From: Levilactobacillus huananensis
Lineage (GTDB): Bacteria; Bacillota; Bacilli; Lactobacillales; Lactobacillaceae
Assembly: GCF_003946145.1 (NCBI RefSeq)
Contig: NZ_RHOC01000003.1
Coordinates: 62,001 to 126,000, forward strand
DNA: 64,000 nucleotides
Direction of reading: 5' to 3'
Shown here: piece by piece, positions 1 through 64,000 of the stretch
How positions within the stretch are numbered: position 1 is the stretch's first letter
How the letters are laid out: every line of letters begins with the position of its first letter
Notes under the pieces: model-generated
The model's input: the letters and a program-made list of their open reading frames with translations, nothing else
Databases searched by the model: none
Told to the model about the DNA's origin: nothing
Program-made: the position numbers and the translations under genes

Positions 1-1
1 T

Positions 2-796
2 GAAAATCCCGCCATTGCGCGACGGATGTACCAGCTTTTGAAGCAGTTCTATGATTTGGAAAGTGAACTGTTAGTTCGACGTAAGATGAAGCTTAAGAAG
101 AATAATCTGTACATCGTGCGGGTTAAGACTGGTGTGACGGAAGTTCTGTCAGACCTAGGGATCTTTGATGGGATGCAGCTCTTAGAGTCTGTTCCCGATG
201 ATATTCTGAGTTCCGATATGTCGGTGCGTTCGTACCTGCGAGGGGCCTTTTTGGCCGGTGGATCTGTGAACAACCCAGAAACCAGTCGCTATCATTTGGA
301 GATCTACTCACTATATGAGGAACATAACCAGATGATTGCCGAGATGATGAATCGCTATGATTTGAACGCTCGGACTATTGTTCGGCGTAGTGGGTATATC
401 ACGTATCTGAAGAGTGCTGAGGAAATTGCCGATTTTCTGTCCCTGATCGGGGCCACGACGTCGATGCTAAAGTTCGAAGATATTCGAATCATGCGTGACA
501 TGCGAAACTCCGTGAACCGATTGGTCAACTGCGAGAATGCTAACTTAGACAAGGTGGCCAATGCGTCGACTCGGCAGATTGATAACATTCAATTCATAGA
601 CGCCACGGTTGGCTTGAGTCAGCTGCCGGTTAAGCTACGTGAAGTAGCCGAAACACGGTTGGCACATCAAGAGGTCAGTCTGAAGGAATTAGGAGATCTG
701 GTTCCTGGCGGTCCTATCTCCAAGTCGGGGATCAATCACCGTTTACGTAAAATTAATGATTATGCTAAACAATTACGTGGAGAGGCTTCTGCGTAG
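2..796 (+). CDS. whiA: WhiA sporulation-type regulator, 5' truncated by window edge
   Basis: The frame is open from base 2 to the TAG at 794, giving 264 residues; the family is usually about 310, so roughly the first 50 are outside the window. WhiA joins a LAGLIDADG-like fold to a C-terminal helix-turn-helix. The final segment, with [19 protein letters not shown] followed by INHRLRKI, is the typical WhiA HTH region. In non-sporulating Firmicutes WhiA is a conserved DNA-binding protein linked to cell division and chromosome segregation. It normally follows rapZ and yvcK, which would lie to the left. A shared hairpin terminator separates it from the convergent clpP. Confidence 0.95.
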
Positions 797-802
797 TTGA
801 AT

Positions 803-846
803 GAAAAAGGCGCCGTAATCTCCATTTAGAGGTTACGGCGCCTTTT
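803..846. terminator. Bidirectional terminator between whiA and clpP
   Basis: A GC-rich inverted repeat (AAGGCGCCGTAA with TTACGGCGCCTT) is flanked by A's on the left and T's on the right, so it can serve whiA on the plus strand and clpP on the minus strand. Confidence 0.85.
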
Positions 847-896
847 GTCGATCAAAAAAACACACCATGGCAAGCCATGATGTGATCTTCAGTGAA

Positions 897-1493
897 TTAC
901 TTTTTTTGTTCGCTACTGTTGGTCATGATGTGGTCAATTAAGCCATAATCGACAGCTTCTTGAGCACTCAGGTAGTTATCTCGTTCAGTGTCTTGGTTCA
1001 GACGTTCAACGGGTTGACCAGAATTATCAGCCAAGATTTGGTTGATTAATTGCCGAGTCTTCAAGATCTCACGAGCGGCAATCTCAATTTCAGTTTGTTG
1101 TCCTTGAGCACCACCGGATGGTTGGTGAATCATCACTTGGGCATGTGGTAAGGCGAAACGTTTACCCTTAGTCCCAGATGAAGCCAAGACACTGGCCATG
1201 GAAGCCGCCATACCTAACGTGATAGTTTGCACGTCGGATTGGATAAAGTTCATGGTATCGTAGATTGCCAAGCCGGAAGAAACAACCCCACCTGGTGAGT
1301 TGATGTAAAGCGAAATGTCCTTAGTGGAGTCTTGGGCGTCCAAGAAGAGCAATTGCGCAATGATGGCGTTTGCCATGTCATCTTCGATTGGGCCGGACAA
1401 CATGATGATCCGGTCTTTTAAAAGTCGTGAATAGATATCATATGCCCGTTCGCCACGGGATGATTGTTCAATAACTGTTGGTACTAAATTCAT
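897..1493 (-). CDS. clpP: ATP-dependent Clp protease proteolytic subunit ClpP
   Basis: The product has 198 residues, a normal length. The serine-protease triad is complete: Ser98 in GMAASMAS, His123 in MIHQPSGG and Asp172 in the TERDNYLSA segment. ClpP forms a double heptameric barrel and degrades substrates delivered by ClpX, ClpC or ClpE in the cytoplasm. The gene is monocistronic, ending at a shared terminator with whiA. A perfect CtsR box lies 72 bases upstream of the start, so heat-shock or protein-misfolding control by CtsR is expected. Confidence 0.98.
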
Positions 1494-1564
1494 GACAAGA
1501 TAGCCTCCCTTATTAACGTTTGAATGGCTAGCGTTTCGCTAACATATTGTTAGTGTACCGCTAT

Positions 1565-1581
1565 GGTCAAAACAGGTCAAA
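1565..1581. promoter_or_regulatory. CtsR operator upstream of clpP
   Basis: The perfect direct heptamer repeat GGTCAAA-ACA-GGTCAAA matches the CtsR consensus (RGTCAAA NAN RGTCAAA). It lies in the clpP upstream region, where CtsR would block transcription until heat stress. Confidence 0.9.
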
Positions 1582-1703
1582 CGATTAGACTCTGTTAATT
1601 CCCACAACCATTTGACTAGAACTATCATACCAGAGTTTGACCAAACGTCACGTATTATGTCACGGTATTTATGTTGGGGGAAGTACGAGCGACGACCATC
1701 GAC

Positions 1704-1736
1704 TGACCGGTTACGCAGTAAACATGACCGGTTACG
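1704..1736. promoter_or_regulatory. Direct repeats spaced 21 bp upstream of LytTR gene
   Basis: The 12-mer TGACCGGTTACG occurs at 1704-1715 and 1725-1736, exactly two helical turns apart. LytTR regulators bind pairs of short direct repeats with about this spacing, and the pair sits some 65 bases upstream of a LytTR gene. An autoregulatory operator is the simplest reading; binding is inferred. Confidence 0.6.
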
Positions 1737-1799
1737 GTGAACCTATTTTATTTCCACGCATGGTATGGTTTACTAGGATTAACGAAAGGGGGTGTGCAC

Positions 1800-2246
1800 T
1801 TGAAGATTCGTGTTGTGATTGATGATCGACTGAAAGAACCAGAAATTACCATTCGAACACCCGAAGACGTGGATGTTGACCAACTTGTGGCATCCATTCA
1901 AGGGGTTGAAGCCACCGCGGCTCGTATGACCTTCAGTCAGCGTGGCGAGAACTATCAGGTCACCTTGCATGACGTGCTCTTCTTTGAAGCTGCGGATCAC
2001 CAAGTCATGGTTCACACGGCAACCGAGGTTTTCTCAACGCGTCAACGATTATATGAGCTGGAGGAGAACTTACCTGCCAGTTTCCAACGGGTCTCCAAGT
2101 CTGCCATCCTAAACTGTGCTCAGATCTTCTCACTTACGAAGTCCGTCACGGGTAATCTCGTTAAATTTCAAAAATCACACAAGCAGCTCTATGTCTCACG
2201 GCGCTTTTACAAGAGGCTCAAGGAAACATTGGAGCGAAAGGGGTAA
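1800..2246 (+). CDS. LytTR-family DNA-binding regulator
   Basis: The product has 148 residues from a TTG start at 1800, chosen because AAAGGGGG lies 8 bases upstream; a longer ATG-initiated frame from 1737 would lack such a site. The C-terminal two thirds is a LytTR domain, with YQVTLHDVLFFEAADHQV, then FSTRQRLYELEENLP, and FQRVSKSAILN as the recognition segment. There is no receiver domain, so it belongs to the small stand-alone LytTR proteins that are normally encoded with an inhibitory membrane partner. That partner would be the next gene, only 5 bases downstream. Paired direct repeats upstream suggest autoregulation. Confidence 0.9.
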   Translation: MKIRVVIDDRLKEPEITIRTPEDVDVDQLVASIQGVEATAARMTFSQRGENYQVTLHDVLFFEAADHQVMVHTATEVFSTRQRLYELEENLPASFQRVSKSAILNCAQIFSLTKSVTGNLVKFQKSHKQLYVSRRFYKRLKETLERKG

Positions 2247-2251
2247 GTAAG

Positions 2252-2986
2252 ATGCATAGAAATTGGTTTTGGGGAACGTTCTTTGTCTTGGCTGCGGGGA
2301 TCCTTATCGCAAGTCAACTCGGCGTCCTAAGCTATCATATTGGATTTTGGACATTGTTGGTCGCCATGTTCCTAGTGGCAACGTTCGTTGGTAGTTTGAT
2401 TCAAGTTAGTGTAACCGGGATGATCTTCTCACTAGCCTTTCTGGCGATTATCTTCGCAAAGCCATTGGGGATTGTGACCTTGGCTCCCTGGACGATTCTA
2501 GGCGCGGCGCTGTTGTTGTCGATTGGGTTATCAATGATTATCAAACCTCGATGGCGGTGGCATCGTAACGTGACCTTTTGGGAAGGTCATCATGATCATG
2601 GCTGGGATAAGAACTTCCACCATAGCTATGACGACATTAAAACGGTCAATGAGTCTGAAACGATCGTTGACGTGAACATGAGTAGTAGTATTCGCTACCT
2701 GCAGTCAACGGATTTTAAGCAAGCAATGATTAAGGTTTCCATGGGAAATGCAAAAGTTTATTTTGATAACGTGGTCTTGGACGAAGACGGTGCAATCATT
2801 GTCGTTGATGGATCCTTAGGTGGGATTGAATTGTATCTGCCACGGACCTGGAATGTGACATCAAATGTCAATACCAGCCTAGGTGTCGTCACAGAGAAGG
2901 GCATTCAGGAGTCTGTTGAAGAAGGTCCACAGGTGACAATCCAAGGAGATATTTCACTGGGAAACTTAACTATTAGCTACATTTAG
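2252..2986 (+). CDS. LiaF-like membrane protein, LytTR partner
   Basis: The product has 244 residues. The first 100 hold about four hydrophobic segments, followed by a His-rich linker (HHDHGWDKNFHH) and a C-terminal beta-rich domain (about 140-244) of the LiaF/toastrack type, including VDGSLGGIELYLP and GDISLGNLTISYI. LiaF-type proteins are cell-envelope stress sensors or inhibitors. The gene is translated right behind the LytTR gene from a good ribosome site (AAAGGGG), so the two form a bicistronic regulator plus membrane-sensor unit. Whether it sequesters the LytTR protein is inference from related LytTR regulatory systems. A strong terminator follows. Confidence 0.8.
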   Translation: MHRNWFWGTFFVLAAGILIASQLGVLSYHIGFWTLLVAMFLVATFVGSLIQVSVTGMIFSLAFLAIIFAKPLGIVTLAPWTILGAALLLSIGLSMIIKPRWRWHRNVTFWEGHHDHGWDKNFHHSYDDIKTVNESETIVDVNMSSSIRYLQSTDFKQAMIKVSMGNAKVYFDNVVLDEDGAIIVVDGSLGGIELYLPRTWNVTSNVNTSLGVVTEKGIQESVEEGPQVTIQGDISLGNLTISYI

Positions 2987-2992
2987 ACCCGG

Positions 2993-3021
2993 GAGAACAC
3001 GAGCGATCGTGTTCTTTTTTT
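2993..3021 (+). terminator. Terminator of LytTR/LiaF-like operon
   Basis: The inverted repeat AGAACACGA-GCGA-TCGTGTTCT is followed directly by seven T's. Confidence 0.9.
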
Positions 3022-3026
3022 GCAAA

Positions 3027-3056
3027 AGAAAAAGTCCTAGGCAACTGCCTAGGACC
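3027..3056 (-). terminator. Terminator of first tRNA-Arg gene
   Basis: On the minus strand GTCCTAGGCAGTTGCCTAGGAC forms a perfect hairpin followed by a T-rich tail. Confidence 0.85.
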
Positions 3057-3147
3057 AACCATTGGTGATGTTTATGCGCCCGGAGGGAATCGAACCCCCA
3101 TTTCAAGAACCGGAATCTTACGTGCGATCCATTACACTACGGGCGCA
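3034..3147. repeat. 114-bp exact direct repeat, copy 1 (tRNA-Arg unit)
   Basis: This segment carries a tRNA-Arg gene, its 3' flank and its terminator hairpin. It is repeated base for base at 3888-4001. Confidence 0.95.
3076..3146 (-). tRNA. tRNA-Arg (anticodon CCG), copy 1
   Basis: The gene is 71 nt. Acceptor arms GCGCCCG and CGGGCGC pair fully. The anticodon stem TAAGA/TCTTG closes the loop TTCCGGT, giving anticodon CCG for codon CGG. The T arm contains GGTTCGATT. CCA is not encoded. It has its own sigma-A-type promoter and terminator. It is identical to the copy at 3930-4000. Confidence 0.97.
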
Positions 3148-3172
3148 AATAATGCGAAACAATACCTTAACT

Positions 3173-3201
3173 ACTATAACTGATTATGGATAAAAATACA
3201 A
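3173..3201 (-). promoter_or_regulatory. Promoter of tRNA-Arg copy 1
   Basis: On the minus strand, -35 TTGTAT and -10 TATAGT are separated by 17 bp, placed just upstream of the tRNA. Confidence 0.75.
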
Positions 3202-3273
3202 GGCGCGATCGGGTTTTATTCGGAAGAAACATGCTATAATAACGGCACTAACTTTTTTGTGGAGGTTCATAGG

Positions 3274-3876
3274 ATGACGCGAGAGAAGACTTTTCGCCTG
3301 GTGGTTGATGCCTTATTGATGGCGATCGTGTTACTTCAAAACATTGTACCGTTTTTGGGCTATGTGCCCTTAGGCCCTTTTAGTATGACCTTAATCGGGT
3401 TGACCGTGATTGTTGCCGGGATGGCCTTAGACGTTCGAGATGGGGCTCTGATTGGGGGCTTCTGGGGATTGATTACCTTTGTGCGGGCCTTTGCTTGGCC
3501 TTCCAGTCCCGTGGCACCCTTGATTTTTACGAACCCACTGATTTCAATTGTGCCCCGACTCTTGATGGGCGTGGCTGCCGGTCTAGTCTTTCGTTGGGCT
3601 CGGCAACGTTGGTCCATGCGTGGCGCCATGCGGTTAGCGGCGGCTACCGGTGCGGTGATTAATAGCGGTTTGGTGTTGGGTTTGGTGTATGTTTTTTACC
3701 AAACTCCAGCCGTAGCGACAGCCTTTGGGGCCCATGGTAGCCAGACACTGGGATATGTTCTTCTGATCTCAGTTGCCACAAACGCGGTACCGGAGCTGAT
3801 TTTAGATGTGCTTGTTGCGCCGCTTTTGGCAGAACCTTTGCGTCGACGGTGGGATCGCGTAGCCGTGTCGAAATAG
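3274..3876 (+). CDS. ECF transporter S component (substrate unassigned)
   Basis: The product has 200 residues with about five to six hydrophobic segments. The ATG at 3274 is preferred because GGAGG lies 8 bases upstream; a GTG at 3259 overlaps that site. The pattern (an N-terminal helix, then VPLGPFSMTLIGLTVIVAGMA, and FTNPLISIVPRLLMGV) is that of substrate-binding S components of energy-coupling-factor transporters, which capture vitamins at the membrane and share an EcfAA'T module encoded elsewhere. The FTNP-IS-PR motif is common in S components of uncertain substrate; pantothenate is one possibility but I cannot decide. The gene is isolated between two opposite-strand tRNA genes, with a TATAAT at 3235-3240 as its likely -10. 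Confidence 0.8.
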   Translation: MTREKTFRLVVDALLMAIVLLQNIVPFLGYVPLGPFSMTLIGLTVIVAGMALDVRDGALIGGFWGLITFVRAFAWPSSPVAPLIFTNPLISIVPRLLMGVAAGLVFRWARQRWSMRGAMRLAAATGAVINSGLVLGLVYVFYQTPAVATAFGAHGSQTLGYVLLISVATNAVPELILDVLVAPLLAEPLRRRWDRVAVSK

Positions 3877-3882
3877 GGCACA

Positions 3883-3911
3883 AAAAGGTCCTAGGCAACT
3901 GCCTAGGACCA
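3883..3911 (-). terminator. Terminator of second tRNA-Arg gene
   Basis: This is the same perfect hairpin as at 3027-3056, with a T tail on the minus strand. Confidence 0.85.
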
Positions 3912-4001
3912 ACCATTGGTGATGTTTATGCGCCCGGAGGGAATCGAACCCCCATTTCAAGAACCGGAATCTTACGTGCGATCCATTACACTACGGGCGC
4001 A
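3888..4001. repeat. 114-bp exact direct repeat, copy 2 (tRNA-Arg unit)
   Basis: This segment is identical to 3034-3147 and covers tRNA-Arg, its 3' flank and its terminator. The upstream promoter sequences differ outside the shared TATAGTAG, so the duplication boundary falls near the tRNA 5' end. Confidence 0.95.
3930..4000 (-). tRNA. tRNA-Arg (anticodon CCG), copy 2
   Basis: The gene is 71 nt, identical to 3076-3146, with the same anticodon CCG. It has its own promoter. Confidence 0.97.
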
Positions 4002-4029
4002 TTACGCTTGCTCTTCTGAGCACCTAACT

Positions 4030-4058
4030 ACTATACCCGAAGCTGAATATAAATTCAA
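4030..4058 (-). promoter_or_regulatory. Promoter of tRNA-Arg copy 2
   Basis: On the minus strand, -35 TTGAAT and -10 TATAGT are separated by 17 bp. Confidence 0.75.
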
Positions 4059-4097
4059 GGGGCCAGCGGGATTTTTCTGAAAAGCCCATCAAATGCT

Positions 4098-4135
4098 ATG
4101 GACAATCACGGGGAGACCTGGCTTGCATTGTCCAT
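4098..4135. promoter_or_regulatory. Inverted repeat over the cggR promoter
   Basis: The perfect 9-bp arms ATGGACAAT (4098-4106) and ATTGTCCAT (4127-4135) are 20 bp apart. The right arm overlaps the -35 hexamer of the cggR promoter. It is a likely repressor operator, possibly for CggR itself; the identity of the binding protein is not shown. Confidence 0.5.
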
Positions 4136-4151
4136 TGTGAGGGCTTATACT
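4123..4151 (+). promoter_or_regulatory. Promoter of the cggR-gap unit
   Basis: -35 TTGCAT and -10 TATACT are separated by 17 bp. About 100 nt of leader follows, including the palindrome GACC-AGGGTG-GGTC at 4192-4205, which could be a second operator or an RNA hairpin. Confidence 0.75.
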
Positions 4152-4254
4152 ATCAAAGGTAGGTTGGCAATTAGTTGACCTCAATTTTTTTGACCAGGGT
4201 GGGTCTTGATTAGCCCTAGCTGGTCGATCATCGTCCCACTAGGAGGTAAGCAGG

Positions 4255-5283
4255 ATGCGTGAAGACTGGCAGTGGGTCAATGCAATTGTACCCAAGATGG
4301 TTACCAAGCTGACCAGCCGTTTCCGTGTCCTCCAGGCCATTGCGAGTCTGCAACCCGTTGGGCGGCGAACGTTGGCCACTAGCTTGGATTATTCCGAACG
4401 CGCTGTGCGAACGACCACGGACGCCTTAGCAGAACTAGGTTTTATTCAAATGTCGACGAAGGGGATGCAGATGACCCGGGCTGGCCAACAGCTCTTGCAT
4501 GGTTTGGGACCTGTTATGGAAGAACTCTTGGGACGTCAGCAACAGGAGGCGGCCTTAGCGAAGAAGTTAGGGATTGCTCACTGTACGATTGTGGCCGGTG
4601 ATAGCACCGCACCAACCGGATCATTGATGGGTCTTGCCCGGGCGGCACGACAGGTTTTAGCGGATCAGCTGCCACTAGGTGGGAGCACCATCGCAGTGAT
4701 GGGTGGTCATACATTGGCGACTGTTGCCTCGGTGCTGACCCCATCACTGGCAGTGAACCGACATCTGTTGTTTGTTCCTGCTCGTGGGGGTGTTGGCGAG
4801 TCACCGGCTATTCAGGCCAACGCCGTTAGTGCCCAAATGGCGCAGCGAACGAATAGTGATTTTCGATCATTGTTTATTCCCGAGCAACTCAACACGGCCA
4901 CCTACAAACCATTGTTTGCGGAACCGGCCATCCATGAGGTCTTGGAACTCATCGCGCATAGTAACGTGGTGATTCACGGGATTGGACAGGCATTAGTCAT
5001 GGCGAAGCGGCGAAACATAGCCCCGCACGTGATTGATGATTTGACTGCGGCCCATGCGGTTGGGGAAGCCTTCGGGTACTTCTTCGATGCTGAAGGGCAC
5101 GTGGTTAGTAAGTTTCCACGGATTGGCGTGGAGATTGAAGATTTAGCCGCTAAACAGCTCGTTATTGCCGTTGCGGGTGGTGCCGAAAAGGGCGCTGCAA
5201 TCGCGGCATATATGCATTTAGCGCCAGCTTCGACTTGGCTCATTACCGACGAAGGAGCTGCTGACTTTGTTTTAAAAAAGTGA
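4255..5283 (+). CDS. cggR: Central glycolytic genes regulator CggR
   Basis: The product has 342 residues and starts at ATG behind AGGAGG. It is a SorC/DeoR-type protein: an N-terminal winged helix-turn-helix (about 15-75, with RRTLATSLDYSERAVRTTTD) and a C-terminal sugar-phosphate-binding domain, with GGHTLATVA near 145 and GGAEKGAAIAAYM near 310. CggR represses gap and downstream genes, and fructose-1,6-bisphosphate relieves this. It stands directly upstream of gap, 68 bases before the gap start, as in Bacillus and lactobacilli. The promoter carries an inverted repeat that may be its own operator. Confidence 0.95.
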   Translation: MREDWQWVNAIVPKMVTKLTSRFRVLQAIASLQPVGRRTLATSLDYSERAVRTTTDALAELGFIQMSTKGMQMTRAGQQLLHGLGPVMEELLGRQQQEAALAKKLGIAHCTIVAGDSTAPTGSLMGLARAARQVLADQLPLGGSTIAVMGGHTLATVASVLTPSLAVNRHLLFVPARGGVGESPAIQANAVSAQMAQRTNSDFRSLFIPEQLNTATYKPLFAEPAIHEVLELIAHSNVVIHGIGQALVMAKRRNIAPHVIDDLTAAHAVGEAFGYFFDAEGHVVSKFPRIGVEIEDLAAKQLVIAVAGGAEKGAAIAAYMHLAPASTWLITDEGAADFVLKK

Positions 5284-5351
5284 TACACTTAACATGTACT
5301 GCTTTTTAAAAAATTATTCTTTATTTGCTTCCTGAAGGAGGAAATCACAGT

Positions 5352-6362
5352 ATGACTGTAAAGATTGGTATTAATGGTTTCGGACGTATCGGCCGTTTGG
5401 CTTTCAAGCGGATTCACGAACTCCACTCAAGTGACATCGAAGTAGTTGCTATCAACGATTTAACAACACCTTCAATGTTAGCTTACTTGTTGAAGTATGA
5501 TTCAACTCATGGTCGTTTCCCTGGCGAAGTTTCAGCTACGGACAATGGTATCGTGGTTGATGGCAAGGAATACCCTGTATACGCTGAACCTAAGGCACAA
5601 AACATTCCTTGGGTTAAGAACGATGGTGTTGACTTCGTTCTTGAATGTACCGGTTTCTACACTTCCGAAGAAAAATCACAAGCTCATATCGATGCTGGTG
5701 TTAAGCGGGTCTTAGTATCTGCTCCAGCCGGTGCCGTTACGACCGTTGTTCCAGGTGTTAACTTGGACGTCCTGAGCAAGGATGACGTGATCGTTTCTGC
5801 TGGTTCTTGCACGACCAACTGCTTGGCCCCAATGGCATACTTCTTGAACAAAGAATTTGGCATTAAGGCCGGTACTATGACGACTATCCACGCCTTCACT
5901 TCAACTCAAATGATCTTGGATGGACCTCGTGGTAAGAAGATGCGGAACAACCGTACCGCAAGTATCAACACGATTCCTCACTCAACTGGTGCCGCTAAGG
6001 CTATCGGTTTGGTAATCCCTGACTTAAAGGGTAAGTTACAAGGCCATGCACAACGTGTTGGTGTTGTTGACGGTTCCTTAACTGAATTGGTTACTGTTCT
6101 GGACAAGAACGTTACGGCTGATGAAGTTAACGAAGCTATCAAGAAGCACACTGAAGGTAACGATGCCTTTGGTTACAACGGTGACGAAATCGTTTCAACT
6201 GATATCATCGATGACGACCATGGTTCCGTATTTGACCCAACTCAAACGGAAGTTACGACTGCCGGTGACACCCAATTAGTTAAGACTGTTGCTTGGTACG
6301 ACAACGAATGGGGCTTCACTTGTAACATGGTTCGGACGTTATTGCACTTCGCTACCCTTTAA
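5352..6362 (+). CDS. gap: Glyceraldehyde-3-phosphate dehydrogenase
   Basis: The product has 336 residues and starts at ATG 5352 behind AAGGAGG; an upstream in-frame TTG has no suitable site. It catalyses oxidation and phosphorylation of glyceraldehyde-3-phosphate with NAD+. The NAD-binding start INGFGRIGR and the catalytic Cys153 in [12 protein letters not shown] are present, as is the C-terminal WYDNEWGF. Codon use is strongly biased, as in highly expressed genes. It is the second gene of the cggR-gap unit and is followed by a strong terminator, so pgk needs its own promoter. Confidence 0.98.
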
Positions 6363-6404
6363 TAGAGAGTTAGCGGCGTAACGCCAATAAAATTGATTAA
6401 CAAA

Positions 6405-6440
6405 GACGCGGCGGAGGAGGGAATTCTCCGACGCGTTTTT
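6405..6440 (+). terminator. Terminator after gap
   Basis: The stem GACGCGGCGGAG pairs with CTCCGACGCGT with a small bulge and is followed by five T's. Confidence 0.8.
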
Positions 6441-6465
6441 CATTGACACAAAGGACAGAAGTTCT

Positions 6466-6494
6466 TTGAAATTCCCGTGGATTTACGGTATATT
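6466..6494 (+). promoter_or_regulatory. Promoter of pgk
   Basis: -35 TTGAAA and -10 TATATT are separated by 17 bp, some 50 bases upstream of the pgk start. Confidence 0.8.
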
Positions 6495-6504
6495 GTGACC
6501 GTAA
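6483..6504. promoter_or_regulatory. Inverted repeat straddling the pgk -10 box
   Basis: TTACGGT (6483-6489) and ACCGTAA (6498-6504) form a perfect 7-bp palindrome with an 8-bp centre that covers the -10 hexamer. The position is typical of a repressor operator; the binding factor is unknown. Confidence 0.5.
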
Positions 6505-6544
6505 TCTGATAAATTATTCGAGCATTCAAGGAGGTTTTTCTAAA

Positions 6545-7747
6545 TTGGCTAAATTAACAGTTTCTGATTTAGACGTTAAGGGCAAAAAAGTTCTGATGCG
6601 TGTGGACTTCAACGTCCCAATTAAAGACGGTGTGATTGGTAACGACAACCGGATCGTGGCAGCATTGCCAACGATCAAGTACGTTATCGACAATGGTGGT
6701 AAGGCAATTCTGTTGTCTCACTTAGGCCGGGTTAAGAAGGAAGAAGACAAGCCAGGTCTGTCCATGCGCCCAGTTGCAGAACGACTTTCTAACTTGTTGA
6801 ACAAGCCGGTTACCTTTGTTCCAACGACTGAAGGCAAGCAGCTTGAAGATGCTATTGATGGCTTAAGCGACGGTGATGTTTTGGTTATGGAAAACACCCG
6901 TTACGAAGACGTTAAAGATGGCGAATACGTTAAGCGTGAATCCGGTAACGACCCTGAATTGGGCAAGTACTGGGCTTCATTGGGTGACGTCTTCGTTAAT
7001 GATGCGTTCGGTACGGCTCACCGTTCCCACGCTTCCAACGTTGGGATCGCTTCTAACATGGCGCAAACCGCTGCTGGTTTCTTAATGGAAAAGGAAATCA
7101 CCTTCATCGGTGGTGCCGTGGACAACCCTGAACACCCATTCGTTGCTATCTTGGGTGGTGCTAAGGTTTCCGACAAGATCGGTGTTATCGATAACTTATT
7201 AGCTAAGGCTGACAAGATCCTTATCGGTGGTGGGATGACCTACACCTTCTACGCTGCCAAGGGTATGAAGATCGGAAATTCTTTAGTTGAATCTGACAAG
7301 ATTGACCTCGCCAAGGAAATCTTGGACAAGGCCGGTGACAAGCTGGTATTGCCTGTTGACTCAATTGTTGCTGAAAAGTTCGACAATGATGTTGCTCACA
7401 AGACGGTTGAAGGCGATATTCCTGACGGCTACATGGCCTTGGATATCGGACCTAAGTCCGTTGCTGAATTCGAAGATGTTCTGAAAGACGCTAAGACTGT
7501 CGTTTGGAACGGACCAATGGGTGTCTTCGAAATGAGTAATTATGCAGAAGGAACGTTGGAAATTGGTAAGTTCTTAGGTACCTTGAAGGATGCTAAGACG
7601 ATCGTTGGTGGTGGGGACTCCACTGCTGCCGTTCAACAACTCGGTGTTGCTGACCAACTTTCCCACATTTCAACTGGTGGTGGGGCTTCCCTCGAATACC
7701 TCGAAGGTAAGACTTTACCAGGAATCGCTGCAATTTCTGATAAATAA
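6545..7747 (+). CDS. pgk: Phosphoglycerate kinase
   Basis: The product has 400 residues and starts at TTG 6545, nine bases after AAGGAGG. It catalyses ADP phosphorylation by 1,3-bisphosphoglycerate in lower glycolysis. Substrate-site motifs are visible: [12 protein letters not shown] near 18, LLSHLGRVK near 58 and [10 protein letters not shown] in the N-domain, and the nucleotide-site GGGDSTAAV near 354 in the C-domain. The length is normal. It is transcribed from its own promoter with an inverted repeat over the -10 box, between gap and tpiA. Confidence 0.98.
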
Positions 7748-7753
7748 CTTTAT

Positions 7754-7787
7754 AAAGAGCTGTGGTGCCTGTCATCGCGGCTCTTTG
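7754..7787 (+). terminator. Weak hairpin after pgk
   Basis: AAAGAGC and GCTCTTT form a hairpin with only a short T run, so partial read-through into tpiA is likely. Confidence 0.5.
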
Positions 7788-7890
7788 TTCTGAGCACGAT
7801 TACCGTTGGAGCGTCTTCGCTGGCTTATCTGCCCCCAATTCGGTAAGATGATGATTGTAGTCAATTTATTTTTAGAGAGGGTGGAGTAGG

Positions 7891-8649
7891 TTGCGAATAC
7901 CACTCATTGCAGGAAACTGGAAAATGAATAAGACGGTGGCGGAGGCTCAAAGTTTCATTACTGCCATCCAAGGTAAACTACCGGCAGCCGATACTGTGGA
8001 AACGGCTATCGCTGCCCCAGCATTATTTTTACAAACCATGTTGGATGCTAATCGGGAAGATGTCCTCCGTATTGCGGCTGAAAGCTGTTATTACGAGGAT
8101 GAAGGGGCTTATACGGGCGAAACCAGTCCCAAGGCACTTCACGCGATGGGGATTCCCTATACGATCGTGGGTCATTCCGAACGACGTCGGTACTTTAACG
8201 AAACGGATGATGTGATTAATCGCAAGGTTCAGGCCGTCTTTCGCAACGGTATGACCCCGATTATCTGTTGTGATGAAACGATGGGTCGTCGTGAATCTGG
8301 TGAAAAAATTCACTGGGTCGTCAACCAAGTTTCGGCTGCGTTGAAAGGTGTCAGTGCTGAAGATGCTGCAAAGATTGTCGTCGCCTATGAACCAAGTTGG
8401 GCGATTGGCAGTGGCACCACAGCCTCATCTGATCAAGCTGAAGAAGGTTGTTATTTAATCCGGCAGACGTTAGCTGACATCTATTCAGACGATTTGGCCA
8501 ACGGCGTCCGGGTGCTCTATGGTGGGAGTGTCAAACCAGATAACATTGCTGGTTTAATGAAAAATGCGAACGTCGATGGGGTACTGGCCGGGGGTTCTAG
8601 CCTCGATGAACAGTCCTTTGTCGAATTAGCAAACTACCAAAATATGTAA
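7891..8649 (+). CDS. tpiA: Triosephosphate isomerase
   Basis: The product has 252 residues and starts at TTG 7891, with GAGAGGGTGG upstream. It interconverts dihydroxyacetone phosphate and glyceraldehyde-3-phosphate. Catalytic residues are Lys11 (GNWKMN), His95 (IVGHSERR) and Glu167 ([11 protein letters not shown]); the phosphate-binding [10 protein letters not shown] lies near 210. The length is normal. It stands between pgk and eno in the glycolytic cluster, 143 bases after pgk. Confidence 0.98.
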
Positions 8650-8665
8650 ATAGGTAAAATTGTGA

Positions 8666-10077
<1,412 letters not shown>

Positions 10078-10093
10078 TTCAAATTAAGTTTTC

Positions 10094-10130
10094 AAAATCG
10101 GTTGACCTTTAGGGGTTGGCCGATTTTTTT
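10094..10130 (+). terminator. Terminator after eno
   Basis: AAAATCGG and CCGATTTT form the stem, followed by a run of T's. Confidence 0.9.
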
Positions 10131-10191
10131 GATCTCTTGTTAAATTTTTCCAATTGTTTTCCGGAGTTAACTTTAACGAAGGGGGAATTGG

Positions 10192-11241
10192 ATGATTAAT
10201 TTACGGGTACAGCTGGCTCTGGGAGTCGTGGTGATGGGGAGCCTTGTCGGTAGTGTTGTGACGGGGCATGCTGCGGATGGAGAGACAGTTACAGTGAAAG
10301 TTCGGCACATGGTTGATGCAACCGATGATGATGGTAACTTTACGGATTGGATCTATCAGCAAGAATCACAGACCGGAAAGATTGGTGAAGCGTTACATCC
10401 AAGTGCTAAGTTGTCGACGTTCATGCAGTATTCACCACGTTCTTTTGGAAAGGATTCAGAGGTCGACTGGCACTATCGTAGCAGCGTACCGGCTCATGTA
10501 TTAGTAACTTATAGTTCTGATGGACGGACAGTTGGTCAATATAAGTCGACACCTAAATTAACAAAAGGTGGTCGGGTGAAGTTGGTCGCGCCGGCCGGCT
10601 ATACATTGATGCCTGGTAAAGCAGTGTTACAGATGGCGACAAAGAAAGATGATAGGTGGATAGTTCCAGTTGTGGCAATTGGAGGTGTAGCTGGGGGCAA
10701 TGAGTCAGTCGTTGATGAGAAGCCCGAGAAGCCCGAGAAGCCCGAGAAGCCCGAGAAGCCCGAGAAGCCCGAGAAGCCCGAGAAGCCCGAGAAGCCCGAG
10801 AAGCCCGAGAAGCCCGAGAAGCCCGAGAAGCCCACGATTGAACAACCACCGGTCTTAGTACCACCAGTAAATCCAGGTTTACCACCAATGACCAATGTTC
10901 AGAAACCACAACCAATTCCTGAAGAAGTTCCAGATAAGAAACCAATACCGCCAGTTCATCCACTACCAGACTGGGCTGAATCAATCGGGCATGAGGTAGC
11001 ACCGGTTACTGCTGTGGATGCAGACCGTCCGGAAAGTGAGGAGGGAGAGTCAGACCAACCAGAAAGAACGAGTCATAAGGAACGTCAATCTAAGCCGGCT
11101 AACAGGCGCTCTCATCAGTTCCACTCAGTTAAGGAGCAACTCCCCCAAACTAGTGAGAAACGTGGTCTATGGGGCTGGTGGGGGCTTATCATGACGGCTA
11201 TTCTGGGTAGCCTGGTTGGACTTCACCGGCTTTTTCATTAA
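10192..11241 (+). CDS. LPXTG-anchored surface protein with (EKP)13 stalk
   Basis: The product has 349 residues and starts at ATG behind AAGGGGG. It has a signal peptide (1-27, ending GHA), an N-terminal domain of about 140 residues that I do not recognise (with VKVRHMVDATDDDGNFTDW), then 13 exact EKP triplets at 176-214, a Pro-rich segment, and a sorting signal LPQTS near 320 followed by a membrane helix and a short tail. Sortase would attach it to peptidoglycan. The stalk is encoded by a perfect 9-bp tandem repeat, so its length can change by slippage without breaking the frame. Ligand unknown. It has no operon partner. Confidence 0.85.
   Translation: MINLRVQLALGVVVMGSLVGSVVTGHAADGETVTVKVRHMVDATDDDGNFTDWIYQQESQTGKIGEALHPSAKLSTFMQYSPRSFGKDSEVDWHYRSSVPAHVLVTYSSDGRTVGQYKSTPKLTKGGRVKLVAPAGYTLMPGKAVLQMATKKDDRWIVPVVAIGGVAGGNESVVDEKPEKPEKPEKPEKPEKPEKPEKPEKPEKPEKPEKPEKPTIEQPPVLVPPVNPGLPPMTNVQKPQPIPEEVPDKKPIPPVHPLPDWAESIGHEVAPVTAVDADRPESEEGESDQPERTSHKERQSKPANRRSHQFHSVKEQLPQTSEKRGLWGWWGLIMTAILGSLVGLHRLFH
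10717..10833 (+). repeat. 13 perfect copies of a 9-bp tandem repeat
   Basis: The unit GAGAAGCCC repeats 13 times without a mismatch and encodes EKP in the surface-protein stalk. Confidence 0.97.
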
Positions 11242-11301
11242 ATTCTCAAAAACTGTGATAAACTAATTAGTAGACAAAAATCACAGTGGAGGGATTGGCT
11301 A

Positions 11302-12846
11302 ATGAAGCAGAAGCGACAGACACCGCATGACCTAACACGGTTGAATGCTATTTTATTTGGCGCCCTGGTGGGACTTCTTGCTGGTGCGGTAGTCAGCATT
11401 TTTCGCTTAATCATTGAACACATGTTAACTGGTGTTCAGGTAATTTATGGTTGGCTTGGCCAACATCTCCTGTGGCTCATTCCATGGGCATTATTAATGG
11501 TATCGATAGCCGTTCTTATTGGTCATTGGATCAAGACGACACCCATGATTAAGGGATCAGGGATTCCTCAAGTTGAGGGACAATTGGCCGGCGAATTAGA
11601 TTACGCCTGGTGGCCGGTCCTTTGGAAGAAGTTTGTTGGGGGAATTTTAGGGATCGGTTCAGGACTCTTCCTCGGACGTGAAGGACCTTCGATTCAGTTA
11701 GGAGGAACAGTCGCTCAAGGACTGGCAGACCGGTTGAGTTTTACTGGGACTCGGCGGCGGTTAATTATTGCCGGTGGTGCTGCCGCAGGGCTTTCTGCCG
11801 CCTTTAATGCGCCGATTGCGGCAACACTGTTCATTTTGGAAGAGGTGTACCATAATTTTTCAACACTGGTGTGGCTGACGTCACTAACCAGTGCCGTCAT
11901 GGCCAACTTTGTTTCAAACGAAGTCTTTGGTCTCACACCCGTGTTACATATTCTGTATGAACAAGCCTTACCACTGAAATACTATGGTTTGTTATTACTC
12001 TTAGGCGTACTGCTTGGCGTCTTGGGATTTGGTTACCAGTGGATTACTTTGCATGCCAGCGCGTGGTACGCCAAGCTGACCTGGTTACCGGACCACCTAA
12101 ATGGTATTATTCCCTTCTTATTGGTGATTCCTATTGGTCTTCTTTGGCCAATTACGCTAGGTGGCGGTAATCAGATGATCGTGACCTTTGCTAAGCAAAC
12201 GCCACTGATTTGGCCATTGATTGGATTCTTCGTTCTACGGTTCGTTTTTTCCATTATTAGCTATAATTCCGGGCTTCCCGGTGGGATCTTCTTACCGATT
12301 CTCACGTTGGGGGCGTTGCTCGGTGCCATTGGTGCCCAGGAATTTGTACATCTCGGCTGGTTACCACCGATGTTTGTGGCGAACTTTATTATTTACGCTA
12401 TGGCAGGTTACTTCGCTGGAATTTCCAAGGCACCCTTTACGGCGATTCTCTTAATTACCGAGATGGTGGGGACCTTGCATCACTTGATGCCATTGGCTGT
12501 GGTGGCCATTGTCGCTTACATTACGGTGGATGTCTTGGGCGGTGCTCCAATCTATGAGGCCATGCTACAGCAGCTCGTTACGCCAGCTAAACCCAACGCT
12601 GAGGGCATTACCGATCGCGTTGAATATTCGATTGGCGAGAATTCTGGCTTTGTGGATAAACAGGTCCGGGATCTCTCCTGGCCAACTGGGTCACTGTTAG
12701 TTGCCGTACGTCGTGGGGAACGGGAAGTCATTCCCCATGGAGACACGCTTTTGCGGGCAGGGGATACCCTAATTGTTTTGACCTACCATCGTAATCGGGC
12801 CTATGTCCGGCAACGATTAGGTAGATTGAATGATTTGCCCGATTGA
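11302..12846 (+). CDS. ClC-family chloride channel or H+/Cl- antiporter with TrkA-C domain
   Basis: The product has 514 residues behind GGAGG. It is a polytopic membrane protein with the three ClC selectivity motifs: GSGIP (85-89), GREGP (125-129) with the gating glutamate 127, and GGIFLP near 325. The gating glutamate argues for a voltage- or pH-gated channel or a proton-coupled exchanger. The last 70 residues resemble a regulatory TrkA-C (RCK-C) domain, with REVIPHGDTLLRAGDTLIVL. Such proteins help in acid resistance and anion balance. It is transcribed alone, between an LPXTG gene and secG. Confidence 0.93.
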   Translation: MKQKRQTPHDLTRLNAILFGALVGLLAGAVVSIFRLIIEHMLTGVQVIYGWLGQHLLWLIPWALLMVSIAVLIGHWIKTTPMIKGSGIPQVEGQLAGELDYAWWPVLWKKFVGGILGIGSGLFLGREGPSIQLGGTVAQGLADRLSFTGTRRRLIIAGGAAAGLSAAFNAPIAATLFILEEVYHNFSTLVWLTSLTSAVMANFVSNEVFGLTPVLHILYEQALPLKYYGLLLLLGVLLGVLGFGYQWITLHASAWYAKLTWLPDHLNGIIPFLLVIPIGLLWPITLGGGNQMIVTFAKQTPLIWPLIGFFVLRFVFSIISYNSGLPGGIFLPILTLGALLGAIGAQEFVHLGWLPPMFVANFIIYAMAGYFAGISKAPFTAILLITEMVGTLHHLMPLAVVAIVAYITVDVLGGAPIYEAMLQQLVTPAKPNAEGITDRVEYSIGENSGFVDKQVRDLSWPTGSLLVAVRRGEREVIPHGDTLLRAGDTLIVLTYHRNRAYVRQRLGRLNDLPD

Positions 12847-12950
12847 TCGTGAGATTAGGCCGGAGACTGGTAAAAACCCGGCGACTATGATAAATTAGAC
12901 AGAGTATAGTTAGACCTATTAGACCTATTCGATAGGTAGGAGGCAAATTT

Positions 12951-13187
12951 GTGTATAATTTTTTAATGACCTGTATCTTAATTGTCAGTGTGTTGATCAT
13001 CATCGCTGTTATGATGCAACCCGCTAAGACCAATGATGCGTTATCCGCATTATCTGGTGGTGCCGATGATTTATTTGCCAAGCAAAAGCCCCGTGGTTTT
13101 GAAGCATTTATGCAAAAAGTAACGGTAATTTTGGGAGCCATCTTCTTCGGATTGGCATTGGCTTTAGTATATCTATCTTCACACTAG
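12951..13187 (+). CDS. secG: Preprotein translocase subunit SecG
   Basis: The product has 78 residues, with a GTG start and TAGGAGG upstream. Two membrane helices (about 3-22 and 55-75) flank a short cytoplasmic loop rich in small residues (ALSALSGGADDLFAKQKPRG), the classic SecG layout. It assists SecYE-dependent export. It heads the common lactobacillar series secG-esterase-rnr-smpB but ends in its own terminator. The region just upstream holds a tandem repeat of TTAGACCTA (about 12909-12930). Confidence 0.95.
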   Translation: MYNFLMTCILIVSVLIIIAVMMQPAKTNDALSALSGGADDLFAKQKPRGFEAFMQKVTVILGAIFFGLALALVYLSSH

Positions 13188-13195
13188 AAGAGATT

Positions 13196-13230
13196 AAGCC
13201 TCCTGTTTGTTCGTTACAGGGGGCTTTTTT
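13196..13230 (+). terminator. Terminator after secG
   Basis: AAGCCTCCTGT pairs with ACAGGGGGCTT, followed by T's. Confidence 0.85.
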
Positions 13231-13268
13231 ACAGACTATCTCAACATCGTGGAAAGTGGTGGTTTGAC

Positions 13269-14012
13269 ATGATTCGAAAACCAGTCCCACTCTTCTTTGA
13301 AGGGGGACCACAAGCAGTGATTCTGCTCCACGCCTATTCGGGTAGTTCTAACGATATGCGCCTATTGGCGCGTTATCTTCAAGGCCAGAACTACACGGTT
13401 CTGGCACCGATCTTTACCGGTCATGCGACGGGGGATCCCGCAGATATCTTACGCGAGGGCTCCCCACAACGATGGTGGCAAGATACACAGGACGCGATCG
13501 CCTTTTTGCGACAGCGAGGTTATCAGCGTATCGCGATCTTTGGGTTATCGCTTGGCGGATTGTTTGCGACTCGAGCTTTACGTGAGGACCCCACATTGGT
13601 GGGGGGCGGGACGTTTGCTTCTCCAGTGATCTTTCGGGGAACGACTCACGTACCGGCCGCATTTGTTCGAATGGCACAGACAGTCTATCGGCGAGAGAAC
13701 CTCACTGATGAGGAGCTCAAGGCCAAGATGGCTTGGATTCAAGATCATCTTCCGGCACAACTCATGGCAATCCAAGCGTTTGCAGATACGACCGCAACGC
13801 ATTTAAACCGGATTAAGCAGCCCATCTTCATCGCCCAAGGAACGGCTGATGAGATGATTGACCCTCGATCGGGCCAATGGTTGGCGGCAGCTTTTCCGGC
13901 CACTCAGATTGATTTTCACGAATATGTGGGTGCGAGTCACGTGCTAACCGTGAATAGCGCACACCATGCTTTGGAAACAGACTTACAGACTTTTTTACAC
14001 ACAATCTTTTAA
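13269..14012 (+). CDS. est: Carboxylesterase (alpha/beta hydrolase, Est30-like)
   Basis: The product has 247 residues. The oxyanion-hole start VILLHAYSGSSNDMR, the nucleophile elbow GLSLGG (Ser near 96), the acid GTADEMIDP near 195 and the catalytic His in GASHVLTV near 225 fit a small cytoplasmic carboxylesterase of the Est30 type. Such enzymes hydrolyse short-chain esters; the natural substrate is unknown. The gene lies between secG and rnr, as in Bacillus and many lactobacilli, 18 bases before rnr, and is probably co-transcribed with rnr and smpB. Confidence 0.93.
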   Translation: MIRKPVPLFFEGGPQAVILLHAYSGSSNDMRLLARYLQGQNYTVLAPIFTGHATGDPADILREGSPQRWWQDTQDAIAFLRQRGYQRIAIFGLSLGGLFATRALREDPTLVGGGTFASPVIFRGTTHVPAAFVRMAQTVYRRENLTDEELKAKMAWIQDHLPAQLMAIQAFADTTATHLNRIKQPIFIAQGTADEMIDPRSGQWLAAAFPATQIDFHEYVGASHVLTVNSAHHALETDLQTFLHTIF

Positions 14013-14030
14013 AATAACGAGGAATCGATA

Positions 14031-16427
14031 GTGCAAGATAATTTAAAGAATGATTTAACCGCGTTCTTCCGGGCACACTCGGACGAGAACTACACAGTAG
14101 AAGATATTTCTGACGCACTCCATTACCATGGATCGGCGGCTTTTAAGCTGATCGTACAGGAGCTGGCACAGTTAGAACGAGACGGCTTGGTTCAGGTTAC
14201 TGAACACGGCCATTTTCAACTTGATCCAAGCCAACGGACGTTGACTGGAATTTTCCATGGGAACGACAAGGGATTTGGTTTCGTCGCTTATGACGAGGAC
14301 AAGATTGAACCAGATGCCTACATCGCGCCTAACAATACGTTACGCGCTTTAAACGGTGATACCGTCAAGATTGAAATCGTTCGTGCTGGTGACCCTCGTA
14401 CGGGCAAAGGTCCCGAAGGTAAGGTTACAGAAATCGTGGAACACCACTACGAACAAGTCGTGGGTGAGTTCATGCAGACCGATGACGATGCTGGCTATTT
14501 GGGCCAAGTGCGTCTAACCGACAAGAAGATCATGAAGTACAAGTTCTACGTGACTAACGTGGGCTTGAACCCCACACCAGGCGAAGTGGTTACCGCTGAA
14601 ATTACGGAATTTCCGAATGAAGCGCACCCAGATGCCATGGTTGGGATTGCTAAGCAAGTGATCGGGAGTGTTGACGATCCTGGGATTGATATCCTACAGA
14701 TTGTCTACCAACACAACATTCCATCAGAATTCCCAGAAGAGGTTATGCAGGCCGCCGATGAGATTCCGGACCACGTCTTACCCGAAGAATTAAAGGGCCG
14801 TGAAGACGTCACTAAGCAAAATCTAGTGACGATCGATGGGGAATCCTCTAAAGACTTGGATGACGCTGTGACGGTGTGGAAGTTACCCAATGGAAACTAC
14901 CATTTGGGAGTCCACATTGCCGACGTTTCCCATTATGTTCAGGAAGATTCGATCATTGACAAGGAAGCCTACAAGCGTGGCACCAGTGTCTACTTGACCG
15001 ATCGAGTTATTCCAATGTTGCCACGGCGCTTGTCCAACGGGATCTGTTCTCTTAACGAGGGCGAATTGCGGCTGTGCATGAGCTGTGACATGGAAATTGA
15101 CCAAGAAGGTCATGTGGTTAAGCACCGGATTCACCCGTCATTCATGCGTTCTAAGGCACGGATGACGTATACGGCTGTTAACCAGATCTTGGAAGCTCAC
15201 GATCCCGTTACCATGAAGCGTTACGATGAACTTGTGCCAATGTTTGAAGACATGGGTGAACTTCATCGTATCTTGGTTAAGCAACGGAAGCGTCGCGGAG
15301 CCATTGATTTTGATGACCGCGAAGCAGAAATCATCGTGGATGATCAGGGGCACGCCATTGACGTGAAGTTACGGACACGGGGGATGGCTGAACGGATGAT
15401 TGAATCCTTCATGCTAGCTGCTAATGAAACGGTTGCGGAACATTACTATCGTGCTAAGGCACCCTTCCTATATCGGGTTCACGAAACGCCAGATGGCGAT
15501 CGTGTCAAAAGTTTCTTCGAATTCTTAACGGCCTTTGGAATTAACGTTAAGGGTGATCCTAACCACTTGCGTCCTAAGATGTTGCAAGGTGTCTTAAAGC
15601 AAGTTGCCGGACAACCTGAAGAAACCATGGTTTCTGTGATGATGTTACGTAGCTTGAAACAAGCCCGGTATGCTGATCAGTCATTGGGTCACTTTGGTTT
15701 GGGTGCGGAGTTCTACACCCACTTCACGTCTCCAATTCGTCGGTACCCAGATACCATGGTTCACCGGATGATTCATTATTACGAAGACCATGGGATTAAT
15801 GATGCCAGCAAAGAAAAATTTGCACCAATTTTGGAAGAAATTGGGGTTCACACTTCTGAAGCCGAACGTCGGGCAATTGATGCCGAACGTGACACTAACG
15901 ACATGAAGATGGCTGAATACATGGCCGATCATGTTGGAGAAGAGTTCGACGCCGTTGTGGCTTCAGTCTTGAAGTTTGGGATGTTTGTTGAGTTACCAAA
16001 CACCATCGAAGGGCTGATTCACATCAGTCGAATGAAGGATGACTATTATGAATACGTCGAAAAGTACATGGCCTTAGTCGGCCGGAACACGCGGCGGACA
16101 TACCGAATCGGCCAAGAGATTCGCGTTAAGTTAATCCATGTCGACAAAGAACAAAGTGAAATTGATTTTGAATTACTCAATCCGGAAGCTGCACCGGTCA
16201 GTGATCTGTTACCACACCGTGAACACCGTTCACGTGGTGGCAACTACCATGGCCGTTCCAACAACCGTGGGGGTAATAACCACAGTAATAACCAAAACGG
16301 CGGTAACCGCAATGGTAACCACCGGAATGGGAATCAACGATCAACTAATCAGCGAGGCAACAACGGAAGCCACCGCCAAAGCAACGGTGGCCAACACCGC
16401 AACAACTCGCAAGGTGGTCGGCACTAA
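14031..16427 (+). CDS. rnr: Ribonuclease R
   Basis: The product has 798 residues and starts at GTG 14031. In order: an N-terminal winged-helix region, cold-shock domains (from about 75, with GIFHGNDKGFGFVAYDED), the RNB catalytic domain with the metal-binding TIDGESSKDLDDAV near 270, and an S1 domain (about 636-720). It is a processive 3'-5' exoribonuclease that degrades structured RNA and works with tmRNA/SmpB, whose gene follows 15 bases later. After the S1 domain comes an unusual tail of about 70 residues, very rich in Asn, Gly, Arg and His and of low complexity. Confidence 0.97.
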   Translation: MQDNLKNDLTAFFRAHSDENYTVEDISDALHYHGSAAFKLIVQELAQLERDGLVQVTEHGHFQLDPSQRTLTGIFHGNDKGFGFVAYDEDKIEPDAYIAPNNTLRALNGDTVKIEIVRAGDPRTGKGPEGKVTEIVEHHYEQVVGEFMQTDDDAGYLGQVRLTDKKIMKYKFYVTNVGLNPTPGEVVTAEITEFPNEAHPDAMVGIAKQVIGSVDDPGIDILQIVYQHNIPSEFPEEVMQAADEIPDHVLPEELKGREDVTKQNLVTIDGESSKDLDDAVTVWKLPNGNYHLGVHIADVSHYVQEDSIIDKEAYKRGTSVYLTDRVIPMLPRRLSNGICSLNEGELRLCMSCDMEIDQEGHVVKHRIHPSFMRSKARMTYTAVNQILEAHDPVTMKRYDELVPMFEDMGELHRILVKQRKRRGAIDFDDREAEIIVDDQGHAIDVKLRTRGMAERMIESFMLAANETVAEHYYRAKAPFLYRVHETPDGDRVKSFFEFLTAFGINVKGDPNHLRPKMLQGVLKQVAGQPEETMVSVMMLRSLKQARYADQSLGHFGLGAEFYTHFTSPIRRYPDTMVHRMIHYYEDHGINDASKEKFAPILEEIGVHTSEAERRAIDAERDTNDMKMAEYMADHVGEEFDAVVASVLKFGMFVELPNTIEGLIHISRMKDDYYEYVEKYMALVGRNTRRTYRIGQEIRVKLIHVDKEQSEIDFELLNPEAAPVSDLLPHREHRSRGGNYHGRSNNRGGNNHSNNQNGGNRNGNHRNGNQRSTNQRGNNGSHRQSNGGQHRNNSQGGRH

Positions 16428-16442
16428 ACGAGGTGACAAGAC

Positions 16443-16916
16443 TTGGCTAAAACAAAATCCAAGAAAACACCAGATAATCTTTTGGCGCAAAATCGTAAAG
16501 CCCGGCATGACTATCGCGTCACGGAAACGGTGGAGGCTGGCCTGGTTTTAACTGGGACCGAAATCAAATCGGTACGTGAGCGACGGATTAATTTGCAAGA
16601 TGGATTCGCCCAGATTCGAAATGGGGAAGCTTGGTTAATGAACATTCACATTAGTGAATACGTTCAGGGTAACCGGTTCAACCATGATCCGCTGCGTAAC
16701 CGGAAGTTGCTTCTGCATAAGAAACAGATTCATCGGTTGGGATTAGCCACGCAGAACAAAGGGGTCACGTTGATCCCGTTGAAGGTGTATCTCAAGCATG
16801 GATTTGCGAAGGTTCTCCTCGGTGTTGCCGAAGGAAAACGGGAATTTGACAAGCGTGAGACCATCAAGCGACGGGAACAAGACCGCCAGATTGCACGGGT
16901 GATGAAACGCTATTAG
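16443..16916 (+). CDS. smpB: SsrA-binding protein SmpB
   Basis: The product has 157 residues with a TTG start behind ACGAGGTGA. Family motifs include [20 protein letters not shown] and [18 protein letters not shown], and the basic tail [20 protein letters not shown] that mimics the anticodon side in the decoding centre. SmpB brings tmRNA to stalled ribosomes; the tmRNA gene is in this window at 60013-60380. Together with rnr upstream it forms a ribosome-rescue and decay unit. A perfect terminator follows. Confidence 0.97.
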
Positions 16917-16924
16917 ACAAGAGG

Positions 16925-16956
16925 CGTGTTCGATCGACTGATCGAACACGTTTTTT
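16925..16956 (+). terminator. Terminator after smpB
   Basis: The perfect 11-bp stem CGTGTTCGATC/GATCGAACACG with loop GACT is followed by six T's. Confidence 0.95.
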
Positions 16957-16969
16957 GATCGTTTTTGAG

Positions 16970-16998
16970 TTGCAAACTGCTAGTAGATTCGGTACACT
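16970..16998 (+). promoter_or_regulatory. Promoter of the FusB-like gene
   Basis: -35 TTGCAA and -10 TACACT are separated by 17 bp. This gives a leader of about 145 nt before the main start codon. Confidence 0.75.
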
Positions 16999-17045
16999 AG
17001 TAAACAATTCAGCTAAAAAAACTGAATGCAAGGAGATGATCGACG

Positions 17046-17087
17046 ATGATGGCATCGTTATTTGTACGGAAGAGTGCTGGCTGTTAG
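17046..17087 (+). CDS. Leader peptide of the FusB-like gene (13 residues)
   Basis: ATG behind AAGGAGATG encodes MMASLFVRKSAGC and a TAG stop, in the leader upstream of the EF-G-binding protein. Immediately downstream lies a set of overlapping inverted repeats that reaches the ribosome site of the main gene. A short translated leader followed by alternative hairpins is the mark of translational attenuation. Translation and function are inferred. Confidence 0.6.
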   Translation: MMASLFVRKSAGC

Positions 17088-17088
17088 C

Positions 17089-17140
17089 GACACTTTTCTG
17101 TATCACCTTTCAGAGAAGTGTCTGGTTTAAATCTGAAAGG
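17089..17140 (+). promoter_or_regulatory. Two mutually exclusive hairpins; putative translational attenuator
   Basis: Hairpin A pairs GACACTTTTCTG (17089-17100) with CAGAGAAGTGTC (17111-17122). Hairpin B pairs CCTTTCAGA (17106-17114) with TCTGAAAGG (17132-17140) perfectly over 9 bp and buries the GAAAGGA ribosome site of the gene at 17151. A and B share 17111-17114, so only one can form. Ribosome position on the leader peptide would decide between them. Confidence 0.65.
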
Positions 17141-17150
17141 AACTTTATTC

Positions 17151-17795
17151 ATGGAAACAAAAATAACTGCATACAACTATAGTGATATCACCCAGAAGGT
17201 CAACACGCTCGTCAGTACCTATCTCTCAGTCAATGATAGCCACATGCGGCGAGTCATTCGAGACAGTACGATTGCCGAGATTCAGGCCATTTTGCCAGCC
17301 GACAATCCGATTACAGAGATGTTCGTAGAACGACTGAAGCCGGATCGACTGACACGAAAGGCTGCGGCGGCGTTGTTGCCAACCTTAGAACCATTGGTTG
17401 AACCTTTCCCAGACCTGACACCGAAGCAATTGAGTAAGTTGTTCCGTAAGGTTAAGAAGCTGAAACAGCCTGAATGGGCGTCTGTTAACCGACATCAGCT
17501 CACGTATCTGGGCTGGAATGATGGGGGAAACCAGAAAAAGTATCTGGTGGCTCCCTATCAAGACAAGCTGATCGGTATTCAGGGTGATATGGGACCCAAG
17601 ACCGTTAAGAATTTATGTGCTATTTGCCATACGATCGGGAATGTCTCGCTCTTTGTCTCCACGACGAAGTCCGGGTTGGAAACCTATACGCGTAACGGTA
17701 ATTATATCTGCCGAGATAGTGATCAGTGTAATCGACAATTGACTGATCCACAGGCCTTAGCAGCGTTCATCGAAACCGTTCGTTCAAAACGGTAA
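17151..17795 (+). CDS. FusB/FusC-family EF-G-binding protein
   Basis: The product has 214 residues from ATG 17151, nine bases after GAAAGGA. The N-terminal half is helical (1-110). The C-terminal half carries a four-cysteine zinc site: Cys156-x2-Cys159 and Cys187-x5-Cys193, as in staphylococcal FusB and FusC, which bind EF-G and free it from fusidic-acid-stalled ribosomes. Chromosomal homologues are common in lactobacilli, where a role in EF-G turnover rather than acquired resistance is likely. It has its own promoter, a leader peptide and hairpins that can hide its ribosome site, so expression probably responds to ribosome stalling. A terminator follows. Confidence 0.88.
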   Translation: METKITAYNYSDITQKVNTLVSTYLSVNDSHMRRVIRDSTIAEIQAILPADNPITEMFVERLKPDRLTRKAAAALLPTLEPLVEPFPDLTPKQLSKLFRKVKKLKQPEWASVNRHQLTYLGWNDGGNQKKYLVAPYQDKLIGIQGDMGPKTVKNLCAICHTIGNVSLFVSTTKSGLETYTRNGNYICRDSDQCNRQLTDPQALAAFIETVRSKR

Positions 17796-17812
17796 AACTA
17801 AATAAACGTAAA

Positions 17813-17853
17813 TAAAAAAGCTATTTCTCGGTCTTTGAGAAACAGCTTTTTTT
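17813..17853 (+). terminator. Terminator after the FusB-like gene
   Basis: AAAAAAGCTATTTCTC pairs with GAGAAACAGCTTTTTT around a short loop, followed by T's. Confidence 0.9.
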
Positions 17854-17971
17854 GTTCTGTCGAATTTGTCGAAATTATGAGTTGAAATTGATGAATACTA
17901 TTCGAAAATGAAATTTTAAATTTATATTCCAGGGAGGCCTGATACATCGAAGCGAAAGGCAACGTGACTTT

Positions 17972-18139
17972 GTGAAATCTAGATCTAATGGACCAAATAT
18001 CGAAACAAGTGGAACGCTTTTTGCCGACCATTCTCTGGAAGAGTGGCCAAAGGTAAACGGACGATGGTATTATCATTTTCAAGATATGAAGATTGAAACT
18101 TCACATGATATAAAAAAGAAAGCTGAGGAAACAACATGA
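17972..18139 (+). other. Possible 55-residue reading frame coupled to the first BspA-like gene
   Basis: A frame open from about 17910 has a GTG at 17972 and runs to a TGA that overlaps the next gene's ATG (ATGA at 18136-18139). Its translation contains EEWPKVNGRWYYHFQDMKIE, which reads like real protein rather than noise, and ends in a Lys-rich segment. No good ribosome site fits the GTG; AGGGAGG at 17932-17938 precedes the frame but no standard start follows it. It may be a small coupled gene or the 3' remnant of a surface protein. Confidence 0.3.
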
Positions 18140-19965
18140 AAAAAATGCACGCGACTCTTTTATTCACCAGTCTTATTCTTGAAATTATCCAGCCTATTGC
18201 GGGATTAGTGGATCCGCAATCGCAAGTTGCCGTGAATGCTCAGGCGGTAACTAATCAGTCCAAAAAGATGGGTTCTGAGACCATGAGGACAGATATTGTT
18301 GCCGAAGGAGACTACGGTATTCACTGGTATCTGACAGCTACCGGTGAATTGCATTTGGGCACGGGGACTTTAAAGGATACGCCGATTCCACCAGTGTCCG
18401 GCGCAAATTCGAACGACGGACAATTATCGACCCAGATTGCGAAGGAACAGGGAATGACCAATCCAACACAGGCCGACCTACAAAAGGTGGGAGAAAAGGT
18501 CACCAAGGTCGTTTTGGATGGGCCGGTGGTAACTTCTAGTAACGCGGCCAATCTCTTTGCCCAGTTCGGCTGTGTGAGTGAGTATGTCAATCTTGATCAG
18601 TTAGATACTTCAGCTGCTACTACGATGAAGGGAATGTTCTTTTCGGATCAGGCTTATGTGGATTCAGAAGATGACAAAACCAAGTATGGTAACAATGTTC
18701 TAAAGTCATTGGACGTCTCTAAGTTCAATACCAGCAACGTGACAGATATGACGAACATGTTCTATCAGTTACGACAGGTCGCTAGTTATGACTTATCGAG
18801 TTTCAACACCGATAAAGTGACGAATGCTGGTTCGATGTTTTTCGGTAACTCGTCGTTGAAATCACTTGATATGTCGCACTTAACTTTCGCCAATTTGAGG
18901 ATCAGTTACTTCATGTTTAGTGGAAGTGCTATACAGAAGCTACGTTTGGATGCCTTTGCGCCACCAGCCAACTTCACCGGTTGGGAAATGTTTGGTGGAA
19001 ATTCAGCGCTACGGCAACTAACATTGGGACCTAAAGCTACCTTATCCGATTCGGCGTCCCTGACCGATGCTAATAAGATCGAGGACGAGACTTATCTCAA
19101 TAATTGGCAGGCTGTGGGTAATGGGAAAGTCCAGAACCCATTAGGTGATCGGTATGAGACAGGGAACGCCGTGATGCACCTGTATGCTGGCGAGGACAAG
19201 CCAAGTTCAGTCGAAACTTATGTTTGGGAGCCGGCTAAACGAGAAGTTGAACCTGCGCCAATAGAAGAGGGGCAACCGGTGACGGTGAAACATTTGGACG
19301 CTAAGGGGAAGCGGCTGGCGCCGGACCAGGTATTGACAGGAAATGTCGGTGAAGCCTATAAGGCAGAATGTCTCGCCCTCAATGGTTACAAAATGCATAA
19401 GGTTGCTGGGAAGGCCAATGGGGCCTTTACCACGAACCCAACCACGGTCACTTTCCACTATGTACCACGCCAAACAATCGGTGGTGAATTGGATGAGTCA
19501 GTGCCAGTGAATGGGATGGTTTACGCCAAGAGAACCATCAACCTGCACAGCAACAAGAATTTTACGGACAAAACCCCTAAGGCCAATTACCACAAGCAGA
19601 AGCGAGCTAACCGACCAATATTTTCAGTGACGGGTTATGCGACGAGTAAGCAGGGTTACAAGCGTTACCAGGTACGTGACGTGAACAAAAAATCTAAGAC
19701 AGCCGGTAAGACGGGTTACATCACGGCGAAATACGACTATGTTTCCTCGGCGTATTACCGTTTGAACCAGAACAAAGTGAAGGTTCTGGGAGCCAGGGGG
19801 ATTAATGGTTACAAGCAAAAGAACCTGAAGGATAAGATTCGACACTACAAGAAGGGACAAACGCTTAAGATTAAACGGATTATTAGCAACAACAAGATTA
19901 CTCGTTTCCAATTAACCAATGGCCAATATGTCACTGGAAATAAGAAGTTAGTTATCGCTGAATAG
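18136..19965 (+). CDS. BspA-like leucine-rich-repeat surface protein with MucBP and DUF5776 domains
   Basis: The product has 609 residues. A signal peptide (about 1-35) is followed by BspA/DUF285-type repeats (about 150-290, built around FNTSNVTDMTNMFY-like units), a MucBP-type domain (about 378-440, VTVKHLDAKGKRL to TVTFHYVP), and a basic DUF5776-type C-terminus (about 459-609) with KSKTAGKTGYITAKY. There is no LPXTG motif; the highly basic C-terminal region is a plausible wall-binding anchor. BspA repeats in other bacteria bind host matrix or other cells; the ligand here is unknown. It is paralogous along its full length to the next gene. It starts 4 bases before the stop of a small upstream frame. 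Confidence 0.88.
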   Translation: MKKMHATLLFTSLILEIIQPIAGLVDPQSQVAVNAQAVTNQSKKMGSETMRTDIVAEGDYGIHWYLTATGELHLGTGTLKDTPIPPVSGANSNDGQLSTQIAKEQGMTNPTQADLQKVGEKVTKVVLDGPVVTSSNAANLFAQFGCVSEYVNLDQLDTSAATTMKGMFFSDQAYVDSEDDKTKYGNNVLKSLDVSKFNTSNVTDMTNMFYQLRQVASYDLSSFNTDKVTNAGSMFFGNSSLKSLDMSHLTFANLRISYFMFSGSAIQKLRLDAFAPPANFTGWEMFGGNSALRQLTLGPKATLSDSASLTDANKIEDETYLNNWQAVGNGKVQNPLGDRYETGNAVMHLYAGEDKPSSVETYVWEPAKREVEPAPIEEGQPVTVKHLDAKGKRLAPDQVLTGNVGEAYKAECLALNGYKMHKVAGKANGAFTTNPTTVTFHYVPRQTIGGELDESVPVNGMVYAKRTINLHSNKNFTDKTPKANYHKQKRANRPIFSVTGYATSKQGYKRYQVRDVNKKSKTAGKTGYITAKYDYVSSAYYRLNQNKVKVLGARGINGYKQKNLKDKIRHYKKGQTLKIKRIISNNKITRFQLTNGQYVTGNKKLVIAE

Positions 19966-19973
19966 TTCCCACT

Positions 19974-20007
19974 AGCATCGCGAGCCATGGCGCTCACGAT
20001 GCTTTTT
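19974..20007 (+). terminator. Terminator after first BspA-like gene
   Basis: The long stem AGCATCG-c-GAGC pairs with GCTC-a-CGATGCT, followed by four T's. Confidence 0.85.
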
Positions 20008-20293
20008 ACATATGAGGTCTGTCAATAATGGGACGTTGGCTTGTGACCATTGCTGATTTCGTTTACTCTGTTGCACAAGTTCAGAGACAGCCTTTTAGAA
20101 TTTGAAATTAAGACGTCTCATTGCCACGAATCCCGCAATTTAAGGTTAAATCAGGTGATAGCAATCAAGTAATCTCAAGATGCGTGAGACAATAAAAATG
20201 TCAAAATGGAAACTTTTTTAAAAATGTGTGCAAGAAAATGCTGGTGAAAAATCATTGGCAGTGTTATTATATTTAGCATAAAAGTAAGCGATT

Positions 20294-20307
20294 CCAAAGC
20301 GCTTAAA
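20294..20307. promoter_or_regulatory. cre-like site upstream of second BspA-like gene
   Basis: CCAAAGCGCTTAAA matches 11 of 14 positions of the CcpA element consensus (TGWAARCGYTWNCW), including the AAAGCGCTT core. It lies 26 bases before the start codon. Confidence 0.4.
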
Positions 20308-20332
20308 TTTTTTGAAAGTTGAGGAAATCACT

Positions 20333-22150
20333 ATGAAGAGATGGCAAGCAACAATTTTACTCACGGCGCTCACCTTAGGGGTGACACAGCCATTAGCCAC
20401 GTTGGCTGCGCCAAGCTTGCGGACAACTGTGGCGGCACAGGCAGCCACGACATCTGATACGACTAAGGCAGATATTGCCGTGGAAGGGGACTATGGGGTT
20501 CATTGGTATCTGACGACATCTGGCGAGCTTCATTTGGAAGCCGGAACATTGGCGGAACCGTCAAGCTCTGAAATCGCAGGTAATAATGGACAATTGGTCA
20601 CACAGATTGCGATTAAAGAAGGAAATGCGAATCCGAGCGCGACAGACTTGAACAAGGTTGGCGAGCAAGTAACCAAGGTTGTCTTAGATGGACCGGTAGC
20701 CACTTCGTCAAATGCAACTAACCTTTTTTCCCAACTTGGCTTTGTCAGCGAGTATGTCAATCTTGATCGGTTAGATACGTCGGCGGCGACAACCATGAAA
20801 GGCATGTTTTATTCGGAGCAATCTTACGTCGGTGCAACAGGTGGTCAGACAGGAAACAACGTCTTGCAGTCACTGGATATCTCTCATTTTGACACGAGCC
20901 AGGTGACCGACATGAGGTTCATGTTCTATCAGCTCAGAAAAGTTTCTAATCTAGACTTCTCACACTTTAATACGGATAGTGTCACCGACACCACTTCGAT
21001 GTTTTTTAATGATGCTTCGTTACAGGAATTAGATATGTCTAAACTCACTTTTGCTAGTCTTAAGAATGCTTCATATATGTTTAATGGCAGTGGGTTACAA
21101 ATTCTGCGACTTGATTCATTCGCGCCACCAACTACATTTAGCGGTTGGGCGATGTTTGCTGGGAAATCAACTATTTGGCAGTTGACCCTAGGACCCAAGA
21201 CGATTTTCACTGGCGACGCATCGCTTAACAATCCGAACACCATGAATGATGATAATTTCCTTCAAAACTGGGAGGCTGTTGGTAAGGGGACGGTTCAGAA
21301 CCCATTGGGTGAACGCTATGCCAAGGGAACTGATGTTACGGCTCTTTACAAGGGAGCCCACAATCCGACAGCCGTGGAAACTTACGTCTGGGAACCTAAA
21401 GAGCGCATCATTGAACCGGTGACACCACCGGTAAATCCGCCGGTCACGCAAGGACAACCGGTCACTGTGAAATATGTGGATGCTAAAGGTAAGAAACTTG
21501 CTGATGACCAGGTCTTAACCGGAATCATTGGAGCGACCTACACGGCTAAACGACTAGCAATCACCGGCTACAAGTTGAGTACGGTGACTGGGGATGAGAA
21601 TGGCACCTTTGGAAGCTCACCAACAACGGTCATTTTCCACTACGGCGCCGATCTTTCAACTGGTGGATCCGGGGCAACCGCTGTGCCGAACAATGGGATG
21701 ATCTACGCTAAGAAGACTCTCAATCTTTATAGCAACAAGAACTTCTCCAAGAAAGCCAAGAAGGTCACTTACCGTAAACAGAAACGGGCCAATCGGCCAG
21801 TATTTGTGGTGACTGGGAACGCAAAATCCAAGCAGGGTTATCGTCGCTACAAGGTTCGCGATGTCAATCACCATTCTAAGACAGCTGGTAAGACGGGGTA
21901 CATCACAGCCAAGAGTGCCTACGTTTCGTCAGTCTACTATGCCAAGAAGCAGAATAAAGTGAAGGTCCTGAATGCCAAAGGGGTTAATGCATATAAGCAG
22001 AAATCTTTAAAGAACAAGGGTCGTCATTACAAGAAAGGGCAGACACTGAAGGTTAAGAAGATCGTTAGTTACAAGAAAATGACGCGATTCCAATTGACCA
22101 ACGGCAAGTACGTCACAGCCAATAAAAAATTCGTGATCGCTCAGAATTAA
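20333..22150 (+). CDS. BspA-like surface protein with MucBP and DUF5776 domains, paralogue
   Basis: The product has 605 residues from ATG 20333 behind TTGAGGA. It has the same architecture as its upstream neighbour: signal peptide, an N-terminal segment with AVEGDYGVHWYLTTSGELHL, BspA-type repeats (about 140-285), a Pro-rich linker (PVTPPVNPPV), a MucBP-type domain (about 373-435), and a basic DUF5776-type end (about 453-605). The linker and repeats have diverged more than the ends. The tandem pair points to an old gene duplication. A cre-like sequence just upstream suggests carbon-source control. There is no LPXTG motif. Confidence 0.88.
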   Translation: MKRWQATILLTALTLGVTQPLATLAAPSLRTTVAAQAATTSDTTKADIAVEGDYGVHWYLTTSGELHLEAGTLAEPSSSEIAGNNGQLVTQIAIKEGNANPSATDLNKVGEQVTKVVLDGPVATSSNATNLFSQLGFVSEYVNLDRLDTSAATTMKGMFYSEQSYVGATGGQTGNNVLQSLDISHFDTSQVTDMRFMFYQLRKVSNLDFSHFNTDSVTDTTSMFFNDASLQELDMSKLTFASLKNASYMFNGSGLQILRLDSFAPPTTFSGWAMFAGKSTIWQLTLGPKTIFTGDASLNNPNTMNDDNFLQNWEAVGKGTVQNPLGERYAKGTDVTALYKGAHNPTAVETYVWEPKERIIEPVTPPVNPPVTQGQPVTVKYVDAKGKKLADDQVLTGIIGATYTAKRLAITGYKLSTVTGDENGTFGSSPTTVIFHYGADLSTGGSGATAVPNNGMIYAKKTLNLYSNKNFSKKAKKVTYRKQKRANRPVFVVTGNAKSKQGYRRYKVRDVNHHSKTAGKTGYITAKSAYVSSVYYAKKQNKVKVLNAKGVNAYKQKSLKNKGRHYKKGQTLKVKKIVSYKKMTRFQLTNGKYVTANKKFVIAQN

Positions 22151-22176
22151 TCATCTTAGGTCAGCAAGCTGACAAA

Positions 22177-22218
22177 CGTCTTCAGAATTGTAGGGTTAAC
22201 AATTCTGAAGGCGTTTTT
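22177..22218 (+). terminator. Terminator after second BspA-like gene
   Basis: CGTCTTCAGAATTGT pairs with ACAATTCTGAAGGCG, followed by five T's. Confidence 0.92.
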
Positions 22219-22318
22219 GCTGTTACGGGTTGAATGTAGAGACGGTCGAACGATTCTAGATACAATAGTGTGACACATACCAAGGAGTTAAGTAATTAAC
22301 AACTGAAAGTGAGACAAG

Positions 22319-22356
22319 TAAAAGGGATTGCAAATTTACACGATTTTGCAATCCCT
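22319..22356 (-). terminator. Terminator of the LURP-one-like gene
   Basis: On the minus strand AGGGATTGCAAA pairs with TTTGCAATCCCT, followed by TTTT. Confidence 0.85.
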
Positions 22357-22363
22357 AGTTAAG

Positions 22364-22918
22364 TTATTTTTTTCGAGACAACGTGAAAGGGACAACGCCT
22401 GATTGTAGGCGTTTGGGTCCCCAAGTCTTCTTAGGAAAAAGAGCACCTTGTTGGTGTTTGGCCCACCGATCAAGGATAGCTGCCAGGCAGATGATAAGAG
22501 GTTCATTATCTGTCTGGTCGACGACAAGTGCCACGGTTTCTCCACCAGAACTGGCCACTGTCGTAATCGTGGCGATACGATCGCGACCATGGAAAATGCG
22601 AAAGTGACCGCTGTTGAGATTACCCATAATGACCCAGTTGAGGCCACGAACGAAGAGGACTTCACGGATCACGCCGAAAGTTTTGCTGACCCGGCCAACC
22701 GTTTGCCGGTGATAGATCAGACGAAACTTTGGCAACAGGCCGAGTGATTCTTGCTTAACCTCGGCCTCCAGGGCCCCTGCAATCGTGTAGACGGACAGGA
22801 CATCGGCGCGCAGTCCCCATTTACCGACTAACAGGTAACAAGACTGGTTCTGATCGTCACGAATGACTGATGTGGCCTTAGCCGACAACGCCGCCTCATT
22901 TAGATAGAGTGTTCGCAA
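22364..22918 (-). CDS. LURP-one/tubby-like (YxjI-type) protein
   Basis: The product has 184 residues from a TTG start at 22918, chosen because AAAGGAGG lies 7 bases upstream; a longer frame to 22954 would cover that site. The pattern of beta strands with FRIFHGRDRIATITTVASS and ETVALVVDQTDNEPLIICLAAILDR resembles the bacterial LURP-one-related family, a tubby-like barrel with unknown function. It is a single gene on the minus strand with its own terminator, divergent from ung. No signal peptide is seen. Confidence 0.7.
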   Translation of the reverse strand: MRTLYLNEAALSAKATSVIRDDQNQSCYLLVGKWGLRADVLSVYTIAGALEAEVKQESLGLLPKFRLIYHRQTVGRVSKTFGVIREVLFVRGLNWVIMGNLNSGHFRIFHGRDRIATITTVASSGGETVALVVDQTDNEPLIICLAAILDRWAKHQQGALFPKKTWGPKRLQSGVVPFTLSRKK

Positions 22919-23033
22919 AGAGACCCCTCCTTTCTCCAGATTTCCTAGCCCCATTCTACCATGTTTTGTGGTTCTGGTTGGACAATATCATTTGTGAGGG
23001 TCTTATGCTAAAATAAACCTTGAGGTGTTGGGA

Positions 23034-23762
23034 ATGAAACCGTTTATTCATAATGATTGGTGGCCGGTGCTGGAACCCGAATTTGAGCAGGCGTATTATC
23101 AGCAATTGCGTCAGTTTTTAGTCGAAGAATACCAGCATCATGAGATCTATCCGGACATGTATCATATCTTTACTGCGTTTGAGTGGACGCCATTTAGTCA
23201 GGTCAAGGTGGTTATCCTGGGACAAGATCCTTACCATAACCCAGGCCAGGCGCATGGCTGTAGCTTCTCGGTTCTGCCAGGCACGCCGATTCCACCGTCG
23301 CTCAAAAATATTTATAAAGAACTTCAGAGTGATCTCGGGATTGCCCCAGTCAATCATGGCTATTTGGAGAAATGGGCGAAGCAAGGGGTTCTGTTATTGA
23401 ATTCTGTGCTGACTGTTCGTTATGGCCAAGCCTTTTCACACAAGGGTCATGGCTGGGAACGCCTGACAGACGTCGCAATTGCCAAGTTGTCGGCGCGTAA
23501 GGAACCCGTGGTCTTTATTTTATGGGGCAATGCGGCACGGTCCAAGATTAAGCTGATTGATACCAAGACCAACATCGTCTTACAATCACCACACCCGAGT
23601 CCCTTATCGGCCAACCGGGGGTTCTTCGGTTCCAAACCGTTCTCAAAAACCAACATCGCTTTACAGTCCTTGGGGGAGGCTCCCATTGATTGGCAATTAC
23701 CTGCAGAGGTAGTGGTTGAGGACCCTAAGGGGTCAACCAACCAGACGTCGCAACAGAACTGA
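23034..23762 (+). CDS. ung: Uracil-DNA glycosylase (family 1)
   Basis: The product has 242 residues from ATG 23034, eight bases after GAGG. It removes uracil from DNA to start base-excision repair. The water-activating motif GQDPYH (63-68, Asp65) and the HPSPLS motif (His187) are intact, so it should be active. The tail beyond about residue 225 is an uncharged, Thr/Gln-rich extension. It precedes pta by 32 bases, an order common in lactobacilli, so the two are probably co-transcribed. Confidence 0.97.
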
Positions 23763-23794
23763 ATCGTGGGATTATTTTATGGAGGTCTTCAACT

Positions 23795-24772
23795 ATGGAA
23801 CTTTTTGATAGTCTTAAGCAAAAGATTAATGGACAAAATAAAACGATTGTTTTTCCCGAGGGTGCCGATGTACGGGTTCTTGGAGCAGCTAGTCGTCTCG
23901 CAGCAGATGGCTTGATTACGGCAATTGTACTTGGGGATAAGATTGATATTCAGGCGACAGCTACGAATCACGCGATCGATTTAACCCCGTTGACGATTCT
24001 CGACCCTGCTGACATGTCGACAGCTGATTATGAGGCCATGCTTGACGCCTTGGTCGAACGTCGTAAGGGCAAGAACACTGTGGAACAAGCAGAAAAGATG
24101 TTGACCGATCCCAATTACATTGGAACCATGATGGTCTACATGGGGCAAGCTGACGGGATGGTTTCTGGCGCAGTACATCCAACTGGGGACACTGTTCGGC
24201 CAGCCTTACAGATCATTAAGACCAAGCCAGGTGTCCGTCGTATCAGTGGCGCCTTTATCATGCAAAAGGGTAACGAGCGCTACGTGTTTGCCGACTGTGC
24301 CATTAATATTGAATTAGACGCTGCCGGAATGGCTGAAGTGGCTGTCGAAAGTGCTCACACTGCCAAGGTCTTCGATATCGATCCTAAGGTTGCTTTGTTG
24401 AGCTTCTCAACTAAGGGTTCTGCCAAGGGTGACATGGTTACTAAAGTCCAGGAAGCCACAGAGCTGGCTCACGAAGCCGCGCCAGATTTAGCTGTCGATG
24501 GCGAGTTACAGTTCGATGCTGCCTTTATCGCGAGTGTCGCTGCTCAAAAAGCCCCAGACTCCAAGGTTGCCGGGCACGCCAATGTCTTTGTTTTCCCTGA
24601 ATTACAGTCTGGGAATATTGGCTATAAGATTGCGCAGCGTTTCGGCGGTTTCGAAGCTATTGGGCCTATCCTGCAAGGCTTGAACAAGCCGGTTTCAGAC
24701 CTTTCACGGGGCTGTAACGAAGAGGACGTTTACAAGGTCGCCATTATTACGGCCGCTCAGTCCTTAGCATAA
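23795..24772 (+). CDS. pta: Phosphate acetyltransferase
   Basis: The product has 325 residues behind TGGAGG. It interconverts acetyl-CoA and acetyl phosphate. Family motifs include IVFPEGADVRVLGAA at the N-terminus, MVSGAVHPTGDTVRPALQII near 125 and the C-terminal NIGYKIAQRFGGFEAIGPI. It is the short, single-domain Pta of Firmicutes. In lactobacilli it links pyruvate and phosphoketolase metabolism to acetate or ethanol. It lies directly after ung and ends at a terminator. Confidence 0.97.
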   Translation: MELFDSLKQKINGQNKTIVFPEGADVRVLGAASRLAADGLITAIVLGDKIDIQATATNHAIDLTPLTILDPADMSTADYEAMLDALVERRKGKNTVEQAEKMLTDPNYIGTMMVYMGQADGMVSGAVHPTGDTVRPALQIIKTKPGVRRISGAFIMQKGNERYVFADCAINIELDAAGMAEVAVESAHTAKVFDIDPKVALLSFSTKGSAKGDMVTKVQEATELAHEAAPDLAVDGELQFDAAFIASVAAQKAPDSKVAGHANVFVFPELQSGNIGYKIAQRFGGFEAIGPILQGLNKPVSDLSRGCNEEDVYKVAIITAAQSLA

Positions 24773-24802
24773 AAGTCTAAAATTGAAATCGAACAAAGAG
24801 TG

Positions 24803-24839
24803 CCCGGATTGCTATTTATTAGCAGTCCGGGTATTATTT
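24803..24839 (+). terminator. Terminator after pta
   Basis: CCCGGATTGCT pairs with AGCAGTCCGGG, followed by a T-rich tail (TATTATTT). Confidence 0.75.
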
Positions 24840-24915
24840 ATAGCGATGAGTTTTAGTGATCAGCGACTGTTATGGCAGTTGCTGATGAGATTTTTTAGAT
24901 AAAGGGGAACGAACA

Positions 24916-25392
24916 ATGTTTACTGTCACGGTTAAGAGTCCCGAAGCCACAATGGCACTAGGAAAGCAGTTAGCGCCAGAACTTCGGCCGCGGGACGTGA
25001 TTTTATTAGATGGCGATCTCGGTGCCGGTAAAACGACCTTTACCAAGGGATTAGCTGCCGGGTTGGGGATTACACGTAACGTGAAGAGCCCAACGTTTAC
25101 CATTATCCGTGAATATCAGGGTGGGCGAATTCCGCTCTATCACATGGACGTCTATCGCCTAGAGGATGGCAGTGGGGATGAGTTGGGCCTCGACGAATAC
25201 TTCAATGGTGATGGTGTCAACGTGGTGGAATGGTCTAAATTCATTGCCGATGAGTTGCCAGAAAATTACCTGCGAATCGTCTTCAAGCGAGACGATGACG
25301 CCGGTGAGAACCAACGAACACTGAGTTTCGATCCGCGAGGAGAGCACTTTACTCAGTTGGTCGAACAATTGGCAGGTGCTGACCATGAGTGA
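24916..25392 (+). CDS. tsaE: tRNA threonylcarbamoyladenosine biosynthesis ATPase TsaE
   Basis: The product has 158 residues, with AAAGGGG upstream. The P-loop GDLGAGKTT (33-41) and the FTIIREY...YHMDVYRL segment mark the TsaE family. With TsaB and TsaD it makes the t6A modification at position 37 of ANN-decoding tRNAs. Its stop overlaps the start of an acetyltransferase gene by 8 bases, so the two are translationally linked. In other Firmicutes tsaE neighbours tsaB-rimI-tsaD; only a GNAT gene is present here. Confidence 0.95.
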   Translation: MFTVTVKSPEATMALGKQLAPELRPRDVILLDGDLGAGKTTFTKGLAAGLGITRNVKSPTFTIIREYQGGRIPLYHMDVYRLEDGSGDELGLDEYFNGDGVNVVEWSKFIADELPENYLRIVFKRDDDAGENQRTLSFDPRGEHFTQLVEQLAGADHE

Positions 25393-25918
25393 GGATGTTC
25401 TGATTCGCATGCCCAATGCTGAGGATGCGGCTAATCTGTTGGTGTTATTAGGCCGGTTGCAGCAAGAGAGTGACACGTTTAGCCTGGCTGATGCCGACGA
25501 TCCAATCAGTGCCGCTCAGGAGGCAGACCAACTGGAACAGATCAAGAACAGTCCCCGACACCTGCTGCTGGTTGCCAGTCTTGGTGACCAACTGTTGGGC
25601 GTCCTGTCGGTTTCACCGACACCCCAAGGTAATGTGGGTGAACTGGGGATTGCTGTTGAGAAGGCTTATTGGCACCTCGGTATTGGTACAGCATTGGTTG
25701 ATGAGGCCTTATATTGGGCAGAGACCGCAAGTGCTTTACAAGGCATTGGACTTATCGTTCAGACGCGTAATGTGCCGGCTATGAAGCTTTACGAGAAAAT
25801 GGGTTTCACCAAGACGGCAACGCCCCCCACGACGGTTACCGATGATGATGGTGAATGTGTTGAAGCCATTGAAATGGTGTATCGTTTAGGGATGGCCTCG
25901 GAGAACAAAGCGGAATGA
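25385..25918 (+). CDS. GNAT-family N-acetyltransferase
   Basis: The product has 177 residues from ATG 25385, overlapping tsaE by 8 bases. A GNAT fold is shown by GELGIAVEKAYWHLGIGTALVDEA (near 90-110) with an acetyl-CoA-binding WHLGIGTAL variant of the Q/RxxGxG/A loop, and by NVPAMKLYEKMGF near 140. The acceptor substrate cannot be told from sequence. It is not clearly RimI, though the coupling to tsaE makes a translation-related role possible. Confidence 0.88.
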   Translation: MSEDVLIRMPNAEDAANLLVLLGRLQQESDTFSLADADDPISAAQEADQLEQIKNSPRHLLLVASLGDQLLGVLSVSPTPQGNVGELGIAVEKAYWHLGIGTALVDEALYWAETASALQGIGLIVQTRNVPAMKLYEKMGFTKTATPPTTVTDDDGECVEAIEMVYRLGMASENKAE

Positions 25919-25926
25919 CTGAAATG

Positions 25927-25979
25927 AAAAATCGGTAAGCTCCACTTGGCACATGCTAAGTGAAACTTACCGATTTTTA
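25927..25979. terminator. Bidirectional terminator, GNAT gene and exonuclease gene
   Basis: AAAAATCGGTAAG and CTTACCGATTTTT form a 13-bp stem with A's before and T's after, serving both convergent transcripts. Confidence 0.88.
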
Positions 25980-26063
25980 TTGTCGTTGATTATTAAATTG
26001 TTGTAAAATACGACTTCCGCAAGCGTAGTCTTCGACAGCCACAGGTAGTCATCTCACAGCAGA

Positions 26064-26600
26064 CTAAGCATTCACGGTTACAAACCTCTTCAAAGGTTGC
26101 GTGCCGAAGTGATTGGCTTCGTACAACAGAATGTTCGCACAGGCCAGACTATCATCGAGCGCATTGTGATGGTGGTGCAAGTCGATATCCAGTTCATCAC
26201 AAACTGTGTTTAATTTGTGATTAGGGAACTCGGGGAAGAACTGACGACTGGTTTTGACGGTATCCAGGGTCAGGTATCGTGCTGTTGGCAGATTGTAGTG
26301 TTCCAATGTGCTCCGCAACACCCCATTATCGAATGGCGCGTTGTGGGCAATGACTAAGCGGTCCCGTTGGAACAGGGGCGAGATGTGTTCCCAAACTTCT
26401 GGAAATGCCGGGGCATTCGCCACGTCGCGTTCATGAATCCCATGAATCTGGACGTTGCGCCAGAAGAAATCCGTGTCGGGTTTGATCAAGGTATAAAATT
26501 CATCGACAACCTGACTGTTACGGACGATAGTCAGGGCGAGAGAACAGGCACTATAGCGTTTACCGCTGGCGGTTTCGAAATCCATTGCGACAAAGTTCAA
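26064..26600 (-). CDS. DnaQ-like 3'-5' exonuclease
   Basis: The product has 178 residues from a TTG start at 26600; GAAAGGAAG lies 8 bases upstream. DEDD-family motifs are clear: VAMDFETAS (Exo I), IAHNAPFDNGVLRS (Exo II) and HHHHNALDDSLACANIL (Exo III, His of the DEDDh type). It resembles the epsilon-type proofreading domain but is encoded alone. It lies 17 bases downstream of exoA on the same strand, so the two nucleases form a small repair operon. A role in DNA repair or RNA trimming is inferred. Confidence 0.93.
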   Translation of the reverse strand: MNFVAMDFETASGKRYSACSLALTIVRNSQVVDEFYTLIKPDTDFFWRNVQIHGIHERDVANAPAFPEVWEHISPLFQRDRLVIAHNAPFDNGVLRSTLEHYNLPTARYLTLDTVKTSRQFFPEFPNHKLNTVCDELDIDLHHHHNALDDSLACANILLYEANHFGTQPLKRFVTVNA

Positions 26601-26617
26601 GTGGACATCTTCCTTTC

Positions 26618-27382
26618 TTAGACGGTTAAACCGTCCACATTGAGTTCCACCGGACAATGGTCGGAACCCATGACTTGGTCTAATATTTTAGCGCCTTTCA
26701 AATGATCCTGCAAGCGATTGCTGGTGATGAAGTAGTCAATCCGCCAGCCGGCATTGTTGTCGCGGGCATGGAACCGGTAGCTCCACCAGGAGTAACGACC
26801 GGTAGCTTCCGGATTGAAATAACGGAAGGTATCCGTGTAGCCAGCGCCGAGGAGCCTCGTCATCTTTTCCCGTTCGTCGTCGGTAAAACCGGCATTGTGG
26901 TGATTTGACTTGGGGTTCTTGAGGTCAATCTCGGTGTGGGCAACATTTAAATCGCCACAGAAGATGATTGGTTTCTTGGCATCTAGGCTTTGAATAAAGG
27001 CTAAGAATGCTTCTTCCCACCCCATCCGAAAGTCTAGGCGTTTGAGGCCACTACCAGAGTTCGGAGTATAGCAGGTGAGGACGTAGAAGTCTGGATACTC
27101 CAGGGTGATGGTTCGGCCCTCGTGATCGAAGTCAGGAGCATTAATCCCATAGATGACATTGAGTGGCTTGTGTTTGGTAAATAACGCGGTTCCGGAGTAC
27201 CCCTTCCGTTCGGCATAGTTCCAATACTGGTAATAGCCGGGAAGGTCCAAGTCAATTTGACCGGCCTGAAGCTTGGTTTCCTGAATGCCAAAGAAATCAG
27301 CATCTAGTTCGTTAAATGTCTCAACAAATCCTTTTTTCACGATGGCCCGGAGACCATTGACGTTCCAAGAAATAAATTTCAT
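26618..27382 (-). CDS. exoA: Exodeoxyribonuclease III / AP endonuclease
   Basis: The product has 254 residues behind TTGGAGGTG. It belongs to the exonuclease-endonuclease-phosphatase family: MKFISWNVNGLRA start, metal ligand Glu35 in GIQETKLQ, YTPNSGSGL, CGDLNVAH and the C-terminal MGSDHCPVEL with the catalytic His. It cleaves at abasic sites and repairs blocked 3' ends, acting after glycosylases such as Ung encoded nearby. It is the first gene of a two-gene minus-strand operon with a DnaQ-like exonuclease. Confidence 0.96.
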   Translation of the reverse strand: MKFISWNVNGLRAIVKKGFVETFNELDADFFGIQETKLQAGQIDLDLPGYYQYWNYAERKGYSGTALFTKHKPLNVIYGINAPDFDHEGRTITLEYPDFYVLTCYTPNSGSGLKRLDFRMGWEEAFLAFIQSLDAKKPIIFCGDLNVAHTEIDLKNPKSNHHNAGFTDDEREKMTRLLGAGYTDTFRYFNPEATGRYSWWSYRFHARDNNAGWRIDYFITSNRLQDHLKGAKILDQVMGSDHCPVELNVDGLTV

Positions 27383-27555
27383 GACGGCACCTCCAAAAGA
27401 CTGATTCTAGTATACCAGAAAAATAAGTTTTGACTGTGAATGGCGCGTCCCCGTGTCGTTTACGACCATTTCATGCTAAAATAATCTCATGACTGTTGTT
27501 TTCGCTGCCAACCGCGACGGAACAACATAAATTTTGTGAAACGAAGGGAATAATC

Positions 27556-28464
27556 ATGATGGAAGACATCGTAACGGTATTTCCAGCAGTCACTATTCTG
27601 CGGAACGAGCCCTTGGCTCACTATACCTATACTAAGACGGGAGGGCCAGCGGACTTCTTAGCTTTCCCAACTAACATTCAGGAAACCAAGTCCTTATTAG
27701 CCTACGCCAATCAGGAGAAGTTACCGGTAACAGTTGTCGGGAATGCCAGTAACCTCATCGTACGCGATGGCGGTATTCGCGGCCTCGTGATGATCTTAAC
27801 GAAAATGAACCATATTACCACAGACGGCCAAACCGTGACCGCGGAATCTGGTGCGGCATTGATTGAAGCAACGAAGGTGGCCCAGGCTCACAGCTTGACT
27901 GGTTTCGAATTTGCTGCCGGGATTCCCGGCAGTGTCGGCGGTGCCATCTTCATGAACGCAGGAGCTTATGGTGGTGAAATCAGCGAGATCGCCGTTTCTG
28001 TCGAGGTTCTGACGCCTGAAGGAGAGATTCGGACACTGAATCAACAGGAACTCGATTTTGGTTATCGTCATAGTTCCGTTCAGGATTACCACGACATTGT
28101 CCTCACAGCAACCTTTGCGTTGACTCCTGGGGATGGTGAAGCCATCCAAGCAAAAATGGATGACCTGAATGCTAGACGGGCAGCCAAACAGCCATTAGAA
28201 CTTCCGTCCTGTGGAAGCGTCTTTAAGCGTCCTGAGGGGCATTACACTGGTCGTTTGATTCAGGAAGCCGGGTTACAGGGCTTGAAGTGGGGCGGCGCAC
28301 AAGTTTCAACGAAACACGCCGGATTCATTGTAAACATCGACCATGCGACGGCCACAGATTATCTGGAGTTGATTCACCACATTCAGGAAGTTATTTTTAA
28401 GGAAGATAATGTTCACCTCGAGACCGAAGTTCGCATTATTGGAGAAGAACCTACCGCCAAATAA
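27556..28464 (+). CDS. murB: UDP-N-acetylenolpyruvoylglucosamine reductase MurB
   Basis: The product has 302 residues, starting at ATG 27556 or the adjacent ATG 27559. It is an FAD enzyme that makes UDP-MurNAc for peptidoglycan. FAD-site motifs [17 protein letters not shown] and [20 protein letters not shown], and the catalytic [11 protein letters not shown] and [10 protein letters not shown] segments, are all present. It fits the Gram-positive short-loop MurB group. It is followed 17 bases later by a Na+/H+ antiporter gene, probably in the same transcript. Confidence 0.97.
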
Positions 28465-28481
28465 AGAAGGGGGAACCCTAT

Positions 28482-30620
28482 GTGCCTATAATTGAAGCAG
28501 TGATTCTGTTAATCGTCTTGGTTCTTTTGTCCAATATTATCAGTCACTACCTCACGTTCATTCCAGTCAGTCTGATTCAAATTGTTCTAGGGCTAATCGT
28601 GGCCTTGGTCTGGAAATTTGAAGTCCCACTCGAGACCGACTGGTTCCTGCTCCTGTTTATCGCGCCGTTACTGTATAACGATGGGCGGCGCTTCCCTCGC
28701 CGAGAACTCTGGCGACTACGGGGGCCAATCTTTGCCAATGCCATCTGGTTGGTCTTTTTGACCACGTTACTGGGTGGTTACCTGATCTACGCGCTGATTC
28801 CAAAGATGCCGTTGACCGTGGCTTTTGCCCTGGCTGCAATTCTGTCGCCCACCGATCCGGTGGCCGTGCAGTCGATTGCCAAACAGGTTAAGCTCCCGGC
28901 TAGTCTGATGCACTTAGTTAGTGGGGAAAGTCTGATCAATGATGCCAGTGGTCTGATTGCGTTTAAATACGCGGTTGCGGCCACGGTGACCGGGGCCTTT
29001 TCGATTGGGACGGCGACCGGTGACTTTATCTATATTAGTATTGTGGGTTTCATTTCCGGGTTAATCTTCATGACCGCCATTCAACTCCTGATGGATATTC
29101 TCCGTCGCCAGGGGATTGACGACGTGATCTTTAACACCGTGTTGCAGATTGCGACACCGTTCGTGATCTATCTGGTAACTGAAGAAATCACGCATGCTTC
29201 TGGGGTGATTGCGGTCGTGACGGCCGGGGTCCTGTATCACGCCAGAGAGAACCGGATCGTGGAAGACACACCAGAACTCAAGCTTGTGACGGAAAAGGTG
29301 TGGGACATCATCATCTACTCCTTGAATGGGATTGTTTTCGTGATTCTAGGAATTGAACTACCAGTCGCCACGTCACAGGTCATCAAGGGTGGTCAGTTTA
29401 ACACTGGCCAAGCTGTTTTCTTTGCCTTTATGGCCTGGGTCATTCTGGTGGCTATCCGGACGTTCTGGACGTATGGGTACATCCTTTTCCAACGACTGAC
29501 GAAGAGTCGGTCCCAAGAAAAACCGAGTTTCCGGATGGCAATTCTATCTGGGCTTTCCGGGGTTCGTGGTGCCGTAACGATGGCCGGGGTCCTGTCGGTA
29601 CCTGCGACCATTGCAAGTGGAGCCAGCTTTCCGACTCGAGCCTTGATGCTCTTCGTGGCTTCCGGGGTGATTATTATTAGTCTGGTCGCTGCAACAATTA
29701 TGTTGCCGCTAATCTCAACTGATAAACAACCCTTACAGACACGGGCTAGTGTCAGTGACGAGATTGTCAATGACATTGATTTGGATGATGAAGCTGAGGA
29801 AGAATTCCCTGAGGAGCCCGTTCGGCAGGTCAGCGAAGAGGAAGCCAGAGCCTATATCATGCGTCTGGCAATTTCGAAGATTGAGGAACTTAGACGACCC
29901 AATAATCAACGGGCAGCCTATGATTTAATTCTGGACTACCAGTTCATCATTCGACGTTTGGAAATGAGTTATCGCGCCGATACGGCGATGCAGAAGGTCT
30001 TAGACGACGAAATCAAGTTGCGTGGGGTAGCCATTACCGGTGAACGCGAGTCTTTGGCATCGTTACTGGAGGGTGAGAAAATCACTCAGACCAGTTATGT
30101 CGGGGCCCTACGGCGAATCGAAAAATTAGAGACTCGTTTGACCCAGGTCTCCGGGCGGACCATGCCGGGGGTCATGCACTACTGGGTACTCTTCTTCCGA
30201 CACATGTGGCGAAATACCCGCTACTGGTTACATTCTGAAGATACCGACCGGTTGCATGCTGAGAACAACCTGATTGAGCGTGAGACGGCGAAGAATGCTA
30301 TCAAAGCTTTGTCAGAATACTTGGCGCGGACTGACGTCGATGAGACCCAGTTCGACAACCAGGCGGTTTACCATCTGCTTGTGCATTATCGTAACCGAAT
30401 CGAACGGGCCAAGGCAGCCACAGCGCCTAGCCATGAGGATGATTATCAACATCAACTTAACAAGCTCAGAGTTCGTGCTTTAGGTGCCGAGAGAAGTGGG
30501 ATTCAAACGTTGGTGGAAGCTGGGAATATCAGTTGGACTCAGGCCACCCATCTGCGCCAGTACGTCAACTATGCGGAAAACGTGTTGGTTATGTCCCTCA
30601 ATAGTGAGGAAGGCGAGTAG
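28482..30620 (+). CDS. CPA1-family Na+/H+ antiporter
   Basis: The product has 712 residues with a GTG start and AAGAAGGGGG upstream. About twelve membrane segments occupy residues 1-415. The ion-binding region LSPTDPVAVQSIAKQ near 125 and ESLINDASGL near 152 are typical of CPA1 exchangers (NhaP/NhaK/YjcE group). A large hydrophilic C-terminus (about 420-712) is acidic, then helical, and may regulate the transporter. The role is export of Na+ and pH balance. It is probably co-transcribed with murB and ends at a strong terminator. Confidence 0.93.
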   Translation: MPIIEAVILLIVLVLLSNIISHYLTFIPVSLIQIVLGLIVALVWKFEVPLETDWFLLLFIAPLLYNDGRRFPRRELWRLRGPIFANAIWLVFLTTLLGGYLIYALIPKMPLTVAFALAAILSPTDPVAVQSIAKQVKLPASLMHLVSGESLINDASGLIAFKYAVAATVTGAFSIGTATGDFIYISIVGFISGLIFMTAIQLLMDILRRQGIDDVIFNTVLQIATPFVIYLVTEEITHASGVIAVVTAGVLYHARENRIVEDTPELKLVTEKVWDIIIYSLNGIVFVILGIELPVATSQVIKGGQFNTGQAVFFAFMAWVILVAIRTFWTYGYILFQRLTKSRSQEKPSFRMAILSGLSGVRGAVTMAGVLSVPATIASGASFPTRALMLFVASGVIIISLVAATIMLPLISTDKQPLQTRASVSDEIVNDIDLDDEAEEEFPEEPVRQVSEEEARAYIMRLAISKIEELRRPNNQRAAYDLILDYQFIIRRLEMSYRADTAMQKVLDDEIKLRGVAITGERESLASLLEGEKITQTSYVGALRRIEKLETRLTQVSGRTMPGVMHYWVLFFRHMWRNTRYWLHSEDTDRLHAENNLIERETAKNAIKALSEYLARTDVDETQFDNQAVYHLLVHYRNRIERAKAATAPSHEDDYQHQLNKLRVRALGAERSGIQTLVEAGNISWTQATHLRQYVNYAENVLVMSLNSEEGE

Positions 30621-30647
30621 TCCTTCACTAAGAGTTTATAGACGTTT

Positions 30648-30698
30648 AAAAACAGTAAGTATTATTTAGCAGAGGCTAGACGATACTTACTGTTTTTT
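30648..30698 (+). terminator. Terminator after antiporter gene
   Basis: AAAACAGTAAGTA pairs with TACTTACTGTTTT, followed by T's. Confidence 0.88.
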
Positions 30699-30781
30699 AG
30701 TATTCAAAATAGTTAACTAGCCTCGAGTATGAGTTGGCGGCAGTTGGGGTGGCGCCGCAGACGATTATGTTCAATTGCATT

Positions 30782-30817
30782 TAAAAGGGCCCTAACGACA
30801 AAGTCGTCAGGACCCTA
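30782..30817 (-). terminator. Terminator of DUF1361 gene
   Basis: On the minus strand AGGGTCCTGACGAC pairs with GTCGTTAGGGCCCT around TTT, followed by TTTT. Confidence 0.85.
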
Positions 30818-30828
30818 CAACACAAGAT

Positions 30829-31494
30829 TTAGTTAGAACTGGAAGGCATAGCCGAGTTGCTCATGATGAGGTAGAGAATCCAATAGCTGAATAGTTGCAG
30901 AAAGGTCATCAAAATCACAAATATCCACATGTTTGGCGTCCACATCGAGAGAATCGGATTGATGAACTGCTCCGGATTAATAAAGAGGTAGATAGTATGA
31001 ATTCGGAGAAAACGACCAATATATAGGCCAACGGAGGATAGAAATGTCAGGAGCACGACAATTGTGAGCCGAGCCCAACGATTACCCTTGGCAATTCGGG
31101 TACTAATAGTCTGACTGACATAGTTGAGGCTCCAGAAGCCCAAAAATGAACAGCTAACGGCACTGACCATCATATAGGTAAAGTAGATCCAGAGGTGCGG
31201 TGTAACTCTTAGAAGGCCACTCAGCGCATATGGCTGGAGGAGTGACAAATGAAAGAGGTCAGTTAGTAGGTAGGGGGCATTCGGGTAGAATAGCAACCAT
31301 AGCACTACAATGGGCCAGAATAGCCAGCCACTGCGAGGGGTGACCTTGCCCAGATGAAAACTAATCTCAATGGGGAGATAGCCAAGGAAGGTGTTTAGTA
31401 CCAGAAAGGAGAAGGGATCCTTAGCCCGGAAGTAGAGAAAAACTAGCCAGGCAGCAAAGAATATTCGGATTTCCCAACGCGCTCGCCGATTCAT
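30829..31494 (-). CDS. DUF1361 membrane protein
   Basis: The product has 221 residues from ATG 31494 behind AAAGGAGGG. It is a polytopic protein with about six to seven helices. The motif WLLFYPNAPYLLTDLFHL near 65-85 is the signature of the DUF1361 family, which has no known function. The C-terminus is Ser-rich. It is transcribed alone, divergent from cdaA across a 290-base region. Confidence 0.85.
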   Translation of the reverse strand: MNRRARWEIRIFFAAWLVFLYFRAKDPFSFLVLNTFLGYLPIEISFHLGKVTPRSGWLFWPIVVLWLLFYPNAPYLLTDLFHLSLLQPYALSGLLRVTPHLWIYFTYMMVSAVSCSFLGFWSLNYVSQTISTRIAKGNRWARLTIVVLLTFLSSVGLYIGRFLRIHTIYLFINPEQFINPILSMWTPNMWIFVILMTFLQLFSYWILYLIMSNSAMPSSSN

Positions 31495-31784
31495 CGCAAG
31501 CCCTCCTTTCACATTAAAATAGTGTTGTTTGTTTGTCTTTATTTTGTTAAAAAGTGAAGGCCAGAACCCACCTTTATTTTACCGCCCATTTATCAAAAAC
31601 GAACAGAATATGACTTCTAGTTTACCAGAATGAACCCATGAAGGTAGTCGCTGACATGGAGCTTAACAATTCTGTAAGTTTTATGATATGACGAACTGGA
31701 ATTGACCGGATAATCGGTAATCGGGGCGCAATGTTGGCGGGGCCGTGCTATAATAAAATCTGAATTCGATTTGGAGGGAAAGTC

Positions 31785-32636
31785 ATGAACCTGGATTGGG
31801 GCAATCTCCTTACATTGGGGAATTTAGTCAACTTACTGGACATTTTGGTGGTCTGGTTTGTCATTTATGAATTAATCGTGATGCTCCGAGGAACGAAGGC
31901 TATCCAGCTCTTCCGGGGGGTTATTTTGATTCTACTGGTGAAGTTCGTGAGCGCCTATATCGGACTGAACACGGTATCTTGGTTGGTGGACCAAGTCATC
32001 AACTGGGGGGTTATCGCGATCATCATTATCTTCCAGCCGGAAATCCGGCGGGGACTAGAGCACTTGGGTCGGGGCTCGCTCTTTGTGCGGATCCGTCACG
32101 AAAATGAAGCGGCAAACCACATGATTGAGGGCCTGGACAAGGCCATTCAGTACATGTCCAAGCGCCGAATCGGCGCTTTGATGACGATTCAACGGGATAC
32201 TGGACTGGAAGACTATATCGAAACGGGGATTGACTTGGATGCCGAGTTGACCGGTGAGCTCCTGATCAACATCTTTATCCCCAATACGCCACTGCATGAT
32301 GGGGCGGTCATTATTCGTAATAACCGTATTGCCGTCGCCGCAGCCTACCTTCCCTTGTCGGAAAGTAATCTGATTCCGAAAGAGTTGGGGACTCGTCACC
32401 GGGCAGCCGTGGGAATTTCCGAAGTTACCGATGCGCTTACCATTGTCATTTCCGAAGAAACCGGTGACGTCTCGATTACCAAGAATAATGAACTTATTCG
32501 TGGATTGACGCAGGCCGATTATCTGAAGTTTCTCCGAAATGAATTGGTGAATGAAGAAGCCGCCGATAATAACAATGTGTTGGTTAAGACCCTCGATTGG
32601 TTTGATCAACGCTTTAGAGGAGGGCGCCGTAAATGA
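31785..32636 (+). CDS. cdaA: Diadenylate cyclase CdaA
   Basis: The product has 283 residues behind TTGGAGGGAAA. Three N-terminal membrane helices (to about 85) precede the DAC domain, with HDGA (171-174) and GTRHRAA (202-208), the catalytic motifs for making c-di-AMP from two ATP. c-di-AMP controls K+ and osmolyte transport and wall homeostasis. The cdaA-cdaR-glmM order is the conserved Firmicutes operon, and the start of cdaR overlaps the end of cdaA by 4 bases. An extended -10 (TGCTATAAT at 31746-31754) is the likely promoter. Confidence 0.97.
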   Translation: MNLDWGNLLTLGNLVNLLDILVVWFVIYELIVMLRGTKAIQLFRGVILILLVKFVSAYIGLNTVSWLVDQVINWGVIAIIIIFQPEIRRGLEHLGRGSLFVRIRHENEAANHMIEGLDKAIQYMSKRRIGALMTIQRDTGLEDYIETGIDLDAELTGELLINIFIPNTPLHDGAVIIRNNRIAVAAAYLPLSESNLIPKELGTRHRAAVGISEVTDALTIVISEETGDVSITKNNELIRGLTQADYLKFLRNELVNEEAADNNNVLVKTLDWFDQRFRGGRRK

Positions 32637-33601
32637 AAAATCAACGCTATACGACTTGGCTTTACCGTATTTTGGCGCTCATCTTGGCGATCTTACTTTT
32701 CTTCTATGTGAACAGCACGAAATCGGCTACGAACTCGCAGTCGAGTAGTTCAACTGGGGCGACGTCACTTACGGCAACCAAGACGGTTACGGTGTCCGTC
32801 CCCTTGCAGCTAAATGTAAATAGCAACAAATACTTTGTGACCGGCTATCCCCAGAAGGTGAAAGTTAAACTTCAGGGCCCCTTAGCGCTGGTGACGACGA
32901 CCGCAAATACACAAAATTTTAAAGTCTACGCCGCACTGAGCGACCTGGGTGTGGGCAAGCACAAGGTGACTCTGCATCAAGAGGGATTGAATCACGAGAT
33001 TGAATCCACAATTTCACCCGCCAAGATTACGGTAGATATCGAACCACGACGGACGGTGTCCTTCCCAGTGAAGGTCCAATATAACAAGCAAAACATTGCA
33101 CCAGGCTACTCGGCAGGGAAGGCAACTTCCGATGTGACGAGTGTTAAGGCAACGGGGGCGGCCAACGAGATTTCTCGGATTACCAGTGTCGTGGCCCAGT
33201 TAACCTTGGCACAGAATGTGAAGAAAACGGTGAATAGTCAGGCGGTCATTGAAGCCCTGGATAAAAACGGCAAGACGGTGAACGTGATCTTGACGCCATC
33301 GACGACTACGGTTAACTTGCCTATCACATCTGATGGGGAGAGTAAGAAGGTCAGTGTCAACCTGAATGCGAAGAATGGCTCGTCCGGAACGACGTATAAA
33401 CTAAGCAGCAACGTTTCTAAAGTGACTGCTTATGGCAGTGCCGCGCAATTGAAGGCACTCCAAAGTGTTGCCGTGGACGTTGATGTGAGTGATGTGAAGA
33501 ACCAGGCCACCAAGACGGTGACGCTGGATACCAGTGATAATGACGTGACGGCATTTGATCCCACTACAATTAAGGTGACGGTCAAGGCCAGCGCGGATTA
33601 A
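32633..33601 (+). CDS. cdaR: CdaA regulator CdaR (YbbR-domain protein)
   Basis: The product has 322 residues. An N-terminal membrane helix (about 8-27) is followed by about three YbbR-type beta domains on the outside, recognisable by recurring [18 protein letters not shown] and [10 protein letters not shown] segments. CdaR binds CdaA and tunes c-di-AMP synthesis. A Ser/Thr-rich linker follows the helix. Translation is coupled to cdaA (ATGA overlap), and glmM follows after 32 bases. Confidence 0.93.
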
Positions 33602-33633
33602 CGAAATTTGTCTTAGAAATGAGGAGTTTGACG

Positions 33634-34989
33634 ATGAAGTATTTTGGTACTGATGGTGTTCGGGGAGTTGCTAATCAAGAACTAACGCCCGAATTAGCTT
33701 TTAAAGTTGGTCGGTTTGGCGGCTATGTTTTAACGCAACACGCTGATAGTGAGAACGCTCACCCGCAAGTCTTAGTGGCGCGGGATACCCGGATTTCCGG
33801 TCAATTACTGGAAAATGCCTTGGTTGCTGGACTTTTGTCTGTCGGCATCGAAGTGCTCCGGTTAGGCGTGATTACGACGCCAGCCGTGGCTTACTTGGTT
33901 CGGACACAGGGGGCTGCCGCTGGGGTCATGATTACGGCTTCACACAACCCAGCTGAATATAATGGCATTAAGTACTTTGGTAACGATGGGTACAAGCTTT
34001 CTGACGAAATGGAAGAGGAAATTGAAACGTTGTTGGATGCGTCAGATGACAACCTACCACGGCCAACGACCGATGGGCTGGGTACCGTTGAGGATTATTC
34101 CGAAGGTAGCCAGAAGTACATTCAGTTCCTCGAACAGACGATTGCGGACGATCTCGACGGCTTACATATTGCGGTCGACGCCGCTAATGGATCGACGAGT
34201 GGCCTGGTTTCTCGGCTGTATGCTGATTTGAACGTCGACTTTGACACGATTGCAACGACGCCTAATGGGCTAAACATTAACGATCAAGTTGGGTCGACGC
34301 ATCCCGAACAATTACAGAAGTTTGTCGTTGACCAGGGTGCCGAAATTGGATTGGCCTTTGACGGTGATGGTGACCGGTGTATCGCGGTTGATGAGACTGG
34401 TAAACTGGTTGATGGTGACAAGATTATGTACATTTGTGGGAAGTATCTGGCTGAACATGGTCGCCTAAAGAAGGATACAATTGTGACCACGGTGATGAGT
34501 AACCTGGGGATGTACAAGGCCATGGAAGCCCACGACTTGAAGTCTGTTAAGACTAAGGTTGGGGACCGCTACGTCGTTGAAGAAATGCGAAAATCCGGGT
34601 ACAACTTGGGTGGCGAACAGTCTGGACATATTGTGTTCTTAGACTTTAACACCACTGGTGACGGCTTGTTAACTAGTCTGCAGTTGCTTCATATCTTAAA
34701 GGCAACGGGGAAGAAGCTGTCTGAATTAGCAGCCGATGTTCAAACTTACCCGCAAAAGTTAGTTAACGTGAAGGTAGCTGATAAGCAAGCCGCCCTTGAA
34801 AATCCTCAAGTTCAAGCCGTAATTGCCACCGTGGAAAAAGAAATGAATGGTGACGGTCGCGTGCTCGTTCGGCCTTCCGGGACTGAACCTTTGCTTCGGG
34901 TCATGGCGGAGGCGCCAACGGAAGAAATCGTTGCGGGCTACGTCGACCGGATCGCAGATGTGGTTCGGGCCGAAGTTGGTGTGAAGTAA
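33634..34989 (+). CDS. glmM: Phosphoglucosamine mutase GlmM
   Basis: The product has 451 residues, the usual length, from ATG 33634; the ATG at 33619 is less likely since GAGG sits 9 bases before 33634. It converts glucosamine-6-P to glucosamine-1-P for UDP-GlcNAc. The phosphoserine loop TASHNP (Ser103), the metal loop DGDGDR (243-248), the sugar loop GGEQSGH and the C-terminal phosphate loop [11 protein letters not shown] are all intact. GlmM also binds and inhibits CdaA in other Firmicutes, which fits this operon. Confidence 0.97.
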
Positions 34990-35007
34990 GTTAAATCGAT
35001 AATTTAG

Positions 35008-35039
35008 TGGAGTTCTGGGATGACCGGGGCTCCTTTTTT
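35008..35039 (+). terminator. Terminator after glmM
   Basis: GGAGTTC pairs with GGGCTCC using G-U pairs, followed by seven T's. Confidence 0.7.
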
Positions 35040-35159
35040 TGACGGCTTATCAGTTGGTATGCGGTGCTTCTGACAGTTGCATGCCATGACGATAAAGGAT
35101 GATTATTTTCATGAAAACAAAGTCGTAATGGGGTGATAGACCAGTTGTGATTTTTATAG

Positions 35160-35188
35160 TTGACAACCCTTAAGGAAGGCTGTAAAGT
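35160..35188 (+). promoter_or_regulatory. Promoter of glmS
   Basis: -35 TTGACA and -10 TAAAGT are separated by 17 bp. Confidence 0.75.
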
Positions 35189-35317
35189 ATAGTCATCCGG
35201 AAACGTTATGAAAGACGTTTCAGTCTATACCAATTTATAAGAAAGCTGATACATTTCTAAAAAAACAACCGACCCTCCCGACTAACGGGGGCGGCGTCGA
35301 GAAAAGGAAGACTAGTT

Positions 35318-37135
35318 ATGTGTGGAATTGTTGGGGTTACTGGAAATGACAATGCCGTTAAGATCCTGTTGAACGGCCTAGAGAAGTTGGAATACCGGGG
35401 GTACGATTCAGCCGGTATTTATGTCAACGACCAAAAGGGTCAGGATTACTTAGTTAAGACTAAAGGTCGGATCTCTGAATTACGGTCTAAAGTGACGCCT
35501 GACGTCCACGGGTCAACTGGGATCGGTCATACGCGTTGGGCAACTCATGGGGTGGTTAGTGTGGCTAACGCACATCCACATTTCTCCAATGACGACCGGT
35601 TCTACCTGGTTCACAACGGGGTTATCGATAACTTCCAAGAATTGAAGGCCAAGTACCTAAGTGACGTGCCTTTCAGAAGTCAAACCGATACTGAAGTTGT
35701 TGTTCAACTGATCGATAAATTTGCCATTGAAGACAACTTGGATGCCAAGGCTGCTTTCTTGAAGACGTTAAGCCTTTTAAAGGGTTCCTCATATGCCTTC
35801 TTGATGATGGATCGTGAACAACCTGACACATTATTTGTTGCGAAAAACAAGAGCCCCTTATTGATTGGGGTCGGTGATGGTTTCAATGTTGTTTGTTCCG
35901 ATGCCTTAGCTATGCTCAAGGAAACGCACAATTTCTTAGAATTGATGGATGGTGAAGTCGTTACCATCACTCCCGACAAGGTTGCTATTCAAGACGCTGA
36001 CGGCAATGCTGTTGAACGTAAGCCGTTCCATGTTGACATGAACGCTGACGAAACCGACAAGGGAACCTACCCCTTCTACATGTTGAAGGAAGTCGACGAA
36101 CAGCCTAACGTGATGCGCAAGCTGGCTCAAACCTACTTGTCAGAACACGGCGAACCTCAAATTGATGATAAGCTGATCGCAGCCATGGAAGCTGCCGATC
36201 GTTTGTATATCGTGGGTGCCGGGACCAGTTATCATGCCGGTTTAGTTGGGAAGCGGCTATTTGAAAACTTGGCTCATATCCCAACGGAAGTTCACGTCTC
36301 GTCGGAATTTGCCTACGAACAACCCATGCTGTCAAAGAAGCCTTTCTTCATCTTCTTGACGCAATCTGGTGAAACAGCTGATAGCCGTGAGGTATTGGTC
36401 AACGTGAATGATGCTGGCTATCCAAGCTTGACGATTACTAACGTGCAGAACTCAACGTTGTCCCGTGAGGCAACCTACACGTTGTTACTCCATGCCGGTC
36501 CAGAAATTGCCGTGGCCTCCACCAAGGCTTACACGGCTCAGATCGCTTTAGAAGCTATCTTGGCGAAGGCATTGGGTGAGGCAACTGGCCAAATTGTGGC
36601 TCAGAACTTCAATATTCGTCAACAGCTTGGTTTAGTTGCCACAGGGATGCAAGCTATCGTCGACGAAAAGGATACATTGGAACAGTTATCTAACGACTAT
36701 CTGATGAAGTCCAACAAGGCCTTCTATATTGGTCGTGGGATTGACCACGCAGTTTCTCTGGAAGCAGCTCTGAAGTTGAAGGAGATCTCCTATGTTCAAG
36801 CCGAAGGATTCGCCTCTGGTGAACTTAAGCACGGGACGATTGCTTTAATTGAGAAGGGGACCCCTGTAATTGGCTTTATCACACAGGCCAAGACCGCTGG
36901 TTTAACACGGAGTAACTTGCAAGAAACGATGGCTCGTGGGGCCAAGACTCTGACAATTGTCCGTGAAAGTTTGGCGATTGAAGGGGACAACTTGATCTTG
37001 CCAGACGTTGACGAGATGTTGATGCCACTGTTGAGCGTTGTGCCTGCACAATTATTGGCCTACTACACCAGTCTAAACAAGGGCTTGGATGTTGATAAGC
37101 CACGGAACTTAGCCAAGAGTGTCACGGTTGAATAA
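35318..37135 (+). CDS. glmS: Glucosamine-fructose-6-phosphate aminotransferase
   Basis: The product has 605 residues behind AAAAGGAAG. The glutaminase domain starts with the catalytic Cys2 (MCGIVGVTG) and has TGIGHTRWATHG near 68-80. Two SIS isomerase domains follow, with GTSYHAGLV and LTQSGETADS in the first and the C-terminal AKSVTVE. It makes glucosamine-6-P from fructose-6-P and glutamine, the entry to wall amino sugars. It opposes NagB encoded nearby at 37539. Confidence 0.97.
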   Translation: MCGIVGVTGNDNAVKILLNGLEKLEYRGYDSAGIYVNDQKGQDYLVKTKGRISELRSKVTPDVHGSTGIGHTRWATHGVVSVANAHPHFSNDDRFYLVHNGVIDNFQELKAKYLSDVPFRSQTDTEVVVQLIDKFAIEDNLDAKAAFLKTLSLLKGSSYAFLMMDREQPDTLFVAKNKSPLLIGVGDGFNVVCSDALAMLKETHNFLELMDGEVVTITPDKVAIQDADGNAVERKPFHVDMNADETDKGTYPFYMLKEVDEQPNVMRKLAQTYLSEHGEPQIDDKLIAAMEAADRLYIVGAGTSYHAGLVGKRLFENLAHIPTEVHVSSEFAYEQPMLSKKPFFIFLTQSGETADSREVLVNVNDAGYPSLTITNVQNSTLSREATYTLLLHAGPEIAVASTKAYTAQIALEAILAKALGEATGQIVAQNFNIRQQLGLVATGMQAIVDEKDTLEQLSNDYLMKSNKAFYIGRGIDHAVSLEAALKLKEISYVQAEGFASGELKHGTIALIEKGTPVIGFITQAKTAGLTRSNLQETMARGAKTLTIVRESLAIEGDNLILPDVDEMLMPLLSVVPAQLLAYYTSLNKGLDVDKPRNLAKSVTVE

Positions 37136-37149
37136 TTAAAATGAGTTTT

Positions 37150-37182
37150 GGAAGCGTTCGGAAATGTCCGAACGCTTTTTTG
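37150..37182 (+). terminator. Terminator after glmS
   Basis: AAGCGTTCGGA pairs with TCCGAACGCTT, followed by T's. Confidence 0.93.
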
Positions 37183-37216
37183 GTACCGACGTCCGGAATG
37201 GGACAACACGTCTAAC

Positions 37217-37245
37217 TTGCGAAATACCGGGTTTCGTTGTATAGT
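37217..37245 (+). promoter_or_regulatory. Promoter of the 40-residue protein gene
   Basis: -35 TTGCGA and -10 TATAGT are separated by 17 bp, about 40 bases before the small gene. Confidence 0.7.
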
Positions 37246-37283
37246 ACACTTACGAAAAGTTATGAAAACGTGAGGTGAAAACG

Positions 37284-37406
37284 ATGAAATATACGAAACG
37301 GGTGGATTCCCACAAGAACCAAAAGCAACGTGACGCAACGTTTGAAAAATTTCGGAAACAACAGAATGAATTAAGTGCTAACCGGCGAGGTATTCGTCGG
37401 AAATAG
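37284..37406 (+). CDS. Small basic protein, 40 residues
   Basis: ATG 37284 follows GTGAGGTG at a good distance. The 40-residue product is very basic, opens with MKYTKRVDSHKNQKQRDATF and ends in RRGIRRK. It has its own promoter and terminator, so it is a real single-gene unit rather than a chance frame. No domain is recognised; the charge suggests contact with RNA, DNA or the ribosome. It lies between glmS and nagB. Confidence 0.75.
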   Translation: MKYTKRVDSHKNQKQRDATFEKFRKQQNELSANRRGIRRK

Positions 37407-37442
37407 GGCGATCACTGCTTAGACAGTGGCCGTCCTTTTTTG
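37406..37442 (+). terminator. Terminator after the 40-residue protein gene
   Basis: GGGCG-at-CACTG pairs with CAGTG-gc-CGTCC, followed by seven T's. Confidence 0.85.
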
Positions 37443-37475
37443 TTGAATTGTGGGAAGACTTTTTGAGCAAAATGC

Positions 37476-37504
37476 TTGCAAGATTGGTCTAGATCTTTTA
37501 TCAT
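37476..37504 (+). promoter_or_regulatory. Promoter of nagB
   Basis: -35 TTGCAA and -10 TATCAT are separated by 17 bp. Confidence 0.7.
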
Positions 37505-37538
37505 CGGACTATACCATTAGAGAGGGAGATTTTTGGTG

Positions 37539-38264
37539 ATGACACAACTTACAAACAACATGAACATTCAAATCGTGAAAGATCAGGCTGCGGGAGGCCG
37601 TGCCGGGTTTCAAATTTTCCAACAAGCCTTACAACAAGGGGCTAAGGTTCTGGGACTGGCGACAGGGAGTACACCAGTGACAATTTATGATGAATTGGTT
37701 GCCAGTGACTTAGATTTCAGCCACATGACGTCGGTAAACTTGGATGAATACGTCGGTTTAGGGGCCGATCATCCAGAGAGTTACCATTACTTTATGCAGC
37801 AACACTTATTCAGTCACAAACCATTTGCCCAGTCATTTGTTCCAGACGGGATGAACGCAGACGCTGCGGCTGAAACCAAGCGCTATGATGACGTGATTGC
37901 GCAACACCCGGTTGACTTACAATTGTTGGGCCTGGGAAAGAATGGACACATTGGGTTCAACGAACCGGGGACAGATTCTGCGTCGACCACCCACAAGGTC
38001 GCCTTGACTGCGTCAACTATCGAAGCAAATGCTCGATTTTTTGACAATGCTAACGATGTGCCACGATACGCTTACTCTATGGGAATTGGCTCGATTTTAC
38101 AGGCCAAGGAGATCCTGATCGTGGCTTACGGGGCAGCCAAGGCAGATGCCGTAGCTGCCATGATTCAAGGGCCTGTGACCCCTGACGTTCCGGCCAGTTA
38201 TCTCCAAACCCATCAAAATGTGCAAGTCATTCTTGATGAAGCTGCTGCTAGTCAGCTGGCCTAA
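37539..38264 (+). CDS. nagB: Glucosamine-6-phosphate deaminase
   Basis: The product has 241 residues from ATG 37539, ten bases after GAGAGGGAG. It converts glucosamine-6-P to fructose-6-P and ammonia. Family motifs [25 protein letters not shown] and [16 protein letters not shown] are present. It is the short Firmicutes form without the allosteric extension. It works in the opposite direction to GlmS, so the local cluster controls flow between glycolysis and the wall. Confidence 0.96.
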
Positions 38265-38336
38265 CGAACCTTGAATTAGCGCGAGTTATCCCCATTTTTA
38301 CTTCCAGTTAAGAGTCAAGTTATGTTATTCTTGACG

Positions 38337-38350
38337 TGAAAGCGATTTTA
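38337..38350. promoter_or_regulatory. Weak cre-like site upstream of the glucosaminidase gene
   Basis: TGAAAGCGATTTTA keeps the TGAAAGCG half of the CcpA element but is weak in the other half. It is 16 bases before the start codon. Confidence 0.3.
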
Positions 38351-38365
38351 AGGGGGAAACCGAGA

Positions 38366-39760
38366 ATGATGCGAAGTAAACGATGGCTACTGGCCGTACT
38401 CCTGTTGGGGAGTGCGTTGGGTAGCGTCAGTGGGACTGCCCATGCGGCAACGACGAATCCCCAAGGATTTATCAGCGATTTGAAGAGTCCCGTCACGTCG
38501 GTTGCGAATCAGTATAAACTGTATCCATCCGTGATGATGTCTCAGGCTGCGTTAGAGAGTGCTTGGGGGACGAGTCTCCTAACAACCCAGGCCAACAATT
38601 ACTTTGGTGTGAAGGGGAGTTATAAGGGACAATCCATCGCGATGCCAACAACCGAATATGATGCTAACGGTCAGCTCTATCACACAACAGCTAACTTTAG
38701 AAAGTATCCGAACGCTAAGGCTTCGATGACTGACAATGCAACCCTGCTTCGCGGGGGGACCAGTTATAACCCTAGTATTTACAGTGGAACCTGGCGTGAG
38801 AATGCTAAGACTTATGCGAGTGCGGCCAATGCGTTGACCGGTGTCTATGCGACGGCACCGAACTATGGCAGCTCGCTTATCAGTATTATTAAAACCTACA
38901 ATTTAGATACTTTACTCGACGGTTCGGCGCCTGATGTGGCGACGCCAGCACCTAAGCCAAAAGTCTATTCAAAGGCGAAATACTATGGGACGTCGGGCAA
39001 CCAAACGGCGGCGCTCAGCAAGGATTACGCCTCCGTGCGATTGTATAATCACGTAAAAGATACACGAGCGGGTATCACCAAGACGGCTTGGAGCAAGGTC
39101 AAGGCTGTCAAGGGGAAGAAGGTCTATCTGGACCTGCGTGCTGTGAGGACGGCGGCTAAGACTGGAAACAAGACCACTTGGTATCGAATTCGTTTTGCCC
39201 AGAGTAAGTCTTCGCAACGCTACTGGGTCTACAGTAGTGCTATTAGTTTTCCTAAGGTGACTTACTTGGATGGAAAGGCAACAATGAAGGTGAATACCAA
39301 GGCTGGTGGGAGTACCTACAACCACGTCTACAATTCGCCATACCTGGCTCAGGAACAGGAGTCAGTGAAAAAGCTAACGGCCAAGTCGTATACGGCAGAT
39401 AATGAGGCCGTGAAGACGCAAGATGGTCTTAAGACTACCTGGTATCGCATTAAGGTTGGCAAAAAGAAGACTTGGATTGCCGGGACAATAGCGCAACCGC
39501 AGTACGCCCAAGTTTTCTATACCGCCGCAAGCGGTAAGAAGACCCTGAGCAGTAAATTTAGTAAGTACAATGTCTATAATCACGTCACCACGACGCACTT
39601 CAATCAACAGACCTTGAAGTGGCCAAAGGGCAGTAAGAAGGGAACCAAGGTGACCGTCACGCTTTGTGGTTTCAAGGCGTCCAACAAGTCGACCTGGTAT
39701 CGGATTCGATTTAGTGGCAGTAAAACCAATTACTGGGTAGATGCCCGTGCCTTATCTTAA
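38366..39760 (+). CDS. Secreted N-acetylglucosaminidase-type autolysin with SH3-like repeats
   Basis: The product has 464 residues from ATG 38366 behind AAGGGGG. A signal peptide (ending AHA near 28) precedes a glucosaminidase (FlgJ-type) domain, about 35-190, with SQAALESAWGTSLLTTQANN and NYFGVKG; the Glu in ALESAWG is the likely catalytic acid. Three SH3/GW-like wall-binding repeats follow, each carrying a TTWYRIRF- or STWYRIRF-type strand. It should cut glycan strands during growth or separation. It is transcribed alone after nagB. Confidence 0.9.
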   Translation: MMRSKRWLLAVLLLGSALGSVSGTAHAATTNPQGFISDLKSPVTSVANQYKLYPSVMMSQAALESAWGTSLLTTQANNYFGVKGSYKGQSIAMPTTEYDANGQLYHTTANFRKYPNAKASMTDNATLLRGGTSYNPSIYSGTWRENAKTYASAANALTGVYATAPNYGSSLISIIKTYNLDTLLDGSAPDVATPAPKPKVYSKAKYYGTSGNQTAALSKDYASVRLYNHVKDTRAGITKTAWSKVKAVKGKKVYLDLRAVRTAAKTGNKTTWYRIRFAQSKSSQRYWVYSSAISFPKVTYLDGKATMKVNTKAGGSTYNHVYNSPYLAQEQESVKKLTAKSYTADNEAVKTQDGLKTTWYRIKVGKKKTWIAGTIAQPQYAQVFYTAASGKKTLSSKFSKYNVYNHVTTTHFNQQTLKWPKGSKKGTKVTVTLCGFKASNKSTWYRIRFSGSKTNYWVDARALS

Positions 39761-39791
39761 GCGTTTTGACAATTGGTTATAAGAAAAGCGT

Positions 39792-39830
39792 AAAGCTACC
39801 GGAATTTTTACCAATTCGGTAGCTTTTTTG
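39792..39830 (+). terminator. Terminator after glucosaminidase gene
   Basis: AAGCTACCGGAATT pairs with AATTCGGTAGCTT, followed by T's. Confidence 0.92.
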
Positions 39831-39906
39831 GTATAATACAACAGATTAGGCCGGGGAACCTCGGTGCGTTAGACAGCGTTAATATTTGAGTTAGGAAGTT
39901 TAATTC

Positions 39907-40992
39907 ATGGATAATTCATATAAAATTAAGGTTCAAAACGTTACAAAAGAGTATGACCTGTACAAGACCCAATCTGAAAAATTGCGGTCATTCTTTTCCC
40001 TGAGCAATAATAAGGTGCCACATTTCTGGTCCTTGATGGGGATCTCACTTGAGGTTAAGTCCGGTGAAACCTTGGGCTTGATTGGGGTCAACGGTTCCGG
40101 TAAGTCGACATTGTCCAATATCATTTCTGGAATTATTCCACAAACGACGGGGACAGTGGATGTGAGGGGAGATACCTCGATCATCGCCATCGGTGCTGGG
40201 TTGCGGGGCAACCTGACCGGGGTCGAAAATATTCGACTCAAGGCATTGATGCAGGGACTGACTAATCCTCAGATTGATGCCTTAATGGATGACATCGTGG
40301 CCTTTGCGGATATTGGTGATTTCTTATACCAACCCGTTAAGAGCTATTCCTCAGGGATGAAGTCACGGTTGGGATTTGCCATTGCCGTGCACGTTAACCC
40401 AGACATTCTGATTATTGATGAAGCGTTATCCGTTGGGGATGACACCTTCTACCAGAAGTGTGTGGACAAGATTTCTGAATTCAAGGATTTAGGGAAGACC
40501 ATCGTCTTCGTCAGTCACTCCTTGAAGCAAGTTGAAATCTTGTGTGACCGTGTGGCCTGGATTCATTATGGGACACTGAAGGCCATCGGACCCACCGAAG
40601 AGATTGTCCAAGATTACCGTAACTTTACCAAGTGGTTTAAGAAGCAGACTAAGAAGGAAAAGAGACATTTCCAACGGACGATGAAGGAAGGCCAAAAGTC
40701 CTTCGATATCGATGCTTATCAAGCCCAGGTTACCAAAGAACGCCAGGCGGCAGCACCTGACGATCCACATGTTGCCGATCAAGTGAAGAAGGATTTCTAT
40801 GGGTCGGTTATCAGTGAAAAGATGAACTGGCGCAACCGGATTTTGACGGGTGTGGCTGTCGTAGCCTTGCTTTTCGCTTGTGTGGTCAACATTTCGGGGC
40901 ATTCAGTTAGCGACGTGCTCTCAAACCCAGCACATCTTGTGCATCCAGAAACGGTGTTACATGATCCAAATGCGACGAGTAGTGTTAAATAA
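39907..40992 (+). CDS. tagH: Teichoic acid ABC transporter ATP-binding protein TagH
   Basis: The product has 361 residues. It is an ABC ATPase of the polysaccharide-export type: Walker A GVNGSGKST near 60-68, signature YSSGMKSRLGFA near 142, Walker B ILIIDEALSVGD near 163 and the switch His in VFVSHSLKQ. A C-terminal extension carries a single membrane helix (about 303-322) and a short outer segment, as in TagH. TagH with permease TagG flips wall teichoic acid across the membrane. No tagG is adjacent, so the permease must be elsewhere. Confidence 0.9.
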   Translation: MDNSYKIKVQNVTKEYDLYKTQSEKLRSFFSLSNNKVPHFWSLMGISLEVKSGETLGLIGVNGSGKSTLSNIISGIIPQTTGTVDVRGDTSIIAIGAGLRGNLTGVENIRLKALMQGLTNPQIDALMDDIVAFADIGDFLYQPVKSYSSGMKSRLGFAIAVHVNPDILIIDEALSVGDDTFYQKCVDKISEFKDLGKTIVFVSHSLKQVEILCDRVAWIHYGTLKAIGPTEEIVQDYRNFTKWFKKQTKKEKRHFQRTMKEGQKSFDIDAYQAQVTKERQAAAPDDPHVADQVKKDFYGSVISEKMNWRNRILTGVAVVALLFACVVNISGHSVSDVLSNPAHLVHPETVLHDPNATSSVK

Positions 40993-41004
40993 AAATTAGA
41001 AAAC

Positions 41005-41034
41005 AATGATAAAAGGGATAGATTTTTATCATTT
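41005..41034 (+). terminator. Hairpin after tagH
   Basis: AATGATAAAA pairs with TTTTATCATT, but no clear T run follows the stem, so termination may be partial. Confidence 0.55.
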
Positions 41035-41135
41035 AGCGTGGTATCTTTAAGTTACCATTTATTTACCCCTTCATCTGATTTCCCAATGAATCGGATAAAG
41101 GATCTATCTCTCATTTGGTGAAGACTAAATGGCGG

Positions 41136-41170
41136 GGCCGGGAGTGCATGCTTCCCGGTCTCTTTTTTTG
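41136..41170 (+). terminator. Strong terminator ending a structured untranslated stretch
   Basis: GGCCGGGAG pairs with CTTCCCGGTC (one G-U), followed by TCTTTTTTT. The about 100 bases before it can fold (TGGTA/TACCA, ATCTGATT/AATCGGAT, CTTCA/TGAAG) and encode no protein. Confidence 0.8.
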
Positions 41171-41252
41171 TGATTTTTAGCTATGATTAGTTACTCACCA
41201 GCTTCATTTAGAATAATAATGGTCAAAAGTCATAATTATTTCCATGAAAGCA

Positions 41253-41281
41253 TTGACAGCGCTTACAAATACCGGTATATT
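41253..41281 (+). promoter_or_regulatory. Consensus promoter of the CU-rich small RNA
   Basis: -35 TTGACA is a perfect match, followed by 17 bp and -10 TATATT. It drives no protein gene before a terminator. Confidence 0.85.
41254..41267. promoter_or_regulatory. cre site overlapping the small RNA promoter
   Basis: TGACAGCGCTTACA matches the CcpA element at 13 of 14 positions and overlaps the -35 box, the position expected for repression by CcpA. Confidence 0.75.
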
Positions 41282-41287
41282 ATTAGT

Positions 41288-41375
41288 CGTAAGGTATTTA
41301 ATAATTACCTTCTAATCAATTCTCTTTCTCTCTTATGCCGACCACTACCATTCCCTGGTAGTGGTTTTGTTTTGC
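41288..41375 (+). ncRNA. Candidate CcpA-controlled CU-rich small RNA, about 85 nt
   Basis: A consensus promoter starts transcription near 41288. A perfect 10-bp terminator stem (ACCACTACCA/TGGTAGTGGT, 41341-41365) with a T-rich tail ends it near 41375. The RNA has a 5' hairpin (AAGGTA/TACCTT, 41291-41311) and then an unpaired CU-rich stretch containing TTCTCTTTCTCTCTT, complementary to purine-rich ribosome sites. No reading frame of useful length is present. This layout recalls CcpA-repressed CU-rich regulators such as RsaI of staphylococci; homology is not claimed. Confidence 0.65.
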
Positions 41376-41449
41376 CCTAAAAGCTAGTATAATTGGGAAG
41401 ATGGCGTTAGGGGACTATCACCCTAACGTTGACTGAGGAGGCATCTGGG

Positions 41450-41758
41450 ATGAAGAGTCATGAAACATTTACCTTGATTGAAGAAATTACCCGGCTGGAC
41501 GGGAGTAAGTACATGGAAATTAGCAACATGGTCCAGAATGGTCGGGCCGAGCTAGCGGTCGAACGCGGGCTCATCAAACAGGTTCGGATTCTCCAGTTAA
41601 ACATCGCTCATACGCCGCACGTTCAAGCCTATGAGGACTACGTGAACGAGCATTATGCGATGCCAGAGGAGAATTTTACCACCTTTGATGAATGGAAAAA
41701 ACCGGAGGACGTGCAGCAGGAAGTTAATGCCATTCTTCATGAAAATCATATTGGTTAA
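41450..41758 (+). CDS. Conserved-looking small acidic protein of unknown function
   Basis: The product has 102 residues from ATG 41450 behind GAGGAGG. It is soluble and mostly helical, with RLDGSKYMEISNMVQNGRAE and a C-terminal DEWKKPEDVQQEVNAIL. I do not recognise the family. It has no signal peptide or membrane segment. A TATAAT at 41388 and a following terminator make it a single-gene unit. It separates the small RNA from the NEAT cluster. Confidence 0.75.
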   Translation: MKSHETFTLIEEITRLDGSKYMEISNMVQNGRAELAVERGLIKQVRILQLNIAHTPHVQAYEDYVNEHYAMPEENFTTFDEWKKPEDVQQEVNAILHENHIG

Positions 41759-41765
41759 GAGCAGA

Positions 41766-41807
41766 AATGCCTAGTAGATGAGAGATTATCTGTTAGGCGT
41801 TTTTTTT
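41766..41807 (+). terminator. Terminator after the 102-residue protein gene
   Basis: AATGCCTA-gt-AGAT pairs with ATCT-gt-TAGGCGT, followed by eight T's. Confidence 0.85.
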
Positions 41808-41902
41808 GAGCATTCGCTGTTCACTCGATAAACGAATGGCCGATCAATCTATTTTGATGGTTAAGTATTAATCGTGGAATGAATTTTGAAACAGTGCTAC
41901 GA

Positions 41903-41916
41903 TGAAAGCGTATTCA
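41903..41916. promoter_or_regulatory. cre site upstream of the NEAT cluster
   Basis: TGAAAGCGTATTCA matches the CcpA element at 13 of 14 positions. It lies 35 bases before the first NEAT-like gene, downstream of a TTGAAA that may be its -35 box. Confidence 0.65.
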
Positions 41917-41950
41917 TAAACAGTATCCTTAAACTTTTTGGGAGGAATTA

Positions 41951-42673
41951 ATGATGAAGAAAACAGTGACAGTGTGGGTCGCGGCCCTCATGTTAGCAGG
42001 CGTTGGAACCGGAATCCCCTTAGTCAAGGTTACGGTGCCGGCTGTGGCACAAGCGGCAACGTTGAACGCTGCTAAGTTGCCAAATGGAAAGTATAGTGTT
42101 CCCGTACATATCTACAAAACTGGGACAACGACGGCCTCCGAAGCGGCACAGTACTTTAATTCGAGTGCTAAAGTTTCGGTCAAGAGTAAGCGGGCTACGG
42201 TTTCTTTGACGACAACCAAAGCTGGGAACCAGTTTATCAAGGCCATGACGTTGGATGGTCATACGGCAAAAGTTACCGCGCACAGCACCGGAAATACCTA
42301 TACATTTAGTAAAGTGAACTTAAAGACCGGTCATGCCTTAGGGTTTACCCTCGTCGTGCCTATGAATGGTCAAGAGATGACCATGACGCAATCAGCCAAA
42401 TTAACGTTTAAGACCAGTGCACTTAAGGCAACTACGAAGGTCGTCCTGACGACGTCAAAAGTGAAGGCCAAGGCTAAGAAGGTTACCGGAAAGACCACTA
42501 AAGGCGCCAAGGTGACTGTTAAACATGGTCAGACGACATTGGGTAAAGTAACGAGCAAGAAGGCAGCTTACAAGGTGAAGTTAAAACGAGCCGTGAAGAA
42601 GAATTGGAAGCTGAAAGTTACGGCATCCAAGGCTGGTTACAAGGCCGTTACCCAGACGATTAAAGTGAAGTAG
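41951..42673 (+). CDS. Secreted NEAT-like protein with C-terminal Ig-like domain
   Basis: The product has 240 residues. GGAGG lies 5 bases before ATG 41951 and 8 before ATG 41954, so either may start. A signal peptide (ending AQA near 36) is followed by a NEAT-like domain (about 40-155): LPNGKYSVPVHIYKTG, the lip helix region SEAAQYFN, then strands to VVPMNGQEMTMTQSAKLTF. At the place of the usual heme YxxxY motif it has Met145-xxx-Ala149. An Ig-like basic domain (about 165-240) follows. There is no LPXTG motif, so it may be a secreted or charge-bound carrier. It is first of three NEAT-like genes. Confidence 0.78.
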   Translation: MMKKTVTVWVAALMLAGVGTGIPLVKVTVPAVAQAATLNAAKLPNGKYSVPVHIYKTGTTTASEAAQYFNSSAKVSVKSKRATVSLTTTKAGNQFIKAMTLDGHTAKVTAHSTGNTYTFSKVNLKTGHALGFTLVVPMNGQEMTMTQSAKLTFKTSALKATTKVVLTTSKVKAKAKKVTGKTTKGAKVTVKHGQTTLGKVTSKKAAYKVKLKRAVKKNWKLKVTASKAGYKAVTQTIKVK

Positions 42674-42747
42674 ACATGAACGGCTACCGTGAAACGGTGG
42701 CCGTTTAGCTACCAAGAGCTAACTAACAAAGAATGGAGTGAGTCGAC

Positions 42748-43905
42748 ATGAAAAAAAGTTGGCGAACACTGCTCCTGAGTCTACTGACGGTGAGTTGTGT
42801 CTGGCTATTGACCGGTATCGTTGCCAAGGCGGCCACGATTAAGGATGGTCTCTACCAAGTTCCAGTCAAGATTTTAAAGGCAAAGGAAGAGACGACCTCG
42901 ACGGCTAATCAATTCTTCGGATCCCAGGCCGTGGCTCGAGTCACGGGGGCGCACACGACGTTGCTTCTGACTAGTGATGGTGCCCAGTTTATCTCGGCTA
43001 TGACGGTTGCTCAGCAACCAGCTGTGGTTGTGAAGACGGTTGGCAAACAGGCCCTCTATCAAGTTACCGTCACAGGGCAAAAGAGTCCACTTGCGGCAAG
43101 CTTTAAGTTAACGACTCCGGTTGGGAAGATGACTGAGACTGCCAGAGTTGCGTTGGATTGGGATCAGGCAAAGCCGCTCAACGACAGTACTACTACTACG
43201 GCTCTGTTGGCCGCGGGAACGACAATTGCCCAACAGGCAGCTAAGAAGGCCCCTGTTACCCCGACGACTCCGGCAATAGCTTCGACAAAGACAGTGACCG
43301 CAACACCATCAGTGAAGCAGTACTGGCGTTATCGCGTCCTGCAGGGAGATAAGATGCGGGCATCACAGGCTAACCAGTATTACACCAACGTGGCCACGGT
43401 GACATCAAGCGGAACCGGCTATCGGGTCACACTTAAGGTTCAATACGCGACCTCTCTCAAATTAGGTGCTCACGCGGTGGTACCTGAGAGTATCAACGGT
43501 CAACCGGTTCCTGCCAGTCACGTGACTTATGGCAAATCCGGACAAAATGAAACAATGACTTACTGGTTTGAGATAAGTAAATTGAGTCAGTTGACGGCTA
43601 AATTAATTCCAGGTCAGATTCACGTCACAGTCCCCGCTTTAAATATGAGTCAGGTTTTCCCGGTTCGGTTCCAATTTGCGGCTAGTGGTGCCGCCGATCA
43701 GGCACAGGCAGTTCAGGTAGCGGCTTTGCCAGATAAGACCACGCGAGCAACCCCAACGGCTAACACTAACGCTACAAGCGATCAAACCACACAGAAGTTA
43801 CCGGCCACTGGTGATCAGTCACCCCAGATAGAAGTGCTGATTGGTCTGATCTTACTCAGCCTAAGTCTTATCTGGAGGGGAGGTTGGGATCGTGAACAAC
43901 GTTAA
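42748..43905 (+). CDS. LPXTG-anchored protein with two NEAT-like domains
   Basis: The product has 385 residues, with GGAGTGAG upstream. It has a signal peptide (1-28), a first NEAT-like domain (about 30-138, IKDGLYQVPVKILKA), a Thr/Pro-rich linker, a second NEAT-like domain (about 190-311, ending IHVTVPALNMSQVFPVRFQF), and a sorting signal LPATG at 351-355 with a membrane helix. NEAT domains bind heme in the Isd and Shr systems. Here the axial position reads Met128 in domain 1 and Met300 in domain 2 instead of Tyr. The next gene starts 14 bases before this one ends. Confidence 0.82.
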   Translation: MKKSWRTLLLSLLTVSCVWLLTGIVAKAATIKDGLYQVPVKILKAKEETTSTANQFFGSQAVARVTGAHTTLLLTSDGAQFISAMTVAQQPAVVVKTVGKQALYQVTVTGQKSPLAASFKLTTPVGKMTETARVALDWDQAKPLNDSTTTTALLAAGTTIAQQAAKKAPVTPTTPAIASTKTVTATPSVKQYWRYRVLQGDKMRASQANQYYTNVATVTSSGTGYRVTLKVQYATSLKLGAHAVVPESINGQPVPASHVTYGKSGQNETMTYWFEISKLSQLTAKLIPGQIHVTVPALNMSQVFPVRFQFAASGAADQAQAVQVAALPDKTTRATPTANTNATSDQTTQKLPATGDQSPQIEVLIGLILLSLSLIWRGGWDREQR

Positions 43906-44653
43906 ACGTTGGTTTTTAATCGGCATGTTGATCGTAGCTAGTCTGGGATGCCCAGTGATTGGTCACGCCCAGTCGCTAGACTATACGGCACTGAAGTATG
44001 GGACGTCACAAACCTCAATGGCGGGAAAGTACTTCGTGCATCCTGCCAAGGTCAAGGTCGCCCAGAATGCCTATCAGGTTACAATGGAAATCAAGACGGC
44101 CAAGCATCTGAATAAATGGCCGGTCCGGGTCCTCAAGATAGCTGGTCAGACGCCACAGAACGTCCAAAAATCACGAGACAGTGCGGGAAACTATCTGTTG
44201 TTTTATACATTTACCACGGCACACCTGAATCGCGATGTCACCGCCAAACTGGCGATAAATGTTCTCGGGGTTTACAAGGCCACACATAAGCTAACGTTGG
44301 CCTTCCAGACAGTTAACATGCCGGCATTGTCGCAGGCTAAAGCGTCCACAAGGAGACAAACACCAACAACCCCGACCACGGCAGCTAAGCAGACACAGTC
44401 GTCCACGATAAAGGCATCGTCACAGAAGCCAACGTCAAAGAAACAGGCGGCATCAGCTTCAGCTACCACGGCGTCACCGGCGTCATCTAGCAATTCGCGT
44501 TCTGCGATGTCTTCATCCGTAGCCTCTCAGGAAGCAGATACGGCTGATCAAGTTCCTAAGCAGAGGACCAATTGGATGAGCTTACTGGGTGGTAGTTTAG
44601 CCATTGTTATCGTGGTTATCGGCGGTTCCTGGTGGTATTTTGGTCGACATTAA
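43892..44653 (+). CDS. NEAT-like protein with C-terminal membrane anchor
   Basis: The product has 253 residues from a GTG that overlaps the preceding gene by 14 bases, with GGAGGGGAGG upstream. A signal peptide (ending HAQ near 27) leads to a single NEAT-like domain (about 29-140), a Ser/Thr/Ala-rich stalk (about 145-222), and a membrane helix with a three-residue tail (WYFGRH end). It has no LPXTG. The YxxxY place reads Tyr128-xxx-His132, so a tyrosine ligand is kept. The set of secreted, wall-anchored and membrane-anchored NEAT proteins suggests a relay. No heme ABC permease or sortase is adjacent. Confidence 0.75.
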   Translation: MNNVKRWFLIGMLIVASLGCPVIGHAQSLDYTALKYGTSQTSMAGKYFVHPAKVKVAQNAYQVTMEIKTAKHLNKWPVRVLKIAGQTPQNVQKSRDSAGNYLLFYTFTTAHLNRDVTAKLAINVLGVYKATHKLTLAFQTVNMPALSQAKASTRRQTPTTPTTAAKQTQSSTIKASSQKPTSKKQAASASATTASPASSSNSRSAMSSSVASQEADTADQVPKQRTNWMSLLGGSLAIVIVVIGGSWWYFGRH

Positions 44654-45040
44654 AGCCACATGATATTTTTTGATTATCGGCGTAGCCAGCACAGGTTTGT
44701 CTTACAAGTGTCGGGTAATTGGGGGTTCCCATAGATGATTGCCTTTGAAGGGGCGGATGAAGAGGCACTTGCTATGCGCTGCTTCTTGCTAGAATGGGTG
44801 CTAGAAGGGCCCTAACTATATCCGCCAAGAGTTGAAAGTAAATGAAAACCGACGATGATTAATTTTAGGCCCTTGATTATTGTGACAGCTCATCTGCATG
44901 CTATTATCTCTGGTGTGTTAGAAATGAAAGAGTGGTCCTAGAAATCAGCACATGATTTCTAGGACCACTCTTTCATTGCCATAAATTAGAAACTTTTGAA
45001 TTCAGCCCGTTTGCGCTGAACTCATAGTTTGCCGTTTAGA
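44654..45040. other. 387-base intergenic region between NEAT cluster and ppx
   Basis: No convincing gene. A 26-codon frame at 44734-44814 (starting MIAFEGADEEALAM) has no good ribosome site. The main feature is a 25-bp perfect inverted repeat at 44923-44977. Both flanking genes point into this region. Confidence 0.6.
44923..44977. terminator. 25-bp perfect hairpin between convergent genes
   Basis: AATGAAAGAGTGGTCCTA followed by GAAATCA pairs perfectly with its complement across the 5-base loop GCACA. Neither side has a long T run. It may still stop both convergent transcripts; another possibility is a small mobile inverted repeat. Confidence 0.55.
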
Positions 45041-45979
45041 TCAATTTTTAGCGTCATTCTTGATTTCGTTGATTCGGTTAAAGAGAATGCCATCACGCAG
45101 TCCAGCATTGGAGAAAGTAATCTGTCGCGAGTCAAGCAACCGCATCAGCAGGGTCACAGGGATGAGACCACCCACGATGATGTCGGCCCGATCCTTGGAT
45201 AATCCAGGGACTTTCTTGCGTCCAGCAAGGTCTAAGCCAAGCAATTGAGTCAAGGTGGCATAAACATCATCAGCAGTGAGCTTGTAGCCATGAACGTCCT
45301 CAAAATTCAGGAAATTCTTGCGCCGACGGTTAATCTTAGCCAGGGTTCGATTAGCGCCACCCAAGCCGATGACGGGGAGATTCGTCGCCTCACGTAACCA
45401 CCAGACGTCATTGAAAACATTGTTGACGAAGGTCATAGCGGAAAAGAGCGAATTAGCCTTGACCACATCACTTTCCAGGTAAGCTTGCGACAAAGTCACC
45501 GACCCCAGAGGGATGGAAACGACGTGCTTCATTTGTCGATTCTGAACTAGAATCAATTCGGATGAGGCACCGCCTGTGTCGACCAACAAGCCATTTACGA
45601 CGGGAAGGGTATTGATGACCCCCAGGTAGTCGTAACGGGCTTCCTGGGCCCCAGAAATGACCGTAAATGACAGGTCAAACTGATCCTTAACCAATTTGAG
45701 AAACTGTTTCTGATTGCTGGCCTGGCGAACGGCCGCCGTGGCGACCGCCTGGATGTCGGGATTCTTGAGCTTACTGTAAATGGCCTTGAATTCACCGAGG
45801 GCGGCTAGAGTTCGTTCGATGGCGGCGGGTTGGAGCAGACGCTCTTCACCCATGTTTTCTGATAAACGAACATAACGTTTGACTTGTTCGATGGTTTTAT
45901 GGTTACCATCACCATCGATTTCGCTGATGGTCATGCGAACCGAATTCGAACCCAAGTCAATGACGACTAAGTTTTCCAT
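45041..45979 (-). CDS. ppx: Exopolyphosphatase, short form (Ppx/GppA family)
   Basis: The product has 312 residues. ASKHA-type phosphate motifs are clear: VIDLGSNSVRMTI at the start and LLVDTGGASSELILV near 130, plus IGLGGANRTLAK near 215. It lacks the C-terminal HD domain, the short exopolyphosphatase form. It removes terminal phosphate from polyphosphate. Its start shares one base with the ppk stop (TAATG), so it is translated in the same operon. It lies last in the module. Confidence 0.93.
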   Translation of the reverse strand: MENLVVIDLGSNSVRMTISEIDGDGNHKTIEQVKRYVRLSENMGEERLLQPAAIERTLAALGEFKAIYSKLKNPDIQAVATAAVRQASNQKQFLKLVKDQFDLSFTVISGAQEARYDYLGVINTLPVVNGLLVDTGGASSELILVQNRQMKHVVSIPLGSVTLSQAYLESDVVKANSLFSAMTFVNNVFNDVWWLREATNLPVIGLGGANRTLAKINRRRKNFLNFEDVHGYKLTADDVYATLTQLLGLDLAGRKKVPGLSKDRADIIVGGLIPVTLLMRLLDSRQITFSNAGLRDGILFNRINEIKNDAKN

Positions 45980-48144
45980 TACTGAGGACTCCGATCAATG
46001 GGGGATTTTGGTTGATTCTTCGGGCTGAGCATCGGTTTGAACTGCCGCGGGGCGTTCTTCGCCTGAGCTGGTCGTGCCGTTGCCGCCTGATTCCGAACGG
46101 TTGCCTGTTCCATGAAGTCCGCCTGAGCGTTGAGCGGCTCTAAGCCGCGCCGGTCAACCCGGGCGAATGTCCGGTCCGGCAACAACACTCTAGTCTTGAC
46201 GTTATCATGCCAGAGCGTTGCAAAAATGTCAAAGACCCGTTGCTTCAGATTTTCCTGCAGAATAGGGAAGAGGAGTTCGACTCGGCGGTTGAGGTTCCGC
46301 GTCATGAGGTCGGCACTAGACAGGTAGACTTGGGGGTCACCCGCGTTAGCAAAGCCATAGATTCGGCTGTGTTCCAGGTAACGACCGACGATCGAGTGAA
46401 CCTCGATGTTGTCGCTGATGTCTGGAATCCCCACGTTGAGACAACAGATCCCCCGTACGATGAGTTTGACGTGAACTCCCGCGTGGGAGGCTTCGTAAAG
46501 TTTGGCGACCATGTCGGAGTCTGACAAAGAGTTCATCTTCATTTCGATCCAAGCAGGCTGTCCGGCCTTGGCATTCGTGATCTCTTGGTCAATCTTCGTG
46601 ACGATGAAGTCACGGATACCATCAGGAGACATGTGAAGTTGATGGAAATATGGGGGTTCGGAGTAGCCGGACAACATGTTGAAAATGTTAGAGGCATCGA
46701 TTCCCATATCCGTATTGGTTGTCATCAACCCGAGGTCGGTGTAGAAGTGGGCAGTGACGTCGTTGTAGTTTCCAGTTCCCATGTGCATGTAGCGCCGAAT
46801 GCCATCGGGTTCACGACGGACAATCAGTGTGAGCTTACAGTGGGTCTTAAGCCCGATGAGGCCATAGATAACGTGACAACCCATTTTTTCCAGCTGCTGG
46901 GCCCAATGGACGTTGTTTTCTTCGTCGAAACGCGCTTTAACTTCCACCAGGACAGTCACCTGTTTGCCGTTCTGAGCCGCAGATCCCAGGTACTTTATGA
47001 TGGGCGAGTTGGCCGACACCCGGTAGAGGGTCATCTTGATGGCCAAGACCTCATCGTCATAGGCAGCTTGGCGAATCAATTCGGTAACCGCAGAGAAACT
47101 ATCGTAAGGGTGGTGAACTAAGACATCGTGTTGGCGAATCGTTTTGAAGATATCATCGTCGGCGGTGACGCCAGCCGTCTTAGCAGAACTGAAGGCCGGA
47201 TAGTTGAGATCGGCCGGTCCCTTGATCTGTTTGGTCCACTTGCTCAGGAAGGTCAGGTCAATGGGACCACTGATGTTGTAAACCGCATAGTCCTCAATCT
47301 TAATTAGGCTGGCCAGTCGTTGTTGTAGGGCGTTAGTGATGCCCGCTTCAACCTCCAATCGCACGGCACTCCCATGTTCTCGGCGTTTCAGTTGTTGCTT
47401 AACTTCCTTTAAAAGGTCCGAGGTATCTTCTTCGGCGACGTCTAAGTCCATGTCACGGATGACGCGATAGGTCGCAGATTCTTTGACTTCATAGCCCACG
47501 AAGAGATTGCCAATATAAGTTTTAATGATGTCTTCAAGGAGAATGAAGTCGTTGTCGGCACCGGGTAACCGCACGGTCCGTGGGAAAATACCAGGTACTT
47601 GGACAGTCGCAAAACGCTTGTCCTTCTTATTGCCATTCTTATAGAGTCGTAATGCCAAGTTCAGCGTGTTGTTCCCAATGAATGGAAAGGGACGCGAACT
47701 GTCGACAGCCATGGGCGTGAGAGCGGGGGACAGTTCATCATTGAAGTACTTTTCGATGAAGCGGGTCTGCTGCATCGTGAGGTCGCTGGGTTCCTTCAAA
47801 TGGATGTCGAGGTTTGCTAGCAGGGGCAGTAGCATGCGATTGAGCGTAGAGTACTGCTTGACCACTTGGTCATGGGCCTTCTGGTTGACCGCGATCAGTT
47901 GGTCCTTAACTGTTAGACCAGAGGCATCGGGCTTGGCATAATTGACCGCGGCTAGCTTGGAGAGAGAGGCCACCCGAACCATGAAGAATTCATCGACGTT
48001 ACTTTGGGTAATGCCGAGGAAACGAACGCGCTCTAAAAGAGGGTTCGCCTTGTCTCGTGCTTCTTCTAATACTCGGTCATTGAAATCCAACCAGCTTAGT
48101 TCTCGGTTGGTGTAATACTTCGGTTTGTCAAAATTAACCGTCAT
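45979..48144 (-). CDS. ppk: Polyphosphate kinase 1
   Basis: The product has 721 residues with four-domain PPK1 organisation. The N-terminal NRELSWLDFNDRVLEEA is typical, the autophosphorylated His lies in GLKTHCKLTLIV near 440, and the second His domain region holds YLSSADLMTRNLNRRVELL. It makes long polyphosphate chains from ATP reversibly. The C-terminal about 40 residues are a Pro/Ala/Gln-rich tail. It overlaps the upstream ppx-HD gene by 4 bases and the downstream ppx by 1, so expression is tightly linked. Confidence 0.97.
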   Translation of the reverse strand: MTVNFDKPKYYTNRELSWLDFNDRVLEEARDKANPLLERVRFLGITQSNVDEFFMVRVASLSKLAAVNYAKPDASGLTVKDQLIAVNQKAHDQVVKQYSTLNRMLLPLLANLDIHLKEPSDLTMQQTRFIEKYFNDELSPALTPMAVDSSRPFPFIGNNTLNLALRLYKNGNKKDKRFATVQVPGIFPRTVRLPGADNDFILLEDIIKTYIGNLFVGYEVKESATYRVIRDMDLDVAEEDTSDLLKEVKQQLKRREHGSAVRLEVEAGITNALQQRLASLIKIEDYAVYNISGPIDLTFLSKWTKQIKGPADLNYPAFSSAKTAGVTADDDIFKTIRQHDVLVHHPYDSFSAVTELIRQAAYDDEVLAIKMTLYRVSANSPIIKYLGSAAQNGKQVTVLVEVKARFDEENNVHWAQQLEKMGCHVIYGLIGLKTHCKLTLIVRREPDGIRRYMHMGTGNYNDVTAHFYTDLGLMTTNTDMGIDASNIFNMLSGYSEPPYFHQLHMSPDGIRDFIVTKIDQEITNAKAGQPAWIEMKMNSLSDSDMVAKLYEASHAGVHVKLIVRGICCLNVGIPDISDNIEVHSIVGRYLEHSRIYGFANAGDPQVYLSSADLMTRNLNRRVELLFPILQENLKQRVFDIFATLWHDNVKTRVLLPDRTFARVDRRGLEPLNAQADFMEQATVRNQAATARPAQAKNAPRQFKPMLSPKNQPKSPIDRSPQ

Positions 48145-49673
48145 TTGTGAGACCTCCTCTGCTTAAGCACGGGCTTTAATCCGAAAACGTCCGTAAAAAA
48201 TTGCGCTTTGTAGTTGAATGCCCAGTGAATCAATGATAGCTCATCGTCACTAAAGGCCGTGATGATGACCTTGCTTGGTCGAACGGAAACGGAGATGCGG
48301 CTGATGGTTTGCTGGTGGGCGTCGTCTAAGGCGTCTGCCAAGCGCAAGATAGCGGCCAGCTTGGCCACAATCACTCGTTTTTCGGGCGTGAGTTGCTGGA
48401 AGTGTGCCAAGTCTTCAGCGGGGGTTCGTGTGCTGTGATAGCGTGATACAGCCGCAATGATCTGGGTTTCTTCCGCCGAAAGTCCTAAAATTTCTGATTG
48501 TTTGAGAACATAGTCGGAGTGTAAATAGTGTTCGTGGGTGTCAATGAAACCGCCAATATCGTGAACGATAGCTGCAACTTGGAGTAACAAGCGGTCACGG
48601 TTGGTCAGATGGTGCAGCGACTTCAGTTGGTCGAACAGGTGAAGTGAGAAGTGAGTGACCAATGCCATGTGATGTGGTTCGACTCGGTAACGATGTGCCA
48701 GGTCGGTGGCTGCGGCAATGATTTGTTCTTCGAAATGTTCGTTAGGGTGGTAGCCTGCGGCAATCTGTTCGTTGGTGGTGAGGCCATCGAGCACGTTGAG
48801 GTTGACCAGATGTAAGGCATCCGCGTGAACGACCGTCAGAAGTTTTTGAATTAACAGCACTTCTGGGAGAACGAGTTCCACGTTTTCTTCGGTCAGGTGG
48901 AGTTCTTCCATCAAGAATTGATTAGACGCATCCATGACCTGATGGGTAAAGGTCGCAAATTGTTTCCGGGTCAGAGTCCGACTAGTTTCACCGGTTGGGA
49001 TGAAATAGTTATTGAGGGGAGCCGCGCCAACCAAGATGACCTGATTGGTCGTGGTCCGTAAGGCTTTGGGAAGAAAACGGTAGAAATCGTCGACCTTACT
49101 ATTGATGTAGTCATCGAGGACGTCGACTGGATTCGGGGCCGTGGCCCGGAGATTCTGGAGCACCTCTTTGATTCGGATGGGGCCGAGCTTCATGTTATGC
49201 GACGCGATCAGCTGGCTATTCGCGAAGAAGGAGAAGGTCGTGCTCCCAGAGTTGAGCCCAATAATGGCAGCACTCTTGGTCACAAGCTGTGGGTAAGGCT
49301 TGAACTTGAGGGCGATCGCTTCATTGCGGACGAACGACTCTTGAGCCAGTGATAGCCATTTGATGCTGAGACCTGTGCGACTGAGGATTTGGTCGCGAAT
49401 GAACTCAGCGTTGGGTGCTGCGGAGAGGGCCTGTGATCCCCAGAGTTGATAGTTGGTGATCCCATAATCCTTGATGATCTGCAGAAATCCGCGGAGGGCT
49501 TCCGTAGCCTCGGCGACGTTCTCAAAATTGATTGCTTCATGGTTATAAATATTTTCCCCAATGGCGACGGTGGAGCGGACGCGTTCGGTCTGCGTCCCCG
49601 TCTTTAAGTTAACAATTGATAGCTCGATACTGGAGACGTTCACCAGCATGGCACCAAAATAGTTATCAGCCAT
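48141..49673 (-). CDS. Ppx/GppA-family phosphatase with C-terminal HD domain
   Basis: The product has 510 residues. The N-terminal half is ASKHA-like (GAMLVNVSSIELSIVNL and AAIIGLNSGSTTFSFFA); the usual DxGSN-type motif is altered to NVSS, and TGGAS-type residues to NSGST. The C-terminal half (about 310-510) has an HD domain with AAIVHDIGGFIDTHEH and LRLADALDDAH. It is the long exopolyphosphatase form, possibly acting also on (p)ppGpp. It begins the polyphosphate module, 21 bases after licD. The altered phosphate motifs raise the chance of a regulatory role. Confidence 0.85.
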   Translation of the reverse strand: MADNYFGAMLVNVSSIELSIVNLKTGTQTERVRSTVAIGENIYNHEAINFENVAEATEALRGFLQIIKDYGITNYQLWGSQALSAAPNAEFIRDQILSRTGLSIKWLSLAQESFVRNEAIALKFKPYPQLVTKSAAIIGLNSGSTTFSFFANSQLIASHNMKLGPIRIKEVLQNLRATAPNPVDVLDDYINSKVDDFYRFLPKALRTTTNQVILVGAAPLNNYFIPTGETSRTLTRKQFATFTHQVMDASNQFLMEELHLTEENVELVLPEVLLIQKLLTVVHADALHLVNLNVLDGLTTNEQIAAGYHPNEHFEEQIIAAATDLAHRYRVEPHHMALVTHFSLHLFDQLKSLHHLTNRDRLLLQVAAIVHDIGGFIDTHEHYLHSDYVLKQSEILGLSAEETQIIAAVSRYHSTRTPAEDLAHFQQLTPEKRVIVAKLAAILRLADALDDAHQQTISRISVSVRPSKVIITAFSDDELSLIHWAFNYKAQFFTDVFGLKPVLKQRRSHK

Positions 49674-49694
49674 AAACCATCACCCTTTTCTAAT

Positions 49695-50516
49695 TTAGTC
49701 GGTAAAGACTTGGTTATCCATGATCACTTTTTCCAGATGTTTTTCCGTCCGCTGATTGGCTGGCGGTAAGGTCATATAGTCCCCATACATACGTGTCAAA
49801 ATGCTAGCATAATTTGCCGGAACCTGAACAGTCAACTGCTCAAAGGGAAGGGGGGTTAAGTCGGTTAGTTCCGCAACAGTAAAGGTTTCCTTAGCGTAGG
49901 CGTACTGCGAGGCCAGATTCTTAACCCGTGGTAACGTGGTGTTAGATTCATACTGGGTCATAACGGCTTGACGTTCGGCCTTCAGGGACCGGGCATCCGC
50001 CAACTGGTCGGAATTGAGCCCCGATTGGAACTTCCGCAACGGGGTATCCACTAGGTGGTAACGAAGCTGAAACAGCAGTCGCGTATTTAACAGTTGGAAT
50101 TTAGCCATTTGTTCGCGTTGTTGGTTGGGATCATCTGAAATACGGTCTAAGGGAAAGATGTCAATGAAGATGCCCTTGCGCGCACTGTTCACATTATTCT
50201 TTTCTTCAATGTAAGTGTTTCGGTCTAACAGCTTGGCATAGCTGAGACCGTAGTTTTCGTCGCTAGCAGGCGTTTGAAGAAAATAATGGGTATCTGCTAG
50301 GAGAGCCGGTGCGGCAGCCAGGAGGCGGTCGTAGTCGGCTCTGAGCATGCCGACGTCAACGTCGTCGTCCCAAGGAATGAAACCTTGGTGGCGAACGGTT
50401 CCCAAGAGCGATCCCCCCATCATGAAGTAGGGAAGGTCTAGCTGCTCACACAGATGAATGAACTGGGAAAGATTACCCAGCTCGATTTGATGAATACGTT
50501 CAATAAGTTCGGTCAT
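49695..50516 (-). CDS. LicD-family phosphotransferase
   Basis: The product has 273 residues behind GAAAGGATCC. The LicD signature is MMGGSLLGTVRHQGFIPWDD and then DVDVGMLRADYDRLL (about 31-65), a nucleotidyltransferase-like site with an Asp-rich loop. Family members transfer phosphocholine or related phospho-groups onto teichoic acids or glycans. No choline uptake or activation genes (licA-C) are nearby, so the group transferred is unknown. It lies between a lipoprotein gene and the polyphosphate genes on the same strand with gaps of only 25 and 21 bases. Confidence 0.9.
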   Translation of the reverse strand: MTELIERIHQIELGNLSQFIHLCEQLDLPYFMMGGSLLGTVRHQGFIPWDDDVDVGMLRADYDRLLAAAPALLADTHYFLQTPASDENYGLSYAKLLDRNTYIEEKNNVNSARKGIFIDIFPLDRISDDPNQQREQMAKFQLLNTRLLFQLRYHLVDTPLRKFQSGLNSDQLADARSLKAERQAVMTQYESNTTLPRVKNLASQYAYAKETFTVAELTDLTPLPFEQLTVQVPANYASILTRMYGDYMTLPPANQRTEKHLEKVIMDNQVFTD

Positions 50517-50541
50517 AGTTGGATCCTTTCGACATCAGATT

Positions 50542-51105
50542 TTAAGACATGGGGTAGCGACTCTGATGAACGGTGTGGCCGTTGCTATCCTTGAAGGCTA
50601 CGGTAATGGAATCTTGATTCTTAGGCTCAAAAGTTGCCAGCCCCGTGACGGACTTTCCCGAATCCAACGGCATTACAGTACGATTTAAGCGGTTATTATC
50701 CTGGGTTTGATCAGTCGTGAAAGCCAGATTACCGGTTGATAGTGAACGACCATCTTGGGTGGCACTGACCGCAGATTCCCAGAGATCGCTGGGCACAATC
50801 GACTTACCTTGCTGGTTGGTTACGGTATAATAGAAAACGAACAACTGGCGATTAGCTGTCGAACTGGCCGTAACCTGTTGACCAGTGATCTTGAAGGTCA
50901 CGTGTTGCGTGGTAAAAGCTTGATTCTTGAAGGTTGCCGTAATCGGCTTGCTAGATGAGGTCGAAGCTTGTTTAGCACGAGTGGCAACTTTTTTGCTGCT
51001 CTGAGTTTGACTGGATTTTTGGTGAGTGGTGTTGGTTGTTTGTCCGCAACCAACTAGGAGCGTTAAGGTCCCTAGAGCCAGAACACATGTCATAAAATGT
51101 TTCAT
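50542..51105 (-). CDS. DUF5067-type lipoprotein
   Basis: The product has 187 residues behind AAAGGGGGAGC. It has a lipoprotein signal with lipobox LLVGC (Cys near 20), a Ser/Gln/Thr/Lys-rich linker, and an Ig-like domain (about 55-187) with FVFYYTVTNQQGKSIVPSD, resembling DUF4352/DUF5067. It would be anchored to the outer face of the membrane. Function unknown. As first gene of the minus-strand series it probably shares a transcript with licD and the polyphosphate genes. Confidence 0.8.
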   Translation of the reverse strand: MKHFMTCVLALGTLTLLVGCGQTTNTTHQKSSQTQSSKKVATRAKQASTSSSKPITATFKNQAFTTQHVTFKITGQQVTASSTANRQLFVFYYTVTNQQGKSIVPSDLWESAVSATQDGRSLSTGNLAFTTDQTQDNNRLNRTVMPLDSGKSVTGLATFEPKNQDSITVAFKDSNGHTVHQSRYPMS

Positions 51106-51247
51106 ATTATAGCTCCCCCTTTGTGTTCAACTCTAGTTTAGCATAGGTTGGCCCTAGCCAAGGCCGTAACGGGCGGAAAAAGCTGGTATTTGTCAGTCGT
51201 AAATGCTAATATAAAAATCGTATTTTGAGAATTGTAGGTGGGTAATC

Positions 51248-51691
51248 ATGGCTGAACAGGAAGAGTCCTTGTTGGACGCCTTCATTGATGTTTACATGAA
51301 TTCAATCAAGTACTTAGGTGAGTTCGTATCTGAGCCCGCAAAGGAGTTTCACTTGTCCTTTGAACAGTACCTCATTTTGCGTGACATCACGCAAAACACC
51401 AACGTCACGTTAATGGATATTGCGAGCAAACGGCAAGTAACGCGTAGCGCGATTTCTCGGCAGATTAAGGTGTTGTTAAAGCAGGGGTACTTGCAACAAC
51501 GACCGGACGAGAATGATCGACGACGTCTGTACCTTTTGGCGACCCCAGCTGGCACCCGTGCCGAACGGGTGATTCGCCAGCGGATCAACAGCCGGTTTCA
51601 AGGCTGGATCGATCTGTATGGGGACGATCGAGTCCACGAGGTACTGGATTTCATTCGTGAATTCAGTCAGGTTACCCGCATGAAAAAGTAG
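51248..51691 (+). CDS. MarR-family transcriptional regulator
   Basis: The product has 147 residues. A winged helix-turn-helix covers about 30-110: FEQYLILRDITQNTNVTLMD, SKRQVTRSAISRQIKVLLKQ as the recognition helix, and the wing RPDENDRRRLYLLA. No cysteine switch is obvious. It is divergent from the lipoprotein operon across about 140 bases and followed by a 58-residue gene. The target genes are not evident; either neighbour could be controlled. Confidence 0.93.
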   Translation: MAEQEESLLDAFIDVYMNSIKYLGEFVSEPAKEFHLSFEQYLILRDITQNTNVTLMDIASKRQVTRSAISRQIKVLLKQGYLQQRPDENDRRRLYLLATPAGTRAERVIRQRINSRFQGWIDLYGDDRVHEVLDFIREFSQVTRMKK

Positions 51692-51751
51692 CGGTAAGAC
51701 GGCTATAGAGAACCAGTGGACTAGCACTGGGTAAGAAGGAGATTGAAGTCA

Positions 51752-51928
51752 ATGAGCAAAAAGCGCATGAGTGATGAAGAGGCAAAGCGCTGGCGCAAGA
51801 TTGTCTTCATGGACGATGGCCACGATGACAAGCGGTCGGCACGGCAGAATCGGTCGTTTGTCTACAGCGAACCGAACGCCCGTAACTCGTGGTGGAACCG
51901 CGTCAAACAACGCTTTTCACGGCACTAG
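51752..51928 (+). CDS. Small basic protein, 58 residues
   Basis: ATG 51752 follows AAGGAGATTG. The product is hydrophilic and basic (KKRMSDEEAKRWRKIVFMDD, ending WWNRVKQRFSRH). It has no known domain. It lies 60 bases after the marR gene and is followed by a strong terminator, so it is probably co-transcribed with marR. Confidence 0.7.
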   Translation: MSKKRMSDEEAKRWRKIVFMDDGHDDKRSARQNRSFVYSEPNARNSWWNRVKQRFSRH

Positions 51929-51937
51929 GTTAAGGAC

Positions 51938-51986
51938 AAATGGACCACACAAACTGACGGATTGTCAGGGCGTGTGGTCCATTTTT
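51938..51986. terminator. Bidirectional terminator before the OsmC gene
   Basis: AAATGGACCACAC pairs with GTGTGGTCCATTT; T's follow on the plus side and A's precede on the left. Confidence 0.85.
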
Positions 51987-52005
51987 AGGTTGAACCATGG
52001 CGGTG

Positions 52006-52455
52006 TTAAACCGTGGATGTCGTGAAGTCGATGTGATCGACCAATACAATTTGAACGTTGGCATTTCCAGACAGTAACTTGGCGACAGGGCAGCGGCGCT
52101 CGGCGAGGTCTACCATTTGTTGTGCAGTCGATACTTCAACGCCGGGGATGATGACTTGTGCCGTTACGTAGAACTGAAAGCCACGATAATCACGGGCAAA
52201 TTCGACACGAGTGTGAACCTGTGAGGTGTGAGGCAAGCCATCACGTTTTTCGATGGCCGCCAGAGTGGCGTTTAGACACGTACTGAGTGCCAAACCTAGA
52301 AGTTGTTCGGGATTGGTCCCGGGTTGGTCGTTGAGGGGATCACTGGTTAAGACATCTAAGCCACCGTCAGCAATGTAGGCGTGGCCCTCTAAGCCATCAT
52401 CATTAGCTGCAATAGTCTGGTAGAGAGATGGGAACTTTTGACGTCCAGTTGACAT
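52006..52455 (-). CDS. OsmC/Ohr-family peroxiredoxin
   Basis: The product has 149 residues from ATG 52455 behind AAAGGAGG; a longer frame is not needed. The two catalytic cysteines of the family are present, in LALSTCLNATL and ERRCPVAKLL, with the resolving pair layout of Ohr/OsmC enzymes. These reduce organic hydroperoxides with lipoyl or thiol donors. It is a single gene, convergent with the marR operon. Confidence 0.92.
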   Translation of the reverse strand: MSTGRQKFPSLYQTIAANDDGLEGHAYIADGGLDVLTSDPLNDQPGTNPEQLLGLALSTCLNATLAAIEKRDGLPHTSQVHTRVEFARDYRGFQFYVTAQVIIPGVEVSTAQQMVDLAERRCPVAKLLSGNANVQIVLVDHIDFTTSTV

Positions 52456-52829
52456 GCGTGCAACCTCCTTTGAATTTACCCTAAGGTTACCCTGTTTAGC
52501 GGGGAAAGACAATCGATATGCAGCATCGTTCGGCGACCTAAACCACTGACCGTTGATAGATTAAATCATTGCGGCAATCCGTGACTTGCCCGGTTGTCAA
52601 ACGGTTGCACGTATTACCTAGACCAATTACAAATTTTCTTATTATTTGGCCTGATTGCCGTCAACTCGTAACGCCCCTAAAACGTCTAGGTAACAGCGCA
52701 AGAGGCTGAAAAAAACGATTGTAAATTTTTTGTATCGAATTTAAAATAAGCCTAGACCGCTTCGGATCAAATGTATATAATGTATTTAACGGTAACAGAA
52801 CACTGGCGAATTCTTTTGGGGGGAGCCAT
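52456..52829. other. 374-base intergenic region
   Basis: No gene is seen. It holds the minus-strand promoter region of the osmC-like gene (TTGTCT and TAACCT at 17 bp spacing) and, near the right end, a TATAAT at 52785-52790 for the next small gene. Confidence 0.55.
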
Positions 52830-53009
52830 ATGTTAACGGAAGACTTATTGACTGAACGTAAGAAGTTTCAAATGGTGTCGCGCCGGGCTCAAGAGCATGG
52901 TGCACAGGTCATTGAACGTGACCTAATGCGTCAGTTTACGGCGACAATTGCACAACAAGAGGCAATTGTGGCAGCGGCTCGTCGGCGGGAAGCCTCGCCG
53001 GTTGGTTAG
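52830..53009 (+). CDS. Small helical protein, 59 residues
   Basis: ATG 52830 follows TTTTGGGGGGAG. The 59-residue product is charged and strongly helical (MLTEDLLTERKKFQMVSRRA, then AQQEAIVAAARRRE), with a heptad-like pattern. There is no known domain. The TATAAT 40 bases upstream and the good ribosome site support it. Confidence 0.65.
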   Translation: MLTEDLLTERKKFQMVSRRAQEHGAQVIERDLMRQFTATIAQQEAIVAAARRREASPVG

Positions 53010-53101
53010 GTCACTTAGATTAGTCACTGAGTTTCGGGTAAAACTCGTTATTGAGCGTCATGCTCCATGTTAGGCTATGCTTAACTTAAGGGGGCTAAGC
53101 T

Positions 53102-53218
53102 ATGAAACATCCAGTGGTGTATTATCTTTATTACGCAGGTGGCACACTTTTTGTGGGGGCAATGGGTGTTGTCATTTATCACATGTTGAAATTATGGTTT
53201 GCTATGAGTCATATGTAA
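53102..53218 (+). CDS. Single-helix membrane peptide, 38 residues
   Basis: ATG 53102 follows AAGGGGGCTAAG. The peptide starts MKHPVVYYLYYAGGTLFVGA and continues with a hydrophobic span to a Met/His end, so it should cross the membrane once. A strong terminator follows 9 bases later. A separate small RNA is transcribed toward it from the opposite strand (53273-53409). A type I toxin or a small membrane-protein partner are both possible. Confidence 0.65.
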   Translation: MKHPVVYYLYYAGGTLFVGAMGVVIYHMLKLWFAMSHM

Positions 53219-53226
53219 GTTAGCTA

Positions 53227-53263
53227 AAAAACGGTCGGGATGTTACCCTGACCGTTTTTTAGT
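53227..53263 (+). terminator. Terminator after the 38-residue peptide gene
   Basis: AAAAACGGTC-GGG pairs with CCT-GACCGTTTTT, followed by T's. Confidence 0.9.
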
Positions 53264-53272
53264 TGTTGACAT

Positions 53273-53409
53273 AAAAAAAGCTAGTTACGAATGAACGCAA
53301 CCAGCAGAATAGAAGTATGTGTACGGCTTAAACGGTGTTAATAATGGCTAAATGTCAATTAACTCCTCCAACGATTGAAATGCCGTGGCAGGTCTTAACC
53401 TGAATATGT
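53273..53409 (-). ncRNA. Candidate small RNA, about 137 nt, minus strand
   Basis: A promoter with TTTACA, 17 bp and TATAAT on the minus strand starts near 53409. The RNA ends at a hairpin GCTGGTTGCG/CGTAACTAGC (two G-U pairs) followed by seven T's at 53273-53279. It has a 5' hairpin CAGGT/ACCTG and an exposed GGAGGAG near its middle, followed by a possible 6-codon frame from a TTG. It is convergent with the 38-residue membrane peptide gene, with the two transcript ends only about 10 bases apart. Confidence 0.6.
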
Positions 53410-53415
53410 ACCAGC

Positions 53416-53444
53416 ATTATAACCTATGTTTTCGCGACTGTAAA
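53416..53444 (-). promoter_or_regulatory. Promoter of the minus-strand small RNA
   Basis: -35 TTTACA and -10 TATAAT are separated by 17 bp on the minus strand, with no protein gene downstream before a terminator. Confidence 0.75.
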
Positions 53445-53464
53445 CACTTACCTTAAAGGTTTAG

Positions 53465-53836
53465 TTAAATTAACAAGGTTAGTAAAACGAGTAACGTGAC
53501 GAGGGATGGCATTCCTTGAAGCCAGAAAATTTCTTTTTTTACGGTCAAGCTACCGAAGAGAGCTACGACGACGATAAAGATTAGAAAAATCGCGGTTGTG
53601 ATGAGTTGCGAGCGGCCATTGAGAACCCACTGGCTGATCAATAGGCTCACGCCAACCATCCCGTTATAGATACCCTGATTAGCCAAGGCCTTTTGTGCTG
53701 GAACCTGGCGGACGAATTCGAGTGGCATCCCAAAGGTTTTAGATTGTGTCTCTGGGCGTCCCCACATTTCCAGACCCATAATAGCCAGATGTTCGAGTGC
53801 AACGATGTAGATTAGAAAAGTGAGTATGATATCCAT
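53465..53836 (-). CDS. DUF1304 membrane protein
   Basis: The product has 123 residues behind AAGAAGGAA. It has four hydrophobic segments. ALEHLAIMGLEMWG near 14 and NQGIYNGMVGVSLLIS near 54 are the DUF1304 signature. The family has no proven function. It is a single gene; its start region faces the AP2-domain gene. Confidence 0.9.
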   Translation of the reverse strand: MDIILTFLIYIVALEHLAIMGLEMWGRPETQSKTFGMPLEFVRQVPAQKALANQGIYNGMVGVSLLISQWVLNGRSQLITTAIFLIFIVVVALFGSLTVKKEIFWLQGMPSLVTLLVLLTLLI

Positions 53837-54050
53837 AAGTAATTCCTTCTTTCTGAAGTAAGTTCATGTTAGAATAACAAGTTGTTAGGGGTCACCAATA
53901 AAACCAAAAAAGGTTAGGACTTTAAGTTAGTTTTTAGTTTGATGTGTAGAATAGTATTGTAAGCGTTAAATTAACGGGGAAGAGCGGAAAGAGATCGAAT
54001 TAATCTGCGGCATATCAGGCTTGATGACTAATTGAATGGAGGAATTATCT

Positions 54051-54545
54051 ATGAGACTCCTAGATTTAAGTGGACAACAATTCGGCAGACTGACGGTTAT
54101 TCGTCGTGACGGAACCGCAAAAAACGGAAATGCCACCTGGCTGTGTAAATGTAGCTGTGGACGCTTGGTGACGGTTGATAGTTACCGGCTACGCCATGGT
54201 ATCACAGTCAGTTGCGGTTGCTACCGCCGCGACATTAGTAAGGCACGGTTGACTCAGGATCCCCGGACGCGTAAGCAAATTGGGAATGCTACCAACCTGC
54301 CGTTGGTTAATGGCTCTAACGTTGCGGCCTTAACGAAGATTAGTTCCCGCAACATTTCGGGGGTTATTGGGGTTAGCTTCGATAAACGCTCCGGAAAGTG
54401 GGCTGCACGCTTATTCTACCACGGTCGCTACGTGTTGAATCAAACTTTTAGTAATTTTGACGATGCAGTGGCCGCACGGCGACGAGCAGAGCAACAACTC
54501 GTGAAAAATAATCAAGTTCAACTGGAGGAAACGGTCGAGGGTTAA
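54051..54545 (+). CDS. AP2-domain protein with Cys-rich N-terminus (mobile-element type)
   Basis: The product has 164 residues from ATG 54051, eight bases after GGAGG. The N-terminal part has a Cys cluster (WLCKCSCGRLV and TVSCGCYRRD), like the zinc-binding start of phage HNH/AP2 proteins. The C-terminal part (about 105-150) is an AP2 DNA-binding domain: ISGVIGVSFDKRSGKWAARL and YHGRYVLNQTFSNFDDAVAA. No HNH motif lies between them. Such genes are typical of phages and homing elements; no other phage gene is adjacent, so this is a stray or domesticated copy. Its role is unknown. Confidence 0.8.
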   Translation: MRLLDLSGQQFGRLTVIRRDGTAKNGNATWLCKCSCGRLVTVDSYRLRHGITVSCGCYRRDISKARLTQDPRTRKQIGNATNLPLVNGSNVAALTKISSRNISGVIGVSFDKRSGKWAARLFYHGRYVLNQTFSNFDDAVAARRRAEQQLVKNNQVQLEETVEG

Positions 54546-54571
54546 GGGCGGTCTCAAGTTGAAACGAAACC

Positions 54572-54600
54572 AAGTCATCTTTAGATAGGTGGCTTTTTTG
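54572..54600 (+). terminator. Terminator after AP2-domain gene
   Basis: AGTCATCT pairs with AGGTGGCT (one G-U), followed by six T's. Confidence 0.75.
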
Positions 54601-54674
54601 TTAGGGATGCTTGACGTTGGTGACTGGGGCCGATATGCTTGGAAAAAGAGATTAGATGAGAGAGGCGTGATGAG

Positions 54675-56060
54675 ATGGCGTATCGAGAAGAAACGGATAC
54701 TATTGGCACGGTGAAGGTTCCCGCGACGGCATTGTGGGGTCCTCAGACGGAGCGGAGTCGTCACAATTTTACGACGGGACCACTGATGCCCTTGCCAGTC
54801 ATTCGGGCCCTCCTGCGGATTAAACGGGCAGCAGCGGTGGCAAATCGCGACCTGGGTGAGATTCAAGAACAGAAGGCCCAGTTGATTATCCAGGCGGTGG
54901 ACACCTTATCGGCTTTAGATGATGCTAAACTCCAACAAGATTTTCCGCTTCACGTCTACCAGACAGGTTCGGGGACACAGACCAATATGAACGTCAATGA
55001 GGTTATCGCGCACCAGACACAACGGCTTGATGTGACCAGCGGGGTTCTGGCTAATGATGATGTCAATCACAGTCAAAGCTCCAACGATACTTTTCCCACA
55101 GCGATGACGATCACGGCGGCTGTAGCAGTTCGAGACTTGTTGTCGATAGTAGATAGGTTAATTGCCGAATTTCAAAAGAAGGAAGAAGCCTATCAACATG
55201 TCGTCAAAGTCGGGCGTACGCACCTTCAAGACGCGACACCGCTGACCTTTGGCCAGGAGGTTAGTGGATGGGTCAGCATGCTGACCCATGACCGTGATTA
55301 TCTGAAGACTTTGGCGCCAACACTATTGGAATTACCGATTGGAGGAACTGCTGTCGGAACGGGTCTGAATGCCGCTCCGGGTTTTGCGATTGCGGTGACA
55401 ACGCAATTAGCCACGGATTACGATCTGGCATTTACCGCTAAGACCAATAAATTCTTTGGCTTGGCCGCTCATTCCGGATTGACAGTCGTGCATGGTGCGC
55501 TGACCACGCTGGCCAGTGATCTCATGAAGATTGCCAATGATATCCGTTTTCTGGCGAGTGGTCCGCGGGCTGGATATGGTGAGCTGGCTATCCCAGCTAA
55601 TGAGCCGGGATCTTCGATCATGCCAGGAAAGGTCAATCCAACGCAAGCTGAAGCGTTAACGATGGCGGCGACGCGAGTGATGGGAAATGATGTCGTCATG
55701 ACTGTCGCAGCGTCTCAAGGTAATTTTGAAATGAATGTGTACAAGCCCATCTTGATCGCTACTTTTTTGGAATCGACGGATGTTCTGTCTGGGACGATTG
55801 AAGGATTTACCACAAAACTTGTTGCAGGACTGACCGTCAATGCAGATCGGATGGCAGCATTAGTTGACCAGTCCTTAATGTTAGTCACCGCCTTATCACC
55901 TCACATTGGCTACCATGCCAGTGCGGCGATTGCGCAGGAAGCTGAACGCTCAGGGAAAACATTACGTGAGGTGGCCTTGCAATCAGGCAAGGTGACCGCC
56001 GAGCAGTTTTCGGCTTGGGTTGATCCGCTGAAGATGACTAATGTGGACCGCCAAAAATAA
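54675..56060 (+). CDS. fumC: Class II fumarate hydratase
   Basis: The product has 461 residues with AGAGGCG upstream of ATG. Fumarase/aspartase motifs include TGSGTQTNMNVNEVIAH near 98, GRTHLQDATP near 184 and GSSIMPGKVNPTQAEA near 313 with the catalytic Ser. It interconverts fumarate and malate. In lactobacilli with a partial citrate cycle it serves succinate or aspartate metabolism. It is transcribed alone. Confidence 0.96.
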   Translation: MAYREETDTIGTVKVPATALWGPQTERSRHNFTTGPLMPLPVIRALLRIKRAAAVANRDLGEIQEQKAQLIIQAVDTLSALDDAKLQQDFPLHVYQTGSGTQTNMNVNEVIAHQTQRLDVTSGVLANDDVNHSQSSNDTFPTAMTITAAVAVRDLLSIVDRLIAEFQKKEEAYQHVVKVGRTHLQDATPLTFGQEVSGWVSMLTHDRDYLKTLAPTLLELPIGGTAVGTGLNAAPGFAIAVTTQLATDYDLAFTAKTNKFFGLAAHSGLTVVHGALTTLASDLMKIANDIRFLASGPRAGYGELAIPANEPGSSIMPGKVNPTQAEALTMAATRVMGNDVVMTVAASQGNFEMNVYKPILIATFLESTDVLSGTIEGFTTKLVAGLTVNADRMAALVDQSLMLVTALSPHIGYHASAAIAQEAERSGKTLREVALQSGKVTAEQFSAWVDPLKMTNVDRQK

Positions 56061-56072
56061 TAAGCTGAATGT

Positions 56073-56112
56073 AACCACGAGTGATGAGTAACGATCAATC
56101 GTGGTTTTTAAG
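56073..56112 (+). terminator. Terminator after fumC
   Basis: AACCACGA pairs with TCGTGGTT, followed by TTTT. Confidence 0.75.
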
Positions 56113-56313
56113 TGCTGAAAAACTGGGCGGGAAAGTTGCCTGGAACAAGCAGTTTATATGTCTGTCACGTGTTTGTGAAGATATTTGAGATAAATTTGGT
56201 GTTACGACCGGGTACGTTGCAGGGATATCTGTATGATGTCGTGTGATCACCCTATCTGGATCATTATCGCTGTGAATGGCGGTATCGTGACTTGCTGGTC
56301 CAGTACCTAGTAT

Positions 56314-56354
56314 TAAAAAAAGCGGCGTGAAGTTAAAAGCTTCATGCCGTTTGA
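56314..56354 (-). terminator. Terminator of the 127-residue membrane protein gene
   Basis: On the minus strand CGGCATGAAG pairs with CTTCACGCCG, followed by seven T's. Confidence 0.88.
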
Positions 56355-56372
56355 CGATCCATTTATCAAGGC

Positions 56373-56756
56373 TCAGCGACCCATATGAGGGGTCCAACGT
56401 CGCCAGTCAGTGAGGACATAAGTGGCACCAGTTGCAACCAGTCCAGCTAATAAGACAATGCCGAGGCGATTCAAAATATGTGACCAGCTGGTTGTCGGCG
56501 TGCCGGCATCTTGTTTAACTGCGGACCAACGTAGTGGAATCGTTGCTGCCCGCGTGATTACCGTGTGAGAAACTGGGGCTAAACGGTAGGAGTCGGTGGC
56601 AATAGTTGACCCAGAGGCCACCAACTTAGGTCGTTCGATAGGGAGATTATCATTGACTGGCAGTCGGTCAGCGTGACCTATCACCGGCGAAGCCAGAATG
56701 AGTAACCCAAAGCAACCAATTACAGCAACGATACCAGTGCGCCAGAACTTTTTCAT
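56373..56756 (-). CDS. Small exported protein with C-terminal membrane helix
   Basis: The product has 127 residues behind CTGGAGGG. The signal-like N-terminus (MKKFWRTGIVAVIGCFGLLI, cleavage after GHA near 29) is followed by a short outer segment and a membrane helix (about 96-114) with a basic tail. Its N-terminus resembles that of the LPXTG protein at 58506-59567. I do not recognise a domain. It has its own terminator. Confidence 0.65.
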   Translation of the reverse strand: MKKFWRTGIVAVIGCFGLLILASPVIGHADRLPVNDNLPIERPKLVASGSTIATDSYRLAPVSHTVITRAATIPLRWSAVKQDAGTPTTSWSHILNRLGIVLLAGLVATGATYVLTDWRRWTPHMGR

Positions 56757-56886
56757 AAAATCACCCTCCAGTCAAATATGGGAACTCTTCTTTACTGGCA
56801 ACGACCATAACTTACCACCTTTAGTGAGGAGGGGGGAGATCATGGTTCTTATTAGTTAGGTAGATGGCCAGACTAGATCTGAGATC

Positions 56887-56915
56887 AAAAAAGGACGACT
56901 ATTATCAGTCGTCCC
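56887..56915 (-). terminator. Terminator of NlpC/P60 gene
   Basis: On the minus strand GGACGAC pairs with GTCGTCC, followed by six T's. Confidence 0.9.
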
Positions 56916-56927
56916 GCAAATTAAAGA

Positions 56928-57500
56928 TTAGTTTAGGGTGATGTAGTAGCTAGGTGCCCAGTAGGTTTGACTGAAGACGCCAATCCCATCATTTTCGTTC
57001 TGGGCAGCCACGTATTGACCGTTGCCTAAGGAAATTCCATCATGGTAAGGGGCACTTTCGGAACCCCAGAACAGGATGGCACCAGCTGGCGCATTAGCCA
57101 CGTCATAGTGGTGTGTGCCTAGGGTTGTTTGCTGATAGGTAGTCCGGGCACTCAGGCCAAAGGCATACTGAACCAAGCCTGAACAGTCAAAGCCAGATAA
57201 GCTGCTACCGCCGTAGACATAAGGAACGCCACTCTTGGCAACTGATAAGGCTTTGGCCACAGCGCCAGAAGCATTGCTAGTAGTTGCTGTATTGACAGTA
57301 TTCGCTGCTTGACCACTCGTGTGTGTGTAGCTCGTATTCGTGGTTGACCCAGTTGTAGCCGTGGTTACTTGCGTTGTTTGGGTTTGTGGCGTTGAAGTCG
57401 TCATATGGGCCGAAGCTGTTTGCGTGCCAGCCAGTAACATGGCCGCTGCCCCTAAGGTACCGATTAAGATCTTTACAGTAGTTGTATTGATAATGTTCAC
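56928..57500 (-). CDS. Secreted NlpC/P60 endopeptidase
   Basis: The product has 190 residues. A signal peptide (about 9-32, ending ASA) and a Thr/Ser/Asn-rich linker precede an NlpC/P60 domain (about 80-190): GVPYVYGGSSLSGFDCSGLV with the catalytic Cys, and SAPYHDGISLGNG with the His. It should cut stem peptides in peptidoglycan. The annotated GTG at 57500 has GGAG directly in front of it, too close; an ATT three codons in (57494) would have normal spacing. It is a single gene. Confidence 0.88.
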   Translation of the reverse strand: MNIINTTTVKILIGTLGAAAMLLAGTQTASAHMTTSTPQTQTTQVTTATTGSTTNTSYTHTSGQAANTVNTATTSNASGAVAKALSVAKSGVPYVYGGSSLSGFDCSGLVQYAFGLSARTTYQQTTLGTHHYDVANAPAGAILFWGSESAPYHDGISLGNGQYVAAQNENDGIGVFSQTYWAPSYYITLN

Positions 57501-57657
57501 TCCGCTTTTTTTGTATTTGGTATCGCAATTAACTAACGATAAGGTCAGTATACCTGGTAAATTTTGCGAGAGGGTTGCGTCGAGATGACAAATGAAGACA
57601 GTTCGATTACCAATATGACGGCGGTGCCGAATCAGTCATGTATTCAGTTGTTGAACT

Positions 57658-57693
57658 AAAAAAAGCATGTGTTACCAAACGGTAATCATGCTT
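57658..57693 (-). terminator. Terminator of the Nim-like gene
   Basis: On the minus strand AGCATG-att-ACC pairs with GGT-aac-ACATGCT, followed by seven T's. Confidence 0.88.
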
Positions 57694-57727
57694 TAGATTA
57701 TATTCAAATTAATGTTGAAACGGTGAA

Positions 57728-58207
57728 CTAATCAGTAGACAGGTGACTGGAGCGCTTGCCCGTGACGTGGTCCAATGACATTTCGTAAACGGCAAAATTT
57801 CCTTTTTCAGAGGCGATGTATTCGCGACCACCCTTGAGCAGACCAGGTGCGTATTTTTCGGAGGTTAACTCCATCGCATGCTGCATGACTTCAGGGTCAG
57901 TCACTAGGGTCGCAGTTCCGAATGCAATCACACTAGTGTAGTACATCGTGTAAGATTTAGATTGAACGGAGTGGCTGCCAACGACGGACAAAGAAATCTT
58001 TTGATGATGGGTTAATAAGTCGTTTTTGAGTCCGGTTGTTGCACCATGGAAATAAATTTTATTGCCATCATAAACATAGCTAATTGGCACAGAATAAGGA
58101 TATTCTTCGCCCCATAAGGCCAAGGTGCCATAGTCGGCTTTTTTTAGAATTTGTTCTGAATCAGTATCTGAGAGCTGTTGTTTAGCTAAACGCATGTCAC
58201 GAAACAT
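57728..58207 (-). CDS. Pyridoxamine-phosphate-oxidase-fold flavoprotein (NimA-like)
   Basis: The product has 159 residues from ATG 58207 behind TTGGAGGAA. The split-barrel fold is shown by YGTLALWGEEYPYSVPISYVY, IYFHGATTGLKNDLL and YYTSVIAFGTATLV, as in nitroimidazole-resistance-like and other FMN-binding proteins. It probably binds FMN and reduces an unknown substrate. It is transcribed alone; an extended -10 (TGCTATAAT, minus strand, near 58297) fits. Confidence 0.85.
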   Translation of the reverse strand: MFRDMRLAKQQLSDTDSEQILKKADYGTLALWGEEYPYSVPISYVYDGNKIYFHGATTGLKNDLLTHHQKISLSVVGSHSVQSKSYTMYYTSVIAFGTATLVTDPEVMQHAMELTSEKYAPGLLKGGREYIASEKGNFAVYEMSLDHVTGKRSSHLSTD

Positions 58208-58505
58208 AGGCGATTCCTCCAAAGTCGTTAATTGTCAGTGACCATGAATGCTTTTGTAATCTCTAAAAAGTTATGATGATTGCTGACTGTTCTAATTATA
58301 GCACTTTATTGTAATTGCAACATAACAAACAAAGCATGCAAACGATGGGTGTGAGAGCCATAAATCACGAGTTGTGGCGAGCGATTTATGATGAGATGTT
58401 CAGTGCTTATGTCGCTAGAAAAATAAATTAGTAATCTATTATAGGGGGTGAGCAAATTAGAGAGAGAAGAGCCTCTGTGATTAGCAGCGGCTCTCAGGGA
58501 AAGAA
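58208..58505. other. 298-base intergenic region
   Basis: No gene is seen. It contains the promoter of the Nim-like gene and, at 58464-58494, a hairpin for the LPXTG gene. Confidence 0.55.
58464..58494 (-). terminator. Terminator of the LPXTG gene
   Basis: On the minus strand AGAGCC pairs with GGCTCT, followed by a mixed pyrimidine tail (TCTCTCTC), so it is weaker than the others. Confidence 0.55.
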
Positions 58506-59567
58506 TTAATGTTCTTTACGCAAGTGGTACCCAATATATCCGAATCCAAGACTAAGTGTGAGTAGACCAAGTCCTAAAATGATCAAGTTCTGGTTTGTGT
58601 GTTCGCTCGTTTGTGGTAGGATCTTCATTTGCTGATTGGAAGAAGGGGTGGTTGCACTATTTGAACTCTTTGATGAGGAATATTGACCAGATTGTTCAAT
58701 GGACCCTCCTGCACCACCAGAGACAGTTGGAACGCTGGTTCCTGGATGTCCTGGAGTCGTCACTGTTGGTTTTTCTGGATTAGTGATGCCGGGAACTGAA
58801 GGGGTAGGATGAGGTACAGTAACTCCTGGTACTTCGGGTTCTTCTGGGTCCTTAGGTTCTTCAGGTTCTGGGATTTCGGTTCCAGGATTTTCAGGGCCAG
58901 GTGTTTCGGTCCCAGGGTTCTCAGGGCCAGGCGTTTCGGTTCCGGGGTTCTCGGTCCCAGGATTTTCAGGCTCTGGTTCAGGTTCTGGTTGAGGTTCTGG
59001 TTCAGGCTCTGGTTCAGGTTCTGGTTGAGGTTCTGGTTCAGGTTCAGGTTCTGGTTCAGGTTCTGGTTCGGGCTCTGGTTCAGGCCCTGGTTCAGGGTCT
59101 CCTTCTATCCCAGGCCCCTCCGTTCCGGGTTTTGAAGGGACATATGGAATGTTAAGTCCGCCGTATCGAGAGTGACCGGTCGTGAAGTAATTATTAAAGG
59201 TAATGATACCTGTGTTTTGAAATGCTGGAATATGAACTTTTCCGGCAGAAGTTACGCCCATCTTCAATGGAAAATTAAAGTCCCCATCACAGTGAACATT
59301 AGCAGGAAGGTAGAAGTACATCACATCGCCACTTTTGATAGGAATCGAGTTGTCAATGGTCCATCTATAACGCACAGTGAACTTTAAATTTTCGAGATTT
59401 TCAGTGTGGGAATAAATTTTTCCATTGGAACCGACAATGACGGCATCTTCGGCTTGTAATCCTTTTCCTTGAACGACTTTGGCTTCACCGATAACTGAAG
59501 GGGTAGCTAGTAAAAAGCCAATCAGTCCCGATGCTGCTAATAAACTAAAACGCCAAAATTTTTTCAT
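58506..59567 (-). CDS. LPXTG-anchored surface protein with Pro/Glu stalk
   Basis: The product has 353 residues behind TAGGAGGA. It has a signal peptide (1-30), an N-terminal beta-rich domain (about 31-150) with [20 protein letters not shown] that looks like an Ig-like adhesin head, a long stalk of EP/QP dipeptides and then [10 protein letters not shown] units (about 155-245), a Thr/Ser-rich part and a sorting signal LPQTS near 319 with a membrane helix. The stalk places the small head away from the wall. Ligand unknown. It is a single gene on the minus strand. Confidence 0.85.
58840..59110 (-). repeat. Low-complexity Pro/Glu repeat region
   Basis: Imperfect 6-bp units encode EP or QP, followed by 24-30 bp units encoding [10 protein letters not shown]-like blocks, forming the stalk of the LPXTG protein. 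Confidence 0.85.
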
Positions 59568-60012
59568 GACTAATTCCTCCTAAACGATTAGTTTTGGTTC
59601 CTCCTCAGCACACAAAAAATAACATGTTCATAGGATAAACGTTTATAAAGGACATTTGTTTGTTAACTAGCCGAATGATGTATGTAAGTTGCCACGACAG
59701 CGATGTTCGTCGATTTAGTGTTAGGGGTAGACGATTGTCACGACAATATAATGGACTTTTCAAGGCCAATCTGGTTGGTATGCCTTATGTCCAACAAGTT
59801 AGTGGATAGTTAAGTCCTCTCAAGGGTGACCGGGTGATATTGTAAAGGAGTGGCAGAAAACGGGCATGGCGTAGATTTCTAATGATAAAAAGATACCGTC
59901 GGGTTGAAATCATTTTGAGTCAGAATATGGCTAGAAAGCCATGGAAAATATAAAAAAAGCCCGTCATAACGGCCGATCTATCAGCCAGTTACAACGGGGT
60001 TAAAATTATTTA
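59568..60012. other. 445-base intergenic region
   Basis: No protein gene is seen. It holds the promoter region of the LPXTG gene, an isolated TATAAT near 59745 with no gene downstream, and the tmRNA terminator at 59952-60000. Confidence 0.55.
59952..60000 (-). terminator. Terminator of ssrA
   Basis: On the minus strand ACCCCGTT and the downstream GACGGGCT form the outer stem with an inner TAAC/GTTA helix, followed by seven T's. Confidence 0.85.
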
Positions 60013-60380
60013 TGGAGCCGGCGGGGATCGAACCCGCGTCCTAGCATATTGCCACCTCAACGTCTACACGCATAGGCAGACTATTTGAATTTTCGCTGAG
60101 CAACTTGCCGTCTGTCAGGGCCCTCATGCTCAGCTAACCTGATTTTTCTCTTCTAACGTACTTCAGGTGGGAGTCGTTAGCGTAAGCCCGTTAAATTTAG
60201 GACCCAGATCTAGACCGCGGGCAAGCCTAGGAGGATCTACGTTAAGCGCCTATTAAGCAGCTAAAGCGTAAGAATTGTTATTATTTTTTGCAGTTATAAT
60301 AAACTGGACCTTTTAACGTAGATGCCGCTACGGCGCGCAGCTCAGGCTCAACCTATACCAGTCGAATCCAGAACGGCCCC
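60013..60380 (-). ncRNA. ssrA: tmRNA (SsrA)
   Basis: The gene is 368 nt with encoded CCA. The 5' end GGGGCCGTTCTGGATTCGAC and the 3' end CGGGTTCGATCCCCGCCGGC plus TCCA form the alanyl-tRNA-like part. The tag frame (60253-60291, minus) reads AKNNNNSYALAA and stops at TAA; its first codon GCA is the resume codon. It works with SmpB (gene at 16443-16916) to free stalled ribosomes and tag proteins for ClpP-type proteases. Confidence 0.98.
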
Positions 60381-60396
60381 ATGACAATACTGTTCT

Positions 60397-60425
60397 AGTC
60401 TACCATAATGTTGCGCTGCTGCAAA
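60397..60425 (-). promoter_or_regulatory. Promoter of ssrA
   Basis: -35 TTTGCA and -10 TAGACT are separated by 17 bp on the minus strand, 17 bases before the RNA start. Confidence 0.7.
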
Positions 60426-60516
60426 CAATTTACCTTGTCGGGGGCGAATTTAAGGAAAATTTCCATCTCACGGTATAGTATAATAGGTAGTTAAGGAACC
60501 ACATGGCTAAGGGACT

Positions 60517-60613
60517 GCCGGTAAAAGTTACAGAATCTTCATTATTCCATCATGACGCCTTCTGATTATCCTGTTAATTTCAGGACACTATGGCGCACCG
60601 ACCTTTTACCGGC
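60517..60613 (+). promoter_or_regulatory. Long-range inverted repeat in the response-regulator leader
   Basis: GCCGGTAAAAG (60517-60527) and CTTTTACCGGC (60603-60613) are perfect 11-bp complements enclosing 75 bases, in a leader of about 155 nt that starts after TATAAT (60479-60484). A smaller CCTG/CAGG hairpin lies inside. It ends 34 bases before the start codon. Confidence 0.55.
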
Positions 60614-60647
60614 CCCGAATTTAGTAGCCCTAACTTTGGAGGTCACA

Positions 60648-61382
60648 ATGAAGTTATTAATGATTGAAGATAACCATTCGGTGTCACAGATGATGTCGAT
60701 GTTTTTTAAAAAGGAACAATGGGATGCGGAGTTTGCCTACGATGGTAATGAGGCCGTGAAGCTTTTTGCAGCTTCACCTAATGACTGGGATATGGTCACG
60801 TTGGACTTGAACCTTCCAGGACTAGATGGCATGCAGGTTAGTGCGGAAATTCGAAAGTTATCACCAACCGTGCCGATTATTATGCTGACGGCTCGTGATT
60901 CAGAAAGTGATCAGGTCTTAGGTCTTGAGATGGGGGCGGACGACTACGTGACAAAGCCCTTCAGTCCAATTACGTTAATTGCGCGGATTAAGGCTTTACA
61001 TCGGCGGGCAGAGCTGGGACCGACCACTAAGACAACGGCAACCGAGTCGTTAGATGATACAGAAGCTTTTGACGTGGTGACGGAAAACTTTAAGCTGAAT
61101 ACCAAGACTCGTGAAGCCTACCTCAATGGCCAGCAAATTCACGATTTGACTCCCAAAGAATTCGATCTGTTGAAGACCTTAGCTCAGAAGCCACGGCAGG
61201 TCTTCTCCCGTGAACAGCTTTTGCAACTGGTCTGGGATTACGAATACTATGGAGATGAACGGACCGTGGACGCTCATATTAAGAAACTCCGACAAAAAAT
61301 TGAAAAGGTTGGCCCTCAGATTATTCAAACGGTTTGGGGGGTGGGTTATAAATTTGATGATAGTGGAGCCGATCAGCGATGA
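60648..61382 (+). CDS. OmpR-family response regulator
   Basis: The product has 244 residues from ATG 60648 behind TTGGAGG; the longer frame from 60552 lies in the structured leader. The receiver domain (1-120) has the acidic pair ED and the phosphorylated Asp53 in TLDLNLPGLDG, and MLTAR and KPFSP further on. The C-terminal winged helix (about 145-240) is OmpR/PhoB-type with LTPKEFDLLKTLAQ and DERTVDAHIKKLRQKI. It overlaps the kinase gene by 4 bases. It resembles YclJ/ArlR-type regulators; the signal is unknown. Confidence 0.95.
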   Translation: MKLLMIEDNHSVSQMMSMFFKKEQWDAEFAYDGNEAVKLFAASPNDWDMVTLDLNLPGLDGMQVSAEIRKLSPTVPIIMLTARDSESDQVLGLEMGADDYVTKPFSPITLIARIKALHRRAELGPTTKTTATESLDDTEAFDVVTENFKLNTKTREAYLNGQQIHDLTPKEFDLLKTLAQKPRQVFSREQLLQLVWDYEYYGDERTVDAHIKKLRQKIEKVGPQIIQTVWGVGYKFDDSGADQR

Positions 61383-62848
61383 AGTTAATGTATCAACAAA
61401 TGCTAGGGTTCTTTGCGGCCATCATGATTATCCTAATTATCATGGGGGTCTCGTACTCACAGATGACTCGGCACATGGTTTACAGCAACACCTGGAATTC
61501 TCTTGAGAAGTATTCCAATAGTTTGATTGAGCAGTCCCTGCGGATTAACTCCGAGGACAGTCACGATGTGGATTTCGATACAGAGTCTTTGGAAAGTAGC
61601 GAACAGTTACTTCAGAATCAGGCGGTGAGCACCACCATTTACAGTGCAAGTAACAAGGTGGTTTTCCCGGCTAACGTCTACCAACAGGCTATCAACCAGT
61701 CAGATTGGAAGAAACTTAAACAAAATAAGATTATTCACAAGGTCGTCGACAAACGGGTTCGCACCAAGAATGGTCGAATCAGTCCCGCGATGACCGAAGT
61801 CATGAAGCCCTACTTCTACAATCATCGACTAGTGGCGGTTGTCGTGATGGGGGCCTTCGTGTCTGACATCAATACCAGTGTCAATCAGATTAACCGCAAC
61901 CTGATTCGAGCCCTCTTAGTGTCTATTGTAGTGGCGATCGTGGCCAGCTATTTGCTAGCTCGGTACTACACGTCACGGATTAATCAACTTCGAAAGGCTA
62001 CCAATCAGGTTGCCAAAGGAAACTATGACGTCGAAATGGCCAGTCGCAATCGTGATGAGATTGATGACTTGATTAACGATTTCAATGGCATGACGCATTC
62101 GTTAAAAGACTCACAAGAAGAGATTCAACGACAAGAACAACGACGACGAGAATTTATGGCCAACGCCTCTCATGAGATGCGAACACCGTTGACCACAATT
62201 AACGGGCTTCTCGAAGGTTTAGCCTACAACGCCATCCCCGAGGAGAGCAAAGAAGAGAGTATCGACCTGATGCGGAGTGAAACCAGTCGGTTAATCCGGT
62301 TGGTCAACGAAAACCTGGATTATGAGAAGATTCGGTCCAACCAGATTTCACTCAATCTCCATGAATTTAATGCCGTAGATGCGCTCCATAATATTGTTGA
62401 ACAGTTGAAACAGAAGGCTGATGACAGTGACGATCAGTTGGAGTTACAGGCGCCTCAGAAAATTCCGGTTTACGCCGACTACGACCGATTCGTGCAAATT
62501 ATGTTTAACATCACGCAGAATGCCATCCAGTTTACCCAGCAGGGGACCATTACCATTTCCGCACAGCGTGGCTATGAGGAAACGATCGTGAAGGTTGCCG
62601 ATACGGGGATGGGGATGTCTGATGAACAACTGCAAAACATTTGGGAACGTTACTACAAGGCCGATCCTTCCCGGAAGAATACTAAATATGGGGAATCTGG
62701 TTTGGGACTTTCGATCGTTCACCAGCTGGTTCAGCTGCATCATGGTAAGATTAGTGTGACGAGTAAGGAGCACCATGGGACCACGTTTACTGTGATCTTC
62801 CCTGATCAACACCAGACAAACTCTCAAAGAGCGAAGACAAATTCATAA
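61379..62848 (+). CDS. Sensor histidine kinase
   Basis: The product has 489 residues. Two membrane helices (about 8-28 and 176-197) enclose an outer sensor region of about 145 residues. A HAMP domain follows (about 198-250), then HisKA with His265 in ANASHEMRTP and a HATPase domain with MFNITQNAIQFTQQGTI (N box), VADTGMGMSDEQ (G1) and GESGLGLSIVHQL (G2). All catalytic motifs are intact. It pairs with the overlapping upstream regulator. Confidence 0.95.
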   Translation: MKLMYQQMLGFFAAIMIILIIMGVSYSQMTRHMVYSNTWNSLEKYSNSLIEQSLRINSEDSHDVDFDTESLESSEQLLQNQAVSTTIYSASNKVVFPANVYQQAINQSDWKKLKQNKIIHKVVDKRVRTKNGRISPAMTEVMKPYFYNHRLVAVVVMGAFVSDINTSVNQINRNLIRALLVSIVVAIVASYLLARYYTSRINQLRKATNQVAKGNYDVEMASRNRDEIDDLINDFNGMTHSLKDSQEEIQRQEQRRREFMANASHEMRTPLTTINGLLEGLAYNAIPEESKEESIDLMRSETSRLIRLVNENLDYEKIRSNQISLNLHEFNAVDALHNIVEQLKQKADDSDDQLELQAPQKIPVYADYDRFVQIMFNITQNAIQFTQQGTITISAQRGYEETIVKVADTGMGMSDEQLQNIWERYYKADPSRKNTKYGESGLGLSIVHQLVQLHHGKISVTSKEHHGTTFTVIFPDQHQTNSQRAKTNS

Positions 62849-62909
62849 ATTCCCCGGTGATCAGGGTGTTCCCGTGATACAATGAGAAGAATCATTAAGG
62901 AGGAAACTT

Positions 62910-64000
62910 TTGAAGCAAGTACAAATTACAGGGAAGTCTGTCCGTAAGTTTGAGGATGGCTATCCAATCGTGTCCGTGACCGATTTAGAAAACAAGAATG
63001 ATTTTGAAAATGGTGCCTGGGTCCAATTAGAGAATCATGGTCATTTCGTTGCCACCGCTTATTTTGCCAAACAACCCCGAGGAATTGGGTACGTCCTGAG
63101 CCTACGGGAAAATGAAAGTATTGATGATCGTTTCTTTGCCACCAAGTTCAGAGCCGCTGCAGCTCGGCGTTCAGCGATCACTGGCAGTTCCGCTTACCGT
63201 CTATTCAATGGAACCGGTGATGGTTTGGGTGGTTTAGTTGTCGACGTGTATGACGGGACCTATGTCTTTCGTTGGCAGAACACGGCCTTGAAACAACAGG
63301 CTAAGTTAATTTACGCTGGTTTTGCCCGTGCTATTGGGAAGAACCAAACGATTGTGGCGACTACGCCAGGCCAAGAACATGGGCAGCTTATCCAGGGCGA
63401 CCTGGGCAAGCAACCTTTGACGGTGATGGAAAATGGTGTGGTTTATCCTGTTGATCTGTTAGCGGGACGTCAACAACTCGCCTTGGAATTCCGTGACATT
63501 CGGGCCTGGGCTAAGGAAAATAGTCAACAGCGCCGGATCTTGAATCTCTTCAGTGCTGAGACAGGGATTGTGACCGCAGCCATGCTTGGTGGTGCTGTAG
63601 AAGCCGTTACAGTTGATCCAACAAACCGGGCTACAACGGCCTTGCAAGCACAATTAGATGCTAACAATTTAGACCAAGCGGCTGTTGAGATGCGAACGAT
63701 GGATGTTGCGAATTACTTGGACTATGCCATTAAGCATGACTTGAGTTTCGATACTATCTTCATTAATCCACCAGCCTTTATTCGTGGTAAGAAGCGAACC
63801 TTCACTTTGGAACAAGACCTGCAAGACTTGCTTGAACAGGCCCTCAAGGTGGCTCACGCTGGGACACAAGTCGTTTTGACGACGACTACGCCAATGTATG
63901 GCATGAAGCGCCTTAAGGAGACGGTCGGGGATGCCTTACAAAATTATACCGGTCATGTAAGTGTTTCCAATAACTACCTTTCACCAGTTGATTTTCAAAC
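62910..64000 (+). CDS. Class I SAM-dependent rRNA methyltransferase (RlmI-like), 3' truncated by window edge
   Basis: The frame starts at TTG 62910 behind AAGGAGGAAA and stays open to the window end (363 codons visible). The N-terminal part is a PUA-like domain (about 1-80, GKSVRKFEDGYPIVSV) followed by an EEHD-like part with FRAAAARRSAITGSSAYRLF and GDGLGGLVVDVY. The methyltransferase domain has ILNLFSAETGIVTAAML (SAM loop, with SAETG in place of the usual YTGG-like motif) and DTIFINPPAFIRGKK (NPPxF catalytic motif). It probably makes m5C in 23S rRNA. Only a few tens of residues should be missing. Confidence 0.92.
   Translation, partial: MKQVQITGKSVRKFEDGYPIVSVTDLENKNDFENGAWVQLENHGHFVATAYFAKQPRGIGYVLSLRENESIDDRFFATKFRAAAARRSAITGSSAYRLFNGTGDGLGGLVVDVYDGTYVFRWQNTALKQQAKLIYAGFARAIGKNQTIVATTPGQEHGQLIQGDLGKQPLTVMENGVVYPVDLLAGRQQLALEFRDIRAWAKENSQQRRILNLFSAETGIVTAAMLGGAVEAVTVDPTNRATTALQAQLDANNLDQAAVEMRTMDVANYLDYAIKHDLSFDTIFINPPAFIRGKKRTFTLEQDLQDLLEQALKVAHAGTQVVLTTTTPMYGMKRLKETVGDALQNYTGHVSVSNNYLSPVDFQ

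Follow-up and report, generated by a model that had tools for sequence, protein, structure and literature searches.

CcpA-repressed small RNAs have been described in two groups of Firmicutes. RsaI (RsaOG) of Staphylococcus aureus is repressed by CcpA, is released under glucose starvation, and pairs with the Shine-Dalgarno sequences of the glcU_2 and fn3K mRNAs (PMC9266662). Two G-rich regions of RsaI bind RsaE (PMC9217828), and the conservation of RsaI extends over Staphylococcus and not to Bacilli (PMC8216469). RosA (S345) of Bacillus subtilis is a CcpA-repressed small RNA tied to carbon metabolism; it acts as a sponge of RoxS and FsrA, is conserved in some Bacilli and has a CcpA site predicted at −1 to +12 (PMC8216469). 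With RsaI and RosA, Firmicutes other than lactobacilli are seen to possess CcpA-repressed sRNAs, each confined to its own group. 6S RNA is a longer structured RNA which binds RNA polymerase. Among lactic acid bacteria, roughly one species in three has a cre (CcpA site) upstream of the 6S RNA promoter (PMC8414754).

The present work concerns a locus in a 64,000-nt stretch of the genome of Levilactobacillus huananensis, referred to below as the window. A preliminary, sequence-only reading had proposed that it includes a CcpA-controlled, CU-rich small RNA resembling RsaI. From sequence analysis we conclude that 41253–41373 is an independent sRNA gene with a predicted RNA of about 85 nt. We estimate a probability of roughly 0.7 that 41289–41373 specifies a trans-acting regulatory sRNA, representing a Lactobacillaceae family not included in Rfam, which would be repressed by CcpA and would block translation at ribosome-binding sites. 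Among the features which define CcpA-repressed regulatory sRNAs in general, the sequence carries its own promoter with a cre, its own terminator and no conserved reading frame. We infer transcription, CcpA repression, pairing, target identity and mechanism from conservation, anatomy and cre sites, all of which are read from sequence.

The proposed likeness to RsaI proved correct for the wiring and the CU-rich tract but not for family membership. As in RsaI, a cre is located in the promoter of the lactobacilli sRNA (at the sequence level, in 112 of the 116 promoters among the matches listed). A pyrimidine-rich region is present and predicted to be unpaired, and the indications of its pairing specificity for ribosome-binding sites are mixed. 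No Rfam match was obtained at the locus, neither in a whole-window scan at gathering cut-offs nor in a scan of 41180–41420 at E≤1. The G-tracts of RsaI are missing: GGGG precedes the terminator in none of the 117 copies among the matches listed. RsaI is conserved in Staphylococcus, and the searches carried out here recovered the lactobacilli sRNA from Lactobacillaceae only. RosA differs in the position of the CcpA site (−1 to +12, as against a cre over the −35 or −10 box) and the exposed part of the lactobacilli RNA is pyrimidine-rich. RosA would trap C-rich sRNAs by a presumed G-rich sponge motif, and the 5′ part of the 117 copies among the matches listed lacks GGGG. The locus has no match to the Rfam 6S models. 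The lactobacilli sRNA would be a third example of this kind, wired in the same way but built differently, and its main target may be another one. None of the titles or abstract openings found in the freely accessible literature describes it, and an earlier RNA-seq listing may exist elsewhere.

Organization and conservation of the locus

The features of the locus and its surroundings are as follows (positions in the window):

41134–41169, plus strand: terminator after the ABC-transporter ATPase gene (39907–40992), which it parts from the sRNA gene
41246–41259, plus strand: another cre-like 14-mer (13/14) that overlaps the main cre and clearly differs from species to species
41253–41258, plus strand: −35 box TTGACA, from a promoter search; TTGACA in 109/116 and TTGACT in 7/116 family promoters among the matches listed
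41254–41267, minus strand: cre (CcpA site) overlapping the −35 box, in agreement with the cre consensus at each of its 11 specified positions
41276–41281, plus strand: −10 box TATATT, 17 nt from the −35 box; a 17-nt spacer in 113/116 promoters among the matches listed
41291–41311, plus strand: 5′ hairpin of the predicted fold, AAGGUA (41291–41296) pairing with UACCUU (41306–41311)
41312–41339, plus strand: pyrimidine-rich tract CUAAUCAAUUCUCUUUCUCUCUUAUGCC, unpaired in the predicted fold, with a core at 41315–41335
41340–41373, plus strand: intrinsic terminator, an 11-pair stem (41340–41366) and a T-rich tail, with compensatory changes in the stem
41388–41393, plus strand: TATAAT, which probably belongs to a separate promoter of the gene downstream
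41450–41758, plus strand: gene of a conserved 102-aa protein, the usual downstream neighbour

The promoter (TTGACA-17-TATATT, 41253–41281) scores 11/12. Four promoter-like sites were detected in 3 kb, compared to 4.0 in shuffled sequences, and this is the only one scoring above 9/12. Transcription is predicted to start near 41288–41289. The predicted 85-nt RNA (41289–41373) is composed of a 6-bp 5′ hairpin, 28 unpaired nucleotides and the terminator, and folds with −21.4 kcal/mol (z −5.3), a stability equalled by none of 200 shuffled sequences. Among the matches listed, the 5′ hairpin has at least five pairs in all 117 copies, a terminator-like stem is present in 109 of 116, and UGCC (TGCC in the DNA) follows the core in 97 of 117. 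The latter motif is missing in the Lentilactobacillus copies examined. The hairpin loop is longer in three Pediococcus copies, and in two of this genus (L110 and L115) the longer loop contains AUCUCCU, a possible second anti-ribosome-binding-site element. In Ligilactobacillus saerimneri (L125), a different and longer hairpin takes the place of the usual one and the core is unchanged.

No conserved reading frame was found at the locus. A 65-aa ORF called mechanically (41183–41380) starts upstream of the sRNA promoter. A coding origin was also considered for the ATG at 41335, within the conserved UAUGCC, and was rejected: it opens a frame of eight codons, which yields 74 different peptides across the loci with ATG at this place. 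The stand-alone promoter-to-terminator unit without reading frame put forward in the sequence-only reading is what we observe, with a promoter of 11/12, an 11-pair terminator and no conserved frame. Its 5′ hairpin and unpaired tract also appear in the predicted fold, although the supposed complementarity to AGGAGG needs qualification: the sequence strictly complementary to the tract is AAGAGAGAAAGAGA, and a plain AGGAGG can be paired only by means of G-U pairs.

By BLAST, the sRNA locus is found in all 35 genomes of the window's genus, with 97% identity to the window across the locus in G020, and in 188 of 397 family genomes. A covariance model built from 24 representatives detects the sRNA in 193 of the 397 at E≤0.01; 186 of these, in 15 of 40 genera, lie below 1e-6, and the seven weak ones are six genomes of genus g18 (1.7e-4 to 4.3e-3) and G193 (1.6e-4). 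A covariance-model search of related genomes and conservation in sister species had been set beforehand as checks of the proposal, with poor conservation counting against it; the 193 family genomes and the 35 genus genomes did not refute it, and conservation of this extent is far more than chance would give. In a covariance scan of 246 genomes of the order, there was no convincing match outside Lactobacillaceae: the seven weak matches in other families (E 0.003–0.065) do not exceed the number expected by chance for 246 genomes at a cut-off of 0.1.

An exact scan of named genomes for the 21-nt core gave at least 119 stretches, including 117 from Lactobacillaceae and two unrelated among the matches listed. 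The genera represented among these listed matches are Levilactobacillus, Lactiplantibacillus, Secundilactobacillus, Furfurilactobacillus, Paucilactobacillus, Limosilactobacillus, Lentilactobacillus, Ligilactobacillus, Liquorilactobacillus, Loigolactobacillus, Latilactobacillus, Dellaglioa, Pediococcus and Periweissella. The unrelated occurrences, in a Poribacteria MAG (L139, without promoter, hairpin or terminator) and in Gelidibacter (L186, where the neighbour gene is missing), were dropped from the counts. In G034 (L077, about 1625–3065) the sRNA gene is interrupted by an insertion sequence with an ISL3-family transposase (NF033550, above cut-off), which parts the promoter and the 5′ hairpin arm from the core and is bordered by an 8-bp target duplication, ATTAATAA. 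Together with the many lineages without the sRNA, this disruption offers ready natural comparisons.

Sequence conservation of the core was assessed on 90 loci which had been retrieved regardless of the core, through BLAST, the covariance model or their genomic place. The CU-rich core is unchanged in 86 and carries one edit in the other four, in a set that is redundant (35 distinct contexts among L001–L087) and favours good matches, so that weaker genera are under-represented. The one-edit cores (L086 and L087 of g14, L287 of G144 in g19 and L308 of g11) represent natural seed variants. The 117 listed copies and most rows of the alignment A1 were picked by their exact core and are therefore unusable as evidence of its invariance. 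A1 omits L052, which is interrupted by an insertion sequence, L066, whose terminator is unclear, and L073, which has masked bases. In this alignment, both sides have changed in 7 of 9 pairs of the terminator stem and 87.7% of the cells are paired. For the structure taken as a whole, covariation scores 0.272, a value reached by none of 500 shuffles, and this count is not to be read as a probability. The 5′ hairpin hardly varies and hence contributes little covariation evidence of its own.

cre sites in the sRNA promoters

The cre which the sequence-only reading had scored at 13/14 is in fact better than claimed. On the minus strand, TGTAAGCGCTGTCA fits the consensus used for scoring, TGWAANCGNTNWCA, at 11 of 11 specified positions. 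Among the matches listed, 116 of the 117 promoters could be scored, L126 being cut off and left out. At least 10 of the 11 specified positions agree in 112 of these 116 listed promoters and all 11 in 100; shuffled promoters have a mean score of 7.2 and on average 0.23 per 100 reach the observed score.

Two locations account for these sites among the matches listed: the cre covers the −35 box in 90 promoters and occupies one fixed spot over the −10 box in 22. The −10 type is found mainly in Limosilactobacillus and Pediococcus, plus two Liquorilactobacillus among the matches listed, and in the 22 promoters concerned the −35 position scores only 3–9 of 11. That a cre is lost at one place and present at the other points to selection for CcpA control of the sRNA promoter. 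This turnover argues strongly, at the level of sequence, for repression by CcpA, and the sRNA gene is very probably CcpA-repressed, in line with the control originally suggested and with the strong cre seen at one of two places in the 112 listed promoters. Since the CcpA site lies on the promoter core, the sRNA gene is expected to be off in the presence of glucose and to come on once the preferred sugar is exhausted. The placement of the cre on −35 or −10 according to lineage, with regulation seemingly kept, illustrates neatly how binding sites turn over in nature.

Four of the 116 promoters among the matches listed are without a strong cre (best score 9): L146 and three Loigolactobacillus copies. 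In the latter (L097, L129 and L178) the RNA is intact and the best cre is 9/11; CcpA control may have been lost there.

Candidate targets and possible modes of action

The overall evidence on targets, obtained by sequence comparison, is mixed. In the window's own genome, the 14-nt sequence perfectly complementary to the tract, AAGAGAGAAAGAGA, does not occur outside the sRNA gene. A wobble-tolerant complement, RRGRGRGRRRGRGR, has two matches there besides the sRNA gene. The first (L207) lies opposite an open frame of 552 codons; the second (L209) coincides with the ribosome-binding site for a protein that has a lectin-like domain (PF18483, E 8e-17, below cut-off). Over the 35 genus genomes RRGRGRGRRRGRGR shows no enrichment, with 75 non-self matches vs 74 for the reversed control, nor does it in a set of 26 genomes from 12 genera that has four genomes in common with the 35 (26 vs 32). 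The fraction of fetched genus matches lying in start regions is likewise a null result (35/61 vs 32/62 for the control, with overlaps merged and poly-G and repeats dropped).

The near-exact complement AAGAGAGRAAGAGRNNNH behaves differently. It gave 22 non-self matches vs 5 control matches in sRNA-bearing genera (one further match, L287, being the sRNA itself) and 10 vs 6 in other genera, and, among the loci fetched, was located just before a start codon in 17 of 20 from sRNA-bearing genera vs 4 of 9 from other genera; several of these matches are orthologues and the counts are therefore not independent. The longest single complementary site precedes an MFS transporter gene (PF07690) in G004 and reads TAAGAGAGAAAGAGAA followed, one base on, by TTGAT. 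In the same genome, AAGAGAGGAAGAGA lies four bases 5′ of the start of a class II fumarase-like gene (assigned by TIGR00979, which scores below cut-off on this truncated stretch). Genes of lectin-like-domain proteins in related species likewise have purine-rich start regions able to pair with the core (L209 and L347, of genomes G000 and G012 respectively, L257/L380 and L312; the domain was tested for L209 and L312 only). Complementary ribosome-binding sites include those of surface genes and of a glycolytic gene, with no general enrichment in the window's genus.

The glycolytic gene is gpmA, the gene for 2,3-bisphosphoglycerate-dependent phosphoglycerate mutase (TIGR01258, 262 bits vs a cut-off of 81.7), orthologues of which recur among the genus matches of both complement patterns. 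In a first set of 30 genomes, the mean duplex energy at the gpmA start region was −17.3 in 23 genomes of sRNA-bearing genera and −11.8 in 7 others. A second set of 60 genomes, which was not used in choosing gpmA, gave −14.9 (32) vs −9.8 (28; p 2e-5), and −14.3 (29) vs −9.8 (28; p 9e-5) without the window's genus; genomes were labelled by genus here, and the best match in genera without the sRNA may be the other paralogue. With both sets reduced to genus means, again without the window's genus, the comparison involves 13 vs 15 means (p 1.6e-4). One gene, L461, was included after the start filter had been relaxed. The background over 665 start regions is −10.5, and gpmA of the other genera is at the same level. 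With shuffled cores the contrast averages −2.8 vs −5.2 observed and is as extreme in 1 of 300, so that composition explains about half of it. The pairing register differs from genus to genus, and pairing is weak in one sRNA-bearing genus, g25. Chosen post hoc and compared among related species, gpmA is on sequence grounds the best-supported candidate target, which amounts to support and not proof.

A possible course of events can be outlined. In the presence of glucose, CcpA bound to the promoter core would keep the sRNA gene silent. Exhaustion of the preferred sugar would lift this repression and the sRNA would be made, exposing the near-invariant CU-rich stretch between the 5′ hairpin and the terminator. 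This stretch would pair with purine-rich ribosome-binding sites and translation would be blocked. As gpmA is the best-supported candidate, the sRNA may slow lower glycolysis; some transport and surface genes might be adjusted at the same time as glucose runs out.

Accounts of catabolite control in lactobacilli usually deal with transcription. We propose tentatively, with the odds somewhat against it, that the sRNA adds to carbon catabolite control a conserved branch acting after transcription. In some fifteen genera, industrial and gut species among them, a CcpA-repressed RNA directed against ribosome-binding sites would, once glucose is exhausted, lower gpmA together with certain genes for transport and surface functions. 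If true, Lactiplantibacillus plantarum, Limosilactobacillus reuteri, Levilactobacillus brevis, Pediococcus acidilactici and their relatives would share a second control layer. Organisms with the sRNA are of great food and health use, and the analogues that we found are in Staphylococcus and Bacillus.

Other modes of action are considered here in falling order of likelihood. One, which we regard as unlikely, is that the CU tract serves as a sponge which titrates purine-rich RNAs or other sRNAs, as RosA does RoxS in B. subtilis. CcpA repression is common to RosA (PMC8216469), a near-invariant seed fits one or a few fixed partners, and complementary start regions are not generally enriched in the genus. 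On the other hand, no fixed, highly complementary partner is seen, given that the perfect complement is absent elsewhere in the window's own genome, and the G-rich motifs by which RsaI binds RsaE are missing in the lactobacilli sRNA.

It is rather improbable that the conserved pyrimidine tract binds a protein instead of RNA. In favour of this, a core of 21 unpaired and nearly unchanging nucleotides exceeds what pairing with an mRNA normally requires, and a conserved small protein is encoded next door. The structure predicted for this 102-aa protein is confident (mean pLDDT 95.4), with no match to PDB folds at E≤0.001 and none to Pfam or NCBIfam at cut-off. The protein was rejected as a partner of the sRNA, being near-universal also where the sRNA is missing and having neither a family nor a fold match. 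Also against protein binding, complementarity in gpmA tracks the presence of the sRNA.

The neighbouring genes

The gene upstream of the sRNA (39907–40992) encodes an ABC-transporter ATPase (PF00005). Downstream, the 102-aa gene lies 3′ of the sRNA in 108 of the 117 loci, within 300 nt in 103, and the fetched stretch ends within 235 nt in the remaining nine (all among the matches listed). This proximity would suit a cis-acting leader or attenuator with a conditional terminator, read-through of which feeds the gene. Several observations make this improbable. A −10-like hexamer, probably the gene's own promoter element, stands between the terminator and the gene start in 58 of 78 testable loci vs 26.1 expected. 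The sRNA and the gene are 505–1225 nt apart in L106, L107, L132, L149 and L178. Two stretches from sRNA-bearing genera hold the core, directly before the 102-aa gene in L309 and about 800 nt from it in L308. The protein is found in 200 of 201 family genomes, whereas 18 of 18 stretches upstream of its gene from genera outside the 15 are without the core within three edits. The presence of the gene in lineages without the sRNA implies that the intergenic site, itself conserved, harbours the sRNA in only a subset of lineages. In addition, it is the unpaired tract which is conserved. We read the sRNA and the 102-aa gene as neighbours with separate promoters, and not as leader and gene.

A conserved DNA element without a functional RNA, such as a site only bound by CcpA or an idle promoter, is very improbable in view of the compensatory changes in the terminator stem, the hairpin kept despite its variable loop, and the location of the most conserved stretch within the part predicted to be transcribed.

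Further downstream of the sRNA locus, the window (41951–44653) carries three consecutive genes with NEAT-type domains (PF05031, above cut-off).
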